From positions 467,044-531,043 of the forward strand of contig NZ_LMNX01000003.1 in assembly GCF_001423425.1 (NCBI RefSeq): a stretch of DNA of 64,000 bases, read 5' to 3'. Below the pieces are notes generated by a model that saw only the letters and a list, made by a program, of their open reading frames with translations, did no database searches and was not told where the DNA came from. Both the position numbers and the translations under genes were made by a program. Numbering within the stretch: position 1 is the first letter of the stretch; the number at the start of each line of letters is the position of its first letter. Below, piece after piece: positions 1 through 64,000 of the stretch. This DNA comes from Rhizobium sp. Leaf306 (GTDB lineage Bacteria > Pseudomonadota > Alphaproteobacteria > Rhizobiales > Rhizobiaceae).

Positions 1-105
1 ATGTTTGCGCTTCGGGTTGTAGAACATCTCGATATAGTCGAACACGTCCTGCCTGGCTTCGTCTCTTGAGCGATAGACCTTCCGGCGTATCCGCTCCCGC
101 TTCAA
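1..105 (-). pseudogene. C-terminal fragment of an IS3-family OrfB transposase
   Basis: Read on the minus strand, 35 codons give a peptide rich in Arg and Lys that ends in DYIEMFYNPKRKH, the usual C-terminal signature of IS3-family OrfB integrases. The reading runs off the left edge of the window. On its other side it stops at position 106, exactly where the next insertion sequence begins. The DDE catalytic core is absent from the visible part. The continuation of this transposase is not recognisable on the far side of the neighbouring element, so the fragment was probably cut by insertion followed by rearrangement. Confidence 0.75.
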
Positions 106-106
106 C

Positions 107-132
107 TGAACCGCGCCGGGTTTGCCGGAGGC
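107..132 (+). repeat. Left terminal inverted repeat of the IS3-family element
   Basis: The 26 bp begin TGAACCGCGCCGGGTTTGCC and match the reverse complement of 1441-1466 without a mismatch. The next base differs. This repeat defines the left boundary of the element. Confidence 0.93.
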
Positions 133-159
133 TCCAACTTCTGAGAAAGTGGAGTCATC

Positions 160-495
160 ATGAGCAAGACAACGAACAAGTTTTCACCTGAAGTCCGTCA
201 ACGTGCCATTCGTATGGTGCTGGATCACGAAGCCGAGCATCCATCCCGCTGGGCTGCCGTTTCATCTATTGTGGCCAAGATCGGCTGCTCGCCAGCCACG
301 CTGCATGAATGGGTGAAGAAGACCGAGGTCGACAGCGGTAAACGAGCAGGCCTGCCGAGCGATGTGGCCGAGAAGATGAAGGCTCTTGAGCGGGAGAACC
401 GGGAGCTTCGTCAGGCCAACGAGATTTTGCGCAAAGCTTCTGCATATTTCGCCATGGCCCCTAACGGTGAATGCGAGCATTCACCTACCGGGTAA
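160..495 (+). pseudogene. IS3-family OrfA (HTH protein) with altered C-terminus
   Basis: OrfA is the DNA-binding partner of the IS3 transposase. The first roughly 60 residues hold the helix-turn-helix ([15 protein letters not shown], then [15 protein letters not shown]), followed by a heptad-rich segment ([24 protein letters not shown], split here only for description) that mediates dimerisation. The frame continues normally to AYFAMA at about residue 100, then reads 11 unrelated residues to a stop at 495. If the 40 nt at 460-499 are removed, the frame reads on into KLDRPFKR and stops as ATGA over the orfB start, as in intact relatives. So the gene appears disrupted only at its end. Frameshift-dependent OrfAB production is probably lost. 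Confidence 0.8.
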
Positions 496-499
496 GAGG
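460..499 (+). other. Probable 40-nt palindromic insertion inside orfA
   Basis: This segment has no counterpart in the expected OrfA ending. It contains a perfect 9-bp inverted repeat, GGTGAATGC (466-474) and GCATTCACC (477-485), separated by two bases, with a further CCC/GGG pair outside. It brings a TAA stop and shifts the frame by one. The inference of insertion rests on how well orfA closes into orfB once it is removed, not on comparison with a sequenced parent. Confidence 0.5.
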
Positions 500-522
500 A
501 AGCTCGACCGCCCCTTCAAGCG

Positions 523-1427
523 ATGATCTCCTTCATCGACGAACACCGTAGCGTGTTCGGGGTCGAGCCGATCTGCAAGCTGCTGCCGATTGCCCCATCA
601 ACCTACCATGAGAATGTCGCCAAACGACTGGACGTGGATCGCCTGTCGGTCCGCGCCCGCAGCGATATCAGCCTGAAGATCGAGATCCGTCGCGTCTTCG
701 AGCAGAACTTTCGGGTCTATGGCGTTCGTAAGGTCTGGCGGCAGTTGAAGCGTGAAGGCTTCGACGCCGCCTGCTGCACCGTTGCTCGGCTAATGAGGTC
801 GATGAGCCTGCAAGGTGTTATTCGGGGAAAGCCGATCCGCACGACGTTCTCGGACAAGACGGCTCCAAGCCCGCTTGACCGGGTGAACCGCCAGTTTAAA
901 GCCCCTGCGCCAAACAGGCTGTGGGTTTCGGATTTCACCTATGTCGCTACTTGGCAGGGTTTTGTCTACGTGGCCTTTGTCATCGACGTCTTTGCTCGTC
1001 GCATCGTCGGCTGGCGGGCGAGCCGGACAGCACATGCAAGCTTCGTCCTCGATGCGCTGGAGCAGGCACTTCTTGATCGGCGTCCTGCGCATGGCGGCGG
1101 CCTTGTGCATCATTCGGATCGCGGTGTTCAATACGTTTCGATCAGGTATTCCGAACGCCTGGCAGAGGCAGGCATCGAGCCGTCCGTCGGGAGTGTCGGC
1201 GATAGCTACGATAAGGCGCTCGCAGAAACGATCAACGGTCTCTACAAGGCCGAGGTCATCCATCGGCGTGACCATGGAGGAGCTTCGAGACAGTGGAATT
1301 CGCCACTCTTGAATGGGTCGACTGGTTCAACCACCGACGACTTCTCGAACCGATTGGGAATATACCGCCAGCCGTAGCCGAGGAGCGATATTACGCCATG
1401 CTGGACGAAGCAGCCATGGCCGCATAA
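523..1427 (+). pseudogene. IS3-family OrfB integrase, frameshifted near the 3' end
   Basis: OrfB is the DDE integrase of the element. The conserved acidic residues are visible in the segments WVSDFTYVAT, HHSDRGVQY and KALAETINGLYKAEV. From the ATG at 523 the frame is open to about 1268. A single G appears to be missing there: restoring it after CATCGGCGT gives GPWRSF, then EFATLEWVDWFNHRRLLEPI and the usual tail to a TAA at 1425-1427. Without it the protein ends at 1377 with an unrelated tail. All three catalytic residues lie upstream of the lesion. A sequencing error cannot be excluded from one sequence alone. Confidence 0.85.
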
Positions 1428-1440
1428 CTTAAACGAAATG

Positions 1441-1466
1441 GCCTCCGGCAAACCCGGCGCGGTTCA
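1441..1466 (-). repeat. Right terminal inverted repeat of the IS3-family element
   Basis: Perfect 26-bp inverted copy of 107-132, lying 13 bp after the reconstructed orfB stop. Flanking bases on the two sides (AAC before, AGG after) do not form a target-site duplication. Confidence 0.93.
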
Positions 1467-1629
1467 AGGGCAGGCCGACATACGCATCAACGAATCGCTT
1501 CAATTCGTTGCGTTACACGACATATGTAGGCGCGAGCTCCCCAAGAGACTTCGATCATACGCCTTAAAGAAATTATAAGACTATATCAGGCGAGCGTTCC
1601 GTTCGAACATGCCGACGAGTTACCGGACG
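1467..1629. other. Short intergenic region with a small dyad
   Basis: No gene is recognised. A perfect 8-bp inverted repeat, CAACGAAT (1488-1495) and ATTCGTTG (1503-1510), flanks a 7-nt loop without a T-run, so it is not a convincing terminator. The sequence does not continue the transposase fragment found at 1-105. Confidence 0.5.
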
Positions 1630-2580
1630 TTACGCCGAGCGACGCGAGGGGAGAACGGCATGCACGGCCGTAACGCCGATGACGACGATGGCGCCGAGAA
1701 TGATGCCCAGCAAAGCCTGAAGCGAGGATGTCGTAAGCCACCCGACCACAGCCGGAGCAACCCCGATTGTAGTCGTCATGAAATGGGATGCCCCTTCTAT
1801 GACATGCTCGGGTGTTGACAGCCCGAGCCCATCCAGCCCGTGGACGACGATACTGCCGCCGACCCAGAGCATGGCCGCAGTGCCCACGGCCGCCAGGATC
1901 TGTAGAAACACCGGCACACCCTTGACCAGACTGCGGCCGATCACCCGTGCCGTACCAGATCCGGCCTTTGCCATGTGCAATCCGATGTCATCGGCCTTTA
2001 CGATGAAAGCCACGACTCCATAGACGGCAACCGTTATCAGCACTCCCACGGCAGCAAGCACCATGGCCTGGGTATAGATGCTGGAATCCGCAACATCGGC
2101 AAGCGTCAGGGCCATGATCTCTGCGGATAGGATGAAGTCCGTGCGGATAGCCCCGGCGACCTTTTGTTCTTCGAGCGCGACCGGGTCAACCGGTGTCGCC
2201 GAGTCACCCACATCGTGCGCGTGAGGAGCCAGCAGACCGTAGATTTTCTCAGCCCCTTCGAAACAAAGGTACAGGCCGCCGATCATCAACAGCGGGGTGA
2301 TCAGCCAGTCGGCGAAGTAGCCGAGCAGGAGGCAGATGGGCAGGAGGAAGACCAGCTTGTTGCGCATCGAGCCCAAAGCGATGCGCAAAATTATCGGAAG
2401 CTCCCGGGCCGGTGATAGCCCAACGACGTAGGTCGGGGTTACAGCCGTGTCGTCGATAACAACGCCTGCAGCCTTGACGCTTGCTTTTGCAGTCTGGGCC
2501 GCAACATCGTCCAGCGACGTAGCAGCCAGCTTCGCTATTGCAGCGATATCGTCGAGTAGTGCTATCAGGCCTGTCGCCAA
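1630..2580 (-). CDS. DUF808 / YedI-like inner membrane protein
   Basis: A 316-residue polytopic membrane protein matching the DUF808 family (E. coli YedI), whose biochemical role is not established. Recognisable points are the N-terminal ALLDDIA segment, the repeated LDD motif followed by an Ala-rich stretch, RELPII before the first long hydrophobic helix, the charged GAEKIYG turn, and several later hydrophobic helices. Length is normal for the family. The start used is a TTG at 2578-2580, preceded by GGAG seven bases upstream; no in-frame ATG gives a full N-terminus. The gene stands alone, with the IS element downstream and a 333-bp gap upstream. Confidence 0.85.
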   Translation of the reverse strand: MATGLIALLDDIAAIAKLAATSLDDVAAQTAKASVKAAGVVIDDTAVTPTYVVGLSPARELPIILRIALGSMRNKLVFLLPICLLLGYFADWLITPLLMIGGLYLCFEGAEKIYGLLAPHAHDVGDSATPVDPVALEEQKVAGAIRTDFILSAEIMALTLADVADSSIYTQAMVLAAVGVLITVAVYGVVAFIVKADDIGLHMAKAGSGTARVIGRSLVKGVPVFLQILAAVGTAAMLWVGGSIVVHGLDGLGLSTPEHVIEGASHFMTTTIGVAPAVVGWLTTSSLQALLGIILGAIVVIGVTAVHAVLPSRRSA

Positions 2581-2913
2581 CGAAATGCTCCGTTAATTTC
2601 CGATTGGACACTCACAACAGATCAATAGCACGTCAAGTTCCGTCATCTCTTTTCCGAGCTTTGCTTATGGTTCAGCTGTCCCCCGTCAGGCGAGTTGTCC
2701 ACGTACCACCAACTTGGCAGCAGCAGAAGTCGCTTTGACGCCAGCGCAGCTATCGCGTCTTGACGACGTCAGCGCGGTCGCCCGGGGATATCGCTGCACC
2801 GTACTCGATGACCCGCGTATTCAAGACCTTATTACAGGTAGCGAATCCGACTAGATGAGGTGAACGAGGCATAAGCTCACCCTCTTTCCGCATCCATCAT
2901 GAGCGTGTCTACC
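2581..2913. other. Intergenic region without a recognised gene
   Basis: About 330 bp between the DUF808 gene and the end of the SDR gene. It must hold the promoter of the DUF808 gene and the 3' end of the leftward catabolic operon. No strong terminator hairpin with a T-run was seen, and neither strand has an open frame resembling a known protein. Confidence 0.5.
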
Positions 2914-3678
2914 TCACCGTACCCACTGCATCCCGTCGATCTGGATGTCTTGTCCCGTGAGGAAGTTCGGCTCCGATGTCGCGAGGAAGGTGACCACGCT
3001 TGCCACATCCTGTGGCGTGCCGACGCGCTTCATAGCAATGCCGGCGGCGAGTTGGGCTTCTCGGGCGTCGATCATGGCGTTCGAGCGTTCCGTCTTGATC
3101 ACACCCGGGCAGATGGCGTTGACGACGATTTCGGGGGCGAGTTCCTTGGCGAGCGCCCGGGTCATGCCGAGAATACCGGCCTTGGCTGATGTATAGGCGA
3201 ATTTGCTGACAGCGCTGGTCACGCCACCGGTGTGGGCGTTCATCGACGACATATTGATGATCCGGCCGCCGCCGTTGCGGCGCATAAGGGGTACGGTCGG
3301 CTGGATATAATTGAAGGCACCCTTGAGATTGATATCGATCGTCGTGTCGAACTCGTCCTCGGTGATCTCCTCGATGCCCTTCGGCATCGGCTTTCCGGCA
3401 TTGTTGAACAGCACGTCGATACGGCCCCAGTTCGCATCGACCTCGGCGACGATCTCGGCGGCGCGTCGGTAGTCGCGCACGTCGGCGACGAAGGTCAGTG
3501 CCTGGCGGCCGAGATCGGCAATTTCGCCGGCGGTGCGAGCCAGATCGTCCTCGATCAGGTCGACTAGCACGATATCGAAACCGTGCTTTGCCAGATCCAG
3601 CGCGCAGGCGTGACCGATGCCGCGGCCGCCACCGGTGACGAGAGCCACTTTGCGGCTCGAGTCAGTCGTTTCAGACAT
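2914..3678 (-). CDS. SDR-family NAD(P)-dependent oxidoreductase
   Basis: A classical short-chain dehydrogenase of 254 residues. The cofactor motif TGGGRGIG is at about residues 15-22, the NNAG motif follows near residue 95, and the catalytic Ser with YTSAK is around residues 150-175. The C-terminus has the usual FLTGQDIQIDGM ending. The ATG at 3678 is chosen because it overlaps the stop of the upstream deacetylase gene by 8 bp and leaves only nine residues before the first strand; a longer in-frame reading starts inside that gene. It is the last gene of the leftward catabolic operon that starts at the creatininase-like gene. The substrate is unknown; oxidation of a hydroxylated breakdown product is an inference. 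Confidence 0.88.
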   Translation of the reverse strand: MSETTDSSRKVALVTGGGRGIGHACALDLAKHGFDIVLVDLIEDDLARTAGEIADLGRQALTFVADVRDYRRAAEIVAEVDANWGRIDVLFNNAGKPMPKGIEEITEDEFDTTIDINLKGAFNYIQPTVPLMRRNGGGRIINMSSMNAHTGGVTSAVSKFAYTSAKAGILGMTRALAKELAPEIVVNAICPGVIKTERSNAMIDAREAQLAAGIAMKRVGTPQDVASVVTFLATSEPNFLTGQDIQIDGMQWVR

Positions 3679-4555
3679 GGGCGTACTCCTTGGCAAAGCG
3701 GGCGATGTCGGCATGGGTGCCGAACCATACGTCGTCATATTGCTTTATGTGCCGGATCAGCTCTTCGAGGATGAAGATGCGCGAGCGGTAACCGGAGACA
3801 TGCGGATGCATGGTGAGCAGAAACAGGCCGCCTTCCTGGTAGGCGAGGTCGAACTCGCGCTTGAAGATGTCGAGTACGGCGGGCGGCGGCGTGTAGGGGC
3901 GGTGGGCGGTAAACCGGTTCATGTTGAAGTAGACGGCATCGTCGCGGATCCATTCGACGGGCAGTTCTACCATTCCCGTCGGTTCGCCGTTCTCGACCAG
4001 CTCGTAGGGATCGTCGTCGGCCATCAAGGATGAATCGTAGATCAGGCCCAGTTCGCGTTCGATCTCCAGCGTTACGTCAGAGAAATCCCAGGACGGGGTG
4101 CGCATGCCGACGGCCCGTACGCCGGTGATCTTTTCCAGCGTGTCGGCGGCGCGCAAATGCAGTTCGCGTTCCTTCTCCGGCGGGACCTTGGTGTTCACCT
4201 CGTGGATCCAGCCATGCAGGCCGATCTCGTGGCCCTCGGCGATGACTCGTTTCTGCTCGTCCGGATGAAGGAGGGCTGCAACGGCCGGCACGAAGAATGT
4301 GGCGGGCACGTCGGCAGCCTTCAGCGTTTCCAAGATGCGCGGTACACCGCGGCGATTGCCATATTGGCCCCATGACAGGCGACCGATGGATTCGCCGCCG
4401 TCGCGCAACTCGTTGGTCTCATGGTCGCTGTCGAAAGAGAGTGCGACGGCGCAGCGGGCGCCATTCTTCCAGGTCTTCGGCTTCAGCGAACGGCCGGCCC
4501 GCACCTTGTCGACCTTGCCGCGCCAGGTCGCTTCGTCCCATTCCCAGGGTTCCAT
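3671..4555 (-). CDS. Polysaccharide deacetylase-family hydrolase (imidase/HP0310-like)
   Basis: A 294-residue NodB-homology protein without a signal peptide, so probably cytoplasmic. The metal site is visible as SFDSDHE (Asp42, Asp44, His45) and HGWIH (His114, His118), and the late TMHPHVSGYRSR segment supplies further active-site residues. Cytoplasmic members of this branch include peptidoglycan deacetylase-like HP0310, PuuE allantoinase and cyclic-imide hydrolases. The last two cleave cyclic amide bonds, which fits a neighbourhood containing a creatininase-like enzyme and an isoaspartyl peptidase. The ATG at 4555 is preceded by GGAGG six to seven bases upstream. Upstream in-frame starts lie inside the ABC ATPase gene and were not used. 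The gene is 19 bp downstream of that ATPase gene. The exact substrate is not known. Confidence 0.82.
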   Translation of the reverse strand: MEPWEWDEATWRGKVDKVRAGRSLKPKTWKNGARCAVALSFDSDHETNELRDGGESIGRLSWGQYGNRRGVPRILETLKAADVPATFFVPAVAALLHPDEQKRVIAEGHEIGLHGWIHEVNTKVPPEKERELHLRAADTLEKITGVRAVGMRTPSWDFSDVTLEIERELGLIYDSSLMADDDPYELVENGEPTGMVELPVEWIRDDAVYFNMNRFTAHRPYTPPPAVLDIFKREFDLAYQEGGLFLLTMHPHVSGYRSRIFILEELIRHIKQYDDVWFGTHADIARFAKEYAHV

Positions 4556-4574
4556 ATCCCGTCCTCCGTTTAAG

Positions 4575-6295
<1,721 letters not shown>

Positions 6296-6299
<4 letters not shown>

Positions 6300-7171
6300 C
6301 GGCGGAGCCTCGGGTTGAGCTGGTCGCGGATCTGGTCGCCGACGAGATTGAGTGAGACGATGAAGATGATCAGCGCCAGGCCCGGATAGATCGAGATCCA
6401 GTAACGACCAGAGAGCAGATACTGGAAACCGTTGGCAATCAGCATGCCGAGCGACGGTTCGGTCGGCGGCAGGCCGACGCCCAGGAACGACAGCGTCGCT
6501 TCAAGCGAAATCGCGCTGGCGATCTGCACGGTGGCGACGACGATCAGCGGTGGTAGCGAGTTGGGCAGGATATGCCGCAGCACCACGCGCCATGGCGACA
6601 GAGGGATGGAGAGCGCCGCCTCGACATAATCCTTCTGCCGTTCGGCCGCCGCGGCACCATGGGCGGTGCGTGCGAAGTAGGCGTATTGGGCGAAGATCAG
6701 TGCGAGGATCAGCTGGTAGCGACCCTGGCCGAGGATTGCGGCGATGACGAAGGCGAGCAGAATGGCCGGGAACGAAAGCTGCAAGTCGACAATACGCATT
6801 ACGAGGCTTTCGAAGCGACCGCCGATATAGGCTGCGGCACAGCCGACCACGGCGCCGATCACGAAAGCGGTTCCGCTGGCGATGATGCCCATCTGCAGCG
6901 AGATCCGCAGGCCGTAGATGATGGCCGACAGCAGGTCGCGGCCTTGCGAGTCCGTGCCGAGCCAATGGGTGTAGCCGCCGGTACCGACGTAACCGGGTGG
7001 ACGCCGCGCGTCGCGCAGCACGAGATGCGCGAGGTCGTAAGGGTCCTGCGGTGTCACCAGCGGCGCAATCAGGGCTATGAACACGATGACAAACACGAAC
7101 ACGGCCGCGCCGGTGGCAACCTTGTTGCGGCGGAATTCATTGAGAAAACGGGAGAGTGGAGTGTCGCGCAT
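6296..7171 (-). CDS. Dipeptide-type ABC transporter permease (DppC-like)
   Basis: A 291-residue inner membrane permease of the OppC/DppC type. An N-terminal helix (FVFVIVFIALIAPLV) is followed by the LGTDSQGRDLLSAIIYG segment that begins the OppC_N/BPD_transp_1 region. Near residue 190 comes the EAA loop (DYVEAALSIPLSPWRVVLRH), which contacts the ATPase. Then come SFLGVGLPPTEPSLG and a C-terminal LVGDQIRDQLNPRLR. The start ATG overlaps the stop of the DppB-like gene by one base (TGATG), and its own stop overlaps the ATPase start by 4 bp, so the three genes are translationally linked. Confidence 0.93.
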
Positions 7172-8142
7172 CAGGCACGCCCCTTTCTCAAGCGCGGATC
7201 CAGCAGCGCATAGGTGAGATCGACCACGAAATTGATGACAATGAACAGGAGGGCGACGAACATCAGGTAGGCGACCATGACAGGACGATCGAGCGACGTG
7301 ATGCTGTCGATGATGAGCTTGCCGAGGCCAGGCCAGGAAAAGATCGTTTCGGTGACGACGGCAAACGCAAGCGTCGAGCCGAGTTCGAGGCCAAACACCG
7401 TGACCAGCGGAATGGAGATCAGCCGGAGCACATGCCGGCTCAGCACCGTGAACTCCGAAAGCCCGGCAGCGCGGGCGAATTTCACCGTGTCGCTGAGCAT
7501 CAGCTCGCGAGTGCCGGCGCGGGCAAGACGGATCATCAGCGAGAACTTGAACAGTGAGAGGTTCAACGCCGGCAAGATCATGTGGGAAAGGCCATCACCG
7601 GTCAGGAAACTGAAGTCGACGCCGAACAGGCTGGCGGTCTCGCCGCGTCCGCCGGCCGGCATGCAGCCGCATTGCACGGCAAACACCATGATCAGCATCA
7701 GGCCGAACCAGAAGGTCGGGACGGAAAAGCCGAGGATGGAAAGCGCCATGATGGCACGCGAGATGGGGCTGTGCGGCTTATAGCCGGCATACATGCCAAT
7801 CGGGATGCCGACGAGGCTGGCAAACAGCACGGCCGCCAGTGTCAGTTCGAGCGTTGCCGGGAGACGGGTCAGGATCAGTTCGCTGACCGGCATGTTGTAG
7901 ACGAATGAGCGGCCGAAATCACCGTGCAGGATACGCCCTACAAAGGTAAAATACTGCTGCCACAGCGGCTGGTCGAGACCGTATTGCGCGATGACGGCGG
8001 CGCGGATGTCTTGCGTTGCGTCCGGTGAGATCAGCACGTCGATCGGGTTGCCCACGGCATAGACGCCGCAGAATACCAGTGCCGACATGGCAAGGACCAC
8101 GATCAGCGCCTGCCACAGCCTTTGCAGGATGAATCCAAACAT
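7171..8142 (-). CDS. Dipeptide-type ABC transporter permease (DppB-like)
   Basis: A 323-residue permease with the OppB/DppB pattern. An N-terminal transmembrane helix follows FILQRLWQALIV. A periplasmic segment holds the LDQPLWQQY and GDFGRSFVY motifs, then come five more helices, an EAA loop (KFARAAGLSEFTVLSRHVLR) and the C-terminal LTYALLDPRLRKG. The usual GDP-type loop is reduced to GNPIDVL. The ATG at 8142 is preceded by AGGGAA. It lies 60 bp downstream of the creatininase-like gene with no terminator between them. Confidence 0.93.
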   Translation of the reverse strand: MFGFILQRLWQALIVVLAMSALVFCGVYAVGNPIDVLISPDATQDIRAAVIAQYGLDQPLWQQYFTFVGRILHGDFGRSFVYNMPVSELILTRLPATLELTLAAVLFASLVGIPIGMYAGYKPHSPISRAIMALSILGFSVPTFWFGLMLIMVFAVQCGCMPAGGRGETASLFGVDFSFLTGDGLSHMILPALNLSLFKFSLMIRLARAGTRELMLSDTVKFARAAGLSEFTVLSRHVLRLISIPLVTVFGLELGSTLAFAVVTETIFSWPGLGKLIIDSITSLDRPVMVAYLMFVALLFIVINFVVDLTYALLDPRLRKGRA

Positions 8143-8202
8143 TCGTTCCCTGTTCTCCCGTCTCGTGCGGGGTTCGAAAATGCGTCGTGTGTCAGGCGGT
8201 GG

Positions 8203-8904
8203 TCAGTGCCAGTCGCCTTCCAGCAGCGCGCGGGTTTCGGAAACGGCGACCTCCCAAATCGCAGCCATGTCTTCATCGGGGCGTTGGTAGAGACCGTGAT
8301 AATTGCCGTCGCCGAGCAGTTCACGCTTCTGCGCAGCGCCGACGCGGGCAAGCGCCGCGTAGTCGATCTGTGGCTTGGCAGTCGTCGGCTGACGCTCGTC
8401 GGTGGTGCGTGTCCAGGGGAAGTTCTCCATCCAAGACGCGTGCGATGCGGCGGGATCGGTCTGCTGCACCTTGGCCAGCGTCTGCGGCGCCCGCCACCAG
8501 TCGTGGAATTTGACCGATGCGTCGGGGTGGGCATTCAGCCATTCGGAAATCACCACCGTTGCCGGCGAGTTGCCGCCATGTCCGTTGACGATCAGGATAC
8601 GCCTGAAACCGGAGCGGTAGATGCTGTCGAGCAGATCCTCGATGACGCCGATATAGGTGGCGAGCGATAGCGTCAGCGTTCCCGGAAACGTTGCGAACGA
8701 GGAGGCAAGGCCATAAGGCACGACCGGAAAGACTGGAATGCCGAGCGGCTCGGCAGCATCGACCGAGACCTTTTCAGCCAGGATCATATCGGTCGCGAGA
8801 CTGAGATAGGCGTGCTGCTCGACGCTGCCGATCGGTAAAATACAGCGATCATCTTTTGCGACGCGCTCTTCGACTAGCATCCAGTTCATGTCGGCAATCT
8901 TCAA
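8203..8904 (-). CDS. Creatininase-family amidohydrolase
   Basis: A 233-residue cytoplasmic metal-dependent hydrolase of the creatininase family. Signature residues are visible: LPIGSVEQHAYLSLATD supplies Glu29, His31 and Asp39, and the later VNGHGGN loop supplies another ligand. Family members hydrolyse creatinine, cyclic or formyl amides, or 3-dehydro-inosose-type lactones, so the family alone does not fix the substrate. A TTG at 8904 is chosen because GAGGG lies seven bases upstream and it gives the KIADMNW N-terminus; an ATG at 8889 would remove five residues. It is the first gene of the leftward operon. The promoter region, shared with the divergent MarR gene, contains two identical 20-bp repeats. 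Confidence 0.85.
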   Translation of the reverse strand: MKIADMNWMLVEERVAKDDRCILPIGSVEQHAYLSLATDMILAEKVSVDAAEPLGIPVFPVVPYGLASSFATFPGTLTLSLATYIGVIEDLLDSIYRSGFRRILIVNGHGGNSPATVVISEWLNAHPDASVKFHDWWRAPQTLAKVQQTDPAASHASWMENFPWTRTTDERQPTTAKPQIDYAALARVGAAQKRELLGDGNYHGLYQRPDEDMAAIWEVAVSETRALLEGDWH

Positions 8905-9011
8905 TTCGCTACCCTCGTTCTCAAACTTCGCGCAACTGCGCAAAGAACGTTCTGTTTTCCGCATGGCCGCACAATATTTGTGCTTTCCGATGCTTTGTGT
9001 CGCATGAAGCA

Positions 9012-9083
9012 AAGTTCCATACGGGACTAAAAAAAGAAATTGACAGCCATTTAAACGATCGTCAAGTTCCATACGGGACTAAA
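9012..9083. promoter_or_regulatory. Two direct 20-bp repeats, candidate MarR operator
   Basis: The sequence AAGTTCCATACGGGACTAAA occurs at 9012-9031 and again, identical, at 9064-9083. The start-to-start distance is 52 bp, about five helical turns. Each copy is itself an imperfect dyad (AGTTCC/GGGACT). The pair sits between the divergent creatininase-like and MarR genes. A TTGACA -35-like hexamer lies at 9040-9045 between the copies, and the second copy would overlap the matching -10 position. This is what a self-regulating repressor site would look like. That the MarR protein binds here is inference. Confidence 0.6.
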
Positions 9084-9111
9084 CCTCACGAAGCTCGAAA
9101 GCGACCGAAGA

Positions 9112-9675
9112 GTGCGACAGACGCGTGGACCGACACTGGAGACCCTGCTGCGGGAGGGCGGAAAAGCCGCCGCCGGCACGCATGGCGTCGAGGACCTGGT
9201 ATCCGTGAAACTGTGGAAGAACCCCTGCTGGTTGTCGTTCCGGTTCAACTTTCTGGCGCTGCAGTTCAACGAGCCGATCTACCGACTGATCGAAAAGGAA
9301 CACGGCCTGGCGCGGCCGGAATTCGTCGTCATCTATTCGCTCGGCCTGTCCGACGGACTGACGGCCAGTGCCATCTGCAATTCCTCGGGCTTTCCGAAGA
9401 ACACGATCAGCCGGGCGATCCAGAAGCTGATCGACAAGAACATCGTCCGTCGCGAAATCGACCAGGCGGACCTCAGAAGTTTTGTCCTCTACATCACCGA
9501 GGAGGGCAGACGCATCGTCGATCAGGCCATGCAGCCGATGGTGGAGCGCGAGAGAGCCATGATCTCGTCGCTGACGCCTGCCGAACAGCTGATGTTGTCG
9601 GAACTGCTCGCCAAGGTCGTCGTCGATTCGCCCAACTGGCCACCAATGACAACAATAGAGGAGAACGAAGAATGA
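9112..9675 (+). CDS. MarR-family transcriptional regulator
   Basis: A winged-helix regulator of 187 residues. The recognition region is near residues 85-125 (LSDGLTASAICNSSGFPKNTISRAIQKL, described in two halves), followed by the wing DQADLRSFVLYITEEGRRI typical of MarR proteins. The GTG at 9112 has only a weak GAAG before it. A GTG at 9205, giving about 156 residues and the more usual family length, is an equally good start. The stop overlaps the ATG of the binding-protein gene as ATGA, so regulator and binding protein are translationally coupled. The likely operator is the 20-bp repeat pair just upstream. The effector is presumably the transported compound or a breakdown product. Confidence 0.85.
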   Translation: MRQTRGPTLETLLREGGKAAAGTHGVEDLVSVKLWKNPCWLSFRFNFLALQFNEPIYRLIEKEHGLARPEFVVIYSLGLSDGLTASAICNSSGFPKNTISRAIQKLIDKNIVRREIDQADLRSFVLYITEEGRRIVDQAMQPMVERERAMISSLTPAEQLMLSELLAKVVVDSPNWPPMTTIEENEE

Positions 9676-11264
9676 CGGCTTCCAGGACATTCCGCACCAT
9701 CGTGCTCGCCGCAGCATTGCTCGGCGGCGTTTCGAGCGCAGCACTTGCCGCCGACCTCACCATCGGCGTGCGCGCCGGTCCGCTGTCGATCGATCCCGAT
9801 TTCACCGCCGCCGGCACTCACGCCGAGGCGATGAAGCACATCTACGACTCGCTGATCAAGTCGGGCAACAATCTCGAACTCGAGCCGGGCCTTGCCACCA
9901 GCTGGACCGCGATCGACGACACGACCTGGGAATTCAAGCTGCGCCCGAACGTCAAATTCCATGACGGTTCGGACTTCACCGCCGAGGACGTCAAATTCTC
10001 GATCGAGCGTATTCCGAAAGTCGCTGGCCCGAACCCGACAACGATCTACGTCCGCCGCGTCAAGGGCGTAGAAATCGTCGATCCGCTGACGATCCGCGTC
10101 AAGACGGACGGACCGGCGCCAACCCTGCCCAACGATTTCATCCGTCTGTTCGTGGTGTCGCATATCGCTGCCAAGGATTATTCCGACAGCGCCGAAAAGG
10201 CGTCGGAAGGTTTCAATTCCGGCAAGGCCGCGATCGGGACCGGTCCTTACAAGTTCGTGTCCTGGACGCCGAAGGAGCAGCTGGTTCTTCAGAGCTTCGA
10301 TGGTTACTGGGGCGGCAAAGAGCCGTGGGACAAGGTCATCCGTAAGGAGCTTCCCAACGACGCCGCCCGCGTTGCACAGCTGAAGGCCGGCCAGGTCGAT
10401 CTGATCGCCCGTATTCCGGCATCCGACGTGCCGACGCTGGAAAGGGATTCGAAGCTGACGATCGTTCGCCAGGACAGCGTCTACCTGTTCAACATGGCTT
10501 TCGACTTCCGCGAAAAGTCGCCGCAGGTGACCGCCAAGAACGGCTCGCCGCTGCCGAAAAACCCCTTCATCGATCCCCGGGTGCGTGAAGCCTTCGATCT
10601 TGCAATCGATCGCGAAACCATCACCGAGATCGCCATGGAAGGCATGGGCACCGTCCAGTCGCAGCTCGTGACGCCGAACATCTTCGGCTACAATCCGGAT
10701 GTGAAGCCCGCACCTTCCGATGTCGAGAAGGCAAAGAAGCTGCTGGCCGACGCCGGTTATCCCGATGGTTTCAAGGTGACGTTCTCGTTCACCAACGACC
10801 GCCTGCCGGGAGACAAGGACACCGGCACGACGATCGCCCAGATGCTGACCGCGATCGGCATCCAGGTGGAAGCCAACGCACAGCCCGGCGCCGTCTATTT
10901 CCCGGCCAACACGCGCGGCGATTACTCGCTGACCATGTCCGGCTGGGGCACGCTGACGGGTGAGGCGAACTACACGCTGTCGTCGCTGGTCCATACCAAC
11001 GATCCGACGAAGAAGCTCGGCGCCTTCAACATCCGCGGTTACTCCAACCCCGAAATGGACAAGCTGATCGAGGCGGCCGGTGTCGAGATGGATGCGGGCA
11101 AGCGCGAACAGTACCTGAAGGACGCCAACGCGCTGGTCGCTTCCGATCGCCCCAATCTTTCGATCGCCTCGATCGTTTCCGCCTGGGGCATGAAGAAGAC
11201 GATCACCATCGTGCCGCGTTCGGACGAAGACACACTGGCCATGAACATCAGGCCTGCGAAATAG
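9672..11264 (+). CDS. Peptide/nickel-type ABC transporter substrate-binding protein
   Basis: A 530-residue family-5 (SBP_bac_5) periplasmic protein. A Sec signal peptide covers about residues 1-28 (RTFRTIVLAAALLGG, cleavage near ALAA), and no lipobox Cys is present. Typical landmarks follow: LEPGLATSW, WEFKLRPNVKFHDGSDFTAED, AIGTGPYKF, GYWGGKEPW, and DPRVREAFDLAIDRE near residues 305-320. The ligand cannot be read from sequence. It is the binding component for the permeases and fused ATPase encoded divergently at 4575-8142. The start ATG at 9672 overlaps the MarR stop and has GAGGAGAACGAAG upstream. A strong terminator follows the gene, so it can be expressed more highly than downstream genes. 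Confidence 0.92.
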   Translation: MTASRTFRTIVLAAALLGGVSSAALAADLTIGVRAGPLSIDPDFTAAGTHAEAMKHIYDSLIKSGNNLELEPGLATSWTAIDDTTWEFKLRPNVKFHDGSDFTAEDVKFSIERIPKVAGPNPTTIYVRRVKGVEIVDPLTIRVKTDGPAPTLPNDFIRLFVVSHIAAKDYSDSAEKASEGFNSGKAAIGTGPYKFVSWTPKEQLVLQSFDGYWGGKEPWDKVIRKELPNDAARVAQLKAGQVDLIARIPASDVPTLERDSKLTIVRQDSVYLFNMAFDFREKSPQVTAKNGSPLPKNPFIDPRVREAFDLAIDRETITEIAMEGMGTVQSQLVTPNIFGYNPDVKPAPSDVEKAKKLLADAGYPDGFKVTFSFTNDRLPGDKDTGTTIAQMLTAIGIQVEANAQPGAVYFPANTRGDYSLTMSGWGTLTGEANYTLSSLVHTNDPTKKLGAFNIRGYSNPEMDKLIEAAGVEMDAGKREQYLKDANALVASDRPNLSIASIVSAWGMKKTITIVPRSDEDTLAMNIRPAK

Positions 11265-11291
11265 CCTCCACGCCAACCGGAGGTAAACTTG

Positions 11292-11320
11292 GCCGGGCAG
11301 TTCTGCTGCCCGGCTTTTTT
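11292..11320 (+). terminator. Intrinsic terminator after the binding-protein gene
   Basis: A perfect 9-bp stem, GCCGGGCAG (11292-11300) and CTGCCCGGC (11306-11314), with a 5-nt loop is followed directly by six T residues. It lies between the binding protein and the isoaspartyl peptidase gene, which should therefore be expressed by read-through. Confidence 0.9.
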
Positions 11321-11341
11321 ATTCATGGGAAGGAGAAGATC

Positions 11342-12286
11342 ATGGGCAAGATTGCACTGGCAATCCATGGCGGCTGCGGGGTGATGGCCAAGCTCGGCCT
11401 CAGCGAAGCGGAATGGGACGCGGCGCGCGTCGATCTCGGTCACGCCTTGAAGGCCGGATGGGCGGTGCTGAGCACTGGTGGCTCGGCGCTTGACGCCGTA
11501 CAGGCATCGGTCGTGGTGCTGGAAGACAGCCCCCATTTCAATGCCGGCTATGGCGCAGCCCTCAATGCCGCCGGCGAGCACGAACTCGACGCCTCAATCA
11601 TGGATGGCGCGACCCTCGAAGCAGGCGCAGTGACGCTGGTGCGGCGCATCCGCAATCCCGTCAAGGCGGCGCGGCGGGTGATGGAAAAGGGCGACGCCGT
11701 GCTGATGGGCGGCCACGCGGCCGACGAGTTTGCCACGGTCGAGGGGCTGGATGTCGTCGAACCCGATTATTTCACCACCGAGAAACGCGTGCACGCCCTG
11801 GCGGCGATGAAGGCGCATGCGGCGGCCGGAACGGCGGCAGCGGCGAGCGAATCCGAAAAGCACGGCACGGTGGGTGCCGTCGCGCTCGACAGTGCCGGGC
11901 ATCTGGCGGCCGCAACCTCTACCGGCGGCTATAACAACAAACCGGTCGGTCGTATCGGCGATACCCCGATCGTCGGCGCCGGCACCTATGCCCGCGACGG
12001 TCTCTGCGCTGTATCTGGCACCGGCAAGGGCGAGCTCTTCATCCGCTATGCCGTCGGCCATGAGGTCGCAAGCCGCATCGGCTATCTCGGCGAAACCGTG
12101 GAGCAGGCGGCGTCGAAGGTGATCATGGAAGACTTGAAGCCGCACGCTATCGGTGCCGGACTTGTGGCGGTCGGAGCGGACGGATCGATCGCAGCCCCTT
12201 ACAACACCGACGGCATGTTTCGCGGCTGGGTCACGCCGGACGGCGAATTCTTCGTTGCGACACACGAGAAGGTATTTGCATTCTGA
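11342..12286 (+). CDS. Isoaspartyl peptidase / type-2 L-asparaginase (Ntn hydrolase)
   Basis: A 314-residue plant-type asparaginase that matures by autocleavage before a threonine. The N-terminal AIHGGCG, the HFNAGYGAALN loop and the cleavage site KHGTVGAVALD, with nucleophile Thr176, are all present, as is the TSTGGYNNK oxyanion region after the cut. Relatives hydrolyse beta-aspartyl dipeptides and L-asparagine, releasing aspartate. No signal peptide is visible, so the enzyme acts in the cytoplasm. It lies 77 bp after the binding-protein gene, past a terminator, with GGAAGGAGAAGATC before the ATG. In this locus it could process an imported beta-aspartyl compound or the opened product of a cyclic imide; that link is inferred. 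Confidence 0.9.
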   Translation: MGKIALAIHGGCGVMAKLGLSEAEWDAARVDLGHALKAGWAVLSTGGSALDAVQASVVVLEDSPHFNAGYGAALNAAGEHELDASIMDGATLEAGAVTLVRRIRNPVKAARRVMEKGDAVLMGGHAADEFATVEGLDVVEPDYFTTEKRVHALAAMKAHAAAGTAAAASESEKHGTVGAVALDSAGHLAAATSTGGYNNKPVGRIGDTPIVGAGTYARDGLCAVSGTGKGELFIRYAVGHEVASRIGYLGETVEQAASKVIMEDLKPHAIGAGLVAVGADGSIAAPYNTDGMFRGWVTPDGEFFVATHEKVFAF

Positions 12287-12509
12287 TGGACTGCTTAAGA
12301 TCCCTTCATCTCGAAGGAAACTTTCGGCCGCTTTGATGTAGCGGCCGACAAGAGCGGTCTCAATGGACAAACTGTATGCCTTTGAAAGGCTGGTCGTCAC
12401 AGCAGAGCAATCATTTGGAGCTCATCGGAGTTTTTCTTCGTGACGTAGTGTATGCGAGTTTTGAAAACCAGCGTCCGCAATCAGTTGTGATCACGACGGC
12501 GACTAGCAA
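12287..12509. other. Convergent intergenic region with a perfect hairpin
   Basis: The gap separates the rightward isoaspartyl peptidase gene from the leftward ATPase gene. A perfect 8-bp stem, CGGCCGCT (12325-12332) and AGCGGCCG (12340-12347), has a 7-nt loop. A T-run is lacking on both sides, so termination there is only possible. No gene is recognised with confidence. Confidence 0.45.
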
Positions 12510-14132
12510 CTAGCTGATCGATACACGGTGTTCGAGCGACTTACCCGGTATCGCCGCCAGCAGAAGCTGCGTGTAGGAATTCTGCGGATTGCCAAGCAAC
12601 TCTCGGGTCGGTCGCATTTCCACGATCTCTCCGCGCTGCATGACTGCAATGCGGTCACAGACCTGGGCTGCAACATGCAGGTCGTGGGTGATGAACAACA
12701 TCGCCAGATCTAGCTTTCCCTTCAGTTCCTCGAGAAGCTCCAGGACCTGTTTCTGGATCGTGACATCCAGCGCCGAGACGGATTCGTCGGCGATCAGCAC
12801 GTCTGGCTTTAGGGCAAGCGCTCTTGCCAACCCGATACGCTGCCGCTGGCCGCCTGAAAATTCGTGCGGAAGGCGATCGATAGCACGGGCATCGAGCCCA
12901 ACGAGTTTCAGGAGATCAACTGCCTGCTGCAGAGCTTCGCCTTTCGGCACGCCATGGGCAATCGGACCGTCAGCGATGCTGAGGCCCACCTTGCGACGCG
13001 GATTGAGCGAGGCAAAGGGATCCTGGAACACCATCTGGATGCGTTTGCGCGCATGGCGCAGGCCACGTGCCGGAAGCGCACCGAAATCGTCACCTCCCAG
13101 CATGATCTTGCCACTGTCCGGTTCGACAAGTCTTGTGACGAGCCTCGCCACCGTCGATTTTCCCGAACCGGATTCACCGATGATGCCAAGTGTCTCGCCG
13201 CGCCGGATCTCGAAGCTGACATCTTTCACCGCGTGCACAATGCGCTTCGGTTTGAACAGGCTGCCGCCTGTCACGTAGGTCTTGCGCAGGTTGGCAACCG
13301 AGATCGCGATGGTCTTGTCATCCACCTCGGCACGAACCGGCGGAACGCCGTTCGGAACGGCCGCAAGAAGGGCTTTCGTGTATTCGTGGGTTGGTCGGCG
13401 CAGCACGTCTTCTGCTGTGCCCTGCTCTACGACGATGCCCTTTTGGAGAACTAGCACTTCGTCTGCAATATCGGCCACGACCCCGAAATCGTGGGTGATG
13501 AAGATCACCGACATTCCGCGCCGTTGCTGGATGTCTCGGATCAGCTGGAGAATTTGCGCCTGCGTGGTGACGTCGAGAGCGGTCGTCGGCTCGTCCGCGA
13601 TCAAGACGACAGGCTCGAGCGCCAGGGCCATGGCGATCATCGCACGCTGACGCTGACCGCCGGAAAGCTGGTGCGGAAAGCTCTGGATGATACGCTCGGG
13701 ATCAGGCAGGCCGACTTCTGTCGCGAGTTTTACCGCCTGCGCACGGCGCTCCTCGGGTGTCAGCAGCCCATGGGCCTCGAATATTTCTGCGATTTGGTCG
13801 ACGATCCGCATCGACGGATTGAGCGCCGTCATCGGTTCCTGGAAGATCATGCCGATCTGGCTGCCGCGCAGGGCACGCAGGCTCTCTTTGTCGACCTTCA
13901 GAAGATCGCGGCCACCGAACAGGATCTCTCCGCCGGCAACGCGGATTGCCTTCGGCAGAAGGCCCATCACGGTCTGGGCACAAAGCGATTTCCCCGAGCC
14001 GGATTCCCCGACAATGCAGAGAATTTTCCGTTTATCGAGATGGAAGGTCAGATCGTCGAGCGCATATTCGCGGTCTCCGCCTTCCGGAAGCGCGAGCCGG
14101 AGATTTTTGACCGTCAGGATTGGAGATGACAT
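12510..14132 (-). CDS. Peptide-type ABC transporter, fused two-domain ATPase
   Basis: A 540-residue double ABC ATPase. The first module has GESGSGKS near residue 45, [15 protein letters not shown] and [11 protein letters not shown]. The second, from about residue 280, has [28 protein letters not shown] and [12 protein letters not shown], with Ser in place of the usual Pro after DE. The architecture matches GsiA-like (glutathione importer) and YejF-like ATPases, which are also fused. The gene ends the leftward operon of ROK regulator, NagB-like deaminase and GGT homologue, with 10 bp to the GGT gene. Its permeases and binding protein are on the other strand from 17930, so the importer is split across a divergent promoter. 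Confidence 0.92.
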
Positions 14133-14142
14133 GCTGATTACC

Positions 14143-15738
14143 TCAATAGCCGAGTGCCATGCCGTCCTTGCGGTGGTCGGATGCCCCCAGAAGAACGCCG
14201 CGCTTGTAGTCGATCATGATTGCCTGGCAACCTCCGATGGGCTCGTCCGCCCATTCGGTGACGTGACCACGCCGTTCTAAATCCGCTTTCACGTCCGGCG
14301 AAATCGTCGGCTCGAGGCTCAGCTTGCCGTTGTGACAAAAGCTGCGCGGCTGATCGCTCGCCTGCTGCGGATCGAGATCGCGGTCGAGGATCTGGCTGAG
14401 AAGGTGGGCGTGTCCCGTCGCCTGATACTGGCCGCCCATCACTCCGAAGGCCATGCGGGTGCGTCCGTTTTCGGCAAGTTGCGCCGGAATGATCGTATGG
14501 AAGGGTAGCTTGCCGGGGCCGATCGCGTTCGGGTGGCCTTGCCTGACGACGAAGCCGGCGCCGCGGTTCTGCAAAAGTACACCTGATTTCGGTGCATAGA
14601 TGCCGCTGCCGAAGGCGAAGAACACCGAGTTGATCAGCGACATGGCATTGCCGTCGCAATCGACCACGGAGACGTAGACGGTGTCCTTGTGCTCGGGACC
14701 GTCCCATATGCCGGGTGCTGTGGCCTGTTCCATGCTGATCTTCGCCCGCATCGTCTCGATCGACCGGTCGGACAGAAGTGCCGCGATATCGAAGGTGATA
14801 TGCTGCGGATCCGCGATCAGCTCGTCGCGCCTCGCATAGGCAGCCTTGGTGGCTTCCGCGAGAAGATGAATGCGGTCCGCTTCCGATAGGGTGGGATCGC
14901 GAAGATCGAAGCCGTCGAGAATGCGGGCGATCAGAAGCGCTGCCAGTCCCTGGCCATTCGGCGGGCATTCGAGAAGATCCATGCACCGATAAGAAGCGCT
15001 GATCGGAGTGGTCTCGAAAGCACGGTAGGTTGAAAAGTCGCCCTCCTCATGCAGTCCGCCGAGCGACTTCAGCAGCGTGGTGATCTCTTCGGCGACCGAC
15101 CCGGCATAGAAAGCGTCGCGACCTTCACTGGCAATGCGACGCAATGTGGCCGCAAGCGCCAGGTTGGTCATCCGCTCGCCGGTCTTTGGTGCCCGACCAC
15201 CCGGGAGGAAATAGGCGGCGGCATCCGGATATTTCTGCACCCGGTTGGCGTAGCGTACCCAGTCGAGTTCGACGCGCGGCGTGATGCAATAGCCTTTTTC
15301 CGCAGCCTCGATAGCCGGGGCGAGCACCCTGCCCATGTCCCGCCCACCATAGGTCGCAACGAGATGGCACCAGGCATCAACGGCGCCCGGCACGGTCACC
15401 GCGTGGGGGCTGTCATCGGCAATGCTCGTGATGCCTTTTTTGAAAAAGTAATCGAGTGTGGCTGCCATCGGCGCACGACCTGAGCCGTTGAGCGCAATCG
15501 GCTTGCCACCAGCCGGTGTATAGAGCGCGAAGCAATCGCCACCAATCCCCGTCATATGGGGGTCGATCACCGATTGTAGGGCGATAGCGGCCACCGCCGC
15601 ATCGACGGCATTGCCGCCGGCGCGCAGAATGTCCACCGCAGCAAGGGTTGCCTGCGGATGCGAGGTTGCCGCCATACCGCGATCGGAAATTGCCACCGAC
15701 CGGCCGGGCCTAAAGAAATCACGTTGCTGCATGGACAT
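14143..15738 (-). CDS. Gamma-glutamyltransferase-family protein, cytoplasmic type
   Basis: A 531-residue Ntn hydrolase of the GGT family. The autoprocessing threonine is Thr353 in the segment [11 protein letters not shown], giving large and small subunits of normal relative size. The [13 protein letters not shown] region and LSLEPTI follow. The N-terminus ([18 protein letters not shown]) leads straight into the domain without a signal peptide, unlike periplasmic GGT. Signal-less relatives include YwrD-type proteins and the oxamate amidohydrolase HpxW, so hydrolysis of an imported amide in the cytoplasm is plausible. The start overlaps the end of the deaminase gene by 20 bp; an ATG six bases later is also possible. 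Confidence 0.88.
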
Positions 15739-16513
15739 TCCCCGTCATCTTCAATTGCTCGATGTCCAGCTGGGCGGCGGCTGCTTCGTCGCAGAATACA
15801 GTGACTGCAGCATGCCGTTGCAGGGACGAAGCCGGACAATCGAGGCTGACCTGGCCCTGCAGCGCTGCCGCCAGGGCTTCGGCTTTCGCCGCCCCCGTCG
15901 CAAGCAGCACGATCTCACGTGCCTCGAGAATGGTGCCGATGCCCATCGTCAACGCGGTTTCCGGCGGATCTTCGCCGTCTGGAAAATCCGGACGGTTGGC
16001 ATCGATGGTCGATTGCGCAAGCCGAACCATTCGCGTCCGGCTGTCATGTGCCGAGCCCGGCTCGTTGAAACCGATATGACCGTTGCGGCCGATGCCGAGC
16101 AACTGCAAATCGATCCCGCCATTGTCTGAGATCATCTGTTCGTAGACTTTCGCGGCCGCGTCGAGATCAGACGCGGTGCCATCGGGAATGTGCGTTCGGG
16201 TCACGTCGACATCGACATGATCGAAGAACAGCTCGCGCATGTAATAGGCAAAGCTCGCAGAATGATCCCGGCCAAGACCGGTATATTCGTCGAGATTGAA
16301 GCAGCGCGTCTCGCGCCATGAAACCGTCTCGGTTTGACCGATCAACGTCCTGTACACCGTTCGTGGCGTTGAACCCGTCGCAAGCCCAAGCGTCAGGGCA
16401 GGCATCGCAGCAATCCGCTCCAGTATGAGAGAAGCCACAGCCTCGGACGCAAGCTCGGGGGTCTGATAGATCCGGATTGTGGGGCGGTGAAGGTCCCGTG
16501 GCATCGAGTTCAT
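15719..16513 (-). CDS. nagB: Glucosamine-6-phosphate deaminase (NagB-like)
   Basis: A 264-residue deaminase that would convert glucosamine 6-phosphate to fructose 6-phosphate and ammonia. Family motifs are complete: GLATGSTP for phosphate binding, FNLDEYTGL with Asp75 and Glu76, [13 protein letters not shown] with His146 and Glu151, and LTMGIGTI. The position that is Asp in the E. coli enzyme (NDGH) is Asn here (RNGH), which I recall also for Gram-positive NagB proteins. No nagA deacetylase or sugar kinase lies nearby, so the phosphorylated substrate must come from elsewhere. The ATG overlaps the ROK gene stop by 4 bp. The symbol reflects family membership, not proven physiology. Confidence 0.85.
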
Positions 16514-17724
16514 AAAGCACCTTCCAGGGACTTCGGAGTAACCGGCTCGACCCCGCGCAGAGGGAGGCCGAACAGAGCTTGGTAAAACCCCTCCTGCGCA
16601 ATTGCGACGGCGCCAAGAATGCCAGCCCGGTTTCCGAGCGAGCTGATGACGCAGGCGGGCGGCACGGGCATGCAGCGCGTGAGATGGTACTCCACCCGAT
16701 CGATCAATTCCGCACGGGAGCCAACGCTGCCTCCAAAAATCACCCGCTGCGGATCCAGCACGGCGGCAATCGCCGCAATGGCAACGGCAACGGTGCGGCC
16801 CACTTCGTCTATGACTGTCTGGGAAGCCCCGTCTTGTCGCGAAAAGATTTCGCGAACCGTCAAACCTTCGACGCCACTGTTTCCGGCATACCGCGACCGG
16901 ATCGCGGCGCTGCCGACAGATGTTTCAAGCACGCCGGAACCGAACGCAGAGGAATTGAAGGGGTCGCCGCCGATCGGCAGGGTCGAGATCTCGCCAGCTG
17001 CGCCACGGGCACCACGAATGAGCCGCTTCTCGCTGATGATACCCATCCCGATCCCGGTTCCGAGCGCCACGAAGACGAAATTATCGATATCCTGCCCTTC
17101 GCCGAGGACCTGCTCGCCCTTGGCCGCGACATTGACATCGTTTTCGAGAACCATCGGAAAGCCGAGGCGCCCGGTCAGCGCCGCCTCGAAATCGAAATCG
17201 GTCATGCCGGCGATATTCGGCATCATGGTGATACGACGGGTCTTTGGGTCCACCGCACCAGGAATGCCGACCGCGCCCATCCGCACGAGCTGCGGCTCGA
17301 TCCCGATCTTGGCCGTCATAGTGTCCAGCAGCACTGCCAGCTGTTCGACGAGATGCATTCCGCCACGGGTGTCTGTCGCCTCCAGGATTTCTTCCACGAC
17401 TTTACCGGAAAGGTCCGCAATCGACGCATGGACCTTGGTCCCGCCGATGTCGACGCCGAAGAGGAAAGCCTTGCCGGGATCGAGCTCGTAGTTGACTGCG
17501 CTGCGCCCGACGCCGCCTTGTGTGCGTCCCGTCTCACGAACCCAACCGTCGACCTCGAGGTCGCGCACGATCTCCGACATCGCCTGCTTCGACAGTCCGG
17601 TGACGCGGGCAAGCTCGGCGCGTGAAATCGGTGAACTATCTATGATCGTACGGAGCACGGTACGCGAGGTGATTTGTCGCGTTAGGGGCGCCAATCCAGA
17701 AATATCGGTCATGATCTCATTCAA
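16510..17724 (-). CDS. ROK-family transcriptional repressor (NagC/XylR-like)
   Basis: A 404-residue protein with an N-terminal winged helix (ISRAELARVTGLSKQAMSEIVRDL, residues about 33-56, described as one helix pair) and a C-terminal ROK sugar-kinase-like domain. The ROK landmarks are GVDIGGTKVHAS, GIPGAVDP, LENDVNVAA, FVALGTGIGMG and GARGAAGEI. The Cys-rich zinc motif of many ROK proteins is absent; the segment reads GAAGEISTLPIGGDPF instead. Such proteins usually repress until they bind a sugar or sugar phosphate. It is the first gene of the leftward operon and faces the divergent binding-protein gene, with a clear dyad between them. An amino sugar or its phosphate is the natural guess for the effector. 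Confidence 0.88.
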   Translation of the reverse strand: MNEIMTDISGLAPLTRQITSRTVLRTIIDSSPISRAELARVTGLSKQAMSEIVRDLEVDGWVRETGRTQGGVGRSAVNYELDPGKAFLFGVDIGGTKVHASIADLSGKVVEEILEATDTRGGMHLVEQLAVLLDTMTAKIGIEPQLVRMGAVGIPGAVDPKTRRITMMPNIAGMTDFDFEAALTGRLGFPMVLENDVNVAAKGEQVLGEGQDIDNFVFVALGTGIGMGIISEKRLIRGARGAAGEISTLPIGGDPFNSSAFGSGVLETSVGSAAIRSRYAGNSGVEGLTVREIFSRQDGASQTVIDEVGRTVAVAIAAIAAVLDPQRVIFGGSVGSRAELIDRVEYHLTRCMPVPPACVISSLGNRAGILGAVAIAQEGFYQALFGLPLRGVEPVTPKSLEGAL

Positions 17725-17767
17725 TTCGTCATCTTTGCGGACTAAGTTAACTGGCGGGGTATGTCTG

Positions 17768-17796
17768 TCAATCGAAATAAGGCTAAAATCGATTGA
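17768..17796. promoter_or_regulatory. Dyad in the divergent promoter, candidate ROK operator
   Basis: A perfect 8-bp inverted repeat, TCAATCGA (17768-17775) and TCGATTGA (17789-17796), is separated by an A-rich 13-bp spacer. It lies 44 bp upstream of the ROK start and about 135 bp before the binding-protein start. A second, imperfect inverted repeat (GTGAAGGAAGG at 17811-17821 with CCTTCTTTAC at 17837-17846) lies beside it. The position between regulator and regulated operon supports an operator, but binding is not shown. Confidence 0.55.
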
Positions 17797-17929
17797 AATT
17801 CATGCAATTTGTGAAGGAAGGAAATTATTTAGTCATCCTTCTTTACAATAGGGATGTTCCTGTGCATCACTGATCGACGTACAAAAACTGGGCGAAACGC
17901 GCTCTTCTGCGCGGGTTTGAGGAAAAATA

Positions 17930-19435
17930 ATGGGAACGAGCATCAAACTGGCGATGATGGCGACTGCCATCGCGATGACTTTCACAACCGCGCAGGCGGC
18001 AACGCTACGCGTCGGCATGCAGGACGATCCGGATGCGCTGGATCCTGCGACCTCTGGCACCTACGCCGGACGTATCGTATTTTCGGCAATGTGCGACAAG
18101 CTCGTCGATATCGACGCCAAGCTCGAGATCGTACCGCAGCTGGCAACCGCCTGGATCTGGAACGCCGAGGGTACGGAGGTGACGTTCACCCTTCGTGACG
18201 GCGTCAAATTCCAGGACGGAACACCCTTCGACGCAGCCGCGGTGAAGTTCAATATCGAACGCATGAAGTCCCTGAAGGATTCCAAGCGCAAGGGTGAGCT
18301 CTCGCCCGTCGAAACCGTCACCGTTATTGATGCGACCCATGTTTCATTCAAGCTGAAATCGGCCTTCGCCCCGCTTCTCGCCGTCCTGTCCGACCGCGCG
18401 GGCATGATGGTGTCTCCGGCGGCTGCCGCGGAAGGCAAGGAATTTTCCGCCAACCCGGTTTGCGCGGGCCCCTTCAAGTTCAAGGAGCGCCGCGCGCGCG
18501 ACGTGATCTCACTCGAAAAATTCGACGGCTACTGGAATGCCGCGGCGATCGGTTACGATGACGTCCAGTACCTCTATATTCCGGATTCGACCGTGCGCCT
18601 TTCGCGGCTACAGGCCGGTGATCTCGAAATCGCCGAGCGCATCGCGCCGACCGACCTCGGCGCCGTCCGCGGGAACAAGGCGCTGGCGCTCCACACGTCG
18701 CCCGGCCTTGCCGTCTCACATCTGATGATCAATGTCGGCAACGGCGAAAAGGGCGGCGCGCTCGGCAAGGAGCCACGGCTTCGCCAGGCACTCGAGCTCT
18801 CGATCGACCGCAACGTCATCAACAAGGTTGCCTTCGCCGGCGAGTTTTCTGCCGACAATCAGATGATCCCGCCATCCAGCATTTTCTATGACAAGGCGCA
18901 TCCGGCTCCCGCCCGCGACATCGACAAGGCCAAGGCTCTCATTGAAGAAGTCGGCGGCGACGCACCCGTCGTCGAGATCACCTACGAAAACTCGCTCGCC
19001 GATGGTCGCGTTGCTCAGATCATCCAGTCAATGGCGGGCGAAGCTGGCTTCCAGATCGAACTGGTTCCGCTCGAAACGGCATCCGCCGTCGAACGCTACC
19101 TCGCTGGTAACTTTCAGGCCTATATCGGCAACTGGAGCGGCCGCGCCGATCCGGACCCGACACTGATCTCCTTCTTCGGCAAGGAAGGCAGCCAGAACGT
19201 CAACAAGTATAGCAACCCGGAAATGGATAAGGCCCTCGGAGAGGCGCGCGCGACGTCTGACGTCGAAAAACGTAAGGCTCTCTACGGGACGGCGACCGGC
19301 ATCTACCTCGCCGACCTGCCGACGATTCCGCTTTACCACCCGAACTGGTTCTATGCGGCACGCACCGATGTCAGCGGCATCACGGTTTATCCAGACGGCC
19401 TCCTGCGTCTGACCGACGTAAAGCCTGCGAAGTAA
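17930..19435 (+). CDS. Peptide-type ABC transporter substrate-binding protein
   Basis: A 501-residue SBP_bac_5 protein. A Sec signal peptide covers residues 1 to about 23 (MMATAIAMTFTTAQA) with no lipobox. Landmarks are VGMQDDPDALDPATSG, LATAWIWN, LRDGVKFQDGTPFDA, VCAGPFKF, LRQALELSIDRNVI and NWSGRADPDPTLISFF. It is clearly similar to the binding protein of the next module (25864-27384) along its whole length, including LSDRAGM and the DPDPT/DPDLN segment. This branch includes glutathione- and D-peptide-type binding proteins. It opens the rightward operon; GAGGAAAAATA precedes the ATG. The ligand is unknown, though the GGT homologue and deaminase suggest an amide- or amino-sugar-containing compound. 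Confidence 0.92.
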   Translation: MGTSIKLAMMATAIAMTFTTAQAATLRVGMQDDPDALDPATSGTYAGRIVFSAMCDKLVDIDAKLEIVPQLATAWIWNAEGTEVTFTLRDGVKFQDGTPFDAAAVKFNIERMKSLKDSKRKGELSPVETVTVIDATHVSFKLKSAFAPLLAVLSDRAGMMVSPAAAAEGKEFSANPVCAGPFKFKERRARDVISLEKFDGYWNAAAIGYDDVQYLYIPDSTVRLSRLQAGDLEIAERIAPTDLGAVRGNKALALHTSPGLAVSHLMINVGNGEKGGALGKEPRLRQALELSIDRNVINKVAFAGEFSADNQMIPPSSIFYDKAHPAPARDIDKAKALIEEVGGDAPVVEITYENSLADGRVAQIIQSMAGEAGFQIELVPLETASAVERYLAGNFQAYIGNWSGRADPDPTLISFFGKEGSQNVNKYSNPEMDKALGEARATSDVEKRKALYGTATGIYLADLPTIPLYHPNWFYAARTDVSGITVYPDGLLRLTDVKPAK

Positions 19436-19466
19436 GCCCAAGCCCGTCAGGGCATTGTGTAAATCA

Positions 19467-19497
19467 TCCCGCCAGCCGGACCGTGGTGCTGGCGGGA
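19467..19497 (+). promoter_or_regulatory. Intercistronic stem-loop after the binding-protein gene
   Basis: A perfect 10-bp stem, TCCCGCCAGC (19467-19476) and GCTGGCGGGA (19488-19497), encloses an 11-nt loop and has no T-run. It lies between the binding-protein stop and the permease start. Such structures usually protect the upstream mRNA and reduce downstream expression, which would favour excess binding protein. Confidence 0.65.
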
Positions 19498-19513
19498 CCA
19501 CACGAGAAAGCTC

Positions 19514-20455
19514 ATGCTCTCCTACGTCCTGCGTCGCCTGGCAATCGCCATACCCACACTTCTGCTCGTCTCGATCCTGGTCTTCAGCCTGCTGAAGTTC
19601 CTTCCCGGTGATCCGGCGATCGCGCTGGCCGGTGAGGAACGCGATCCTGCCGTCATCGAGTATCTGCGGCAAAAGTACAGCCTCGATCAGCCGCTATACG
19701 TCCAATACGGCAAGTGGCTCGCCGGGATCGTCCAAGGCGATTTCGGCCTATCGATCCGTACTCGGCTTCCGATCGGCGAGATGATTGCGCAGAAGCTGCC
19801 AGTCACGATCCAGCTGTCGGTCATGGCAATGATCCTTGCGACGCTTATCGGCATTCCGGCCGGTATCATCGCAGCGCTGAAGCGCGGAACGGCGGCGGAT
19901 TACGGCGTCAGCATCATCGGCCTTGCCGGGCTTTCCGTGCCAAGCTTCTGGCTCGGCATCATGCTAATCCTGCTTTTTGCCGTCACGCTCGGATGGTTTC
20001 CCTCTGGCGGCTACGTCGCCTTCTTCGATAGTCCTCTCGACAATCTGCGCCACACGCTTCTTCCCAGCCTAGTGCTCGGAACTGCTGCTGCGGCCATTGT
20101 CATGCGCCATACGAGAAGCGCAATGCTGCAGGTGCTCAAGCAGGACTATGTCCGCACCGCCCGCGCAAAGGGCTTGAAGGAGCGCATCGTCGTCGTGCGG
20201 CACGTCCTGCGCAACAGCCTTGTCCCCGTCGTCACGATGAGCACGCTGCACTTGGGCGAACTCCTGTCGGGTGCCGTATTGACCGAACAGGTGTTCGGGA
20301 TACCGGGCTTTGGCAAGATGATCGTCGATGGTGTTTTCAGCCGCGATTACGCTGTGGTCCAGGCTGTGGTTCTCTGCTCGGCAGCACTCTTCCTGCTGAT
20401 GAACCTTCTCGCCGATATCGCCTATGTCATTCTAAGCCCGAGGTTGCGCGGATGA
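19514..20455 (+). CDS. Dipeptide-type ABC transporter permease (DppB-like)
   Basis: A 313-residue permease with the OppB/DppB layout. After an N-terminal LRRLAIAIPTLLLVSILVF helix come LPGDPAIALAG, LDQPLYVQYGKW and GDFGLSIRTRLP. These are followed by five hydrophobic helices and the EAA loop DYVRTARAKGLKERIVVVRH. The C-terminus ends ILSPRLRG, as in the family. Its stop overlaps the ATG of the DppC-like gene by 4 bp. It is a close paralogue of the permease at 22735-23676; both share VMRHTR and FGIPGFGKMIVD-type segments. Confidence 0.94.
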   Translation: MLSYVLRRLAIAIPTLLLVSILVFSLLKFLPGDPAIALAGEERDPAVIEYLRQKYSLDQPLYVQYGKWLAGIVQGDFGLSIRTRLPIGEMIAQKLPVTIQLSVMAMILATLIGIPAGIIAALKRGTAADYGVSIIGLAGLSVPSFWLGIMLILLFAVTLGWFPSGGYVAFFDSPLDNLRHTLLPSLVLGTAAAAIVMRHTRSAMLQVLKQDYVRTARAKGLKERIVVVRHVLRNSLVPVVTMSTLHLGELLSGAVLTEQVFGIPGFGKMIVDGVFSRDYAVVQAVVLCSAALFLLMNLLADIAYVILSPRLRG

Positions 20456-21330
20456 ACACGTTGAACGCCACGCTTCAGTTACCGAGCACGTCAGGTGCAA
20501 GAAAGTCGGTGCTTTCACGGTGCCTGCGCCAGCCCGGCGTGATGATCGGCGGAACGATCATCCTGTTCTTCGTGCTGGTCGCGATCGCGGCGCCTCTGAT
20601 CGCGCCCTACCAGCCCAATGCGTCCGACTGGATGGCAATCCGGCAGGGGTCGACAGTTGCTCACTGGTTCGGCACGGACGACCTTGGCCGCGATATCCTG
20701 ACGCGTATCATCTATGGCACGCGGGCTTCACTGCTTGTCGGCATTGTGTCCGTCGCCATCGCCATCGCCATCGGCGTCCCCCTCGGCATGATCGCCGGCT
20801 ATTTCGGCGGCCTCGTCGACATGGTGATTTCGCGCATTACGGACGCGCTTCTCGCATGCCCCTTTCTGGTGCTGGCGATCGCGTTTGCCGCCTTTCTCGG
20901 TGCAAGCCTTGAAAACGCGATGATCGCGATCGGGATATCGGCCATGCCGATTTTTGTGCGCCTGACGCGCGGGCAGGTCATGACGGTCAAGGCCGAAGAC
21001 TATGTCGACGCCGCCCGCCTGCTGGGAGTGCCGCACAGGAAGATCATGCTGACCTACATCCTGCCGAACGCTATGGCACCGATCATCGTCCAGGCGACGA
21101 TTACCATGGCAACTGCGGTTCTTGCCGAAGCCAGCCTCGCCTTTCTTGGCCTCGGCCAACGTCCACCGTCTCCGTCATGGGGAACCATGCTCGATGTTGC
21201 CCGACAGTTCCTGACGGAATCACCCTGGATGGCGATCTGGCCGGGTGTCGCGATCATCCTGCTCGTCATGGGCTTCAATCTGTTGGGAGACGGACTGAAT
21301 GACGCGCTGGATCCGCGACGCGACGACTGA
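20452..21330 (+). CDS. Dipeptide-type ABC transporter permease (DppC-like)
   Basis: A 292-residue OppC/DppC-type permease with the cytoplasmic N-terminus, first helix (LFFVLVAIAAPLIAPY), FGTDDLGRDILTRIIYGTRA, an EAA loop (DYVDAARLLGVPHRKIMLTY), SLAFLGLGQRPPSPSWG and the C-terminal LLGDGLNDALDPR. It completes the rightward operon of this transporter. The ATPase is the fused protein encoded on the other strand at 12510-14132. It closely resembles the permease at 21839-22732, which points toward it across a 508-bp gap. Confidence 0.94.
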   Translation: MNTLNATLQLPSTSGARKSVLSRCLRQPGVMIGGTIILFFVLVAIAAPLIAPYQPNASDWMAIRQGSTVAHWFGTDDLGRDILTRIIYGTRASLLVGIVSVAIAIAIGVPLGMIAGYFGGLVDMVISRITDALLACPFLVLAIAFAAFLGASLENAMIAIGISAMPIFVRLTRGQVMTVKAEDYVDAARLLGVPHRKIMLTYILPNAMAPIIVQATITMATAVLAEASLAFLGLGQRPPSPSWGTMLDVARQFLTESPWMAIWPGVAIILLVMGFNLLGDGLNDALDPRRDD

Positions 21331-21838
21331 TTTGTCACCGAAGGCTTGAACAAAACGCCATACCTTACAAAGGCTGGAGAGCGTAATTTTCTGACAGTAG
21401 ATCAGACGCACTTCGGGAATTCATACTAGGTCCAGACCACCCTTGAAGCTGTTGGCAACAGCTGCAAGGCGTCCTTCCAGATCTTTCCAGCGAATGGCCT
21501 TAATAGGTTTCTGTTCAAAACGCCTGGATGCACGTCTTTGTGTGCAGATCTCCTTTAACCCGACGGAAAAGGGGTGAGATCGGATTTTTGGTCTTCTCGC
21601 TTCTGCGCAGCGTTGGGGACTGGGTCTCTGAAGGGACGGTGTTAGCCTCCGACGCAGACTGTCGAGTAGGGCACGCCCGCTTCCTATTTCGTCTGCCTGC
21701 CGGCTCCAACGTCCTCGCTGCGTTGGCACTATGCCTCGAGAAACAATCCCAAACGCACGTGAAGAAACGCGTGCTCGCTCATCGTCGTTCCGTGAAAGCT
21801 CCCGGCTTGCCAAACAGCGGTACCGCCGCTGTTCCTGC
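21331..21838. other. Convergent intergenic region between two paralogous transporters
   Basis: This gap of about 500 bp lies between two DppC-like genes that converge. A near-perfect palindrome AGCTGTTGGCAACAGCT occurs near 21448-21464, without a following T-run. Frames on both strands are open for stretches of 140-220 codons, but none has recognisable motifs, a convincing start or a known domain, so no gene is called. The region may be a relic of the event that brought the two modules together. Confidence 0.45.
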
Positions 21839-22732
21839 CTACCGGGAGCGTGGATCAAGCGCGTCGCGCAGACCGTCGCCGAGCAGGTTGAACGACAGTA
21901 CGGTCATGAAGATTGCCATGCCCGGCCATAGCGCCATCCAGGGAGCGTTGCTCATAAACCGCTGGGCGGAATTCAGCATGGAGCCCCAGGATGGTGCCGG
22001 CGGCTGCAGTCCGAGGCCAAGGAAGGACATGCTGGCTTCGGCGATAATCGCGGATGCGATCGTCAGGGTCGCCTGTACCATCAACTGGGGAAGAATATTC
22101 GGCAGGATATGGCGAACCGCGATCCGCCAACGTGGATTGCCCACGGCACTTGCCGCTTCGATATACTCTTCGGCCCGGATCGAAAGAACCTGACCCCGGG
22201 TCAGTCGGATAAAGAGCGGCATGGCGGTGATGCCGATTGCGAGCATCGCATTCGTCAGGCTTGGACCGAGAAAAGCGGCCAGCGCGATTGCAAGGATCAG
22301 GAACGGACAGGCGAGCATGGCATCCGTAAACCGGCTGATAAAGCCATCGACCACGCCGCCGAGAAAACCTGCCGCAAGCCCGAGGGGCACGCCGATTGCC
22401 ATCGCGATCCCGACCGATGTAAGGCCTGCCAGCAACGAAGCGCGGGTGCCCCAGATGATGCGGGAAAGTATGTCGCGGCCAGCTTCGTCCGTGCCGAACA
22501 GATGCGCCATTGACGGTGCCTTGCGAACCGCCGTCCAGCTCTGGGATGCCGGATCGTAGGGTGCAAGCAGGGGGGCAAGAATGGCGACGGCCACCACGAA
22601 CAGCACCACGAAAAGGCCGACGAGCGCACTCTTGCGCTTCGACAGGCGTCGCCACAGGCGACCATGGAAAAAGTTCGTGACGGAGCTGATCTTGGGGGAG
22701 ACAGCAGGTTTGGTCGTTGCGATCGTTGGCAC
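21839..22732 (-). CDS. Dipeptide-type ABC transporter permease (DppC-like)
   Basis: A 297-residue OppC-type permease with a longer cytoplasmic N-terminus (about 40 residues) before the first helix. Landmarks are FGTDEAGRDILSRIIWGTRA, DAMLACPFLILAIALAAFLG, an EAA loop (EYIEAASAVGNPRWRIAVRH), SMSFLGLGLQPPAPSWG and LLGDGLRDALDPRSR. It is the last gene of the third peptide transporter operon and starts two bases after the DppB-like stop. It is more similar to the permease at 20452-21330 than to the other DppC-like proteins here. Confidence 0.94.
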   Translation of the reverse strand: MPTIATTKPAVSPKISSVTNFFHGRLWRRLSKRKSALVGLFVVLFVVAVAILAPLLAPYDPASQSWTAVRKAPSMAHLFGTDEAGRDILSRIIWGTRASLLAGLTSVGIAMAIGVPLGLAAGFLGGVVDGFISRFTDAMLACPFLILAIALAAFLGPSLTNAMLAIGITAMPLFIRLTRGQVLSIRAEEYIEAASAVGNPRWRIAVRHILPNILPQLMVQATLTIASAIIAEASMSFLGLGLQPPAPSWGSMLNSAQRFMSNAPWMALWPGMAIFMTVLSFNLLGDGLRDALDPRSR

Positions 22733-22734
22733 GG

Positions 22735-23676
22735 TCAGCCTCTCAGTCTCGGGTTAACAAGGATATACCCGATGTCGGCCAGCAGGTTGAGGGTGATGTA
22801 GAACAGCGAGGTGACAAGCACCACGCCTTGGACCACAGGATAATCGCGCGTGAAGACCGCATCGACGATCAGCTTCCCGAAGCCGGGGATCGTAAAGATC
22901 TGTTCCGTCAGCACGGCGCCGGATAGCAGGGCGCCGAACTCCAGCGCACCGAGCGTGATGATAGGTGTCAGCGCGTTACGCATTGCGTGCTTAAATACGA
23001 CGACCCACTCGCTTAGACCTTTGGCCCGGGCGGTGCGGACATAGTCGCTTTCCAGCGCCTGCAGCATGGCGCCGCGGGTATGGCGCATGATGACGCCGGC
23101 GATCCCGGTGCCCAGAACGAAGGCGGGCATGATCGTCGTCATAAGGTTCATCTTCAGGTCTTCCCACGGGCTGACGAAGCCGGAGGCGGGAAGCCAGCCA
23201 AGGTACACCGAGAAGAACATGATCAGCATGATGCCAAGCCAGAAATTCGGCAGCGAGATGCCGGCCAGCGAGACGACATTGGTGGCGTAATCGACCGGAG
23301 TGTTCTGGCGCAGCGCCGAAATTACACCTCCGGTAATGCCAAACACCAAAGCAAGGACAATTCCCATCACGGCGAGCTGCAGTGTCACGGGCAGCTTCAG
23401 AAGGATAAGTTCGAGAACCGGGCGATTATGGCGCATGGATTGCCCAAGGTCGCCGGTCAGGACGCCCTTCACCCAGTAGAGATATTGCACGAGCAAGGGC
23501 TGATCGAGATGATACTGGGCGCGGATTGCGGCTAGCGTCGCTTCGTCCGGACTTTCACCCGCAAGCACAAGCGCCGGGTCACCAGGAAGCAGATGCTGGA
23601 GCGAGAAGATGATCAGCGACAGCAAGACGATGGTCGGAATGAGCTGCAACAGACGACGTGCAAGAAGCGAGGTCAA
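22735..23676 (-). CDS. Dipeptide-type ABC transporter permease (DppB-like)
   Basis: A 313-residue OppB/DppB-type permease: N-terminal LARRLLQLIPTIVLLSLIIF, then LLPGDPALVLAG, LDQPLLVQYLYWVKG, GDLGQSMRHNRP, a conserved VMRHTRGAMLQALESDYVRT EAA-loop region, FTIPGFGKLIVD, and the ending ILVNPRLRG. Four bases separate it from the upstream ATPase gene. It should pair with the DppC-like protein at 21839-22732 to form the membrane channel. Confidence 0.94.
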   Translation of the reverse strand: MTSLLARRLLQLIPTIVLLSLIIFSLQHLLPGDPALVLAGESPDEATLAAIRAQYHLDQPLLVQYLYWVKGVLTGDLGQSMRHNRPVLELILLKLPVTLQLAVMGIVLALVFGITGGVISALRQNTPVDYATNVVSLAGISLPNFWLGIMLIMFFSVYLGWLPASGFVSPWEDLKMNLMTTIMPAFVLGTGIAGVIMRHTRGAMLQALESDYVRTARAKGLSEWVVVFKHAMRNALTPIITLGALEFGALLSGAVLTEQIFTIPGFGKLIVDAVFTRDYPVVQGVVLVTSLFYITLNLLADIGYILVNPRLRG

Positions 23677-23680
23677 GGAA

Positions 23681-24811
23681 TTAGCCTCCGGTCACGGTTG
23701 AGGAGGGCGTGGGCGTCATCCGGGCTGCCGCCATCGCTTCGAAGGCCGCAAACAGCTTTTCCAGCTTCGGATCGCGAGGTTCGCGGGTGATCTCGGCCGT
23801 ATCGAGTTCGGGTAGCTCTCGCCAGAACGCACAGGCATTCGCATGGCCGCTTGCCTCAACATCGAGCGCCATGCTGACCGCCGTGCATTCGGGTCGCGCG
23901 TGGGGACATCGCGTATGCAGCCTGCAACCTTGCGGAGGCGACATCGGGCTTGGCAGATCGCCATGCAGGCGCGCTTCCTTCGAACGCTGCTGGCTGGGCG
24001 GGGCGGCGACCGGAATGGCAGACAGCAACGCCCGGGTATAGGGATGGCGCGGGGTCGCGAAGATTTCGTCCGACGTCCCGATCTCGACGATCTTGCCGAG
24101 ATACATGACCGCAACGCGGTCGGCGATGTGTTTCACGACGCTCAGATCGTGCGAAATGAAGATGAACGCCAGACCCAATCGGTTCTGCAGGCTCTTCAGA
24201 AGGTTCAGGACCTGCGCCTGGATCGACACGTCGAGGGCAGACACGGCCTCGTCGCAGATGATTGCCTTCGGTTCGGAGGCAAGCGCACGCGCAATCACCA
24301 CGCGCTGACGCTGGCCGCCGGAGAATTCATGCGGATATCGGCTGGCCTGCTCTGGACGAAGGCCGACCATTTCGAGCAGTTCCGCAACGCGTCGAGCGCG
24401 CTCGTTTGGCGGCACGATATCGTGCAGCATCAGCGGTTCGCCGATTGTCTGGGCAATCGTCATGCGCGGATTGAGCGAAGCGTAAGGGTCCTGGAAGATC
24501 AACTGCACATGCCGGCGCTGACGGCGCATCGCCGCATGGCTGATGTTGGTGATATCCTGACCATCGATCAGGACCTGACCGTCGGTCGGCTGGATGAGGC
24601 GCATCAACAACCGGCCGAGCGTCGACTTCCCGCAACCGGATTCGCCGACGATTGCCAGCGTCTCGCCGGGCATCAGGGACAACGACACGTCGTCGACAGC
24701 GCCGACGGACGCCAAGGGCCGGCCGAAGACGCTGCGTTTGACGACGAAATTCTTGCCAAGGTGACGCGCCTCGATGATCGGCGTCTTGGCTTTCAAGAGG
24801 GCTTCACTCAT
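23681..24811 (-). CDS. Peptide-type ABC transporter ATPase (OppF/DppF-like)
   Basis: A 376-residue single-module ATPase of the OppF type. Walker A is GESGCGKSTLGRL, the signature is [15 protein letters not shown], and Walker B is IICDEAVSALD, with Ala in place of the usual Pro after DE. The C-terminal oligo_HPY region is present with its Cys-containing motif (GCRLHTRCPHARPEC), followed by a tail of about 60 residues ending PTPSSTVTGG. The ATG at 24811 overlaps the OppD-like stop by 4 bp; a longer upstream reading lies inside that gene and was rejected. In this module the ATPases are split, unlike the fused ATPases of the other three peptide transporters. Confidence 0.93.
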   Translation of the reverse strand: MSEALLKAKTPIIEARHLGKNFVVKRSVFGRPLASVGAVDDVSLSLMPGETLAIVGESGCGKSTLGRLLMRLIQPTDGQVLIDGQDITNISHAAMRRQRRHVQLIFQDPYASLNPRMTIAQTIGEPLMLHDIVPPNERARRVAELLEMVGLRPEQASRYPHEFSGGQRQRVVIARALASEPKAIICDEAVSALDVSIQAQVLNLLKSLQNRLGLAFIFISHDLSVVKHIADRVAVMYLGKIVEIGTSDEIFATPRHPYTRALLSAIPVAAPPSQQRSKEARLHGDLPSPMSPPQGCRLHTRCPHARPECTAVSMALDVEASGHANACAFWRELPELDTAEITREPRDPKLEKLFAAFEAMAAARMTPTPSSTVTGG

Positions 24812-25848
24812 GGGACGAGGTCCTGCAATGGCGCACGCCAGCAGCGGCTGAGGTGACCTGGGGATATTTCCATCAGGGTGGGCATCTCGGCGCATTTGTC
24901 GATGCTGAACGGACATCGCGCCCGAAACCGGCAGCCGGACGGTGGGTTGGCCATGTCCGGGACCGTGCCGGTGATGGCGACAAGCTGTTCTCGCTTCTCG
25001 TCCAGGCGCGGCAACGAACCGAGAAGACCAACGGTGTACGGATGCTGCGGAAAGGTGAAGAGGTCTTCGACCGAGCATTGCTCGACAACCTGACCCGCAT
25101 ACATGACGATCACGTCGTCGCAGGATTCCGCGACAACGCCAAGATCATGGGTGATGAGAACGATGGCCGTTCCGGTCTTCTGCCGCAGTTCCCCCATCAG
25201 TTCGAGGACCTGAGCCTGGATCGTCACGTCCAGGGCCGTCGTCGGCTCGTCGGCGATCAACAGTTCCGGCTCGCAGGCAAGCGCCATGGCAATCATCACG
25301 CGCTGGCGCATGCCACCGGAGAGATTGTGCGGATACTGGCGGTAACGCGTTTCCGGTGATGGGATACGCACAAGCTTCAGCATGGCGATGCCGCGTTCTG
25401 TCGCCTCTTTCTTCGAAATCTGTCGGTGACGCAGGATGACTTCGTTGATTTGCTCGCCGACCGTATAGGACGGATTGAGAGAGGTCATCGGCTCCTGGAA
25501 GATCATTCCCATCCGGTTGCCGCGCAGGCTGCGCATACCGCTCGTCGTTTCCTCGAGCAACTCGCGACCGGCGAAATTGATGCTGCCGGACACGCGTGCT
25601 GTGTGTTCGGGGAGGAGGCGCATGACGGCCAGGGAGGTCACGCTCTTGCCGCTGCCGGACTCGCCGACGATCGCGAGCGTGCGCCCTTTTCGAACGTCAA
25701 AACTCACGCCGTCGACGGCAGTGACGGTGCGCGTGTCGTCTTCAAAGACGACACGCAGATCATCGACCCGCAGCACCAAGGCCGCGTGGTCGTCAGCCCG
25801 ATCCGATCGGGCTGACTTGTCTTGGATGAGATCAGATGAGGTGCTCAT
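24808..25848 (-). CDS. Peptide-type ABC transporter ATPase (OppD/DppD-like)
   Basis: A 346-residue OppD-type ATPase: Walker [13 protein letters not shown], the Q-loop region [15 protein letters not shown], signature [15 protein letters not shown], Walker [13 protein letters not shown], and the C-terminal Cys motif [15 protein letters not shown]. Relatives of OppD/OppF often bind an iron-sulfur cluster through this Cys-rich segment. The ATG at 25848 has AAGG about seven bases upstream; a TTG 15 bases earlier is possible but lies next to the binding-protein stop. It follows the binding-protein gene by 15 bp and overlaps the OppF-like gene by 4 bp. Confidence 0.93.
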
Positions 25849-25863
25849 TACAGCCTTAAGCAA

Positions 25864-27384
25864 TCAATTCTTCCGGCTCACACCACTCAGGCGGATGATG
25901 CCATCCGGAGCGGGCGCAAGGCCGGTGATGTTGGAATTGTGCGCGAAGATCCACTGCGAATGATACATGTAGACAATCGGAAGGTCCTTCTGGAGGATCG
26001 TGATTGCCTTGCTGTATTCTGCCTTGCGGGTCTCGACGTCTCCCGATGCGCGGGCTTTCGCCAGGATCGCGTCGAGTTCGTCGTTGCAGTAATGCGCGTC
26101 ATTGGTCGGAGCACCGCAGGACAGCATCGGCGTGATGTTGAGGTCTGGATCGACGCGTCCGCTCCAGCCGACGAGATGCGATTGGAACTTGCCCTGGCGA
26201 GCAACGTCGAGCAGGGTCATCAGCTCTGTCGGCTTGATCGAGACGTTAATTCCGACTTCGGCAACCATCGCCTGGATGAGCTGGGCAACCTGCTGACGTT
26301 CGGCATCGGTGGGCACCAGAAGTTCAAGATCGACGGATTCGACGCCGGCTTCCTGCATCTTCTTCTTGGCAGCGTCCAGATCCCGCTCCGGAAGCGGGAA
26401 GTTCTTATCGTAGTACTGATTGGAAGGCGGGAACGGCTGGTTGCCGATGCTCGCCTGACCGTCGAATACGACATCGCTGATGGCCTGGCGGTCGATTGCA
26501 AGGCTGAACGCCTCGCGGATTGCTGCCTTCTTGCCGGCATCGAGGTTAGCCCCCTCGCCACCAATGCTGAATGTCACGCCGTAATATCCAAGTCCGACGA
26601 CCGGCTCCACGGCCAACGATGCATCCGCCTTCACGGCTTCGACTTCGGTCGCAGCGAGCCGTTCGATCAGATCGAGCTGGCCGGAACGAAGGTTGAGCAG
26701 CCGCACGTTCGAGTCGGGCATGCCGCGATAAACGAGCCGATCGAAGTGGTATTTGTCGGCGTTGTAGTATTTTGGGAATTTCGCAAGGACAATGCGGTCC
26801 TGGATCACGCGTTCGGCGAAGGTGTAGGGGCCTGAACAGACGGGAGCATCGGTGAACTTCTCACCGAGCTTTTCAGCTGCAGTCGGGCTAACGATCATGC
26901 CGGCCCGGTCGCTGAGAGCTGCCAGCAGTGGTACCGATGGCTGTTTCAGGTTGATCTGGACGGTTGTCGGATCGACTACGTCGACGGTGCTGATGGAGCT
27001 GATTTCGGGTTTGCGGCGCGAGAACTTGGCATTGAGAGCCCGCTCGAGATTGTACTTGATTGCGGCGGCGTCGACCTTCGTTCCGTCATGAAAGACGGCA
27101 TCGTCGCGCAGTTTTAGCGTCAGTGTCTTGCTGTCGTCACCCCATTTCCAGCTGGCAGCCAGCATCGGGATGATCTCACCCTTCTCGTCGATATCGACGA
27201 TCTTGTCACACAGCGACTGTAGAACGTGGCGGCCAACGAAGCTCCAGTTGGTTGCGGGATCAAGCGTATCAGGATCGTCCTGCAGGCCGATATTGAGCGT
27301 CGATTGAGCAGCCGCCGGGGCGGCCGTTGCCTGAATGCCTGCAAGCGCCAGTGTGGCGGCCAGTGCGAGATAGTGTGGTTTCAT
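25864..27384 (-). CDS. Peptide-type ABC transporter substrate-binding protein
   Basis: A 506-residue SBP_bac_5 protein. The ATG at 27384, preceded by GAGAGGGAATAGCG, gives a clean Sec signal peptide (LALAATLALAGIQATAAPAAAQ) with cleavage near AQ-S. Landmarks are IGLQDDPDTLDPATNWS, LAASWKWGDD, LRDDAVFHDGTKVDA, LSDRAGMIVS, VCSGPYTF, IREAFSLAIDRQAI and VGWSGRVDPDLNI. The overall match to the binding protein at 17930-19435 is high. It is encoded 32 bp downstream of the second GGT homologue and ahead of both ATPases, so it belongs to one long leftward operon. The ligand is not known. Confidence 0.92.
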   Translation of the reverse strand: MKPHYLALAATLALAGIQATAAPAAAQSTLNIGLQDDPDTLDPATNWSFVGRHVLQSLCDKIVDIDEKGEIIPMLAASWKWGDDSKTLTLKLRDDAVFHDGTKVDAAAIKYNLERALNAKFSRRKPEISSISTVDVVDPTTVQINLKQPSVPLLAALSDRAGMIVSPTAAEKLGEKFTDAPVCSGPYTFAERVIQDRIVLAKFPKYYNADKYHFDRLVYRGMPDSNVRLLNLRSGQLDLIERLAATEVEAVKADASLAVEPVVGLGYYGVTFSIGGEGANLDAGKKAAIREAFSLAIDRQAISDVVFDGQASIGNQPFPPSNQYYDKNFPLPERDLDAAKKKMQEAGVESVDLELLVPTDAERQQVAQLIQAMVAEVGINVSIKPTELMTLLDVARQGKFQSHLVGWSGRVDPDLNITPMLSCGAPTNDAHYCNDELDAILAKARASGDVETRKAEYSKAITILQKDLPIVYMYHSQWIFAHNSNITGLAPAPDGIIRLSGVSRKN

Positions 27385-27416
27385 CGCTATTCCCTCTCTT
27401 ATTCGAAAAGTCTCAT

Positions 27417-29258
27417 TCATCGTGCAACGGCGTAGCCCTGTACGCCCCGCGGATTGGCGCCGGCCTTTACGAGTTGCACGTCACCGTCCATTTCGCGGGC
27501 AACTGCCGACAGACGCCCTTCCGACCATGCGTCGCCCACTGTGATCTTGTGTCCGCGTGCTGCCAGATCCTCGCAGACCGTTGCGGAGAAGCGCGATTCA
27601 AGCGTCACCGCACCGAGGCTGATTTCTCGCGGCCAGAAGGAGCTCGGCAGGTGATCGGTATGGAATGACGGAGCGTCGATCGCCTCCTGCAGGTTCATTC
27701 CCTTGTGCAAGTGGCGCAGCAGCATGATCAACTGCCACTGGTCCTGCTGATCTCCGCCCGGAGTTCCCAACGCCATGTAGGGCTTGCCATCGCGGAAGAC
27801 GGTGGTGGGCGTTAAGGTCGTGCGGGGTCTTGTCGATGGCATCAGCGACGAGTTGAGACCCTCCTCCAACCAGAACATCTGGCCGCGGGTCGTGAGGCTG
27901 AAGCCGAGACCTGGAATGACGGGGCTCGATTGGAACCACCCGCCGGACGGCGTGGCGGAAACCATGTTGCCCCATCGGTCGATCGTGCTGACTTGCACGG
28001 TATCGCCGCGCTGAGCACCCTCGCGGGTCAGCGCCGGTTCACCCTGCCGGTCGTTGGGCAACGGCTGCTCGCGCGCGACCGTCGGCTCGCCGCCGCCGAG
28101 CCCCGGCTGCATAATTGTACCCACAGCGCGCAGGGGCGGCAGGTTGGGGTTGCGACCGTCAGGCGAGCCTGGACGCACCTCAAGAGATGCAGAGCGACCA
28201 ATCAGAGCGCGACGGATGTCGGCGTAATCTGCAGACAGGAGTGTCGCCATCGGCACGTCGACGCTATCGCCATACCAGGCCTCGCGATCGGCCATGGAAA
28301 GCTTCGCGGTCTCAACAACGAGATGCACGAACTCTGCGCCCATCGGGTCAAGGTCCGCGATGTCGGTTCCCTTGAGGATCTGCAACATCTGCAAGAGGAC
28401 CGGCCCTTGAGACCAAGGTCCGCATTTGAACACTTCACAATCGCCGTAAGTTACCGACACCGGCTTCTCGATCGATGGCGTATAGTCTGCCATGTCCTGC
28501 GCTGTGATCAGGCCCTTGTGTCGTCGGCCTGAGACATCCCATACGTCCTGCGTTTCGCAGAACTGCTCGATCTGTTCGGCAACCGGTCCGCGATACCAGA
28601 AATCCAGGGCGGCATTGATCCTCGCCTCGCGGCTGCCGGCCGATTTCGTCTGATCGAGGATCAGTTGGTACATGTCGGCAATGTGCGGGTTACGAAAGAG
28701 CTTGCCCGACTGGGGCAGGGCACCGCCTGGCAGATAGACGGCGGCCGATGTTGGCCAGTGCGTCTGAAACAGCTCCTGCATCGATGCGATCGTGTTTGCG
28801 ATGCGCGGCACCAGCGGGTGACCAGTCCTTGCATAGTAGATCGCTGGGGCAAGAACTTCCTCGAGTTCAGCCTGTCCGTAGTCTCGCAAAAGCGTCAGCC
28901 ACGCGCCAAAAGCGCCCGGGATACAGGCTGCGAGAAGCCCTGTCCCGGGAATGATGTCCAGACCAAGTTCCTTGAAATACTGAATGGTCGCCTTCGCAGG
29001 AGATGGGCCCTGACCGGAAATGACAACCGGAGCATCGGCGCCCGCTGGGGTGACGATAATGGGAACTTCGCCGCCGGGGCCGTTCAGGTGCGGCTCCACC
29101 ACCTGCAGTACGAAACCAGCTGCCACGGCCGCGTCGAACGCCGTGTGCCCTTTTTCGAGAATAGACATACCAACGGTCGAAGCCAGCCAGTGCGTCGACG
29201 AAACTGCCCCAAAGGTGCCGCGCAGTTCCGGTCGGGTGGTAAATGTCATTTGCTTCAC
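27417..29258 (-). CDS. Gamma-glutamyltransferase-family protein
   Basis: A 613-residue GGT-family Ntn hydrolase with the processing threonine Thr420 in GDTVQVSTIDRWGN. The family segments HTAFDAAVAAGFVLQVVEPH, GSGG-like GPGGEVPI, STRPRTTLTPT, GTPGGDQQDQWQL and the AVAREMDG tail are present. It lacks a signal peptide. It is about 80 residues longer than the homologue at 14143, mainly in the large subunit. The GTG at 29258 gives MKQ before a Met at 29249; both starts are possible, and GAGGAG lies close upstream. It is the first gene of the third transporter operon and faces the GntR regulator. Hydrolysis of an imported gamma-glutamyl or other amide compound is the likely role. Confidence 0.88.
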   Translation of the reverse strand: MKQMTFTTRPELRGTFGAVSSTHWLASTVGMSILEKGHTAFDAAVAAGFVLQVVEPHLNGPGGEVPIIVTPAGADAPVVISGQGPSPAKATIQYFKELGLDIIPGTGLLAACIPGAFGAWLTLLRDYGQAELEEVLAPAIYYARTGHPLVPRIANTIASMQELFQTHWPTSAAVYLPGGALPQSGKLFRNPHIADMYQLILDQTKSAGSREARINAALDFWYRGPVAEQIEQFCETQDVWDVSGRRHKGLITAQDMADYTPSIEKPVSVTYGDCEVFKCGPWSQGPVLLQMLQILKGTDIADLDPMGAEFVHLVVETAKLSMADREAWYGDSVDVPMATLLSADYADIRRALIGRSASLEVRPGSPDGRNPNLPPLRAVGTIMQPGLGGGEPTVAREQPLPNDRQGEPALTREGAQRGDTVQVSTIDRWGNMVSATPSGGWFQSSPVIPGLGFSLTTRGQMFWLEEGLNSSLMPSTRPRTTLTPTTVFRDGKPYMALGTPGGDQQDQWQLIMLLRHLHKGMNLQEAIDAPSFHTDHLPSSFWPREISLGAVTLESRFSATVCEDLAARGHKITVGDAWSEGRLSAVAREMDGDVQLVKAGANPRGVQGYAVAR

Positions 29259-29337
29259 TCACTCCTCGTGGGAAGGCGGCAGCGGAGACAGGACCATTGT
29301 CTATCTCCACGCAAATTGCCTCCAACGTCCCTTTGGG

Positions 29338-29369
29338 ATACAATCCCGTCCTCTGTGGACACATTGTAT
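29338..29369. promoter_or_regulatory. ATTGTAT dyad between GGT and GntR genes, candidate operator
   Basis: A perfect 7-bp inverted repeat, ATACAAT (29338-29344) and ATTGTAT (29363-29369), with an 18-bp spacer lies in the 195-bp divergent promoter region. A further ATTGT occurs at 29296-29300. TTGTAT-like half-sites are common for FCD-type GntR repressors. Location and symmetry support an operator for the adjacent regulator; this is inference. Confidence 0.55.
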
Positions 29370-29453
29370 ATTATTCGGGCGCATGGCAAGTCAGTTGTGT
29401 AATTTACTTTCGTCGCGATAGGATGGTGTGTGACCTTGTGGGGAAGGAAACCT

Positions 29454-30179
29454 ATGCTGGATGGACGGACGCCACTGAAAAAAGCTCGTAGCGATGTTAT
29501 CGCCGACCAGCTGGAAGAAGCTGTGATCACAGGGGAAATTGCTGCTGGATCGCGGCTCGACGAGAACTCTCTCGCGGTCCAGTTCCAGGTGTCTCGCACG
29601 CCCGTCCGTGAGGCTCTTCGCATCCTGTGCGGCCGGGGACTGGCCGAGCGGGAAGCATTCAAGGGCGTCATTGTCACCCAGATTTCCACGGAGCGCATCG
29701 ACGAAATGTTCGAGGCCATGGCGGAACTGGAAGCGACATGCGGCAGGCTGTCGTCCCAGCGCATGACGATGCGCGAACGGGCTGAGCTGGAAGCCATGCA
29801 TCGTGAGATGAACGGCCTCGCACAGGATGGAGACCACGTTGGCTACAACGCCGTTAACACGGAGTTTCACAGCCTGCTGTTTCAGGGTTGCCACAACAGG
29901 GATCTGATCAGTGCAGCGCAAACGCTGCGGTTGAAGCTTGCTCCCTTCCGGAAATATCAGCTGAAGGACGTGGGGCGTCTGAAACGATCGTGTGACGAGC
30001 ATCAGCAAATCGTTGACGCGGTTCTCGAGCAGGATGCGAAAGCCGCCGAAAACGCACTGAGGCGGCATCTGGTCTCGGCCGCGCAAGAGGTTTTGGTCAG
30101 GCGTCAGCAGCAGAAGGTAAAGACCATCCAGGACAATGATCCGCTGGATAATAAGGAGGCTCATGATGACGCAGGATGA
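29454..30179 (+). CDS. GntR-family regulator, FCD (FadR) subfamily
   Basis: A 241-residue regulator. The N-terminal winged helix (residues about 10-75) shows DQLEEAVITGEIAAGSRLDE, VSRTPVREALRIL and the wing GVIVTQIS. The C-terminal all-helical FCD domain carries the metal-ligand pattern NTEFHSLLFQGCHN and later DEHQQIVDAV. The ATG at 29454 is preceded by GGGGAAGGAAACCT; a GTG at 29430 would add eight residues. It is divergent from the GGT-transporter operon and most likely represses it until an organic-acid or amino-acid-like ligand binds. The stop lies 16 bp inside the next gene. Confidence 0.9.
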   Translation: MLDGRTPLKKARSDVIADQLEEAVITGEIAAGSRLDENSLAVQFQVSRTPVREALRILCGRGLAEREAFKGVIVTQISTERIDEMFEAMAELEATCGRLSSQRMTMRERAELEAMHREMNGLAQDGDHVGYNAVNTEFHSLLFQGCHNRDLISAAQTLRLKLAPFRKYQLKDVGRLKRSCDEHQQIVDAVLEQDAKAAENALRRHLVSAAQEVLVRRQQQKVKTIQDNDPLDNKEAHDDAG

Positions 30180-30552
30180 TGAAAAACAGGCCATCCGCGA
30201 CGTCATTGGCGTCATGCAACAAGCGTGGAATACCGGCAACTTTCATGGCTACATGGCTGGCTTTGCCAACCCGGATGTCGTCTTTGTTTCCCGCGGCCGC
30301 GTCCAGAAGGATTGGCAAGCGACGCTCGACCATTACATCAGCGATTATGGCGGGTCCGAGGGCTCGCAAGGTCAGCTGACCTTTTCCAATATCCGCATCG
30401 AAATCCTGTGCGATGACGCAGCCCAGCTCATCAGCAACTACCAGCTGATCCGCCCAGCGGGAAATCAGACGGGAGTGAACACGCGGCTGATGCGCAAGCG
30501 CGAAGGAAGGTGGCTGATCGCCCTCAACCACGTTTCGCAGGTCGAGATGTGA
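30163..30552 (+). CDS. NTF2-like (DUF4440/SnoaL-type) small protein
   Basis: A 129-residue protein of the NTF2-like fold. The N-terminal helix AIRDVIGVMQQAWNTGNFHGYMAGF is described here only by its ends (AIRD to AGF). Strands follow with VVFVSRGR, DYGGSEG, LTFSNIRIEIL and a C-terminal LMRKREGRWLIALNHVS. The family covers small-molecule isomerases, hydrolases and binding proteins; DUF4440 members often lack proven function. AAGGAGG lies four to seven bases before two possible ATGs (30163 and 30166). The start overlaps the GntR gene, so the two are co-translated. A role in handling the compound imported by the neighbouring module is likely but unspecified. Confidence 0.8.
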   Translation: MMTQDDEKQAIRDVIGVMQQAWNTGNFHGYMAGFANPDVVFVSRGRVQKDWQATLDHYISDYGGSEGSQGQLTFSNIRIEILCDDAAQLISNYQLIRPAGNQTGVNTRLMRKREGRWLIALNHVSQVEM

Positions 30553-30677
30553 AGTCTTGTCTTTGGTTCGTCACCATGGTGATTGGCCTAGAACGTTGAC
30601 GTCAAATATTTAATCACCTGCAAATCTGTGAACAAGGCAGGGAGCTCGATGCATTCGCTAAGTCTTACCGAAAGTGC

Positions 30678-30709
30678 GGAGGCCGGCCTTAAAGCCGACC
30701 TCCGGTTTT
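30678..30709 (+). terminator. Stem-loop terminator between convergent operons
   Basis: GGAGGCCGGC and GCCGACCTCC (30678-30703) form a stem with one mismatch around a six-base loop, followed on the plus strand by GGTTTTG. It terminates the GntR-NTF2 transcript and also lies eight bases after the stop of the convergent TRAP binding-protein gene. Confidence 0.65.
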
Positions 30710-30710
30710 G

Positions 30711-31826
30711 TTACTTGCCCGAGGCCTGGGCGGAGTACATGTAGCTGTCATAGCTGTATTCGGCGACGCGGAACCACTCGAAGGACTCGTCCCTGAACTT
30801 CTTCCAGCCCGGATAGATCTTTGCCCATGCCGGGTGCTTGGCGCTATATTCCGCGTAGAGCTCGAACGTCGTCTTGTAGGCGGCATCCATGACATCGCGT
30901 GGCAGCGGTCGCAGTTTGACGCCCTTGCCGACGAGCGAACGGATCGCTGCGGTGTTCTTCACATCGTAGAGTGCCTGCATGTTGATGTTCGCCGCCTTGC
31001 AGGCGGCATCGAGTGCGGCCTTGTAGGCGGGAGGCAGACCCTCATACTGTGCCTTGTTGATGAAGAAGTGGATCGTCAGGCCACCTTCCCAATAGGCCGG
31101 ATAGTAGTAGTTCGGCGCAATCTGATAGAAGCCGAGGCGTTCGTCGTCATAGGGGCCGATCCACTCGGCCGCGTCGATTGTTCCGCGCTCGAGAGCCGGA
31201 TAGATATCGCCCCCCGGTAGCTGCTGCGGCACCACGCCGAGCCGAGACATCACTTCGCCGGCGACACCGGCGATGCGCATCTTGACGCCCTTGAGGTCGG
31301 CGACGCCCTTGATCTCCTTGCGGAACCATCCACCCATCTGGGCACCGGTGGCCCCGCCGGGGATGCCAACCACGCCATAGGCAGAGAGAAACTCGTTATA
31401 GGCCTCGTTGCCGCCGCCGTGGTAAAGCCAGGCGTTCTGCTGACGACCATTGAGACCGAAGGGGATGGTCGAGCCGATCGCAAATGTCGGATCCTTGCCG
31501 GTGAAATAGTATCCGCAGGTATGAGCGATCTCGACGGTGTTCGCTTTCACCGCATCGATCGCCTGCGGTCCGGGTACGAGTTCGCCGGCCTGAAACACCT
31601 GAATTTGGAATTTCCCGTCGGTGATCTTCGACAGTGTCTCCGCCATGACGGATGCGCCGCCGTAAATCGTGTCGAGGTTGTTCGGGAAGCCCGAAGTCAG
31701 GCGCCATTTGATGCTCGGCAGTTCTTGGGCAACCGCCGGTGCGGCGAGTGCGGTCGCGGCGACTGTTGCCGCCCCTCCGACTGCGCCTTTCGTCAGGAAA
31801 TTGCGTCTGTTGATGGTTTCCGTCAT
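30711..31826 (-). CDS. TRAP transporter substrate-binding protein, TakP-like
   Basis: A 371-residue DctP-type binding protein. The N-terminus is a Tat signal (NRRNFLTKG, then an Ala-rich stretch to AVAQ), so it is exported folded. The segments MRIAGVAGEVMSRLGVVPQQ, GGDIYPALERGTIDAAEW, GPYDDERLGFYQIAPNYYYP and YWEGGLTIHFFINK match the TakP branch, whose members bind 2-oxo acids, lactate or related carboxylates with a metal ion. It is the last gene of the operon, 62 bp after the large permease. The ligand is a carboxylate by family; the precise one is unknown. Confidence 0.9.
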   Translation of the reverse strand: MTETINRRNFLTKGAVGGAATVAATALAAPAVAQELPSIKWRLTSGFPNNLDTIYGGASVMAETLSKITDGKFQIQVFQAGELVPGPQAIDAVKANTVEIAHTCGYYFTGKDPTFAIGSTIPFGLNGRQQNAWLYHGGGNEAYNEFLSAYGVVGIPGGATGAQMGGWFRKEIKGVADLKGVKMRIAGVAGEVMSRLGVVPQQLPGGDIYPALERGTIDAAEWIGPYDDERLGFYQIAPNYYYPAYWEGGLTIHFFINKAQYEGLPPAYKAALDAACKAANINMQALYDVKNTAAIRSLVGKGVKLRPLPRDVMDAAYKTTFELYAEYSAKHPAWAKIYPGWKKFRDESFEWFRVAEYSYDSYMYSAQASGK

Positions 31827-31888
31827 TGCGTTTCCTCCTCCTCAGGTTCGGCAGTATCGAACGCACGCTGTGCGATCAAAGCGTGTGT

Positions 31889-33457
31889 CTAGTTTTTCGG
31901 TGCGCCGAAGCTTGGCGTCGGGGAACCGAAATCTGGTGCAGGGATATCAACGGCCGGGGCGGCGGGATCGCCGGAAGACTGCTCCGGTGCGCCGAATGGC
32001 TGGGTCGGTGTTCCAAACGGGTTAGCGCCATCGGCACCCGGCATCGGTACGTTGAGCTCAATCGTCGATGGATCGACGACGGCAGATCCTGATTTGTAGT
32101 GGGTCACGAGACCCGGAAAGACGATGACGACGACGACCATGACGAGCTGGATCGCCAGGTAGGGCAGGGAGCCCATGTAGATCTGGCCGGATGTGACCGG
32201 CTGGATTGTCGCACCGGTGATGCGATCCTTGTAGGCCCTCGTCGGAGCGACGGAGCGCAGGTAAAATAGCGAGAACCCGAACGGCGGATGCATGAACGAG
32301 GTCTGCATGTTGATTGCCAGCATCACGCCGAACCAAATCAGGTCGATGCCGAGCGCATCGGCAACCGGTGCCAGCAGCGGGATGATGATGAAGGCCAGCT
32401 CGAAATAATCGAGAAAAAAGGCCAGGAAGAATACGAGCAGATTGGCAACGATCAGGAATCCGATCTCGCCGCCCGGGATCGACGTCATCAGGTGCTCGAC
32501 CCAGACGTGACCGTCAACACCGTAGAAGGTCAGCGAAAACACGCGCGCGCCGAGCAAGATGAAGATCACGAAGGAGGACAGTTTCGCCGTCGCGTAAAGG
32601 GCCGACTTCACCATCGCCAGCGTAAGCTTGCGATTGAAGGCTGCAAGAAGCAGAGCACCGACTGCGCCCATCGCGCCGCCTTCGGTCGGCGTCGCAAGGC
32701 CGATAAAGATTGTGCCGAGAACGAGGAAGATCAGCACGAGCGGCGGCACGAGCGAGGTGATGACCTTGGCCACAAGCTTCCAGCCACGAAGCGATCGCGC
32801 CTCGATGGGAAGAGCCGGCACGCTTGCCGGACGCAGGAAAGACATCAGGATGATGTAGCCGGTATAGGCGGCAACCAGCATGAGACCGGGCACGAGTGCG
32901 CCCTTGTACATGTCGCCGACCGAGCGGCCGAGCTGGTCGGCCAGAATGATCAGCACGAGGCTGGGCGGAATAATCTGGGCAAGCGTTCCCGACGCTGCGA
33001 TCGTGCCGGCCGCGACCCGTCGGTCGTAACCATATCGCAGCATGATCGGCAGCGAGATCAGGCCCATCGAGATGACGGAGGCCGCAACGACGCCTGTGGT
33101 GGCTGCAAGGATGGCGCCCACGAAGATGACCGCGAAGGCGAGCCCGCCGCGGATCGGGCCGAACAGCTGGCCGATCGTATCGAGCAGATCCTCGGCCATT
33201 CCGCTTCGTTCGAGAATCAGCCCCATAAAGGTGAAGAAAGGAATGGCGAGCAGCGTCTCGTTCGACATCTGCCCGAAGATGCGGTCAGGGATCGCTCCGA
33301 ACAGGTTGATGGGCAAAAGGCCCATTTCGATGCCGATGAAACCGAAGACAAAGCCGACAAAGGCGAGTGCGAAGGCAACCGGATAACCAAGCAGCAACAC
33401 GACGATCAGTGATAGAAACATGATCGGCGCGAGATTTTCCGCAAAGAATGCAAACAT
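31889..33457 (-). CDS. TRAP transporter large permease (DctM-like) with Pro-rich tail
   Basis: A 522-residue polytopic permease that carries the sodium-coupled transport step of a TRAP system. Family signatures are PVAFALAFVG, IPFFTFMGLILERSGMAEDL, the GVVAASVISMGLISLPIML helix region, LATPTEGGAMGAVGALLLA, and NMQTSFMHPPFGFSLFYLRS. After the last helix (residue about 450) a hydrophilic tail of about 54 residues is unusual. It is rich in Pro, Gly and Phe with repeated FGTP/FGAP/FGSP units. The ATG at 33457 follows the small permease stop by 21 bp. It pairs with that protein and the TakP-like binding protein. Confidence 0.93.
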   Translation of the reverse strand: MFAFFAENLAPIMFLSLIVVLLLGYPVAFALAFVGFVFGFIGIEMGLLPINLFGAIPDRIFGQMSNETLLAIPFFTFMGLILERSGMAEDLLDTIGQLFGPIRGGLAFAVIFVGAILAATTGVVAASVISMGLISLPIMLRYGYDRRVAAGTIAASGTLAQIIPPSLVLIILADQLGRSVGDMYKGALVPGLMLVAAYTGYIILMSFLRPASVPALPIEARSLRGWKLVAKVITSLVPPLVLIFLVLGTIFIGLATPTEGGAMGAVGALLLAAFNRKLTLAMVKSALYATAKLSSFVIFILLGARVFSLTFYGVDGHVWVEHLMTSIPGGEIGFLIVANLLVFFLAFFLDYFELAFIIIPLLAPVADALGIDLIWFGVMLAINMQTSFMHPPFGFSLFYLRSVAPTRAYKDRITGATIQPVTSGQIYMGSLPYLAIQLVMVVVVIVFPGLVTHYKSGSAVVDPSTIELNVPMPGADGANPFGTPTQPFGAPEQSSGDPAAPAVDIPAPDFGSPTPSFGAPKN

Positions 33458-33478
33458 ATGAGCGTATCCTGCTACGAA

Positions 33479-34027
33479 TTAGAGCGCTTGCGCTTCGGCG
33501 TCGGCGAGAGCGACGGCGTCGGGCATCGCACCGCTGAGGATCGCTAGCCGTTTAATCAGTTCCGACAGTCCCTGGAGTGCCAGCAGGCCGAAACCAATCG
33601 GGATCATGGCCCAGACTGGCCACAGCACCAGCCCACCGGTATTGTTGGAGACCTCTCCGCTCACATATTTGGCGATGACGATCGGCCAGGACAGGTAGAT
33701 GGTGACGAGGCAGAACGGCATCAGGAAGAAGATTGTCCCGAACACCTCGATCCAAAGCTGCGCCCGTCTGGGCAGCTGGCCATAGACCAGATCGACCTTG
33801 ACGTGCTCGCTGCTCAGCAATGTCCAGGCCGCCGCCAACAGGAAGGCTGCGGAGAAAAGGTACCATTGCGCCTCGAGCCAGGCATTTGAGCTCAGATTGA
33901 AGACTTTTCGGGTCACTGCGTTGATGGCGCTGATCAGCACTGCCGCCAACAAAAGCCATGAAACGGCTTTACCGAAAAGCGTGTTCATCGCGTCGATAGC
34001 GCGCGACACGGCGAGTAGACCAGACAT
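33479..34027 (-). CDS. TRAP transporter small permease (DctQ-like)
   Basis: A 182-residue four-helix membrane protein of the DctQ type: first helix SWLLLAAVLISAINAVTR, a conserved SNAWLEAQWYLFSAAFLLAA helix, HVKVDLVYGQLPRRAQLWIE, and two further helices ending QGLSELIKRLAIL. The ATG at 34027 has GGGAGGG six bases upstream; longer readings upstream lack family similarity. It is the first gene of the three-gene TRAP operon. Confidence 0.9.
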   Translation of the reverse strand: MSGLLAVSRAIDAMNTLFGKAVSWLLLAAVLISAINAVTRKVFNLSSNAWLEAQWYLFSAAFLLAAAWTLLSSEHVKVDLVYGQLPRRAQLWIEVFGTIFFLMPFCLVTIYLSWPIVIAKYVSGEVSNNTGGLVLWPVWAMIPIGFGLLALQGLSELIKRLAILSGAMPDAVALADAEAQAL

Positions 34028-34371
34028 TACAAACCCTCCCAGGCAAGCTGCCCGAAGGCAGCTGTCCCATGCACTACTATCGCCGCAAATCACACGCGAC
34101 AAGAGCATTATGACAAGAGGCCAATCTAGCGGTCTGGGAAAAGGCTTCGATACACGTTGCTATGGGCTGGAACAGACAGTGACGCAGGGAGCGCAAACGT
34201 CCCCGCTGATTCTCGATTTCGACGCTTATTCTTTTCGCATGCAGGGTGAACGCGTGACGCGCATGACGAGCGATTTTTGTCGCCAAATCAGTGACTTTGA
34301 GAAAAGAGACCTGGTTGCATCCGCCGTCGCTTCGGGCGACAATCGACGGATAGTGCACCGACGGCAAGCAA
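34028..34371. other. Intergenic region upstream of the TRAP operon
   Basis: About 340 bp between the small permease start and the hairpin that follows the LivK-like gene. It should hold the TRAP operon promoter. No open frame with recognisable motifs is seen on either strand. Confidence 0.45.
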
Positions 34372-34392
34372 ACGGGCGCCTAGGGCGCCCGT
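34372..34392 (-). terminator. Stem-loop after the LivK-like gene
   Basis: A perfect 9-bp stem, ACGGGCGCC (34372-34380) and GGCGCCCGT (34384-34392), with a three-base loop lies 24 bp past the stop. The following minus-strand bases are TTGCTTGCC, so the T-tract is weak. It may act as an mRNA-protecting structure as much as a terminator. Confidence 0.6.
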
Positions 34393-34415
34393 CGCAATAC
34401 AGATCCGGAGCGGCC

Positions 34416-35519
34416 TTATTCGGCCACAACCGTCTTTCCGCCTTCCCACTTGTAGACGGAAAAGCTCTGCGAGCTTAGATCGCCGGTTTCACCGTAGGTC
34501 AGTTCGCCAATGGCAGTCTTGATACCGGTGCCATCCTTGAGCGCGGCAGCAACTGCCTCAGCGTCGTCGGTGCTGCCAGCCTTGGCGATGCCGGCGGCGA
34601 TGACCTCGACGGCTGCATAGGCGTTGAGGGTAAAGGCTTCGGCGGGGATCTTCTTTGCAATGAGCGCATCGGCCGCGGCCTTGCTGTCTGCATTCTTCAG
34701 CGCGTCGGCAGCGTTGGTGAAGATCGTGCCGTTGGCTGCGTCGCCGCCCGTGGTGATGAACTCGCTATTGGAAAGGCCGTCACCCGCGATCAGCTGCACA
34801 TTCATGCCGGCATCCTTCATCTGGCGCACCAGAAGGCCTGCTTCCGGGTGATAGCCGCCGAAATAGAGGACTTCGGTGCCTTCCGACTTCAGGCGTGTCA
34901 CCAGCGCGCTAAAATCCTTGTCGCCCGCCGTCAGCGCGTCGTTGAAGACTTCCGTGATGCCGGCCGCATTCAGCGATGCCTTGAAGGCATCGGCGAGACC
35001 CTTGCCATACTGCCCCTTGTCGTTGAGGATCGCGATCTTCTTGTCCTTGAATTTCTCGACCACGAATTTTGCTGCAACGTCCGCCTGCTGGTCGTCCCGG
35101 CCGCAGGTGCGAAACACGGTGGAAAGGCCACGCGCGGTCAGTTCCGGCGAAGTGGCTGTCGGGGTAACCATCAGTGCACCGTTTTCGGCAAACGCGACCG
35201 AGGCGGGGATAGAGACGCCCGATGTGACAGGGCCAACCACGAAACGGATATCGTCGGCAATCAGCTGATTGGCGGCAGATACGCCCTGTTTGGGTTCGCC
35301 GGCATCGTCGACAATTTTGAGCACGAGCTTCTCGCCGTTGACGCCGCCCTTCTTGTTGATTTCCTCGACCGCGGTTTCAGCGCCGTTCTTGATCTGCGCG
35401 CCGATCGCAGCAACCGGGCCGGTCAGCGGCGCGATGAGGCCGACCGTGATGTCGGCGTAGGCAAGCGGGGCGAATGCGAGTGTGGCAGCGAATGCCGCAG
35501 TGATTGTCTTCAATGTCAT
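34416..35519 (-). CDS. Branched-chain amino acid-type ABC binding protein (LivK-like), orphan
   Basis: A 367-residue type-I periplasmic binding protein (Peripla_BP_6). The signal peptide is [19 protein letters not shown], followed by [53 protein letters not shown], the [18 protein letters not shown] segment and the C-terminal [14 protein letters not shown]. These fit the Leu/Ile/Val-binding group. The ATG at 35519 has CCAGGAGACTGAC upstream. No livHMGF genes are adjacent, so it must use permeases encoded elsewhere or the set at 54709-58037, whose own binding protein is distinct. Ligand specificity is inferred only from overall family resemblance. Confidence 0.9.
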
Positions 35520-35933
35520 GTCAGTCTCCTGGGATGCGGACCTCCCGACCCGCGTGCTAATCGTGCGCCGAACCCGCTCAAACCGTCGGCAATGCCATGA
35601 CTGGTGGAAGAGGGAGGGCGCGTCCGGTCCGCGCGTGGCCATAGTGAGCTTCTCCGTGCGTCCGACAATTTTCCTAGAAATATTGGGCCGGTGACGCAAG
35701 AAGATAACCGGAAGCAATGACCTCTTGATTGAATAATTCACGCCTTCTTGTGGGGACGTGATGGGCGGCTGCAGCCGTGCCCTTTCATGCCGGCAACTCA
35801 CACGACGGAACCAACCCATGATCCGGGCAGCCGTCCATGGCGCCCCGACGGCGATCAGCGGATACGTGTCGTTCTCCACACTGCGCCGCGGTTCGAAGAC
35901 AACGACGGTGGGCATATTGCTGATAGTGGCGAC
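35520..35933. other. Intergenic region between LivK-like and opp ATPase genes
   Basis: About 410 bp. It holds the promoter of the LivK-like gene and the end of the opp operon, since both are transcribed leftward. A short AT-rich tract lies at about 35670-35740. No protein motif or clear terminator was recognised. Confidence 0.45.
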
Positions 35934-37535
35934 TCAGATGCTGAAAGCGGCTCCGATCAGCGCCCTTGTGTAATCGGCCTTCGGAGCGTCAAAGATCGCG
36001 TCCGTATCGCCTTCCTCAACGATCTTTCCGTTGTTCATGACAATCACATGATCCGCGATGGCCCTGACCACGGCAAGGTCGTGGCTGATGAAGACGTAGG
36101 AAAGGTTGTGGTCGGACTGCAGCTTGCGCAACAGGTCGATCACCTGTCCCTGCACGGACCGGTCGAGTGCCGAGGTCGGTTCGTCGAGGATAACCACACG
36201 CGGCTTGAGGATCATCGCGCGGGCAATCGCGATGCGCTGGCGCTGACCGCCGGAAAATTCGTGCGGGTAGCGATTGCGCGCCTGGGGATCGAGCCCGACT
36301 TCGGTCAGGGCGGCGATCGCGCGCCGGTCTCGATCCGCCTTGTTCAGCGAAGGCTCGTGGACGAGCAGACCTTCGGTGATGATCTCGCCGACTGTCTGAC
36401 GCGGCGAGAGAGACCCAAAGGGATCCTGGAAGACGAGCTGCATCTCCTTGCGCAGGGACCGCATCTGCCGACGGTCGAAGCCGGAGATGTCGGTCTTGTC
36501 GAAGCGGTAATGACCATCGCTGTGGAGAAGCCGGAGCAGCGCGCGCCCAAGCGTCGATTTCCCCGAGCCGGACTCACCAACGATACCGATCGTCTGGCCC
36601 TGCCTGAGCTTGACGGTGACGCCGTCGACGGCCCGGAAACTCTTTGGACCCTTCGAAAAAAGTCCGCGGCCGATCGGAAAATCGACCGTGACATCGCGTC
36701 CCTCCAGAATGATCGGTGCGTTTTCCGCTGGCGGTTGCTTGCGACCCTGAGGTTCGGCATCGATCAGCATGCGGGTATAGGCGGAAGTCGGAGCCTCGAA
36801 GATCTGTGATGTGGCTCCCTGTTCCACCACTTCGCCGCGCCGCATGACGACGACACGTTCGGCAAAATGCCGGACAATGCCGAGATCGTGGGTGATCAGC
36901 ACAATCGCCATGCCGAAACGCTCCTGGAGCGAGCGCAGCAGTTTCAATATCTGCGCCTGGACCGTCACATCAAGCGCCGTCGTCGGCTCGTCGGCGATCA
37001 GGACGTCGGGTTCGTTGGCAAGCGCCATGGCGATCATGACGCGCTGCCGCTGGCCGCCGGACAGTTCATGCGGGTAACTGTCAATGCGGCGGGCGGGATC
37101 GGGAATGCCGACCAGTTCCAAGAGTTCCAGCACGCGGCTGCGGGCCGCTTTCCGGCTGCCGCCGCGGTGGTAGACGATCGGTTCGGCGATCTGGCGGCCG
37201 ATCGTGTAAAGCGGATCGAGCGAGGTCATCGGCTCCTGAAAGATCATCGTGATCTTGGCACCGCGGATCTTGTTGAGCTCGTTATTTCGCAGTCCGACCA
37301 GTTCCTTGCCCCGATAGGCGGCGGAGCCAGTGACGGTGCCGTTTCCAGCGAGCAGGCCCATAATGCCCATCATCGTCTGGCTCTTGCCGGAGCCGCTTTC
37401 GCCGACGACGGCGAGCGTCTCGCCGGCACGGACATCGAAGCCGATGCCCTTGACCGCATTGACCGTGCCATCCGGCGTCGTAAAATTCACTTTCAGGTCG
37501 CGGATCGAGAGAATGGTGTCTTTTTGATCGGTCAT
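35934..37535 (-). CDS. Oligopeptide ABC transporter, fused OppD-OppF-type ATPase
   Basis: A 533-residue cytoplasmic ATPase with two ABC modules. Module one: [40 protein letters not shown]. Module two, from about residue 270: [42 protein letters not shown]. It powers the OppB/OppC channel; fused ATPases of this size with an oppABC set occur widely in rhizobia. The ATG begins one base after the oppC stop. The C-terminus is short ([18 protein letters not shown]) and lacks the Cys motif of split OppD/OppF proteins. Confidence 0.93.
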
Positions 37536-37536
37536 G

Positions 37537-38670
37537 TCAACGATCCTTCGGGTCGAGCGCGTCGCGCAGGCCGTCGCCGATAAAGTTCAACGAAAACAGC
37601 GTTGCCACGAAGAAGATGGAGGGAAAGATCAGGAGCCAGGGTGCCGACTGGATATTGTTGGCGCCTTCCGAAATCAGAGCGCCCCAGCTGGTCAGTGGCG
37701 CCTGAACCCCGAGCCCGAGGAAAGACAGAAAGCTTTCCAGGAGGATTACCTTCGGAACCACGACGGTGACGAAGACGATCACCGGTCCGATCGTGTTCGG
37801 GATGATATGCCGGCGGATAATTTGCCAGTCGCTCAGGCCGAGCGCTTGGGCAGCGCCCACGAATTCCCGGCGCTTCAGCGCCAGCGTCTGGCCTCGCACG
37901 ATGCGCGCCATGTCGAGCCATTCCACAGCACCGATCACCAGGAAGATCAGGATGAAGGAACGACCAAAGAAGACGACCAGGACGACGACGAGAAAGACGA
38001 AGGGGAGAGAGTAGAGGATTTCGACGAAGCGCATCATGACATTGTCGACACGGCCGCCAAGATAACCCGCGGTCGCGCCGTAGAGCACGCCGATGCCAAG
38101 CGAGACGAGGCTGGCCAGCACGCCGACGGCAATCGAGATCTGGCCGCCGAGCATGACACGGGCAAGCAGGTCGCGGCCGTTCGGATCCGTGCCGAACAGG
38201 AAGTATTCCCGGCTGACATTCCCTTCGACCTTGAGAACGCGCCCGTCTTTTTCGGTCGCCACTACCTTGGTGTCGTCGAACTCGTTGGCACGGTCGAAAT
38301 AACGCGTCGTGCGTGGGTCGATCGGATCCTCGGCACTGATGGTCGCGGAAAAGATCTGGCCCGTCACCTCGAACGCGTCGAGGTTGACGCGGGCGCGCGT
38401 CGCGACGCCTTGCATGGCGCCCTCCAGCGATGCCTCGTCTGGCCGCGGCTCGAGACTTGGCGCCACCGTCACATAGGAAGAAAAGACCTGGTCATAGCTA
38501 TGCGGCACAAAAAGTGGGCCGAGATAGGAAAAGAGCGCGATCAGAACGAGCATCACGCAGCCGCCCATCGCCGCCTTGTTGCGACGGAAGCGGATGGCGG
38601 CAAGCTGGAAAAGACTGCGGCTTGTGCTCTGGGGCGGGGTGGAAGCCGGATCGGTGGCGATATCAGTCAT
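37537..38670 (-). CDS. oppC: Oligopeptide ABC transporter permease OppC
   Basis: A 377-residue permease, longer than the DppC-like proteins in this window. Between the first helix (MLVLIALFSYLGPLF) and FGTDPNGRDLLARVMLGG lies a periplasmic insert of about 110 residues, typical of this OppC branch. Then come ILYSLPFVFLVVVLVVFFG, an EAA loop (EFVGAAQALGLSDWQIIRRH), SFLSFLGLGVQAPLTSWG and NFIGDGLRDALDPKDR. The ATG at 38670 overlaps the oppB stop by 8 bp, which decides the start over a longer upstream reading. Confidence 0.92.
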   Translation of the reverse strand: MTDIATDPASTPPQSTSRSLFQLAAIRFRRNKAAMGGCVMLVLIALFSYLGPLFVPHSYDQVFSSYVTVAPSLEPRPDEASLEGAMQGVATRARVNLDAFEVTGQIFSATISAEDPIDPRTTRYFDRANEFDDTKVVATEKDGRVLKVEGNVSREYFLFGTDPNGRDLLARVMLGGQISIAVGVLASLVSLGIGVLYGATAGYLGGRVDNVMMRFVEILYSLPFVFLVVVLVVFFGRSFILIFLVIGAVEWLDMARIVRGQTLALKRREFVGAAQALGLSDWQIIRRHIIPNTIGPVIVFVTVVVPKVILLESFLSFLGLGVQAPLTSWGALISEGANNIQSAPWLLIFPSIFFVATLFSLNFIGDGLRDALDPKDR

Positions 38671-39586
38671 GACGGACCCTCGGATCGAGCAGGCCGTAGA
38701 GAAGGTCGACCAGGAGATTAAAGACGATAACAAAGATGGCGATCAGAACGACGGTGCCCATGACCAGCGTATAGTCACGATTCAGCGCGCCGAGCACGAA
38801 ATAACGGCCGACGCCCGGAATGGTGAAGATGGTCTCGACGACGGCCGAGCCGGTCATCAATGCGGCGGCACAGGGTGCGAGATAGGAGACGACCGGCAGC
38901 ATGGCGCCGCGCATGGCATGCGTGATGACGACGATCCGCGCCGGCAGGCCATAAGCGCGCGCGGTGCGGATATGGTCGGCATGCAGCGCCTCGATCATGG
39001 AGCCGCGCGTCAGCCTGGCGAAAACGGCAAGCTGCGGCAGCGCCAGTGCGATCATCGGCAGGAGCAGGAACGAGAACGAACCATCTCCCCAGCCACCGGC
39101 CGGCAACAGCGCAAGAAGAATTGCGAAAATCAGCGTCAAAACCGGGCCGACGACGAAATTCGGGATCGTCGTACCCATCGTCGCGAGCGTCATGATGGAA
39201 AAATCGAGCACGCTGTTCTGGCGCAGGGCCGCGATCGTGCCGAGCGTCACGCCGCCAATCAGGGCAAGAAGCAGAGCGTAGAAACCGAGTTCAATGGAGT
39301 AGGGAAGGCCTTTTCCGATCAGTTCCGCGACGGTGTTGTCCTTGTAGATATAGCTTGGACCGAAATCACCCTGCACGGCATTGCCGATATAGGTGAGATA
39401 TTGACGCCATAACGGCTGGTCTAGCTGGTAGGTCCGCATGATGTTTTCCATCGTTGCGGGTGGCAGCGGACGTTCCAGGTTAAAGGGACCGCCCGGAGCA
39501 AAACGCATCAGGAAGAAGGAGATCGTCACGACGATGAAAAGCGTCGGGACGGCGCTCGCAAGGCGGCGCAGGATAAAAGACAGCAT
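38663..39586 (-). CDS. oppB: Oligopeptide ABC transporter permease OppB
   Basis: A 307-residue permease with the strict OppB pattern: FILRRLASAVPTLFIVVTIS, FFLMRFAPGGPFNLERPLPP (the GGPF motif distinguishes OppB from DppB), LDQPLWRQYLTY, GDFGPSYIYKDNTV, an EAA region with HADHIRTARAYGLPARIVV, TGSAVVETIFTIPGVGRY and DLLYGLLDPRVRHD. It lies 57 bp after oppA, with a long perfect hairpin in between and CAGGAG before the ATG. Confidence 0.94.
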   Translation of the reverse strand: MLSFILRRLASAVPTLFIVVTISFFLMRFAPGGPFNLERPLPPATMENIMRTYQLDQPLWRQYLTYIGNAVQGDFGPSYIYKDNTVAELIGKGLPYSIELGFYALLLALIGGVTLGTIAALRQNSVLDFSIMTLATMGTTIPNFVVGPVLTLIFAILLALLPAGGWGDGSFSFLLLPMIALALPQLAVFARLTRGSMIEALHADHIRTARAYGLPARIVVITHAMRGAMLPVVSYLAPCAAALMTGSAVVETIFTIPGVGRYFVLGALNRDYTLVMGTVVLIAIFVIVFNLLVDLLYGLLDPRVRHD

Positions 39587-39600
39587 GCAGTAGTCTCCTG

Positions 39601-39637
39601 CGGGATGGCGTCCGAAACGCTGTCGGACGCCATCCCG
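39601..39637 (-). promoter_or_regulatory. Long intercistronic stem-loop between oppA and oppB
   Basis: A perfect 15-bp stem, CGGGATGGCGTCCGA (39601-39615) and TCGGACGCCATCCCG (39623-39637), with a 7-nt loop occupies most of the oppA-oppB gap. No T-run follows; instead the oppB ribosome-binding site comes next. This is the form expected of a 3' mRNA stabiliser or attenuator that raises oppA expression relative to the membrane components. Confidence 0.8.
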
Positions 39638-39643
39638 TGTCGA

Positions 39644-41242
39644 TTATTCGGAAACGCTCAGGAAGCGGCTCAGGTGTTCATTGGCAGCATTGTCCTGCCA
39701 GCCCTTGATGTGGTCCGAAACAAGCCACAGATCGGCCTGGGTCAGGAAGGGAGCAATCGGCTGGTCGCGCATCAGGATTGTTTCCGCCTCATGCATGATC
39801 TTCGATCGCGCAGCCGGATCCGTTTCCGCATACGACTTCTTCATCAGATCGTCGAATTCCTTGCTCTCGTAATGCCCGTAATTGAAGGTCTTGTTGGTCG
39901 AGAGGTTCAAAGCGAGGAAGTTTTCCGGATCGGCATAATCGGCAACCCAGCCGGCACGTGCCACGTTGAACTTGCCGCCTTCCTGGAGATAGGCGTAGTG
40001 CGAGGAGACATCGAGATTGCTCATCGTCACCTTGGCACCGAACGTGTTTTTCCACATGTCGGCAACGGCGGTGGCGACACGTTCGTGGTTCGGGTTGGTG
40101 TTGTAGCGGACCTCGATATTGAGCGGCTTGCCGCCTTCACCGTAACCGGCTTCCTTCATCAGTTCGATCGCCTTGTCTTCGCGGTCGAGCTGGGAAAGTT
40201 CTGCGAAATCGGCCTTGGCGGGTTCGCCATAGTTCGCCATGCCCGGCGGCACCAGCGAATAGGCGGGAAGCTGCGACCCGCTATAGATCTTCTTGGCCAG
40301 GAAATCGCGGTCGACGGCCATGGACAGGGCCTGGCGGACACGAACGTCGTTGAAGGGAGCCTCGCGGCCATCGAAGACGTAATAATAGGTCGCAAGCGTC
40401 GGCGACACGTGCACCTGGTCCTTGTAGGCCGAGCGCAGCCGCTCGATCTGGTCAGCGGAGAAGTTATAGACGAGATCCATTTCCTTCGCCTCGAAGCGGC
40501 GGACGGATGCGGCCTGGTCGTCGATCGGGTAGAAGATCACCTTGTCGAGCTTGACGTTGGCGGCATCCCAGAAATTGGGGTTCTTTTGGACAACGAGGCT
40601 GTCATTCGGCACATGGCTGACGAGCTGGAAGGCCCCGTTCGACACCATCGTGCCTGGCTTGACGAAATCGGCGCCGTTCTTCTCAAGGCTTGCCTTGGAG
40701 ACAGGCAGGGCAGTCTGGTGAGCAAGAAGTTCAAGGAAGAAGGGGGTCGGGCGCTCGAGGGTGATCTCGAACGTCTTGTCATCGACGGACTTGATGCCGA
40801 GTTCCTTCGGATCGGCCTTTCCGGTGTTGACCATTTCCGCGTTCTTGATCGGGTAGAGGATGTTCGCATATTTCGCGGCGGTCTTCGGATCTTCCACGCG
40901 CTTGAACGAGAATTCGAAATCCTGCGCCGTGACGGGCGAGCCATCGGACCACTTGGCATTCTCACGCAGCTTAAACGTGTATGTCAGTCCGTCTTCGGAG
41001 ACTTTCCACGACTCCGCTGCACCCGGTACAATCTTGCCCGCCGCGTCGTAGATCGTCAGACCTTCATAAAGATCCTTCAGAATGAAGGCTTCGATATTGA
41101 TCGAGGTCTGGGCCTGATCGAGCGTTTGCGGTTCGCCGGAATTGCCACGATGAAGCACAGTTTCAGCAAATGCCGGTGCCCCAGCCAGCAGAGTTGATCC
41201 GAGCAAAGCGACCGCTGCCGCACGCATGAGACGAGATGACAT
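39644..41242 (-). CDS. oppA: Oligopeptide ABC transporter substrate-binding protein OppA
   Basis: A 532-residue SBP_bac_5 protein of the OppA/MppA branch. The signal peptide (RAAAVALLGSTLLAGAPAFA) lacks a lipobox. Diagnostic segments are GNSGEPQTLDQAQTS, IEAFILKDLYEGL, ENAKWSDGSPVTAQDFEFSF, VSNGAFQL, NPNFWDAANVKLDKV, VRQALSMAVDRDFL, and GWVADYADPENFL. The last, ADYxDPxxFL, is typical of true oligopeptide-binding proteins. It opens the oppABC-DF operon. Murein tripeptide uptake through OppBCDF is known for the MppA relative, so cell-wall peptide recycling is also possible. Confidence 0.93.
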   Translation of the reverse strand: MSSRLMRAAAVALLGSTLLAGAPAFAETVLHRGNSGEPQTLDQAQTSINIEAFILKDLYEGLTIYDAAGKIVPGAAESWKVSEDGLTYTFKLRENAKWSDGSPVTAQDFEFSFKRVEDPKTAAKYANILYPIKNAEMVNTGKADPKELGIKSVDDKTFEITLERPTPFFLELLAHQTALPVSKASLEKNGADFVKPGTMVSNGAFQLVSHVPNDSLVVQKNPNFWDAANVKLDKVIFYPIDDQAASVRRFEAKEMDLVYNFSADQIERLRSAYKDQVHVSPTLATYYYVFDGREAPFNDVRVRQALSMAVDRDFLAKKIYSGSQLPAYSLVPPGMANYGEPAKADFAELSQLDREDKAIELMKEAGYGEGGKPLNIEVRYNTNPNHERVATAVADMWKNTFGAKVTMSNLDVSSHYAYLQEGGKFNVARAGWVADYADPENFLALNLSTNKTFNYGHYESKEFDDLMKKSYAETDPAARSKIMHEAETILMRDQPIAPFLTQADLWLVSDHIKGWQDNAANEHLSRFLSVSE

Positions 41243-41780
41243 ACCGTTATCCTCCTGGTTTTCCGTCCGATTGGGCGAGTGAATGCCAGAAATATCGGAA
41301 CCGCAAGGCTTTTTTGCTCTCGACTCAAATGCGGAGTGTATATCCGCGCGCCTCGACTAACCTCATAATTGCAGGGTCCTGCAGGGGCGATAGCCGGGGT
41401 ATCCTGACCTGGCATCCGCGCCAGACCGTGAATCGAGAAAGCAGCGACATTTTACGTTCAGGTAAACCGAGCAGCGAATACCATGGTGTCGCGATCAGGG
41501 TGCCTGGAGTAATTTTATTGCAGGAGCACAAATGAAAGCGGTTTCCACCGATCTATCTCGATACAATCAGGGAGGGCATGGTTGGGCATCATCGGACTGC
41601 CATATGCGCCTCTCGCAATATGACGATCCGGCACCCCATCAGCGGCTCTCAAACATCGGGGACGGTGTAGCGTCGGCTATCACGGGCAACGAGCCGATGG
41701 GGCAAAGCGTCACGAATCTGCACGCTCCGCGGCTCATCCCTTCAACAAAGCGCTTCGGCCAAGCATGCGGGAGGTCGCGC
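41243..41780. other. Intergenic region upstream of oppA
   Basis: About 540 bp between the oppA start and the rsgA stop. It must carry the oppA promoter. A rightward ATG at 41532, preceded by GCAGGAGCACAA, opens a frame that soon runs antisense into rsgA and has no recognisable motif; it was not called. No RNA gene or terminator with a T-run was identified. Confidence 0.45.
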
Positions 41781-42800
41781 CTAGTGGCGCTTTCTTCTGG
41801 AGATCTTGTTGCCGTGTGGACCGCTGACGACCGGCGTCCTGTCCCGATTTTCGGTGACCAGGGTTCGCCACCGGTCGAGACGATCGCCTGCAAGTTCGCC
41901 GCTTGCGACTGCAGCCTGAACGGCACATCCGGGTTCGTGGACATGGCTGCAATCGCGAAACCGGCACTGCGATGCCAGTTCGGCGATATCGGAAAAGAAG
42001 ACATCGATACCGTCGGCAACATCACTTACATACAGCGTCCGGATCCCGGGTGTATCGATCACCCATCCGCCACCCGGTAGCGCGTGCAGCGATCGTGCCG
42101 TCGTGGTGTGTCTGCCCTGCGAGTCGTATTCCCGGATCGTGCCGGTCTTCTGTGTGTCCGACTGAGACCCGACGAGCGAGTTGACCAGGGTTGATTTCCC
42201 AACGCCCGACGATCCCACGAGCGCGCAGGTCTGTCCCTCGCCGCACCACGGCGCCAGGAGTTCGCGTGCCTCTACCGAGCGTCCGTTCAGGAGGATAACG
42301 GGCAGGCCAGGCTGCAGTCCCTGCGCCTGGACCCGGAAGACGTCAGCGTCTTCGGTCGTGTCCGCCTTTGTCAGGACGATCACCGGGTTGCTCCCGGCTT
42401 GTTCGGCCAGGATCAGATACCGTTCCAACCTTGAAAGGTTGAATTCGGCGTTGCAGGACGTCACGATGAACAGCGTATCGACGTTGGCAGCAACCAGTTG
42501 CGGGATCGTGTCGTTCCCCGCACGTCGTTGAAAGAGAGTTTTCCGTTCGAGACGGCGAACCAGCATGCCGCTGATCGGGTCGGCGAGGATCCAATCGCCG
42601 ACCGCGAAATCGGCTGTGTTGGCGTTGGCTGGGAGCTCGAGGGCGGCCGGACCACCGGCATCAATAGCCTGCACGCGCGACCGGTGGACGGAGGCAATGC
42701 GCCGCGGCGCGAGTTCGTCTTCATCGGATGTGAGCTGATCCGAAAAGAAGTCCGACCAACCAAGTCGTTTAAGCGCTGTCATGTGAAGGGGGTCGATCAA
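41781..42800 (-). CDS. rsgA: Ribosome small-subunit-dependent GTPase RsgA
   Basis: A 339-residue circularly permuted GTPase that acts in late maturation of the 30S subunit. An N-terminal OB-fold (DFAVGDWIL, residues about 65-75) is followed by the permuted G motifs: LTKAD (G4), GSSGVGKSTLVNSL (G1) and DTPGIR (G3). The C-terminal zinc region CRFRDCSHVHEPGCAV holds the Cys/His ligands. The tail ends in a basic ISRRKRH. The longest reading starts at a TTG (42800), with an ATG at 42782; neither has a clear Shine-Dalgarno, so the start is uncertain by six residues. It is a single-gene unit. Confidence 0.92.
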   Translation of the reverse strand: MIDPLHMTALKRLGWSDFFSDQLTSDEDELAPRRIASVHRSRVQAIDAGGPAALELPANANTADFAVGDWILADPISGMLVRRLERKTLFQRRAGNDTIPQLVAANVDTLFIVTSCNAEFNLSRLERYLILAEQAGSNPVIVLTKADTTEDADVFRVQAQGLQPGLPVILLNGRSVEARELLAPWCGEGQTCALVGSSGVGKSTLVNSLVGSQSDTQKTGTIREYDSQGRHTTTARSLHALPGGGWVIDTPGIRTLYVSDVADGIDVFFSDIAELASQCRFRDCSHVHEPGCAVQAAVASGELAGDRLDRWRTLVTENRDRTPVVSGPHGNKISRRKRH

Positions 42801-43050
42801 AGGAAGGTCGCAATCTTTGGAGCTGTTAGGGTTGGACGGGGCCTGTTGGCTTCGGTTTCCCTTGGCTGCGCGAGAAGTTTGGCCGAAAAGAGTCTATGAG
42901 CGTCGGTGCGTCGCGGACGGAGGCAAGTTCTTTTGGACGCTGGCATACACAACCATCCTCTTCAGACTGTATGCGCGGGGAAGTTGGCGGACAAGCCCTA
43001 ACGAACCTCGTCGTGCGGGACGGGTCTGCAGAGCAGGTCAAAACTAAAGG
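42801..43050. other. Divergent region between rsgA and the cold-shock gene
   Basis: No gene recognised. The rsgA promoter must lie in the left part. The right edge abuts a good sigma-70-type promoter for the cold-shock gene. Confidence 0.45.
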
Positions 43051-43079
43051 TTGACTTGGCGGCCCTTCGTCTCTATCTT
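43051..43079 (+). promoter_or_regulatory. Sigma-70-type promoter of the cold-shock gene
   Basis: TTGACT (43051-43056) and TATCTT (43074-43079) are separated by exactly 17 bp. Transcription from about 43086 would give a leader of roughly 143 nt, of the length expected for csp mRNAs whose leaders refold in the cold. Confidence 0.7.
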
Positions 43080-43228
43080 TGGTTTATCGATCTTTTGCTT
43101 GCTGAACTTTGGTTACCGCGCGATTGGCACCGCGCTCTGAACGAACTTCCCTCTCAAAATCAATCGTTACACTCATCCGTTCGGCTTCGGTCCTACGGTC
43201 ACTCAACATTGCTTTGAAAGGGTTCATC

Positions 43229-43438
43229 ATGACCACAGGCACAGTAAAATGGTTTAATTCCACCAAGGGTTTCGGCTTCATCGAGCCTGACAACGGCGGC
43301 GCTGACGCGTTCGTCCACATCTCTGCCGTCGAGCGCGCGGGAATGCGCGAAATCGTAGAAGGCCAGAAGCTTGGCTACGAACTCGAGCGCGACGCGAAGT
43401 CGGGCAAGATGTCGGCCTGCAACCTTCAGGCTGCCTAA
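43229..43438 (+). CDS. Cold-shock protein (CspA family)
   Basis: A 69-residue single cold-shock domain that binds single-stranded RNA and DNA. It begins [20 protein letters not shown] with RNP1 (KGFGFI) and then has RNP2 (DAFVHIS). Length is normal for alphaproteobacterial CspA. GAAAGGG lies about eight bases before the ATG. A long leader and a strong downstream terminator indicate an abundant monocistronic transcript. Confidence 0.95.
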
Positions 43439-43499
43439 TCGTACCTGGTTTCGTCCTTGACCACGGATGTACTGGCACCGACGACACCAAGTTATCTGA

Positions 43500-43526
43500 G
43501 AGGCCGGGCTTATAGCCTGGCCTTTT
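43500..43526 (+). terminator. Intrinsic terminator after the cold-shock gene
   Basis: AGGCCGGGCT and AGCCTGGCCT form a 10-bp stem with one G-T pair around a TAT loop, followed by a run of six T residues. It separates the cold-shock gene from the next small gene. Confidence 0.88.
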
Positions 43527-43567
43527 TTGTTGGCTCGCTCAAAGCAGGCTCAACCACAGGAAAATCC

Positions 43568-43798
43568 ATGACACAGACCCATTCGAAATCCAGACAGCAG
43601 GCCGAGATTGCCTTCGGCAACACGCAGACGCAGTTCTTTGCCCGAAATCACGCCGTCGCGGAAATGGACTCCCTCGTTGCGGCGCGCGAGACGAAAACAC
43701 AAAGGCTGCGGCAGGCACGCCTCGCGAAGGATGCCGACGACATCGCCAAGGCATCCGCAGGCCTGATCGCAATGCGCGCCCGCAAGTCCGACCTTTAA
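43568..43798 (+). CDS. Small hypothetical protein, charged and helical
   Basis: A 76-residue protein of unknown function. It is rich in Ala, Arg, Lys and Gln and predicted mostly helical: FFARNHAVAEMDSLVAARE, then TQRLRQARLAKDADDIAKAS and a short basic end. No Cys, membrane segment or signal is present. CAGGAAAATCC precedes the ATG. It lies between the cold-shock terminator and a histidine kinase gene that starts 10-13 bases after its stop, so it probably shares a transcript with the kinase. A role in the stress-response pathway is only suggested by position. Confidence 0.7.
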   Translation: MTQTHSKSRQQAEIAFGNTQTQFFARNHAVAEMDSLVAARETKTQRLRQARLAKDADDIAKASAGLIAMRARKSDL

Positions 43799-43808
43799 GG
43801 ATGCCATC

Positions 43809-44801
43809 TTGATGGACCAGAACACCGAGTGGACATCCGGTCAGCTGCGACGCGCGATCAAGGCGGCAGGCGTGGCGCTGTGGACCTGGAACGTCGATAC
43901 GGACGCGTTCACGATGGACCAGCGTGGATATGCACTATGGGATTTGGAGGTCGATGGCGTCCTGTCCTTTGAGGACCTGTCGGCCAAGGTCCATCCGGCC
44001 GACCGCGATCGTGTGAGGGCAGCGTTCTCGGCAACACGTGCCGTCGTTGGACCTTACGAGATCGACTTCAGGATCATGAGCGATGTTGAAGTTCGCTGGA
44101 TCTCAGCACGCGGTCAGGGGAGCGATGAGGATATTCTGGCTCGGCAGATGACCGGCATCTTTCTCGATGTCACAGGCCGCAAGCAGGCTGAAGAAGGGCA
44201 TGAGCTTCTCGCCGGAGAAATGAGCCACCGGGTCAAGAACCTGCTCGCCATCGCGTCAGGGCTGACGCAGATGACATCCCGGTCCTCGAGTTCGATCGCC
44301 GATATGACCTCACAGCTCACTCTAAGGCTAACCGCTCTCGGCCGTGCTCACGACCTTGTCCGGCCTTTACCTGGCGGGCAGGGCAAGGCCGCTCTTCTCG
44401 GTGACCTGATCACGATCTTGCTCTCCCCCTATGACGAGACGGCGGCGTTTGCTGGCCGTATTCGGGTAGCAGTTCCAAGGATGGGCGTGGGAGAGGCGGC
44501 AGCCACAGGCCTCTCGCTGGTGATCCACGAACTCGCCACGAATTCACTGAAATACGGCGCCCTGTCAGTCGGCACCGGAACACTGGATGTGTCCGGATCG
44601 GTCGAGGAGAACAATCTGATGGTGACCTGGATCGAGCAGGGCGGGCCCGAGGTTGTCTTCCCACAGAGCCCGGCCGGCTACGGTAGCAGAATGCTGGACC
44701 GTACCATGTCCGCTCACCTTGGAGGAACGATCTCCTATAACTGGACACCGGACGGAGCGCTGGTCACGCTTATCATCGACACGAGCCGGCTTGCCTCTTG
44801 A
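43809..44801 (+). CDS. HWE-family sensor histidine kinase with PAS domain
   Basis: A 330-residue cytoplasmic kinase. The N-terminal PAS fold spans about residues 12-125 (ALWTWNVDTDAFTMDQRG, VHPADRDRVRAAF, and the PAC end GIFLDVTGRKQAE). The phosphoacceptor is His140 in EMSHRVKNLLA, typical of HWE/HisKA_2 kinases. The ATP domain shows HELATNSLKYGAL and VTWIEQGGP, the WxE of the HWE motif, then GYGSRML. There is no transmembrane segment, so it senses an internal or light/redox signal. The start is TTG at 43809 or ATG at 43812. It converges with a single-domain response regulator. Confidence 0.92.
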   Translation: MMDQNTEWTSGQLRRAIKAAGVALWTWNVDTDAFTMDQRGYALWDLEVDGVLSFEDLSAKVHPADRDRVRAAFSATRAVVGPYEIDFRIMSDVEVRWISARGQGSDEDILARQMTGIFLDVTGRKQAEEGHELLAGEMSHRVKNLLAIASGLTQMTSRSSSSIADMTSQLTLRLTALGRAHDLVRPLPGGQGKAALLGDLITILLSPYDETAAFAGRIRVAVPRMGVGEAAATGLSLVIHELATNSLKYGALSVGTGTLDVSGSVEENNLMVTWIEQGGPEVVFPQSPAGYGSRMLDRTMSAHLGGTISYNWTPDGALVTLIIDTSRLAS

Positions 44802-44912
44802 CCGCTTGGAAAAGGCCTCGGCCGCAAGCCCGCGCCGGAAAACCGACGGGCTAACGCGCAGCTGTTTTGTCGTTGAACGTCTGCGCGGTCGCCTCGGTTG
44901 CCGGTGAATAAG

Positions 44913-45314
44913 TTAGCGTCCGCTTGTTTCGGAAACATGGCTAGATGAAGCGCGCTGATCAGCGCTTTTCGACATCGACTCGAAGCGCGCAACGATCAGA
45001 TCAAGGTCATACGGCTTGGAGAAAAATTGTGCCGAAGATGGCAGATCGATCTCACCGGGCGTGATGCGACCGGAGGCAACCACGATCCCGGCGTGAGGGA
45101 AGCGAGCGGCGACTTCGTGGGCAAGGTCCACACCCGTCAGAAGGCCTGGCATCTGGATATCCGTGAACAGGAAGTGAATGGTCCCGTCGTCAATCTTGTC
45201 CAGGGCCTCGTCCACCGTGCCGGCTTCTATGACCTCGAACCCCGCATCCTCCAGGGCGTCTGTGACCGTCATCCGGATCAACACCTCGTCGTCCACCACG
45301 AGTACTTTGCGCAT
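44913..45314 (-). CDS. Single-domain response regulator
   Basis: A 133-residue receiver protein without an output domain. Acidic pocket residues are VDDE near the N-terminus, the phosphoacceptor is Asp52 (FTDIQMPG), and the conserved lysine is Lys100 (FFSKPY). A 20-residue Ser-rich tail follows. Its convergence with the HWE kinase suggests a cognate pair; such pairs in rhizobia often feed general-stress or chemotactic pathways. GGGAGTGGGAC precedes the ATG. Confidence 0.92.
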   Translation of the reverse strand: MRKVLVVDDEVLIRMTVTDALEDAGFEVIEAGTVDEALDKIDDGTIHFLFTDIQMPGLLTGVDLAHEVAARFPHAGIVVASGRITPGEIDLPSSAQFFSKPYDLDLIVARFESMSKSADQRASSSHVSETSGR

Positions 45315-45423
45315 GTCCCACTCCCTGCATGTGGCCCTACAACAGACCGACGCGGTTATCGTTCCAAAAAACGCAGTGGGTATCAGACTACTGCATTGGC
45401 CTTTCCGGCTAATGCGTTCAATT

Positions 45424-45447
45424 GCAGTGGCAGTGGCAGTGGCAGCT
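45424..45447. repeat. Short tandem hexamer repeat (GGCAGT)n
   Basis: Nearly four copies of GCAGTG/GGCAGT in tandem. On the minus strand the repeat reads as alternating Cys-His codons just before a TGA stop in an uncharacterised frame. Such repeats are prone to slippage. Confidence 0.8.
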
Positions 45448-45729
45448 TTCGGTGAGTAGCAAGGAGATGGCAGTATCCTTTGGTCTGCTTCGGGTGTGGG
45501 GACAATCTTCTTGTAGCCGATGGGCGATCGGCGGCGCTTTCAACACCACGGCTGTGACCGAAGCGGCCGCCCAGGGGTCCGGCGCAAACATGTTGGTCAT
45601 TGCGCTGCCAGCCGCCGACCACAAGACAGGAATGCACCCTACCGGACATCTGAACACACGGTTGTATTCAGATGTGCGGCGTGGTTCGGCGCACGTACGT
45701 CGCGCGCCTTCCTGCAACGCGCAGGATCC

Positions 45730-45903
45730 ATGTCACGAGACCGGTACCGGCTTCACGAAGCCGGTGTCCGGATCTTCTCGGCCATGTACGGACGTGAATT
45801 CGCGGCTGAGAACGATCTTCTCAACGCGCTTGATCTAGACGTAATGTCATTGGATGATTTAAAGACCCTTTGCCAAAACGGGTTTGCACCCTCGGCCGCG
45901 TGA
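45730..45903 (+). CDS. Possible small protein of 57 residues
   Basis: An acidic, helical-looking frame: it starts SRDRYRLHEAGVRIFSAMYG, continues through FAAENDLLNALDLDVMSLDDL, and ends GFAPSAA. AGGA lies close before the ATG. Amino-acid composition is protein-like, with balanced charges and hydrophobic spacing, but no family is recognised. It could also be the tail of a decayed gene, because the frame stays open upstream. It stands alone, 165 bp before kbl. Confidence 0.35.
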   Translation: MSRDRYRLHEAGVRIFSAMYGREFAAENDLLNALDLDVMSLDDLKTLCQNGFAPSAA

Positions 45904-46068
45904 CCATCGTAAGCCTTCGATCATTGCTTCATCGTCCGGCAAACGGACCGAGCAGCTTAAGGTCGAGGCAGGGGAGGCAGGAGCGTCAACGCGCTTCTCC
46001 TGTCCCATATCCGAATTTCTCCAAGCCGCGACGCGGATGCGTCGGAGGCAAACAAGGTTGCATTCACA

Positions 46069-47259
46069 ATGAGCAACGCATTCCTCGCACATCTCTCCAC
46101 CGAACTTGCGGGTCTGAGGTCTTCGGGTCTCTACAAGACCGAGCGGGTGATCGTTTCCAAACAGGCCGGCGAGATCGAAGTCGCATCTGGTCGCAAGGTT
46201 TTGAATTTTTGCGCCAACAATTATCTGGGCCTTGCCGACAACGCCGAACTGGTGGAGGCCGGCAAGAACGCGCTGGATCGTTACGGCTACGGCATGGCAT
46301 CTGTGCGTTTCATCTGCGGGACGCAGGAAGAGCACAAGCAGCTCGAAGACCGGATTTCGAAGTTTCTGGGATTGGAGGATACGATCCTCTATTCGTCCTG
46401 CTTTGATGCCAATGGTGGATTGTTCGAGACGCTTCTCGGCGAGGAGGACGCGATCATATCGGACGCACTCAACCACGCTTCGATCATCGACGGAGTGCGC
46501 CTCTCCAAGGCGAAACGCTTCCGCTACGCCAATAACGACATGGCGGCGCTGGAGGAGGAACTGAAAAAGGCCGAAGGCAGCCGGTTCAAGATGATCGCCA
46601 CAGACGGCGTGTTTTCGATGGACGGCATCATCGCCAATCTTGCGGGCGTCTGCGACCTTGCCGAGAAATATGGCGCCATGGTCATGGTCGATGACAGCCA
46701 CGCCGTTGGCTTCGTCGGCAAGCACGGTCGTGGCTCGGCGGAACATTGCGGCGTCGAGGGCAGGGTGGATATCATCACCGGCACGCTCGGCAAGGCGCTT
46801 GGCGGTGCATCGGGCGGCTACACGTCCGGCAAGAAGGAAGTGGTCGACTGGCTGCGCCAGCGCTCGCGTCCCTATCTGTTTTCCAACACCCTCGCTCCGG
46901 TGATTGCGAGCGCCTCGCTGAAGGTGTTTGACCTGATCGACAATGGTGACGCATTGCGCGCCCGGCTAGAAGCCAATTCCCGTCTCTTCCGCGATGAAAT
47001 GAGCAAGCTTGGGTTCACGTTGGCGGGCGAGGGGCATCCGATCATTCCCGTCATGCTCGGCGATGCGTCGCTGGCGCAGGACATGGCGGCGAGGATGCTG
47101 GAAAAGGGTGTCTACGTCGTCGGCTTCGCCTTCCCGGTCGTACCCAAAGGCCAGGCCCGTATCCGCACCCAGATGTCTGCGGCGCATAGTGAGGACGATG
47201 TGCGCCGGGCCATTGCGGCGTTCGAAGAGGTCGGCAGGGAACTGCGCGTGATCGAGTAG
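46069..47259 (+). CDS. kbl: 2-Amino-3-ketobutyrate coenzyme A ligase (glycine C-acetyltransferase)
   Basis: A 396-residue PLP enzyme that cleaves 2-amino-3-oxobutyrate with CoA into glycine and acetyl-CoA, the second step of threonine breakdown. The cofactor lysine is Lys242 in [14 protein letters not shown]. Other conserved parts are [37 protein letters not shown], and [17 protein letters not shown]. Length matches E. coli Kbl. The tdh gene follows after 44 bp, so the two threonine-degradation steps are co-transcribed in the order kbl-tdh. Confidence 0.95.
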
Positions 47260-47303
47260 ACGCCCGGCCCGAACCGATCCAACTCATTGACAGGAATTTT
47301 TCG

Positions 47304-48338
47304 ATGACCAACATGATGCGCGCCCTCGTCAAGTCGACAGCCGAAACCGGTCTCTGGATGGAGCATATCCCTGTTCCGGACCCCGGCCCCAACGACGTGC
47401 TGATCCGGGTGAAGAAGTCCGCGATATGCGGCACCGACGTTCATATCTGGAACTGGGACAGTTGGGCCCAAAAAACCATTCCGGTGCCGATGGTCGTCGG
47501 CCACGAGTTCTGCGGTGAGATCGCGCAGGTGGGCTCTGCGGTCACCAAGGTCCAGGTCGGCGCGCGCGTCTCCGGCGAGGGGCATATCGTTTGCGGCAAG
47601 TGCCGCAACTGCCGCGCGGGGCGCGGACACCTTTGCCGCAACACGTTGGGCGTGGGTGTCCACCGGCCCGGATCGTTTGCCGAATTCGTCTGCATTCCCG
47701 AAGACAATGTCGTGCCGATCCCGGATGATGTGCCGGACGAGATTGCCGCGATCTTCGATCCGTTCGGCAACGCCGTGCACACCGCTCTCTCCTTCGATTT
47801 GGTCGGCGAGGACGTCCTGGTGACCGGAGCCGGTCCGATCGGCATCATGGGTGCGATGGTTGCCAAGCGCTCGGGCGCCCGCAAGGTCGTCATCACCGAC
47901 ATCAACCCGGTACGTCTGGCACTTGCCGAAAAGCTCGGCATCGACCACGTCGTCGATGCGTCCAAGGAAAACCTGTCGGACGTGATGAAGCGCATCGGTA
48001 TGACCGAGGGCTTCGATGTCGGTTTGGAAATGTCGGGCGCGGCCCCCGCCTTCCGCGACATGATCGACAAGATGAACAATGGCGGCAAGATTGCCATTCT
48101 CGGCATCGCGCCGACCGGGTTCGAGATCGACTGGAATAAGGTGATCTTCAAGATGCTCAATCTCAAGGGCATCTACGGGCGGGAAATGTTCGAGACCTGG
48201 TACAAGATGATCGCCTTCGTGCAGGGCGGCCTCGACCTTTCGCCTCTCATTACCCACCGCATTGGCATCGACTCCTTCAGAGACGGGTTCGAGGCCATGC
48301 GCTCCGGCAATTCCGGAAAGGTCGTCATGGACTGGTGA
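47304..48338 (+). CDS. tdh: L-threonine 3-dehydrogenase
   Basis: A 344-residue zinc-dependent dehydrogenase that oxidises threonine to 2-amino-3-oxobutyrate with NAD, feeding Kbl. The catalytic zinc ligands are Cys42 (ICGTDVHIW) and the GHEFCGE motif. The structural zinc loop [15 protein letters not shown] is complete, and the NAD-binding [11 protein letters not shown] lies near residue 175. Length and motifs match E. coli Tdh closely. CAGGAATTTTTCG precedes the ATG. Confidence 0.95.
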
Positions 48339-48345
48339 AGCCAAC

Positions 48346-48444
48346 ATGAGGTCCAACAAAAAGCCGACCGATGGGGGCAATACGATGTCGATCAAGACTA
48401 GAGGGCAGGCGAAGCTCTTCTGCTCAGGCCCTTTCGGCTTATGA
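48346..48444 (+). CDS. Possible 32-residue leader peptide before the MATE gene
   Basis: A short frame starts 8 bp after tdh and ends with TGA overlapping the MATE start as ATGA. The peptide is basic (RSNKKPTDGGN, then KTRGQAKLF). It fills the whole tdh-MATE gap. The exact coupling geometry makes translation plausible, with the MATE ATG reached by reinitiation. No Shine-Dalgarno is strong (ACATGAGG overlaps the start region), so it may be fortuitous. Confidence 0.35.
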   Translation: MRSNKKPTDGGNTMSIKTRGQAKLFCSGPFGL

Positions 48445-49763
48445 CCATCTTGCCGGAACAGGGAGCAAATGAAAACTGGAACCGTCGGATGGTCTTTCTG
48501 GCGCTTCCCATCATTCTCGCAAATCTGGCTCAGCCGATCCTGTCACTTGTCGATACGATGGTGGCTGGACATCTCCCGGGGTCTTTCTTTCTCGGCGGGG
48601 TCGCGCTGAGCGGCGTGCTGTTCAATTTCCTTTTCTGGAGTTTCAGTTTTCTGCGCATGGCAACGACCGGTCTGGTCTCCCAGGCGTGGGGTGCCAAAGA
48701 TAGCACGCTCATGCGCATGCATCTGTTTCGGGCGCTGCTTATCGCCGCTGCCGGCGGTGCCGTGATCATCCTGCTGCAAAAGCCGATCATCGAGATCGGA
48801 CTCGGATTCCTCGGCGGCAGTGAAGCGGTCTACCGGAGCGCGTCGGATTATGCATTCGCCAGAATCTGGTCAGCGCCTGCGACGCTCGGAAATTTTGTCC
48901 TTGTCGGCTACCTTCTCGGTTGCCAGCGCGTGATGATCTCACTGGCGCTAAAAGTCGCCCTTAATATCGTCAACTTGCTCGCAACTCTCACGCTGGTTCT
49001 TGTTTTCGACTGGGGTGTCGCCGGCATAGGGGCGGGGACCGCCGTTGCCGAATGGGTGGCCTTGATCGCAGGCCTCTTCATCATCAAGCCATTCGGTGCG
49101 CATCCCGCAGTGCGGATGAAAGAGCTGCTGGACGGGTTGGCACTTCGACGGCTGGTCGCGGTCAACCGGGACATCTTTCTGCGAAGCTTCTTCCTTCTGC
49201 TCTGTTTCGGCTGGTTTGCCCGCAGCGGTGCCAAGGAAGGCGACACGATCCTCGCCGCCAATGCCATCCTTCTCAACCTCCACGGCTTTACATCCTATGG
49301 GTTGGACGGGTTTGCGAATGCCACTGAAACCCTTGTCGGTTCAGTCATCGGTGCGCGGCAAAAAAAGGCGCTCGCCCAGGTGATCAAGGCCGCGTTTGTG
49401 TGGTCGGGTCTGGTGGCGTTTCTGTTTTCGGTCGTTTACGCCTTCGCTGGCTCATCGATCGTCTCGCTCCTCACCGATCGGGAAGATGTTCGTACCGCCG
49501 CCATTGCCCTGCTTCCCTTCCTGATCGCGTTGCCGCTCGTTTCCGTGACCAGCTTCATGCTTGATGGCATCATGATCGGAGCCATGCGCGCCCGCGATAT
49601 GCGCAACAGCATGATCATCTCCACCTCCATCTTCATCGCCACCGCTTATGGTCTGCAGCAGGTCTGGGGAAATGAAGGTTTGTGGACAGCGATGATGATC
49701 CTGATGATAGCGCGTGCGGTAACGCTCGGCTTGAAACTGAAAGAGACATTTGCGCAGGTGTAG
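48441..49763 (+). CDS. MATE-family efflux transporter (DinF-like)
   Basis: A 440-residue twelve-helix transporter of the MATE family, which exports cationic or aromatic drugs in exchange for protons or sodium. Features are LALPIILANLAQPILSLVDT, the MATTGLVSQAWGAKD loop between helices 2 and 3, FVLVGYLLGCQRV, GLDGFANATETLVGSVIGA at the start of the second half, and the symmetrical C-terminal half ending LGLKLKETF. This is the DinF-like branch. It follows tdh in the same direction and converges with the NIPSNAP gene. A strong ribosome-binding site is lacking before the ATG. Confidence 0.92.
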   Translation: MTILPEQGANENWNRRMVFLALPIILANLAQPILSLVDTMVAGHLPGSFFLGGVALSGVLFNFLFWSFSFLRMATTGLVSQAWGAKDSTLMRMHLFRALLIAAAGGAVIILLQKPIIEIGLGFLGGSEAVYRSASDYAFARIWSAPATLGNFVLVGYLLGCQRVMISLALKVALNIVNLLATLTLVLVFDWGVAGIGAGTAVAEWVALIAGLFIIKPFGAHPAVRMKELLDGLALRRLVAVNRDIFLRSFFLLLCFGWFARSGAKEGDTILAANAILLNLHGFTSYGLDGFANATETLVGSVIGARQKKALAQVIKAAFVWSGLVAFLFSVVYAFAGSSIVSLLTDREDVRTAAIALLPFLIALPLVSVTSFMLDGIMIGAMRARDMRNSMIISTSIFIATAYGLQQVWGNEGLWTAMMILMIARAVTLGLKLKETFAQV

Positions 49764-49781
49764 CGGCAAGTTGCACAGCGT

Positions 49782-50345
49782 TCAAAGCGGCGAAAACGAC
49801 AAGGGGCGCAGTACGGTGTGCTGTCCTTCATACCCACCGACGAACCTCAACGGATCAGCGTGACGTGGAAGCAGGGCAAGAGGACCTTCTGTCGAACCGG
49901 AAAACGGCTCGAGCAGCGCGACCGCATCAGGCGGCGCATGGCCGGTCACCAATCCTGCACAGTCAGGGACAAACAAGGGCGTGCCTGCGGGCCGTGGGCC
50001 ATGCTGCCGGTGACGGTCGGCGACGGCCGTGTCGAAAACGGGTGATCCGCGCCCAAGCGTCGCCAGATAGTTGTGCTGCTGCAACACCATCGGGAAAGCC
50101 TGGGGGATGAAGCCGTTTACCCAAGCCTCTTCATTCGAGAGTGCGGCGCGGCATGCTTCGCGTTCAGCCCAGTCCGCATAGGTCCAGAGATGGTGGATCA
50201 CGTTCAGAGGGCCGGTTTCCGCCTGCCAGTAGCCGAGAAGTGGCAGGTGCCGTGTCACAAGTGGAAGCCCGAGGTCTGCAAGCAGCGCGAGGTACTCGCC
50301 GGTTGCGCCCGGCTTTAGCTGATAGGTTCGCCATTCGTGGATCAT
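49782..50345 (-). CDS. NIPSNAP-family protein
   Basis: A 187-residue protein with two ferredoxin-like halves as in NIPSNAP proteins: IHEWRTYQLKPGATGEYLAL at the start, LPLLGYWQAETGPLNVIHHLWTYADWAER (described by its ends), and LQQHNYLATLG. Bacterial members are small dimeric alpha+beta-barrel proteins, often next to catabolic genes, with unknown chemistry. The ATG at 50345 has GGGAGACGG upstream. It lies 85 bp after the AraC-type regulator in the same direction and probably belongs to the same transcript, linking it to the catabolic island. Confidence 0.85.
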   Translation of the reverse strand: MIHEWRTYQLKPGATGEYLALLADLGLPLVTRHLPLLGYWQAETGPLNVIHHLWTYADWAEREACRAALSNEEAWVNGFIPQAFPMVLQQHNYLATLGRGSPVFDTAVADRHRQHGPRPAGTPLFVPDCAGLVTGHAPPDAVALLEPFSGSTEGPLALLPRHADPLRFVGGYEGQHTVLRPLSFSPL

Positions 50346-50430
50346 CACCGTCTCCCATCGCGTCAGTCTGGCACGCCGGACCGGCCGCGAACATGGATAA
50401 GGTCTGCAAGAGATTGGACAATTGAGCCTA

Positions 50431-51330
50431 TCAGTTGTCGTGGCGTGCCGCCTGTTTGCGATAGGTCCCCGGAGAGATTCCGACACGCTGGGTAAAGAAG
50501 CGGTTGAAATAGGCGGGGTCGTCGAAACCGGTCATATGGGCCACCTGCGCGACGCTGCTCTCGGTATAGACGAGGTAGCGCTTGGCTTCCATCAACAGCC
50601 GCTCGTAGAGCAGGTCCGACGCGGTCTTGCCGGCGCGTGCCTTGCAGGCCGCATTGAGCCGCGCCTGCGTCGCCGCCAGCTCTTTCGCGTAGAAGGTCAA
50701 GGATCGCTCCGTCCGGAAGTGGCGCTCCAAGAGGGCCCTGTAGCGCAAAAGCAGATCATAACCCCGGTCTGGCGTGGATATACCGGTCTCGTCATGGGTG
50801 ATGTTGAGCCTCAGCACGATCACGAGCAGCCGCATGTAGTGCGCCATCATCGATATGCGCCGGCCGGGTGCCGACCAGATGAATTCCCGATGCAGCCAGT
50901 GAAACGTATCGACGACGGCCGGAATGCTGACGCCGGTTCCTTCGATCGGGTAGACTGCCGGTCTCGATGCGGCTGTTTCGAGCCGCGGGTCCGAGCTTGA
51001 CGCTGCCTTCAGGCAACCGAGTGCGGCCGTCACCACGTATCCGTCAGTCCCCGGATCAAAATCGATCTGGTGAACAATTCCGGCTGGAACGACCATGATC
51101 GCAGGCGCGGGTATGAATGAGATTTGATCCTCCATGCGGATCGTTCCACCCCCCTCTCTAACGAGCAGAACCTGCATGTGGTCCGGATGGGCATGCGGAC
51201 GAATTCTCCAATCGTTTGGCCCGCTGCGGTCACGCAAGGGTTCGATATGCAGGAAGTCCAGATCGACGTCGGCACCCTGATCGCCATAGAGATAGTAAAG
51301 CGGAATGCCGCCTGCGGCCAAGCTTCCCAT
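50431..51330 (-). CDS. AraC-family regulator, PobR-like
   Basis: A 299-residue activator. The N-terminal cupin-type sensor region (IRPHAHPDHMQVLLVREGGG, VVPAGIVHQIDF) binds the effector. The C-terminal double HTH shows LAATQARLNAACKARAGKTA and the second motif SVAQVAHMTGFDDPAYFNRF with FFTQRVGISPGTYRK. The N-terminal pattern and domain spacing resemble PobR-type activators of 4-hydroxybenzoate catabolism. It is divergent from the flavoprotein-SDR-SDR operon with 116 bp between starts, so that operon is its likely target. Confidence 0.9.
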   Translation of the reverse strand: MGSLAAGGIPLYYLYGDQGADVDLDFLHIEPLRDRSGPNDWRIRPHAHPDHMQVLLVREGGGTIRMEDQISFIPAPAIMVVPAGIVHQIDFDPGTDGYVVTAALGCLKAASSSDPRLETAASRPAVYPIEGTGVSIPAVVDTFHWLHREFIWSAPGRRISMMAHYMRLLVIVLRLNITHDETGISTPDRGYDLLLRYRALLERHFRTERSLTFYAKELAATQARLNAACKARAGKTASDLLYERLLMEAKRYLVYTESSVAQVAHMTGFDDPAYFNRFFTQRVGISPGTYRKQAARHDN

Positions 51331-51446
51331 GTGTCCTCCTCATTATCTCCCTGCCAAATAGTGCAACAATTGCGCGACGGCGTCCATTGGTCATCCCCGG
51401 TATGCGGGTTAGCAAGATCTCCATCAAACGCGACCGGGAGAAGCGG

Positions 51447-53156
51447 ATGGAGCCGAAGAGGGAGGAGGGGCACGTCTGTGACGTGCTGGTCGTCGGATCG
51501 GGCGCGGGAGGGCTTGCCACCGCGATCACGGCGAGGAAACACGGCCTGTCGGTCATCGTGATCGAGAAGGAGCCGGTATTCGGCGGCACGACCGCGTTTT
51601 CGGGTGGCGTGCTGTGGATACCTGGAAACCGGCACGGGAAATCGAACAACCCGAACGATACGCGCGACGCGGCGCGCCGTTACCTCAAGGCCGAGACCGG
51701 GAACTGGTTCGACGCGCAAACGATCGACGCGTTTCTCGAGGCCGGTCCGAAAATGCTCGACTGGTTCGAACGCGAGACGGTGGTGAAATTCGTCCCCACG
51801 CTTTACCCGGACTATCACCCGACGGTGGATGGCGGCGTCGATGTCGGGCGCTCGGTGCTGGCGGCGCCTTTCGACAGCAGCGTGCTCGGCAGCGATCTTG
51901 CGCGGCTGCGGCCGCCGCTCGGCTCGATCACGTTCATGGGCATGATGTTCAACTCGTCCAATGCCGATATCAGGCATTTCTTCAACGCCACCAAATCGCT
52001 GACCTCGTTTTTCTACGTGATGAAACGCCTTGTCGCGCATGCCGGCGAGGTTGTGCGTCACGGCCGCGGCGTCCAGGTCACGAGCGGCAACGCGCTGGCA
52101 GCGCGGCTGGCCGCAGCCTGTCTCGATCTCGATATTCCGATCCTGACCGATACGCCGGCGCTACGGATGACCAAGGACGGTGGTCGTATCACCGGTGTCG
52201 AGGTCGGTGGCGCGTCACCCGGCCGTATCGTCGCCCGGCGGGGCGTAGTCCTTGCCTGCGGAGGATATGCGCAGGATCTCGCGAGGCGAGCCGGGATCTA
52301 CGCCCATCTCAAGGCAGGCGGTGAGCATTTTTCGCCAGTACCGGACGGCAATACCGGCGACGGCATCCGTCTCGGTGAGGACGCAGGCGGCGCATTTGAT
52401 GCCGAATTCGCCCAGCCGGCCGCCTGGATGCCGATCAGCCGTGTGCCAGGCATAGGCTATTTTCCGCATCTGCTCGATCGCTACAAGCCGGGCATGATCG
52501 CCGTTCTGTCCAATGGCCGGCGATTTACCAATGAGAGCGAGAGCTACCACGATGTCGGCGCTGCCATGGTTGCGGCGGGCGAGGGGGGCGCGTGGCTGAT
52601 TTGCGACCATCGGGCGATCCGCAAGTATGGTCTTGGCCACGCAAAGCCGGCGCCGGTGCCACTCCTGCCGTGGCTACGGAACGGGTACCTCAAGAAAGGC
52701 AAGACGCTTGCCGATCTCGCCAAGGTCTGCGGGATCGATGCGACCGGTCTGGTGGCGACCGTGGCCGAATTCAACCGGGGCGCCAGGCAAGGCCTAGACG
52801 AACAGTTCCATCGGGGCGAGACGACCTTCAACCGATACCTTGCCGATCCCGACCACAAGCCCAACCCTTCGGTTGCGCCTGTGGAGCAAGGGCCGTTCTA
52901 CGCCGTCCGGTTGGAAATCGGCGACCTCGGAACGTTCGACGGACTGAAAACCACAGTGGAGGGCGCGGTCGTCGATCGGGATGGCCGGGTGATCGATGGC
53001 CTGTTTGCGGTTGGTAACGACCGGGCTTCGATCATGGGCGGCAATTATCCCGGTGCCGGGATCACGCTCGGCCCGGCAATGACATTCGGCTGGATCACCG
53101 GGCGCTATCTCGCAGGGATCGCACCGGCGGCGACGGGGGAGGGAGACGCGGCATGA
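51447..53156 (+). CDS. FAD-dependent dehydrogenase, 3-ketosteroid delta-1-dehydrogenase-like
   Basis: A 569-residue flavoprotein of the fumarate reductase/KstD superfamily. The FAD motif VVGSGAGGLATAITA begins near residue 15, followed by VIEKEPVFGGTTAFSGGVLWIP. The central substrate domain holds ATKSLTSFFYVMKRL. The C-terminal GGNYPGAGITLGPAMTFG carries Tyr534, matching in position the catalytic Tyr-Gly pair of KstD enzymes. These enzymes introduce a double bond next to a ring ketone. The ATG at 51447 is chosen because GGGAG lies seven bases upstream; earlier starts run into the regulator's promoter. The stop overlaps the SDR start by 4 bp. The ring substrate is not known to be a steroid. 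Confidence 0.88.
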   Translation: MEPKREEGHVCDVLVVGSGAGGLATAITARKHGLSVIVIEKEPVFGGTTAFSGGVLWIPGNRHGKSNNPNDTRDAARRYLKAETGNWFDAQTIDAFLEAGPKMLDWFERETVVKFVPTLYPDYHPTVDGGVDVGRSVLAAPFDSSVLGSDLARLRPPLGSITFMGMMFNSSNADIRHFFNATKSLTSFFYVMKRLVAHAGEVVRHGRGVQVTSGNALAARLAAACLDLDIPILTDTPALRMTKDGGRITGVEVGGASPGRIVARRGVVLACGGYAQDLARRAGIYAHLKAGGEHFSPVPDGNTGDGIRLGEDAGGAFDAEFAQPAAWMPISRVPGIGYFPHLLDRYKPGMIAVLSNGRRFTNESESYHDVGAAMVAAGEGGAWLICDHRAIRKYGLGHAKPAPVPLLPWLRNGYLKKGKTLADLAKVCGIDATGLVATVAEFNRGARQGLDEQFHRGETTFNRYLADPDHKPNPSVAPVEQGPFYAVRLEIGDLGTFDGLKTTVEGAVVDRDGRVIDGLFAVGNDRASIMGGNYPGAGITLGPAMTFGWITGRYLAGIAPAATGEGDAA

Positions 53157-53932
53157 GCTGGCTTGGACTGGAGGGAAAGACGGCCGTCATCACCGGCGCC
53201 GGAGGCGGCATCGGTCAGGGGCTGGCGCGCGCCTTCGCTGCGGAAGGTGTGCGGGTCGTGCTGCTCGACCGTGACGAGGCGCAGACGGCGTCGCTCGCTG
53301 CCGAACTGGGTATGGGTAGTTTCTCGCTCAAGTGTGATGTGTCGCGGGCAGACGACGTTGCCGCAGCGGCGGAGGCGGTCGAGGCGCAGGGAGGCGCTGA
53401 TATCCTCATCAACAACGCCGGAATTCTGCGGCCCGGCCCGCTCGAAAGCGTCTCCGAGGCCGACTGGTCGGCGATGCTCTCCGTCAACCTCACGGGTTGT
53501 CTCGTGACCGCGCAGGCGTTCGGTCGCGGCATGATGTCCCGTGGGCGGGGCGCATTGGTGCATGTGGCAAGCATCTCGGGCAGCCACCCTCAACCCGCAA
53601 GCGGCGCCTATTCCGCATCGAAGGCGGCGATCCTGATGCTGTCGCGACAGCTTGCCTATGAATGGGGACCGAAGGGCATCCGCTCGAACACGTTGAGCCC
53701 GGGACTGGTGCGCACGGCGCTTTCCGAAACCTTCTACGCCGATCCGCAGGTCAAAGCGCGACGCGAAGCCATGGTCCCCGTCGGCCGTATCGCAAGCCCC
53801 AAAGACCTGGCAGATACAGCCTTGTTTCTCGCCTCGCCGCGCGCATCCTACATCACGGGACAAGACATCCTCGTCGATGGGGGGCTGTCGCAATCGCTGA
53901 TGGGACTGGTACCGAGGCCTGGTTATGCGTGA
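53153..53932 (+). CDS. SDR-family oxidoreductase
   Basis: A 259-residue classical SDR: TGAGGGIGQG cofactor loop, DRDE after the second strand (an acidic end favouring NAD), NNAGIL, the SISGSHP Ser, YSASK catalytic pair and the YITGQDILVDGGLSQS C-terminus. Start and stop overlap both neighbours (4 bp with the flavoprotein gene, 8 bp with the next SDR). Oxidation or reduction of a ring alcohol or ketone made by the flavoprotein is inferred. Confidence 0.9.
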   Translation: MSWLGLEGKTAVITGAGGGIGQGLARAFAAEGVRVVLLDRDEAQTASLAAELGMGSFSLKCDVSRADDVAAAAEAVEAQGGADILINNAGILRPGPLESVSEADWSAMLSVNLTGCLVTAQAFGRGMMSRGRGALVHVASISGSHPQPASGAYSASKAAILMLSRQLAYEWGPKGIRSNTLSPGLVRTALSETFYADPQVKARREAMVPVGRIASPKDLADTALFLASPRASYITGQDILVDGGLSQSLMGLVPRPGYA

Positions 53933-54668
53933 AGCCCTCGTCACCGGCGGCGCCGACGGGATCGGCCTGGCAATTGCCCGAGCGCTTGCTCAAAGCGGCC
54001 ACCGCGTCACCATCGCCGATATCGACGGCGAAAAAGCCGCCGCGCGGGCGGCCGAATTGGGCGATGTCCATCGCGGCATGGCGTGCGATGTGACCGACGA
54101 GGCGCAGGTGGCCGCGGTAGCTGGTTCGGCTCCGTTCAGTGTGCTGGTCAACAATGCCGGGATCGGCGACAGCCACCTGCCAACGCTGGAGCAGGGGATC
54201 GAGGCTTTCCGGAGGGTGCTCGATGTGCATCTGGCCGGCACGTTTCTGATGTCGCGGGAAGTGGCGCGTGGCATGGTCGCGCGGGGCGATGGCGCAATCG
54301 TCAACCTGTCCTCGATTGCCGGACTGACCGGTCTTCCCAAGCGCAATGCCTATGGTGCTGCCAAGGCCGGGATTGTTGCCATGACGCGGGCGATGGCCTG
54401 CGAGTGGGCTGGGCGTGGTGTGCGGGTCAATGCCGTTGCGCCGGCTTTCGTGCAGACGGCGCTCGTGGAAAAGCTGGCGGCCGCAGGCCGGATCGATCTG
54501 CCAACGCTTCGCCGCCGCACGCCGATCGGGCGGCTGATCATGGCCGAGGAGGTAGCTGCCGCCGTGAATTTTCTAGCCTCTCCAGCGGCATCGGCGATCA
54601 CCGGCGTGGTGCTTCCGGTCGACGGCGGATGGGCCGCTTTCGGTGATTTCGGCGACGCGTCCCCTTGA
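53925..54668 (+). CDS. SDR-family oxidoreductase
   Basis: A 247-residue classical SDR with TGGADGIGLAIA, ADIDGEKAAA (acidic end of strand two), NNAGIGDS, SSIAGLTG, YGAAK and the SAITGVVLPVDGGWAAF ending. It is the third gene of the rightward flavoprotein-SDR-SDR operon. The operon ends here and converges with livF, 40 bp away. Two successive SDRs suggest two separate hydroxyl/keto conversions on one substrate. Confidence 0.9.
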   Translation: MREALVTGGADGIGLAIARALAQSGHRVTIADIDGEKAAARAAELGDVHRGMACDVTDEAQVAAVAGSAPFSVLVNNAGIGDSHLPTLEQGIEAFRRVLDVHLAGTFLMSREVARGMVARGDGAIVNLSSIAGLTGLPKRNAYGAAKAGIVAMTRAMACEWAGRGVRVNAVAPAFVQTALVEKLAAAGRIDLPTLRRRTPIGRLIMAEEVAAAVNFLASPAASAITGVVLPVDGGWAAFGDFGDASP

Positions 54669-54708
54669 GAACGCTTCGCCGAAAAGGTTATGCGATCGCG
54701 AGGATCGA

Positions 54709-55431
54709 TCAGGCGGCATCCTCGATGTGACCGCCGAGAAACAGCTGGCCGACACGCGGGTCATTGAGCAGCTTGTCCGACCTGTCGAACATCCGCGTCT
54801 GGCCGAGTTCCAGGACCAGACCATAATCGGACATGGCGAGCGCCGCCTTGGCATTCTGTTCGACCATCAGGATCGTCACGCCCTGGTCGCGCAGGCGGGT
54901 CAGCGTCTGGAACACCTCCTGCACAAGATTGGGGGACAGGCCGATCGACGGTTCGTCGATCAGGATCAGCTTCGGATCGAGCAGCAGCGCGCGGGCGATC
55001 TCAAGCTGTTTCTGCTGGCCGCCGGAGAGCTCGATTGCCTTCTGGTCCTTGCGCTGGCGCAGCATCGGGAACTGGTCCATGACCTGTTCCATCCGCATTT
55101 TCACCCGCGCCTGATCCTTGGCGGTGATGCCGCCGAGTTCGAGATTGTGCAGCACGGACAGTTGCGGCACGACATTGCGGCCCTGTGGCACGTAGGTAAC
55201 GCCACGGGTAATCATCTCGGCCGGGCGCTTACGCGTCACGTCCTCGCCTTCCAGGTGGATGGAGCCGGAATTGATGTTGAGCAACCCGAAGATCGCCTTG
55301 AACACCGTGGATTTGCCAGCGCCGTTCGGACCGATCACCGTGGTGATGGACGCTTTCGGTATGCTGAAAGACGTCCCGTTGAGGATTGTGATGCGGCCGT
55401 AACCGCCATTGAGGTTTTTCACTTCCAGCAT
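54709..55431 (-). CDS. LIV-type ABC transporter ATPase (LivF-like)
   Basis: A 240-residue HAAT-family ATPase: LNGGYGRITILNG at the start, Walker A GPNGAGKST, YVPQGRNVVPQLSV, signature LSGGQQKQLEIARAL, Walker B LILIDEPSIGLSP and MVEQNAK. It starts at the ATG at 55431 just after the LivG-like stop; a longer frame runs into that gene. It is the last gene of the leftward transport operon. Confidence 0.93.
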   Translation of the reverse strand: MLEVKNLNGGYGRITILNGTSFSIPKASITTVIGPNGAGKSTVFKAIFGLLNINSGSIHLEGEDVTRKRPAEMITRGVTYVPQGRNVVPQLSVLHNLELGGITAKDQARVKMRMEQVMDQFPMLRQRKDQKAIELSGGQQKQLEIARALLLDPKLILIDEPSIGLSPNLVQEVFQTLTRLRDQGVTILMVEQNAKAALAMSDYGLVLELGQTRMFDRSDKLLNDPRVGQLFLGGHIEDAA

Positions 55432-55432
55432 G

Positions 55433-56191
55433 TCAGCCTCCGAGATACGCGTCGATGACCAATTGGTTCGCCCGAATTTCATCCGGTGTCCCCTCGGCGA
55501 TGATCTCGCCCTGCGCCAGCACGATGACGCGGGTGCAGAGCGACATGACGAACTCCATATTGTGCTCGATGACCACGAAGGTTGTGCCGTGTTCGCGGTT
55601 GTAGGTGATCAGCCGGTCCTTGAGGTGCCCGAGCATGGTCAGGTTAACGCCGCCGGCCGGCTCGTCGAGAAGTACGATGCCGGGTCCCGCCATGAAGGCC
55701 ATGGCGGCATCCACCAGCTTTTGCTGGCCATAGGAGAGCGAGCCCGCCGGCGTATCGCGGTAAGGCGTCAACCGGAAGAACTCGATCAGCTGTTCGGCCT
55801 TCGTCGTCAGTCCGGCATCCGATTTGCCGAACAGGCGCGACAGCATCGAACCTTCGTGCTCCTGGCCGGCCACAATGACATTGTCGAGCACCGTCATGTT
55901 GGGGAAGACCGAGAGCTGCTGGAAGGTGCGGCCGACCCCCATCAGAGACAGGTCGGCAGGCCTTACGCCATCGGTGGACTTGCCGTTGATCTGGCAGTGC
56001 CCCTCGGTCGGCTTCGACTGGCCAAGAATGCAGTTGAACAGCGTCGATTTGCCCGACCCGTTCGGGCCGATCAATCCGAGGATTTCGCCTTTATGCACAT
56101 CGAAGCTGACCTGATGGACGGCACGGATGCCGCCGAACCGTTTCGAGATGTTGTGAACCGAAAGAATGACCTCCTGGGCCGCCGCATTCAT
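55433..56191 (-). CDS. LIV-type ABC transporter ATPase (LivG-like)
   Basis: A 252-residue HAAT-family ATPase: ISKRFGGIRAVHQVSFDVHK, Walker A GPNGSGKSTLFNCI, signature LSYGQQKLVDAAMAF (a Tyr variant common in LivG proteins), Walker B GIVLLDEPAGGVN, and the H-loop VIEHNMEFVMSL. The ATG overlaps the LivM-like stop by 4 bp. Confidence 0.93.
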   Translation of the reverse strand: MNAAAQEVILSVHNISKRFGGIRAVHQVSFDVHKGEILGLIGPNGSGKSTLFNCILGQSKPTEGHCQINGKSTDGVRPADLSLMGVGRTFQQLSVFPNMTVLDNVIVAGQEHEGSMLSRLFGKSDAGLTTKAEQLIEFFRLTPYRDTPAGSLSYGQQKLVDAAMAFMAGPGIVLLDEPAGGVNLTMLGHLKDRLITYNREHGTTFVVIEHNMEFVMSLCTRVIVLAQGEIIAEGTPDEIRANQLVIDAYLGG

Positions 56192-57162
56192 AGCTGGACT
56201 CCCTGTTTGAGGTCCCGGCGGGCTTCATGCTTGGGCCGGAACCTTTCCGCGAGTTTCTTGCCGGCCCCGATCAGGCCGGTTGGCGAAAACACCATCAGGA
56301 CGATCACCAGCGTCGAGTAGATGATCAGGTAATAGCCTTCCGTGAAGCGCAGCAGTTCCGGCAGGAGGATCACCACGGCGGCACCCAGCATCGGGCCGAA
56401 GAAGAAGCCCGAACCGCCGACCACCACCATCAGCAGGATTTTCAGGGAATGGATCAGTGCAAAGCTGCTGGGCTCGATGAACTGCACCAGCGGTGCCTGC
56501 AGCGCGCCGGCAAGACCGCCGAACGCAGAGCCGATGGCAAAGGCGAGCAGTGTCTGGCGTCGAACCTTAAGGCCAAGGCTTTCGGCGCGGATCGGATTTT
56601 CGCGCAGCGCCCTGAAGGCTCGCCCCCAGGGAGAGCGCAGGATCCACCACATGGCGCTAGCGGACACGACGAAGCAGACCAGCGTGAAATAGTAAAAGGC
56701 GATGTTGCTGTCGGTGGTGATGCCGAAAAACGACGGCCGGGGCATGCCGACAAGGCCGAACGAACCGCCGGTAATCTCTTCCTCGTTGCGCAGCACGAGG
56801 AACAACAGCGTGTTGAAGGCAAGCGTGACGAAGGCGAGGAAGTGGTGCTGAACCCGCAGCGCGGGGTAGCCGAGCAGCAAGCCGACCGCGAAGCTTGCTG
56901 CGATCGACACGATCACGGCCAGTCCCCAGTGAATGCCGTTGAGTGTCATCAGCGCGGTGATGTAGGCGCCGATGCCCATGAAGGCGGCCTGCGCCAGGCT
57001 GACTTGGCCGGCATAACCGAGCGTCAGGTTGAGACCCATGGCGGTGATCGAGAAAATCAGCCACGAGGCCAGCGTGTAGACAATGTAGTTGCCCTGGCCG
57101 ATCGGAGCGGCGACGAGGGCAGCAATACCCAGCAGAAGCAGAAACGGTTTCAGGCGGATCAT
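56188..57162 (-). CDS. LIV-type ABC transporter permease (LivM-like)
   Basis: A 324-residue polytopic permease. Hydrophobic helices cover most of the chain. Family landmarks are GLNLTLGYAGQVSLAQAAF, GYPALRVQHHFLAFVTLAF, SPWGRAFRALRENPIRAESLG (the ATPase-contact loop), and GGSGFFFGPMLGAAVVILLPE. The start overlaps the LivH-like stop by 4 bp. Confidence 0.93.
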   Translation of the reverse strand: MIRLKPFLLLLGIAALVAAPIGQGNYIVYTLASWLIFSITAMGLNLTLGYAGQVSLAQAAFMGIGAYITALMTLNGIHWGLAVIVSIAASFAVGLLLGYPALRVQHHFLAFVTLAFNTLLFLVLRNEEEITGGSFGLVGMPRPSFFGITTDSNIAFYYFTLVCFVVSASAMWWILRSPWGRAFRALRENPIRAESLGLKVRRQTLLAFAIGSAFGGLAGALQAPLVQFIEPSSFALIHSLKILLMVVVGGSGFFFGPMLGAAVVILLPELLRFTEGYYLIIYSTLVIVLMVFSPTGLIGAGKKLAERFRPKHEARRDLKQGVQL

Positions 57163-58037
57163 ACGGTTCTCCCTTCCGAGGTGCCGAGCAGGCCCTGCGG
57201 ACGCAAGAGGATGATGGCGATCAGCAGCAGAAGCGGCATGGCCGAGCGGTACTGGGCGGAGATGTAGACGGCTGACAGATTGTCGATCACGCCGATCAGC
57301 AGACCGCCGACCAGGGCGCCGCGGATCTGGTTGAACCCGCCGACGATGGCGGCGATGAAGGCGACGAGGCCGAGCGTTTCACCATTGGAAAACTTGGCGA
57401 GATAGATCGGCGAGATCAGCACCGAGGCCACGGTGGCAAGGCCGGCATTGATCAGAAATGTATAGAGCACCATGCGCTTGACGTTGACGCCGAGGATTTC
57501 GGCGACCGCCGGATTCTGGGCGCTGGCCTGCATGCATCGGCCGGTCCGTGTTCGGTTGAGAAACAGCTGCAGGCTGCCGATTGCGAGCATCGAGACAACG
57601 AGATTGCCGATATCTTGCATAGAAACGCTGGCGCCGGCGATCTCGTAGACCGTCTGCGGAAAGATCGCAGGGAAGGGCTGGGCGGTCGCGCCGTAAAATT
57701 CCTTGACGCTTTCCTTCATCAGGAGGCCGAGCGAAATGGTGGCGATGACCAGCGGCAGCGTTCCGTGCGGCAGCATCGGTTCGACGATCAGCCGCTTGAA
57801 GGCCACGCCGAGGATAAGAAGCGACAGCGCGAGCGCCAGCGCCACGGACGGCCATAGCGGCAGGCCAAACACTGTCATACCAACCAGCACGAAAAACGCC
57901 GGCAGCATGACGAACTCGCCTTGGGCAAAGTTGATGGTTTGCGATGCCTGCCACAACAGGGTGAAGCCGACTGCCGCAAGCGCGTAGATGGAGCCGGCGG
58001 CGAGACCGGAGACAATAATCTGGATAAACTCGGCCAT
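57159..58037 (-). CDS. LIV-type ABC transporter permease (LivH-like)
   Basis: A 292-residue permease with the LivH pattern: GLAAGSIYALAAVGFTLLWQ, TINFAQGEFVMLPAFF, a cytoplasmic loop TRTGRCMQASAQNPAVAEILG contacting the ATPase, and a GGFNQIRGALVGGLLIGVID helix pair. It follows the binding-protein gene after 101 bp containing a perfect hairpin. Confidence 0.93.
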   Translation of the reverse strand: MAEFIQIIVSGLAAGSIYALAAVGFTLLWQASQTINFAQGEFVMLPAFFVLVGMTVFGLPLWPSVALALALSLLILGVAFKRLIVEPMLPHGTLPLVIATISLGLLMKESVKEFYGATAQPFPAIFPQTVYEIAGASVSMQDIGNLVVSMLAIGSLQLFLNRTRTGRCMQASAQNPAVAEILGVNVKRMVLYTFLINAGLATVASVLISPIYLAKFSNGETLGLVAFIAAIVGGFNQIRGALVGGLLIGVIDNLSAVYISAQYRSAMPLLLLIAIILLRPQGLLGTSEGRTV

Positions 58038-58090
58038 GGGGTCGTCCTCACGGGCTGGTAATCGGCGTGACGTGCAGGATTGATGACGAC

Positions 58091-58116
58091 GTGCCGGCGG
58101 CGCGAACCGCCGGCAC
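58091..58116 (-). promoter_or_regulatory. Intercistronic stem-loop between binding protein and LivH-like genes
   Basis: A perfect 10-bp stem, GTGCCGGCGG (58091-58100) and CCGCCGGCAC (58107-58116), with a six-base loop and no T-run. It is the third such structure found immediately after a binding-protein gene and before membrane-component genes in this window. Confidence 0.7.
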
Positions 58117-58138
58117 TTGTCTCGTCATGCGATCGGCA

Positions 58139-59266
58139 TCAGTTCGGCGGCAGCACCGCCTGGACCACCTGTTTGCCGTTCTCGACTTTCACGACAAAGC
58201 TTTCGCGCGACATCTCGCCGGTATCGTCCCAACTCATATCCATCAGGACGCCGGGGTGCTCCTTGGCTGTCAGCTTGAGACCGTGCAGCTTTTCCGCGAT
58301 GGCCTTGCTGTCCGGCTTGCCGACCATTTCCGTGACGTATTTCAGCGTCCAGGCGGCGGTGTAGCCTTTGATGGCATTGTGGTCGGGCGTGTACTTGAAC
58401 TTCGTCTTGAAGCGCTCGACCATTTCCTTGACGGCGGGGATATCGGCATCGGGCGTCAGGCCGACATGGCCCATAGCGCCGTTGGCTGCATCGCCGGCAA
58501 GTTCGATGACCTTGTGGCCGATCAGAGTAGTTTCGCCGAGAAGGGGTTTGTTCAAGCCTTGCTTGCGGGCCTCGCGCAGGAAGCGGGCGCTTTCTTCCTC
58601 GGTGTAATAGATGAAGAAGGCTTCGGCAGTGGAGCCCTTCAGCTTCAGCACGTCGGCGGAAAAGTCAGCCTGCGCCTGTTCGGACGGCACATCGACGACG
58701 ATCTCGATATTGGCAGCCTTCATCGCATCGACGAAAGCCTTGTGGCCGCCCTTGCCGAATTCGGTATTGGCCCAGGCGACGCCGACCTTTTTCAGGCCCA
58801 TCGTCTCGGACATGTATTTGGCAAGTTTCGGCACGCCCTTTTGGGAGCCGAAGGCGGTGCGGAAGATGTAGGGGTTTTTCATGGCGACGATGGACGGAGC
58901 CTCGGAGCCGGTGAACTGCGGAATGCCGGCCTGACGCGCGACCAGCATGTTGACCACGGTTGATGACGAGAACACCGTTCCCATGATCGCGTAGATGCCG
59001 TCGTCGATACCCTTCTGCACCATGGCGCGCGAAACCTGTGGGTCGGTCTGGCTGTCATATTCCAGAACCTTGACCGGCTCCTTGAGAATGCCGCCCTGGG
59101 CATTGATTTCCTCAAAGCCCATCTTCACGCCATCGCGGAAGTTGGTGCCGGCCGCGGCACCGGGTCCGGACAACTCGACGATCGAGCCGACCTTCAGTTC
59201 GGCAAGCGCCGGCATTGCGCCGAGCGCCAGTACCATTGCAGTCGTGGTGATAAGTTTTCTGATCAT
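58139..59266 (-). CDS. LIV-type ABC transporter substrate-binding protein
   Basis: A 375-residue Peripla_BP_6 protein with a Sec signal (LITTTAMVLALGAMPALA). Then come KVGSIVELSGPGAAAGTNF, NAQGGILKEPVKVLEYDSQT, MGTVFSSSTVVNM, NTEFGKGGHKAFVDAMKA, and DHNAIKGYTAAWTLKYV. It is more distant from the LivK-like protein at 34416 than two Leu-binding proteins would be. Members of this family near aromatic or hydroaromatic gene clusters often bind aromatic or alicyclic acids. The ATG at 59266 has AAGGAGGAAGGTC upstream. It belongs to the leftward run of genes that starts at the flavoprotein at 62918. Confidence 0.9.
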   Translation of the reverse strand: MIRKLITTTAMVLALGAMPALAELKVGSIVELSGPGAAAGTNFRDGVKMGFEEINAQGGILKEPVKVLEYDSQTDPQVSRAMVQKGIDDGIYAIMGTVFSSSTVVNMLVARQAGIPQFTGSEAPSIVAMKNPYIFRTAFGSQKGVPKLAKYMSETMGLKKVGVAWANTEFGKGGHKAFVDAMKAANIEIVVDVPSEQAQADFSADVLKLKGSTAEAFFIYYTEEESARFLREARKQGLNKPLLGETTLIGHKVIELAGDAANGAMGHVGLTPDADIPAVKEMVERFKTKFKYTPDHNAIKGYTAAWTLKYVTEMVGKPDSKAIAEKLHGLKLTAKEHPGVLMDMSWDDTGEMSRESFVVKVENGKQVVQAVLPPN

Positions 59267-59382
59267 GACCTTCCTCCTTGGCTGATCGATATTTCCGTCC
59301 CGGCGGCCAGGTCTCCTCCCTTGTCGCCGTATCCTCATGCCCGGGCGTAGACCCGGGCCTGCGGTGTCTTCGTCTCGATCGC

Positions 59383-60195
59383 CTAGGCGTCGATCGTGCG
59401 TGTCCCCATCAACAGATCGGCCAGCAGCACGGCCTGGGCGTCGAACATGCCTGACCCGGACATGGTGCCGCAGCCCTTGTCGCGGGCAGCAGCAATCAGC
59501 GGCGGCACGGCCGGTCGCGTCACGACGTCCGAGACGAACTGGTCTGAGGTCAGAAGATCCGTCTGCACCGGCAGGGGATCGGTCTCCCGCATGCCAAGTG
59601 GCGTGGCATTGGCGACGAGTGCAAAACCGCGTGGATCTGTTGAGCCTATCCGCGCACGACCCGGAAATGCCTTGTTCAACTGCGCGATCAACGCATCGCG
59701 TTTGTGCGTGTCGAGATCGTGCAGGGCCAGTTCCGAGGCGCCGCGTGCCAGGATTTCGTAGGCGATGGCCGCTCCGGCGCCGCCAGTACCCACCAGAAGC
59801 GCAGACTTGCCGGCGATCTCGAAGCCTTGGGCCGCGATACCGTCAAGGCAGCCGTGTCCGTCGGTTGCGTCGCCCACCCAGTCGTCGCCATCGCGGGTCA
59901 TGATGTTGACGGCGCCAGATGCCTTTGCGCGGGCCGATATGCGGGCGCAGAATTCGAGGCAGGGGACTTTGTGCGGTACCGTGACAATGATGCCCGCGAC
60001 ATTGCGCATGCTCTTTGCCTGCGACAGCCAGCCGGCCAGGTCTTCGGGGAGAATATGGACCGGTGCGACGATGCCGTTAAAGCCGCGATCGGCCATGATC
60101 TGGCTGAGCGAAGCGGGCGATTTCACCTGTCCGATCGGATGGCCGATGATCGGGAAGAGCTTGGTCTCCCCATCGACCTTTATATGTATATTCAC
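59383..60195 (-). CDS. Shikimate/quinate dehydrogenase-family protein (AroE-like, catabolic type)
   Basis: A 270-residue AroE-fold enzyme. The catalytic lysine Lys76 (VTVPHK) and Asp112 (ATDGHG) are kept, and the cofactor loop is GTGGAG. Two features differ from biosynthetic AroE. The substrate loop reads GHPIGQVKSP, so the first of the two usual serines is replaced by Val24. After strand two the protein has HDLDTHK (Asp160), an acidic end that favours NAD, as in catabolic quinate/shikimate dehydrogenases. Together these argue for a degradative role on a hydroaromatic acid. It lies between the binding-protein and epimerase-like genes on the same strand. Confidence 0.85.
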   Translation of the reverse strand: MNIHIKVDGETKLFPIIGHPIGQVKSPASLSQIMADRGFNGIVAPVHILPEDLAGWLSQAKSMRNVAGIIVTVPHKVPCLEFCARISARAKASGAVNIMTRDGDDWVGDATDGHGCLDGIAAQGFEIAGKSALLVGTGGAGAAIAYEILARGASELALHDLDTHKRDALIAQLNKAFPGRARIGSTDPRGFALVANATPLGMRETDPLPVQTDLLTSDQFVSDVVTRPAVPPLIAAARDKGCGTMSGSGMFDAQAVLLADLLMGTRTIDA

Positions 60196-60303
60196 GCCTT
60201 CCTCCCCTCGGCATGCGATCCGACCCTTGTCCGGTCGTTCTCAAGCTCGACAAAAACATAGGCCCCGTCATCGGCAAATGGACGATGGGGGCGAAACGTT
60301 GGA

Positions 60304-61191
60304 CTATTCAACACCGGCGGTCTCCTTCAGTTCGGCCAAGGCCCGGGCGATGCCGTTGCTGACGGTCGTGACAGGCTGATTGCCGAGGAGGTGTGGCACC
60401 GGGTCCGACGCCAAATTGGCGGGAATACGCAAGGGCGGCCCGCTGATCCGGATCTCGTTCCAGCCGGACTGGTGCCTGAGTTCGGCGACAAAATCGGTCA
60501 TCTCCACCGTATCGCCGGCCATGGTCAGAACGGTCGCTCCTTCCAGCGGCACTGTCATCGCGGTCGACAACATCTGTGCCACGTCGTCCACGTAGACGAA
60601 GCCGACGCGGCCGGAAAAACGGATTTCAGCCGGTTCGCGGCGCACGGCGGCTCCAAGCGCGATCGACGGACCAGCCGCGATGCCAGCGCTTTCGCCGGGG
60701 CCGTAGACGATGTAGGGGCGAAGGCCGAGGCTCGGGATGCCGTGGTCGAGCAGATAGGCCCGCGCCATGCCTTCGACCGCAAGCTTTGTCGCCCCATAGA
60801 CCGTCATCGGCCTCGGATTGACGGCATCGTCGAGTCCGAACACGCCGGCCGAACTCAGATAGGCAATCGGTAGGCGCTTTGCCTTTGCCGCCTCGAACAC
60901 GTTGATGCTGCCTAGAAGATTGACGCGCGTGCCGAGCGCCGGGCTGCGGGCACAATCGACCGTCATCAGGCCGACGAGATGGACAATTCCGTTGCATCCA
61001 TCGGCAGCTTTCGCCACCGCGGCGGCATCGGTGATGTCGCCCGAGACGATCTCGACGCCATCCATGACGGATAGTCGTTCCGGCTTGGGAGCTAGGTCAA
61101 AGATCCGGACCCGGTGCCCGGCCGCCTGCAATGCCCTGACGGTTCGCAGGCCGACGAAGCCGGTTCCGCCGGTCACAAGGACGAGGCTCAT
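60304..61191 (-). CDS. NAD-dependent epimerase/dehydratase-family protein (extended SDR)
   Basis: A 295-residue extended SDR. The N-terminal VTGGTGFVGLRTVRAL binds NAD(P), YLSSAGVFG supplies the catalytic Ser, YGATK the Tyr-Lys pair, and LRPYIVYGPG follows as in sugar epimerases and related dehydrogenases. Substrate is unknown. Its stop is 108 bp before aroE-like, and its ATG overlaps the stop of the upstream flavoprotein gene by 4 bp, so it belongs to that operon. Confidence 0.88.
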   Translation of the reverse strand: MSLVLVTGGTGFVGLRTVRALQAAGHRVRIFDLAPKPERLSVMDGVEIVSGDITDAAAVAKAADGCNGIVHLVGLMTVDCARSPALGTRVNLLGSINVFEAAKAKRLPIAYLSSAGVFGLDDAVNPRPMTVYGATKLAVEGMARAYLLDHGIPSLGLRPYIVYGPGESAGIAAGPSIALGAAVRREPAEIRFSGRVGFVYVDDVAQMLSTAMTVPLEGATVLTMAGDTVEMTDFVAELRHQSGWNEIRISGPPLRIPANLASDPVPHLLGNQPVTTVSNGIARALAELKETAGVE

Positions 61192-62918
61192 GCAGCTTTC
61201 CCCTTGCGAGCAGCGACGGCGCGGCGGGCTGCATGACGGGCGGCGATGGCCCCGAACACGATAGCCGGGCCAACCGTGATGCCTGGGCCGGGATAGACCC
61301 CGCCCATGATCGACTGCAAATCGTTGCCGCAGGCGTAAAGGCCTGAGATCGCCGATCCGTCGCGCCGCAGAAGCTGGGCATTTTTGTCGCCGACCAGGCC
61401 TATGGCCGAGCCGATATCGCCAGGCCAGAGTTTGACGGCATAATAGGGAGCCGTCTCGAGCGGCCCGAGCGTCGGATTGGGCCCATGCGTCGGATCGCCA
61501 TTGGCCTTTTCGTAGACGGTGGTGCCGCGGGCGAAATCGGCGTCCGTGCCGGTCCTTGCATAGGCGTTCATCCTAGCCACGCTGTCGTTCAGGCCGGCAG
61601 CGTCGATGCCGAGCTTGCTGGCGAGTTCGTCGAGCGTCGCAGCCTCGGTCAGGTAACCATCGGCGAGGAATGGTGCGATGTTTGCCCCGCCGGGTCGGAT
61701 CATCCCCATGCCGTATGTCTTCAGCGCCGTAGCGTCGGCAATCAGATAGGTGGGCACATGGCTGCCATCCTTGTTCGCCGCATACATGGCCGACACAAAC
61801 AGGTGGTAGCTGGTGCTTTCGTTGACGAAGCGACGCCCGTCGCGGCCGACCGAGATGATGCCGGGCTTTGAACGGTCGAAGACGAAATGCGGGAAAACCG
61901 CCATCGAGCCATCGGCGCGCTTCCGATGCGAGACCGGCGCCCAGAAACACGGCTGCGCCGCCATGTCGCCGTGATAGGCCCCGGCGGTAAAGGCCAGATC
62001 ATGCAGCGTGCCCGTATGGCCGGGGGCAGACGGACTGAATTCGGGCAGCGGTTGCGGCAGCTTGTCTGCCCGCATGGTCGGGTGACGGGCAAAGCCGCCG
62101 GAGGCGAGGATCAAACCGCCCGTGACGTGAATCTGCCGTTCGGTATCCTTTTGACGGAGTGTCACGCCTGTTACGCCGTGAGGCCCGGTCGTGAACGCCA
62201 ATGCCTCGGTTTCGGTGAGGATGGTGACCCCGAGCTTTCGCGCGGCAAGCAGCATCCTGCCGATGAGAGCATTGCCCATCACCAGCCGCGTTCCGCGGCC
62301 ATGGCGGATCTTGTCCAGGTAGTAATGTCCGATCAGTCGAGCCGAGTAAGCGGTCGACTTCGCCGATTTGCCGATTCTCATCAGATGGGCGATGTCGTCA
62401 CGGTCCACCATGAGGCCGCCGAGAATAGTAAATTCCGGGATGGGCGGACGGATGAGATGCAGGTCTTTCCCGAGCGCCGATGCATCGAACGGCAAAGGTT
62501 CGAGAGCCCGCCCGAAGGACGTGGCGCCCTCGAGCTCGTAAAGATAGTCGGGGTGAAACGGGCGCGCACGGAATTTGACGTCCGTTTTGTCTTCCAGCGC
62601 ATCGACCACACCTGTCCCGGCTGCAACAAACGCATCGCGCACGGATTTGGAGCTGTGGTTGCCGACAGCGCGATCGAGAAAGCCTGAAACCTTATCGCGG
62701 CTGTCGTCGGCACCCATTGCCTGCGCGTGACGGGTAAGCGGGATCCACGTGGTCGCGGCGGAATAGGAGGTCGTGCCGCCGAGATATTTGGTGCGCTCGA
62801 CCAAAAGGACACGTGCGCCTTCCATTGCGGCAAAGATGGCGGCAGACATGCCTCCTGCGCCAGCTCCCAGTACGACGACATCGTAATCCGGCCCGACCTC
62901 CGTCAATGCATGTTGCAT
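61188..62918 (-). CDS. FAD-dependent dehydrogenase, 3-ketosteroid delta-1-dehydrogenase-like
   Basis: A 576-residue flavoprotein paralogous to that at 51447. The FAD loop VVLGAGAGGMSAAIFAAMEG is followed by LVERTKYLGGTTSYSAATTW. The C-terminal GGVYPGPGITVGPAIVFG carries Tyr542, placed as the catalytic Tyr of KstD enzymes. The middle region (FTILGGLMVDRDDIAHLM) aligns with its paralogue but differs in detail, so the two may act at different steps. The ATG at 62918 is preceded by GGGAGGATTGCC. It is the first gene of a leftward run that continues through the epimerase-like, AroE-like and LIV transporter genes. Confidence 0.88.
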   Translation of the reverse strand: MQHALTEVGPDYDVVVLGAGAGGMSAAIFAAMEGARVLLVERTKYLGGTTSYSAATTWIPLTRHAQAMGADDSRDKVSGFLDRAVGNHSSKSVRDAFVAAGTGVVDALEDKTDVKFRARPFHPDYLYELEGATSFGRALEPLPFDASALGKDLHLIRPPIPEFTILGGLMVDRDDIAHLMRIGKSAKSTAYSARLIGHYYLDKIRHGRGTRLVMGNALIGRMLLAARKLGVTILTETEALAFTTGPHGVTGVTLRQKDTERQIHVTGGLILASGGFARHPTMRADKLPQPLPEFSPSAPGHTGTLHDLAFTAGAYHGDMAAQPCFWAPVSHRKRADGSMAVFPHFVFDRSKPGIISVGRDGRRFVNESTSYHLFVSAMYAANKDGSHVPTYLIADATALKTYGMGMIRPGGANIAPFLADGYLTEAATLDELASKLGIDAAGLNDSVARMNAYARTGTDADFARGTTVYEKANGDPTHGPNPTLGPLETAPYYAVKLWPGDIGSAIGLVGDKNAQLLRRDGSAISGLYACGNDLQSIMGGVYPGPGITVGPAIVFGAIAARHAARRAVAARKGKAA

Positions 62919-63057
62919 GTGGCAATCCTCCCAAAAGACGAGACAGACCAATCTTCTATGGCCACCATCACAAATAATGGAATGACATTCAAGAATAAAA
63001 ACCAGTTCCATTTTCGTTATTCGTCTGATACCTCACATTCGATCGGGGAGGATTTGG
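62919..63057. promoter_or_regulatory. Divergent promoter region of flavoprotein and Gfo/Idh genes
   Basis: This AT-richer stretch of 139 bp separates two divergent starts and must hold both promoters. Each gene has its own strong ribosome-binding site (GGGAGG and GGGGAGG). No clear operator dyad was identified. Confidence 0.55.
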
Positions 63058-64000
63058 ATGGGACGTGTAATCGACATTGCGGTAATTGGTGCCGGTGCCA
63101 TCGGCCGTACGCATATCGATACGCTGGCCGGAATGCCCCGTTTTCGCCTGACCTCGATCGTCGACCCGATGCCGGCGGGAGCTGTTCTCGCCGCCTCGCT
63201 CGGCATTCCCTGTCTTCTTTCCGCAGAGGCGTTGATCGATTCGGGTCTCGCTCGCGCGGCGATCGTTGCTACGCCGAACGAGACGCATCTCCCCGTATCC
63301 GAAGCTTTGTTGCGGGCCGGTATTCCTGTGCTTCTGGAAAAGCCGGTCGCCGAAAGCCTGGCTTCGGCGCTGAGGCTGATCGCGATTGCCGACGAGACCG
63401 GTCTGCCGCTTCTGATTGGCCATCACCGCCGCCATAACCCGATCATCCGCGCAGCCCATGCGGCGGTCCATGCCGGCCGGATTGGCGATCTGGTGATGGC
63501 GACCGTGACCTGTTCGCTGGCCAAGCCGGCCGGATACTTCGAGGCCGCGTGGCGCAGAACTCCGGGAGCCGGCGGGCCACTGCTGATCAACATGGTCCAT
63601 GAAATCGATCTGCTGCGGCATTTCTTCGGCGAGATTGCGCACGTCCAGGCGATCGCCAGCCATGCGCGCCGCGGGTTCGCCGTCGAGGATACGGCGGCGG
63701 TCAATCTCTCCTTCGTCAATGGCGGGATCGCGACCCTGTGCATATCCGATGCAGCGGTCGGCCCCTGGGCCTGGGACCTGACAGCGGCGGAAAATCCGGC
63801 ACGCTTTCCGGCTCATCCGGTAACCGCCCATCATTATGCCGGCAGCAAAGCTGGCCTCTCGCTGCCCGATCTGACGCTCTGGGAACCGAAGGGCGAGCCG
63901 GACTGGACTGAGAAGTTGCGGCCGACCGTACTCGATGCCATCCAGGCCGACCCCTACGAGCGGCAGCTTTCCCATTTTGCCGATCTGATCGATGGGTCAG
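63058..64000 (+). CDS. Gfo/Idh/MocA-family oxidoreductase, partial at the window end
   Basis: At least 314 residues, open to the window edge with no stop. The N-terminal NAD(P) loop is VIGAGAIGRTHID, followed by VATPNETHLPVSEALLRAG and the LLEKPVAES motif, which holds the catalytic Lys of the family. The HEIDLLRHFFGE segment supplies the conserved His. Such enzymes oxidise or reduce sugars, inositols and cyclic polyols. GGGGAGGATTTGG precedes the ATG. Divergence from the flavoprotein operon places it in the same island; oxidation of a ring hydroxyl is a reasonable guess. Confidence 0.88.
   Translation, partial: MGRVIDIAVIGAGAIGRTHIDTLAGMPRFRLTSIVDPMPAGAVLAASLGIPCLLSAEALIDSGLARAAIVATPNETHLPVSEALLRAGIPVLLEKPVAESLASALRLIAIADETGLPLLIGHHRRHNPIIRAAHAAVHAGRIGDLVMATVTCSLAKPAGYFEAAWRRTPGAGGPLLINMVHEIDLLRHFFGEIAHVQAIASHARRGFAVEDTAAVNLSFVNGGIATLCISDAAVGPWAWDLTAAENPARFPAHPVTAHHYAGSKAGLSLPDLTLWEPKGEPDWTEKLRPTVLDAIQADPYERQLSHFADLIDGS

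Follow-up and report, generated by a model that had tools for sequence, protein, structure and literature searches.

A RifI2-like member of the shikimate dehydrogenase family linked to KstD-like flavin enzymes in Rhizobium sp. Leaf306, with a proposed role in hydroaromatic acid catabolism

The window, a stretch of 64,000 nucleotides from Rhizobium sp. Leaf306, contains an AroE-like gene surrounded by genes for an importer, several oxidoreductases and regulators (Table 1). The plus strand of the interval 59383-60195 is interrupted by stops in that frame, so the AroE-like gene lies on the minus strand. It likely forms one minus-strand operon with fadB, the epimerase-like short-chain dehydrogenase (SDR) gene and the genes for the binding protein, the two permeases and the two ATPases. 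The true start of FadB may be at about 62918, by our estimate. No inverted repeat was found near the divergent promoter (62880-63120). To the right of the Gfo/Idh gene, outside the window, follow a gene for an IclR-type regulator (matches below cut-off), fadC, a second NIPSNAP gene and pobA, the last scoring 658.2 bits against a cut-off of 538.7. Among solved structures, the best matches of the binding protein are leucine-type proteins, which are uninformative about the ligand of the importer. At the left end of the window, positions 160-1377 hold two ORFs that resemble, by eye, an IS3-type transposase pair.

Table 1. Genes of the cluster around the AroE-like gene, in window coordinates.
Feature	Positions	Strand	Basis
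NIPSNAP protein	49782..50486	-	PF07978
AraC-type regulator	50431..51330	-	HpaA model 130.5 bits, below cut-off 274.65
FadA, KstD/ChcC2-like FAD dehydrogenase	51216..53156	+	matches start near ORF residue 80
SDR1, short-chain dehydrogenase	53153..53932	+	
SDR2, short-chain dehydrogenase	53925..54668	+	ChcB2 model 202.8 bits, below cut-off 350
Liv-type ATPase, LivF-like	54709..55482	-	profile matches
Liv-type ATPase, LivG-like	55433..56191	-	profile matches
Liv-type permease	56188..57162	-	PF02653
Liv-type permease	57159..58037	-	PF02653
Liv-type substrate-binding protein	58139..59338	-	PF13458
AroE-like (RifI2-like) dehydrogenase, 270 aa, GTG start	59383..60195	-	PF08501, 4k28, alignment, tree
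NAD-dependent epimerase-like extended SDR	60304..61191	-	PF01370
FadB, KstD-like FAD dehydrogenase	61188..63011	-	PRK12843 822 bits, cut-off 758
Gfo/Idh/MocA oxidoreductase	63058..64000, past window end (L007 1102-2199)	+	

The substrate-binding domain PF08501 matches the AroE-like protein (hereafter the window protein) with 59.7 bits, above the cut-off of 27. Among solved structures, PDB 4k28 is the nearest in sequence (E 1.4e-39, 37% identity), and we take it to be RifI2 of Pseudomonas putida. As judged from such scores, the match to the shikimate dehydrogenase family is far beyond chance. The window protein is 25% identical to both E. coli AroE and E. coli YdiB, and 26% identical to the AroE of its own genome. 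It stays below every curated aroE cut-off that it matched (best 133.5 against 252 bits; TIGR00507, 132.1 against 200.2). It also falls far short of the cut-offs for YdiB and NAD quinate dehydrogenases (NF009390, 60.7 against 349 bits; NF010631, the NAD quinate/shikimate model, 81.4 against 515). The motifs of biosynthetic AroE are missing, Val-Lys-Ser standing for Ser-x-Ser and Asp160-Leu-Asp for Asn-Arg-Thr, and those of 4k28 are present: the QVKSP loop, a Thr at the Tyr215 position and an Asp after strand 2. The window enzyme is a new member of an already known branch. RifI2 reportedly favours NAD as cofactor, turns over shikimate weakly and acts on quinate in traces. A conserved Asn193 is reportedly named in the abstract of the RifI2 study, and the 4k28 chain has an Asn at 193, counting along the sequence.

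Residues of the pocket and the cofactor site were compared in an alignment of 67 proteins, including E. coli AroE, E. coli YdiB, the canonical AroE of the same genome and 4k28. In AroE, the carboxylate of the substrate is bound by Ser14, Ser16 and Tyr215. Val24 of the window protein lies opposite Ser14, and Thr226 opposite Tyr215; at these two positions, Ser and Tyr are present in E. coli AroE, in YdiB and in the canonical AroE of the genome. Ile70 lies opposite an Asn (Asn59) in both AroE proteins. Asp160 replaces an Asn in all three, which belongs to Asn-Arg-Thr in the AroE proteins and to Asn-Arg-Arg in YdiB. Ser26, Lys76, Asn97, Asp112 and Gln254 are common to the window protein, both AroE proteins and YdiB, so that the catalytic Lys and Asp, together with Asn97, are in place. 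The sequence-only reading had described Val24 as replacing a carboxylate-binding Ser, Lys76 and Asp112 as retained, and Asp160 as following strand two, and all three descriptions hold in the alignment. The exchanges at Ile70 and Thr226 are further alterations of the pocket that it had left unmentioned. A structure prediction from a four-row alignment gave a poor model (mean pLDDT 55), in which strand 2 ends at residue 160.

The window protein resembles E. coli AroE and its own AroE in fold family and catalytic residues, but is without their Ser14, Asn59, Tyr215 and NADP-type Asn-Arg-Thr. It resembles YdiB and QsuD in its proposed catabolic role and proposed use of NAD, whereas YdiB keeps the Ser and the Tyr at two of the altered positions. 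In 4k28, the positions of residues 24, 70, 226 and 160 are occupied by Val, Val, Thr and Asp, so that the site of Asn59 is hydrophobic in both proteins, and the Lys, Asn, Asp and Gln are kept. An acidic residue at the Asp160 position favours NAD. The window protein is predicted to be NAD-preferring as well, the one feature behind this prediction being the Asp in common with 4k28.

Relatives of the window protein were found in 44 of 385 genomes of the class at E 1e-40 and in 20 of 397 genomes of the order at E 1e-70, the window's own genome being included in both counts. The neighbourhoods of 62 relatives were compared. They comprise 40 of the 48 places from the class search, all 19 places from the order search other than the window, and loci from Ciceribacter naphthalenivorans (L003), Paracoccus shandongensis (L004) and Rhizobium sp. 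R635 (L005). The places left out of the 48 are the window's own gene and seven others (G127, G339, G195, G178, G351, G303 and G109). Several loci are short contigs (e.g. L109, 3.8 kb), in which an absence means little.

In a tree of the aligned proteins, AroE and YdiB are split from the other 64 rows with support of 99/98. Support is lower (89/88) for the set of 28 rows in which 4k28 joins the window clade. RifI proper lies outside the rows of the tree. 4k28 pairs with L070 (100/99) on a branch separate from the window clade. The window protein is nested in a set of four (100/100) and then of seven (99/92), all of which are flavin-linked. The next set out contains ten rows (99/98) and adds three QuiC-linked ones (L005, L041 and L106).

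The residue profile is highly conserved in the clade. Among the 26 rows that include the window protein, position 24 is Val in all 26, position 160 is acidic in all 26 (Glu in four, otherwise Asp), and position 226 is Thr in all 25 that are readable. The Val24/Asp160 profile occurs in 4k28 and throughout the clade and is therefore, in sequence terms, a family trait and not peculiar to the window gene. Loss of Gln254 (E. coli Gln244) was considered as a cause of altered specificity and rejected, as it marks a neighbouring sub-clade and the window clade keeps the residue. In that sub-clade (L042, L110, L111, L112, L113, L118, L119, L122 and relatives), all 14 rows have another residue (Leu, Val, Glu, Ile, Ser or His) in place of the equivalent of Gln244. 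The replacement hints at a substrate without the hydroxyl that the Gln is thought to bind.

The genome contains only two members of the shikimate dehydrogenase family, the window gene and G000:C6:99104. The latter is a canonical aroE: its protein scores 424.7 bits against the NF001312 cut-off of 295 and carries the Ser-x-Ser loop and Asn-Arg-Thr, and the gene is flanked by apparent maf and coaE-dnaQ, as read by eye. The separate biosynthetic aroE for which the sequence-only reading had suggested a search is thus present. That reading had also judged the profile degradative rather than biosynthetic, and this view is supported by the separate aroE, by the low scores against curated aroE models and by neighbours that fit catabolism. 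It is further backed by the many close relatives that adjoin KstD-like desaturases and QuiC or QuiC-like barrels.

In KstD, the residues Tyr119, Tyr318, Tyr487 and Gly491 take part in desaturation adjacent to a ring ketone. All four have identical equivalents in FadA and FadB in the alignment; FadC has a Phe at the position of Tyr119 and keeps the others. All three proteins also resemble the cyclohexanecarboxylate desaturases ChcC1 and ChcC2 in matching the ChcC2 model, but their scores (FadA 544.7, FadB 413.1 and FadC 509.5 bits) fall below its cut-off of 900. FadB passes the cut-off of PRK12843 and FadC that of PRK06134, both functionally unnamed FAD families.

FadB was searched for in 24 selected whole genomes with AroE-like genes, namely the 23 available clade genomes and G586. 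An ortholog of at least 49% identity is present in 13 of the 24, and every one of these orthologs is located no more than 4.5 kb from the AroE-like gene. The remaining 11 genomes, searched at E 1e-100, gave no FadB match exceeding 45%; they include G703, in which a copy of 43% identity is located about 3 kb from the AroE-like gene. Chance does not account for the linkage between FadB and the AroE-like gene. Of the 26 clade loci, 16 (counting the window) have a FadB relative of about 42% identity or more in their flanks, versus 0 of 37 other AroE-like loci. These counts, like those of the barrels below, were tallied by eye and reproduced identically by a script; Fisher values computed for them treat related genomes as independent and are descriptive. 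The FAD gene of L004, counted among these relatives, is just 42% identical, and one of the 37 other loci (L123) has a single FadB match of 27%.

For most of its length, the window cluster has a nearly collinear counterpart in both L003 and L105. SDR2 is missing from L105, where a barrel gene follows the second NIPSNAP gene. Matches to the binding protein (56-77% identity) adjoin the AroE-like gene in L003, L004, L005, L041, L105, L106, L107 and L108. The importer of the QuiC-type loci L005, L041 and L106 is closely related to that of the window, with identities of 77-84% for the ATPases, 68-72% for the permeases and 56-58% for the binding protein. Among the flavin-type loci, the window genome, L042 and L107 are the only ones in which PobA was seen; several other loci end too soon to tell, and none was found within the 19.9 kb of L105.

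In L115, L117 and L120, a conserved flavin monooxygenase-like gene adjoins the AroE-like gene about 10 kb into each locus (the L115 copy shares 91% identity with that of L117 and 95% with that of L120), and the AroE-like proteins have a His at the Gln254 position. This neighbour suggests that the three loci serve a different pathway, and the clade is thus not of one function. In L058 (G051:C2), QuiC occurs together with an AroE-like gene and a relative of the window's importer; the AroE-like protein of this locus has Ile-Arg-Met instead of Val-Lys-Ser.

QuiC or a QuiC-like barrel is found in the flanks of 19 of 26 clade loci versus 3 of 37 other AroE-like loci; in one of the 19 (L114), the barrel is about 7 kb off, beside a second AroE-like gene. 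Two of the barrels, searched against NCBIfam, match QuiC best, albeit weakly, with 33.7 bits for L004 and 40.5 bits for the copy in the window's genome against a cut-off of 1200. The best solved matches of the L112 barrel are Lmo2234 (E 5.7e-10) and QuiC 5hmq (E 0.005). The active site of QsuB comprises Glu134, Asp165, His168, Gln191, Ser206, Arg210 and Glu239, as given in PMC7442255. By motif spacing, three of four aligned barrels match the genome's own QuiC at all these listed residues other than Ser206, where the three have an Ala. The fourth has a His in place of the Gln.

A rival reading is that of an ordinary quinate/shikimate dehydrogenase, which like the YdiB and QsuD types would deliver 3-dehydroquinate or 3-dehydroshikimate to AroQ and QuiC, the flavin enzymes serving other compounds. 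The three nearest sister rows outside the flavin-linked set are linked to QuiC, and Gln254 is retained in the window clade. Within the class, L071 and L123 have aroQ next to the AroE-like gene. In a search of the phylum at E 1e-45, the 4k28 sequence found relatives in 11 of the 398 genomes, and nine of the 11 belong to other classes. The neighbourhoods of these nine include a nearly full-length QuiC (42-45% identity) in five and a partial one (30-34%) in two, and aroQ alongside the AroE-like gene in two (L144 and L145). The nearest genome relative of 4k28 found (L141, 61%) has no match to KstD-like enzymes, QuiC or aroQ in its 19.9 kb.

The window's own genome also has a quiC and a second aroQ, but in a separate place. 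The dehydratase linkage seen in many relatives is absent from the window's own flanks, as no QuiC or QuiC-like barrel was found in L006 or L007. The quiC gene (C3:390747) and the QuiC-like barrel gene lie about 134-146 kb from the window cluster, in a stretch that also encodes a type II dehydroquinase (C3:385396), a Gfo/Idh protein and an epimerase-like protein, the last 44% identical to that of the window. This stretch (L124, G000:C3:380500-400400) holds both a QuiC-like barrel and a full QuiC, and by eye an aldo-keto reductase-like gene and an amino-acid-type ABC importer. It lacks an AroE-like gene, as follows from the genome-wide search, and its quinate/shikimate dehydrogenase might be the Gfo/Idh protein or the aldo-keto reductase. 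That this QuiC/AroQ cluster does without the AroE-like gene, that FadB is linked to such a gene in all 13 genomes with a close ortholog, and that two carboxylate-contacting residues are exchanged together make an ordinary quinate/shikimate dehydrogenase unlikely.

We instead consider it fairly probable that the window protein, as a member of the branch of 4k28, uses NAD to dehydrogenate an imported hydroaromatic acid, i.e. a cyclohexane- or cyclohexenecarboxylic acid. For the cofactor, the substrate and the order of steps, we infer the following scheme. The Liv-type importer would bring in the hydroaromatic acid. Lys76 and Asp112 would oxidise a ring hydroxyl by the chemistry of AroE, with Asp160 holding the NAD ribose. 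The exchange of Ser14 for Val and of Tyr215 for Thr, which would remove two carboxylate-side contacts, would fit a substrate with a C1 end unlike that of shikimate. The ring ketone would then be desaturated beside the carbonyl by FadA, FadB and FadC, dehydrated by QuiC or QuiC-like enzymes, or both. The product would be protocatechuate or 4-hydroxybenzoate, which PobA and intradiol dioxygenases would feed into the β-ketoadipate pathway. The genome contains three intradiol dioxygenase genes, two of which are adjacent (C1:1458605-1459788) and are read as pcaGH.

More tentatively, the cluster as a whole may carry out a flavin-coupled aromatisation of saturated hydroaromatic acids, which would be reduced counterparts of shikimate or quinate, e.g. 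di- or trihydroxycyclohexanecarboxylates. In this possible pathway, the AroE-like enzyme would generate the ketone, the KstD-like enzymes would introduce double bonds as in steroid ring A, and a QuiC-like step or tautomerisation would complete the aromatic ring.

Some neighbours could be read otherwise. The Gfo/Idh protein, a xylose-isomerase-like barrel and NIPSNAP might belong to 3-keto-glycoside or inositol chemistry, which would make the window protein a dehydrogenase of a glycoside or cyclitol pathway. Some members of the family reduce keto sugars, among them a relative of known structure, the 5-ketofructose reductase 7cok, and the Gfo/Idh protein matches inositol dehydrogenase models (below cut-off) and, weakly, DgpA-type C-glycoside enzymes. 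The KstD-like enzymes and PobA, however, fit aromatic products, and the barrels point towards QuiC, two by their best, if weak, matches and three by aligning at the QsuB residues listed in PMC7442255, except Ser206; a glycoside or cyclitol pathway is accordingly most improbable. A biosynthetic or secondary-metabolic enzyme, either a second AroE or an aminoshikimate dehydrogenase (RifI proper), would agree with family membership and with the naming of RifI2 after the rifamycin enzyme, but is hardly credible beside a canonical aroE in the genome and annotated neighbours that are importer, oxidoreductase and regulator genes.

Data on the mechanism and specificity of minor members of the shikimate dehydrogenase family are limited, according to PMC7144000. 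Among the matches listed in a literature search that covered few subscription journals, none paired shikimate-type dehydrogenases with KstD-like enzymes. The residue pattern described here is already known from 4k28, and the flavin-coupled cluster may be a variant that is perhaps undescribed. The natural substrate of RifI2-like homologs appears unsettled, and linkage to KstD-like and QuiC-like enzymes provides a short, testable list of candidates. It is the conserved association with KstD-like desaturases that merits an experiment. If true, flavin-coupled aromatisation would assign a physiological role to the RifI2-like branch and would provide soil bacteria with an additional route from saturated ring acids to aromatic ones.
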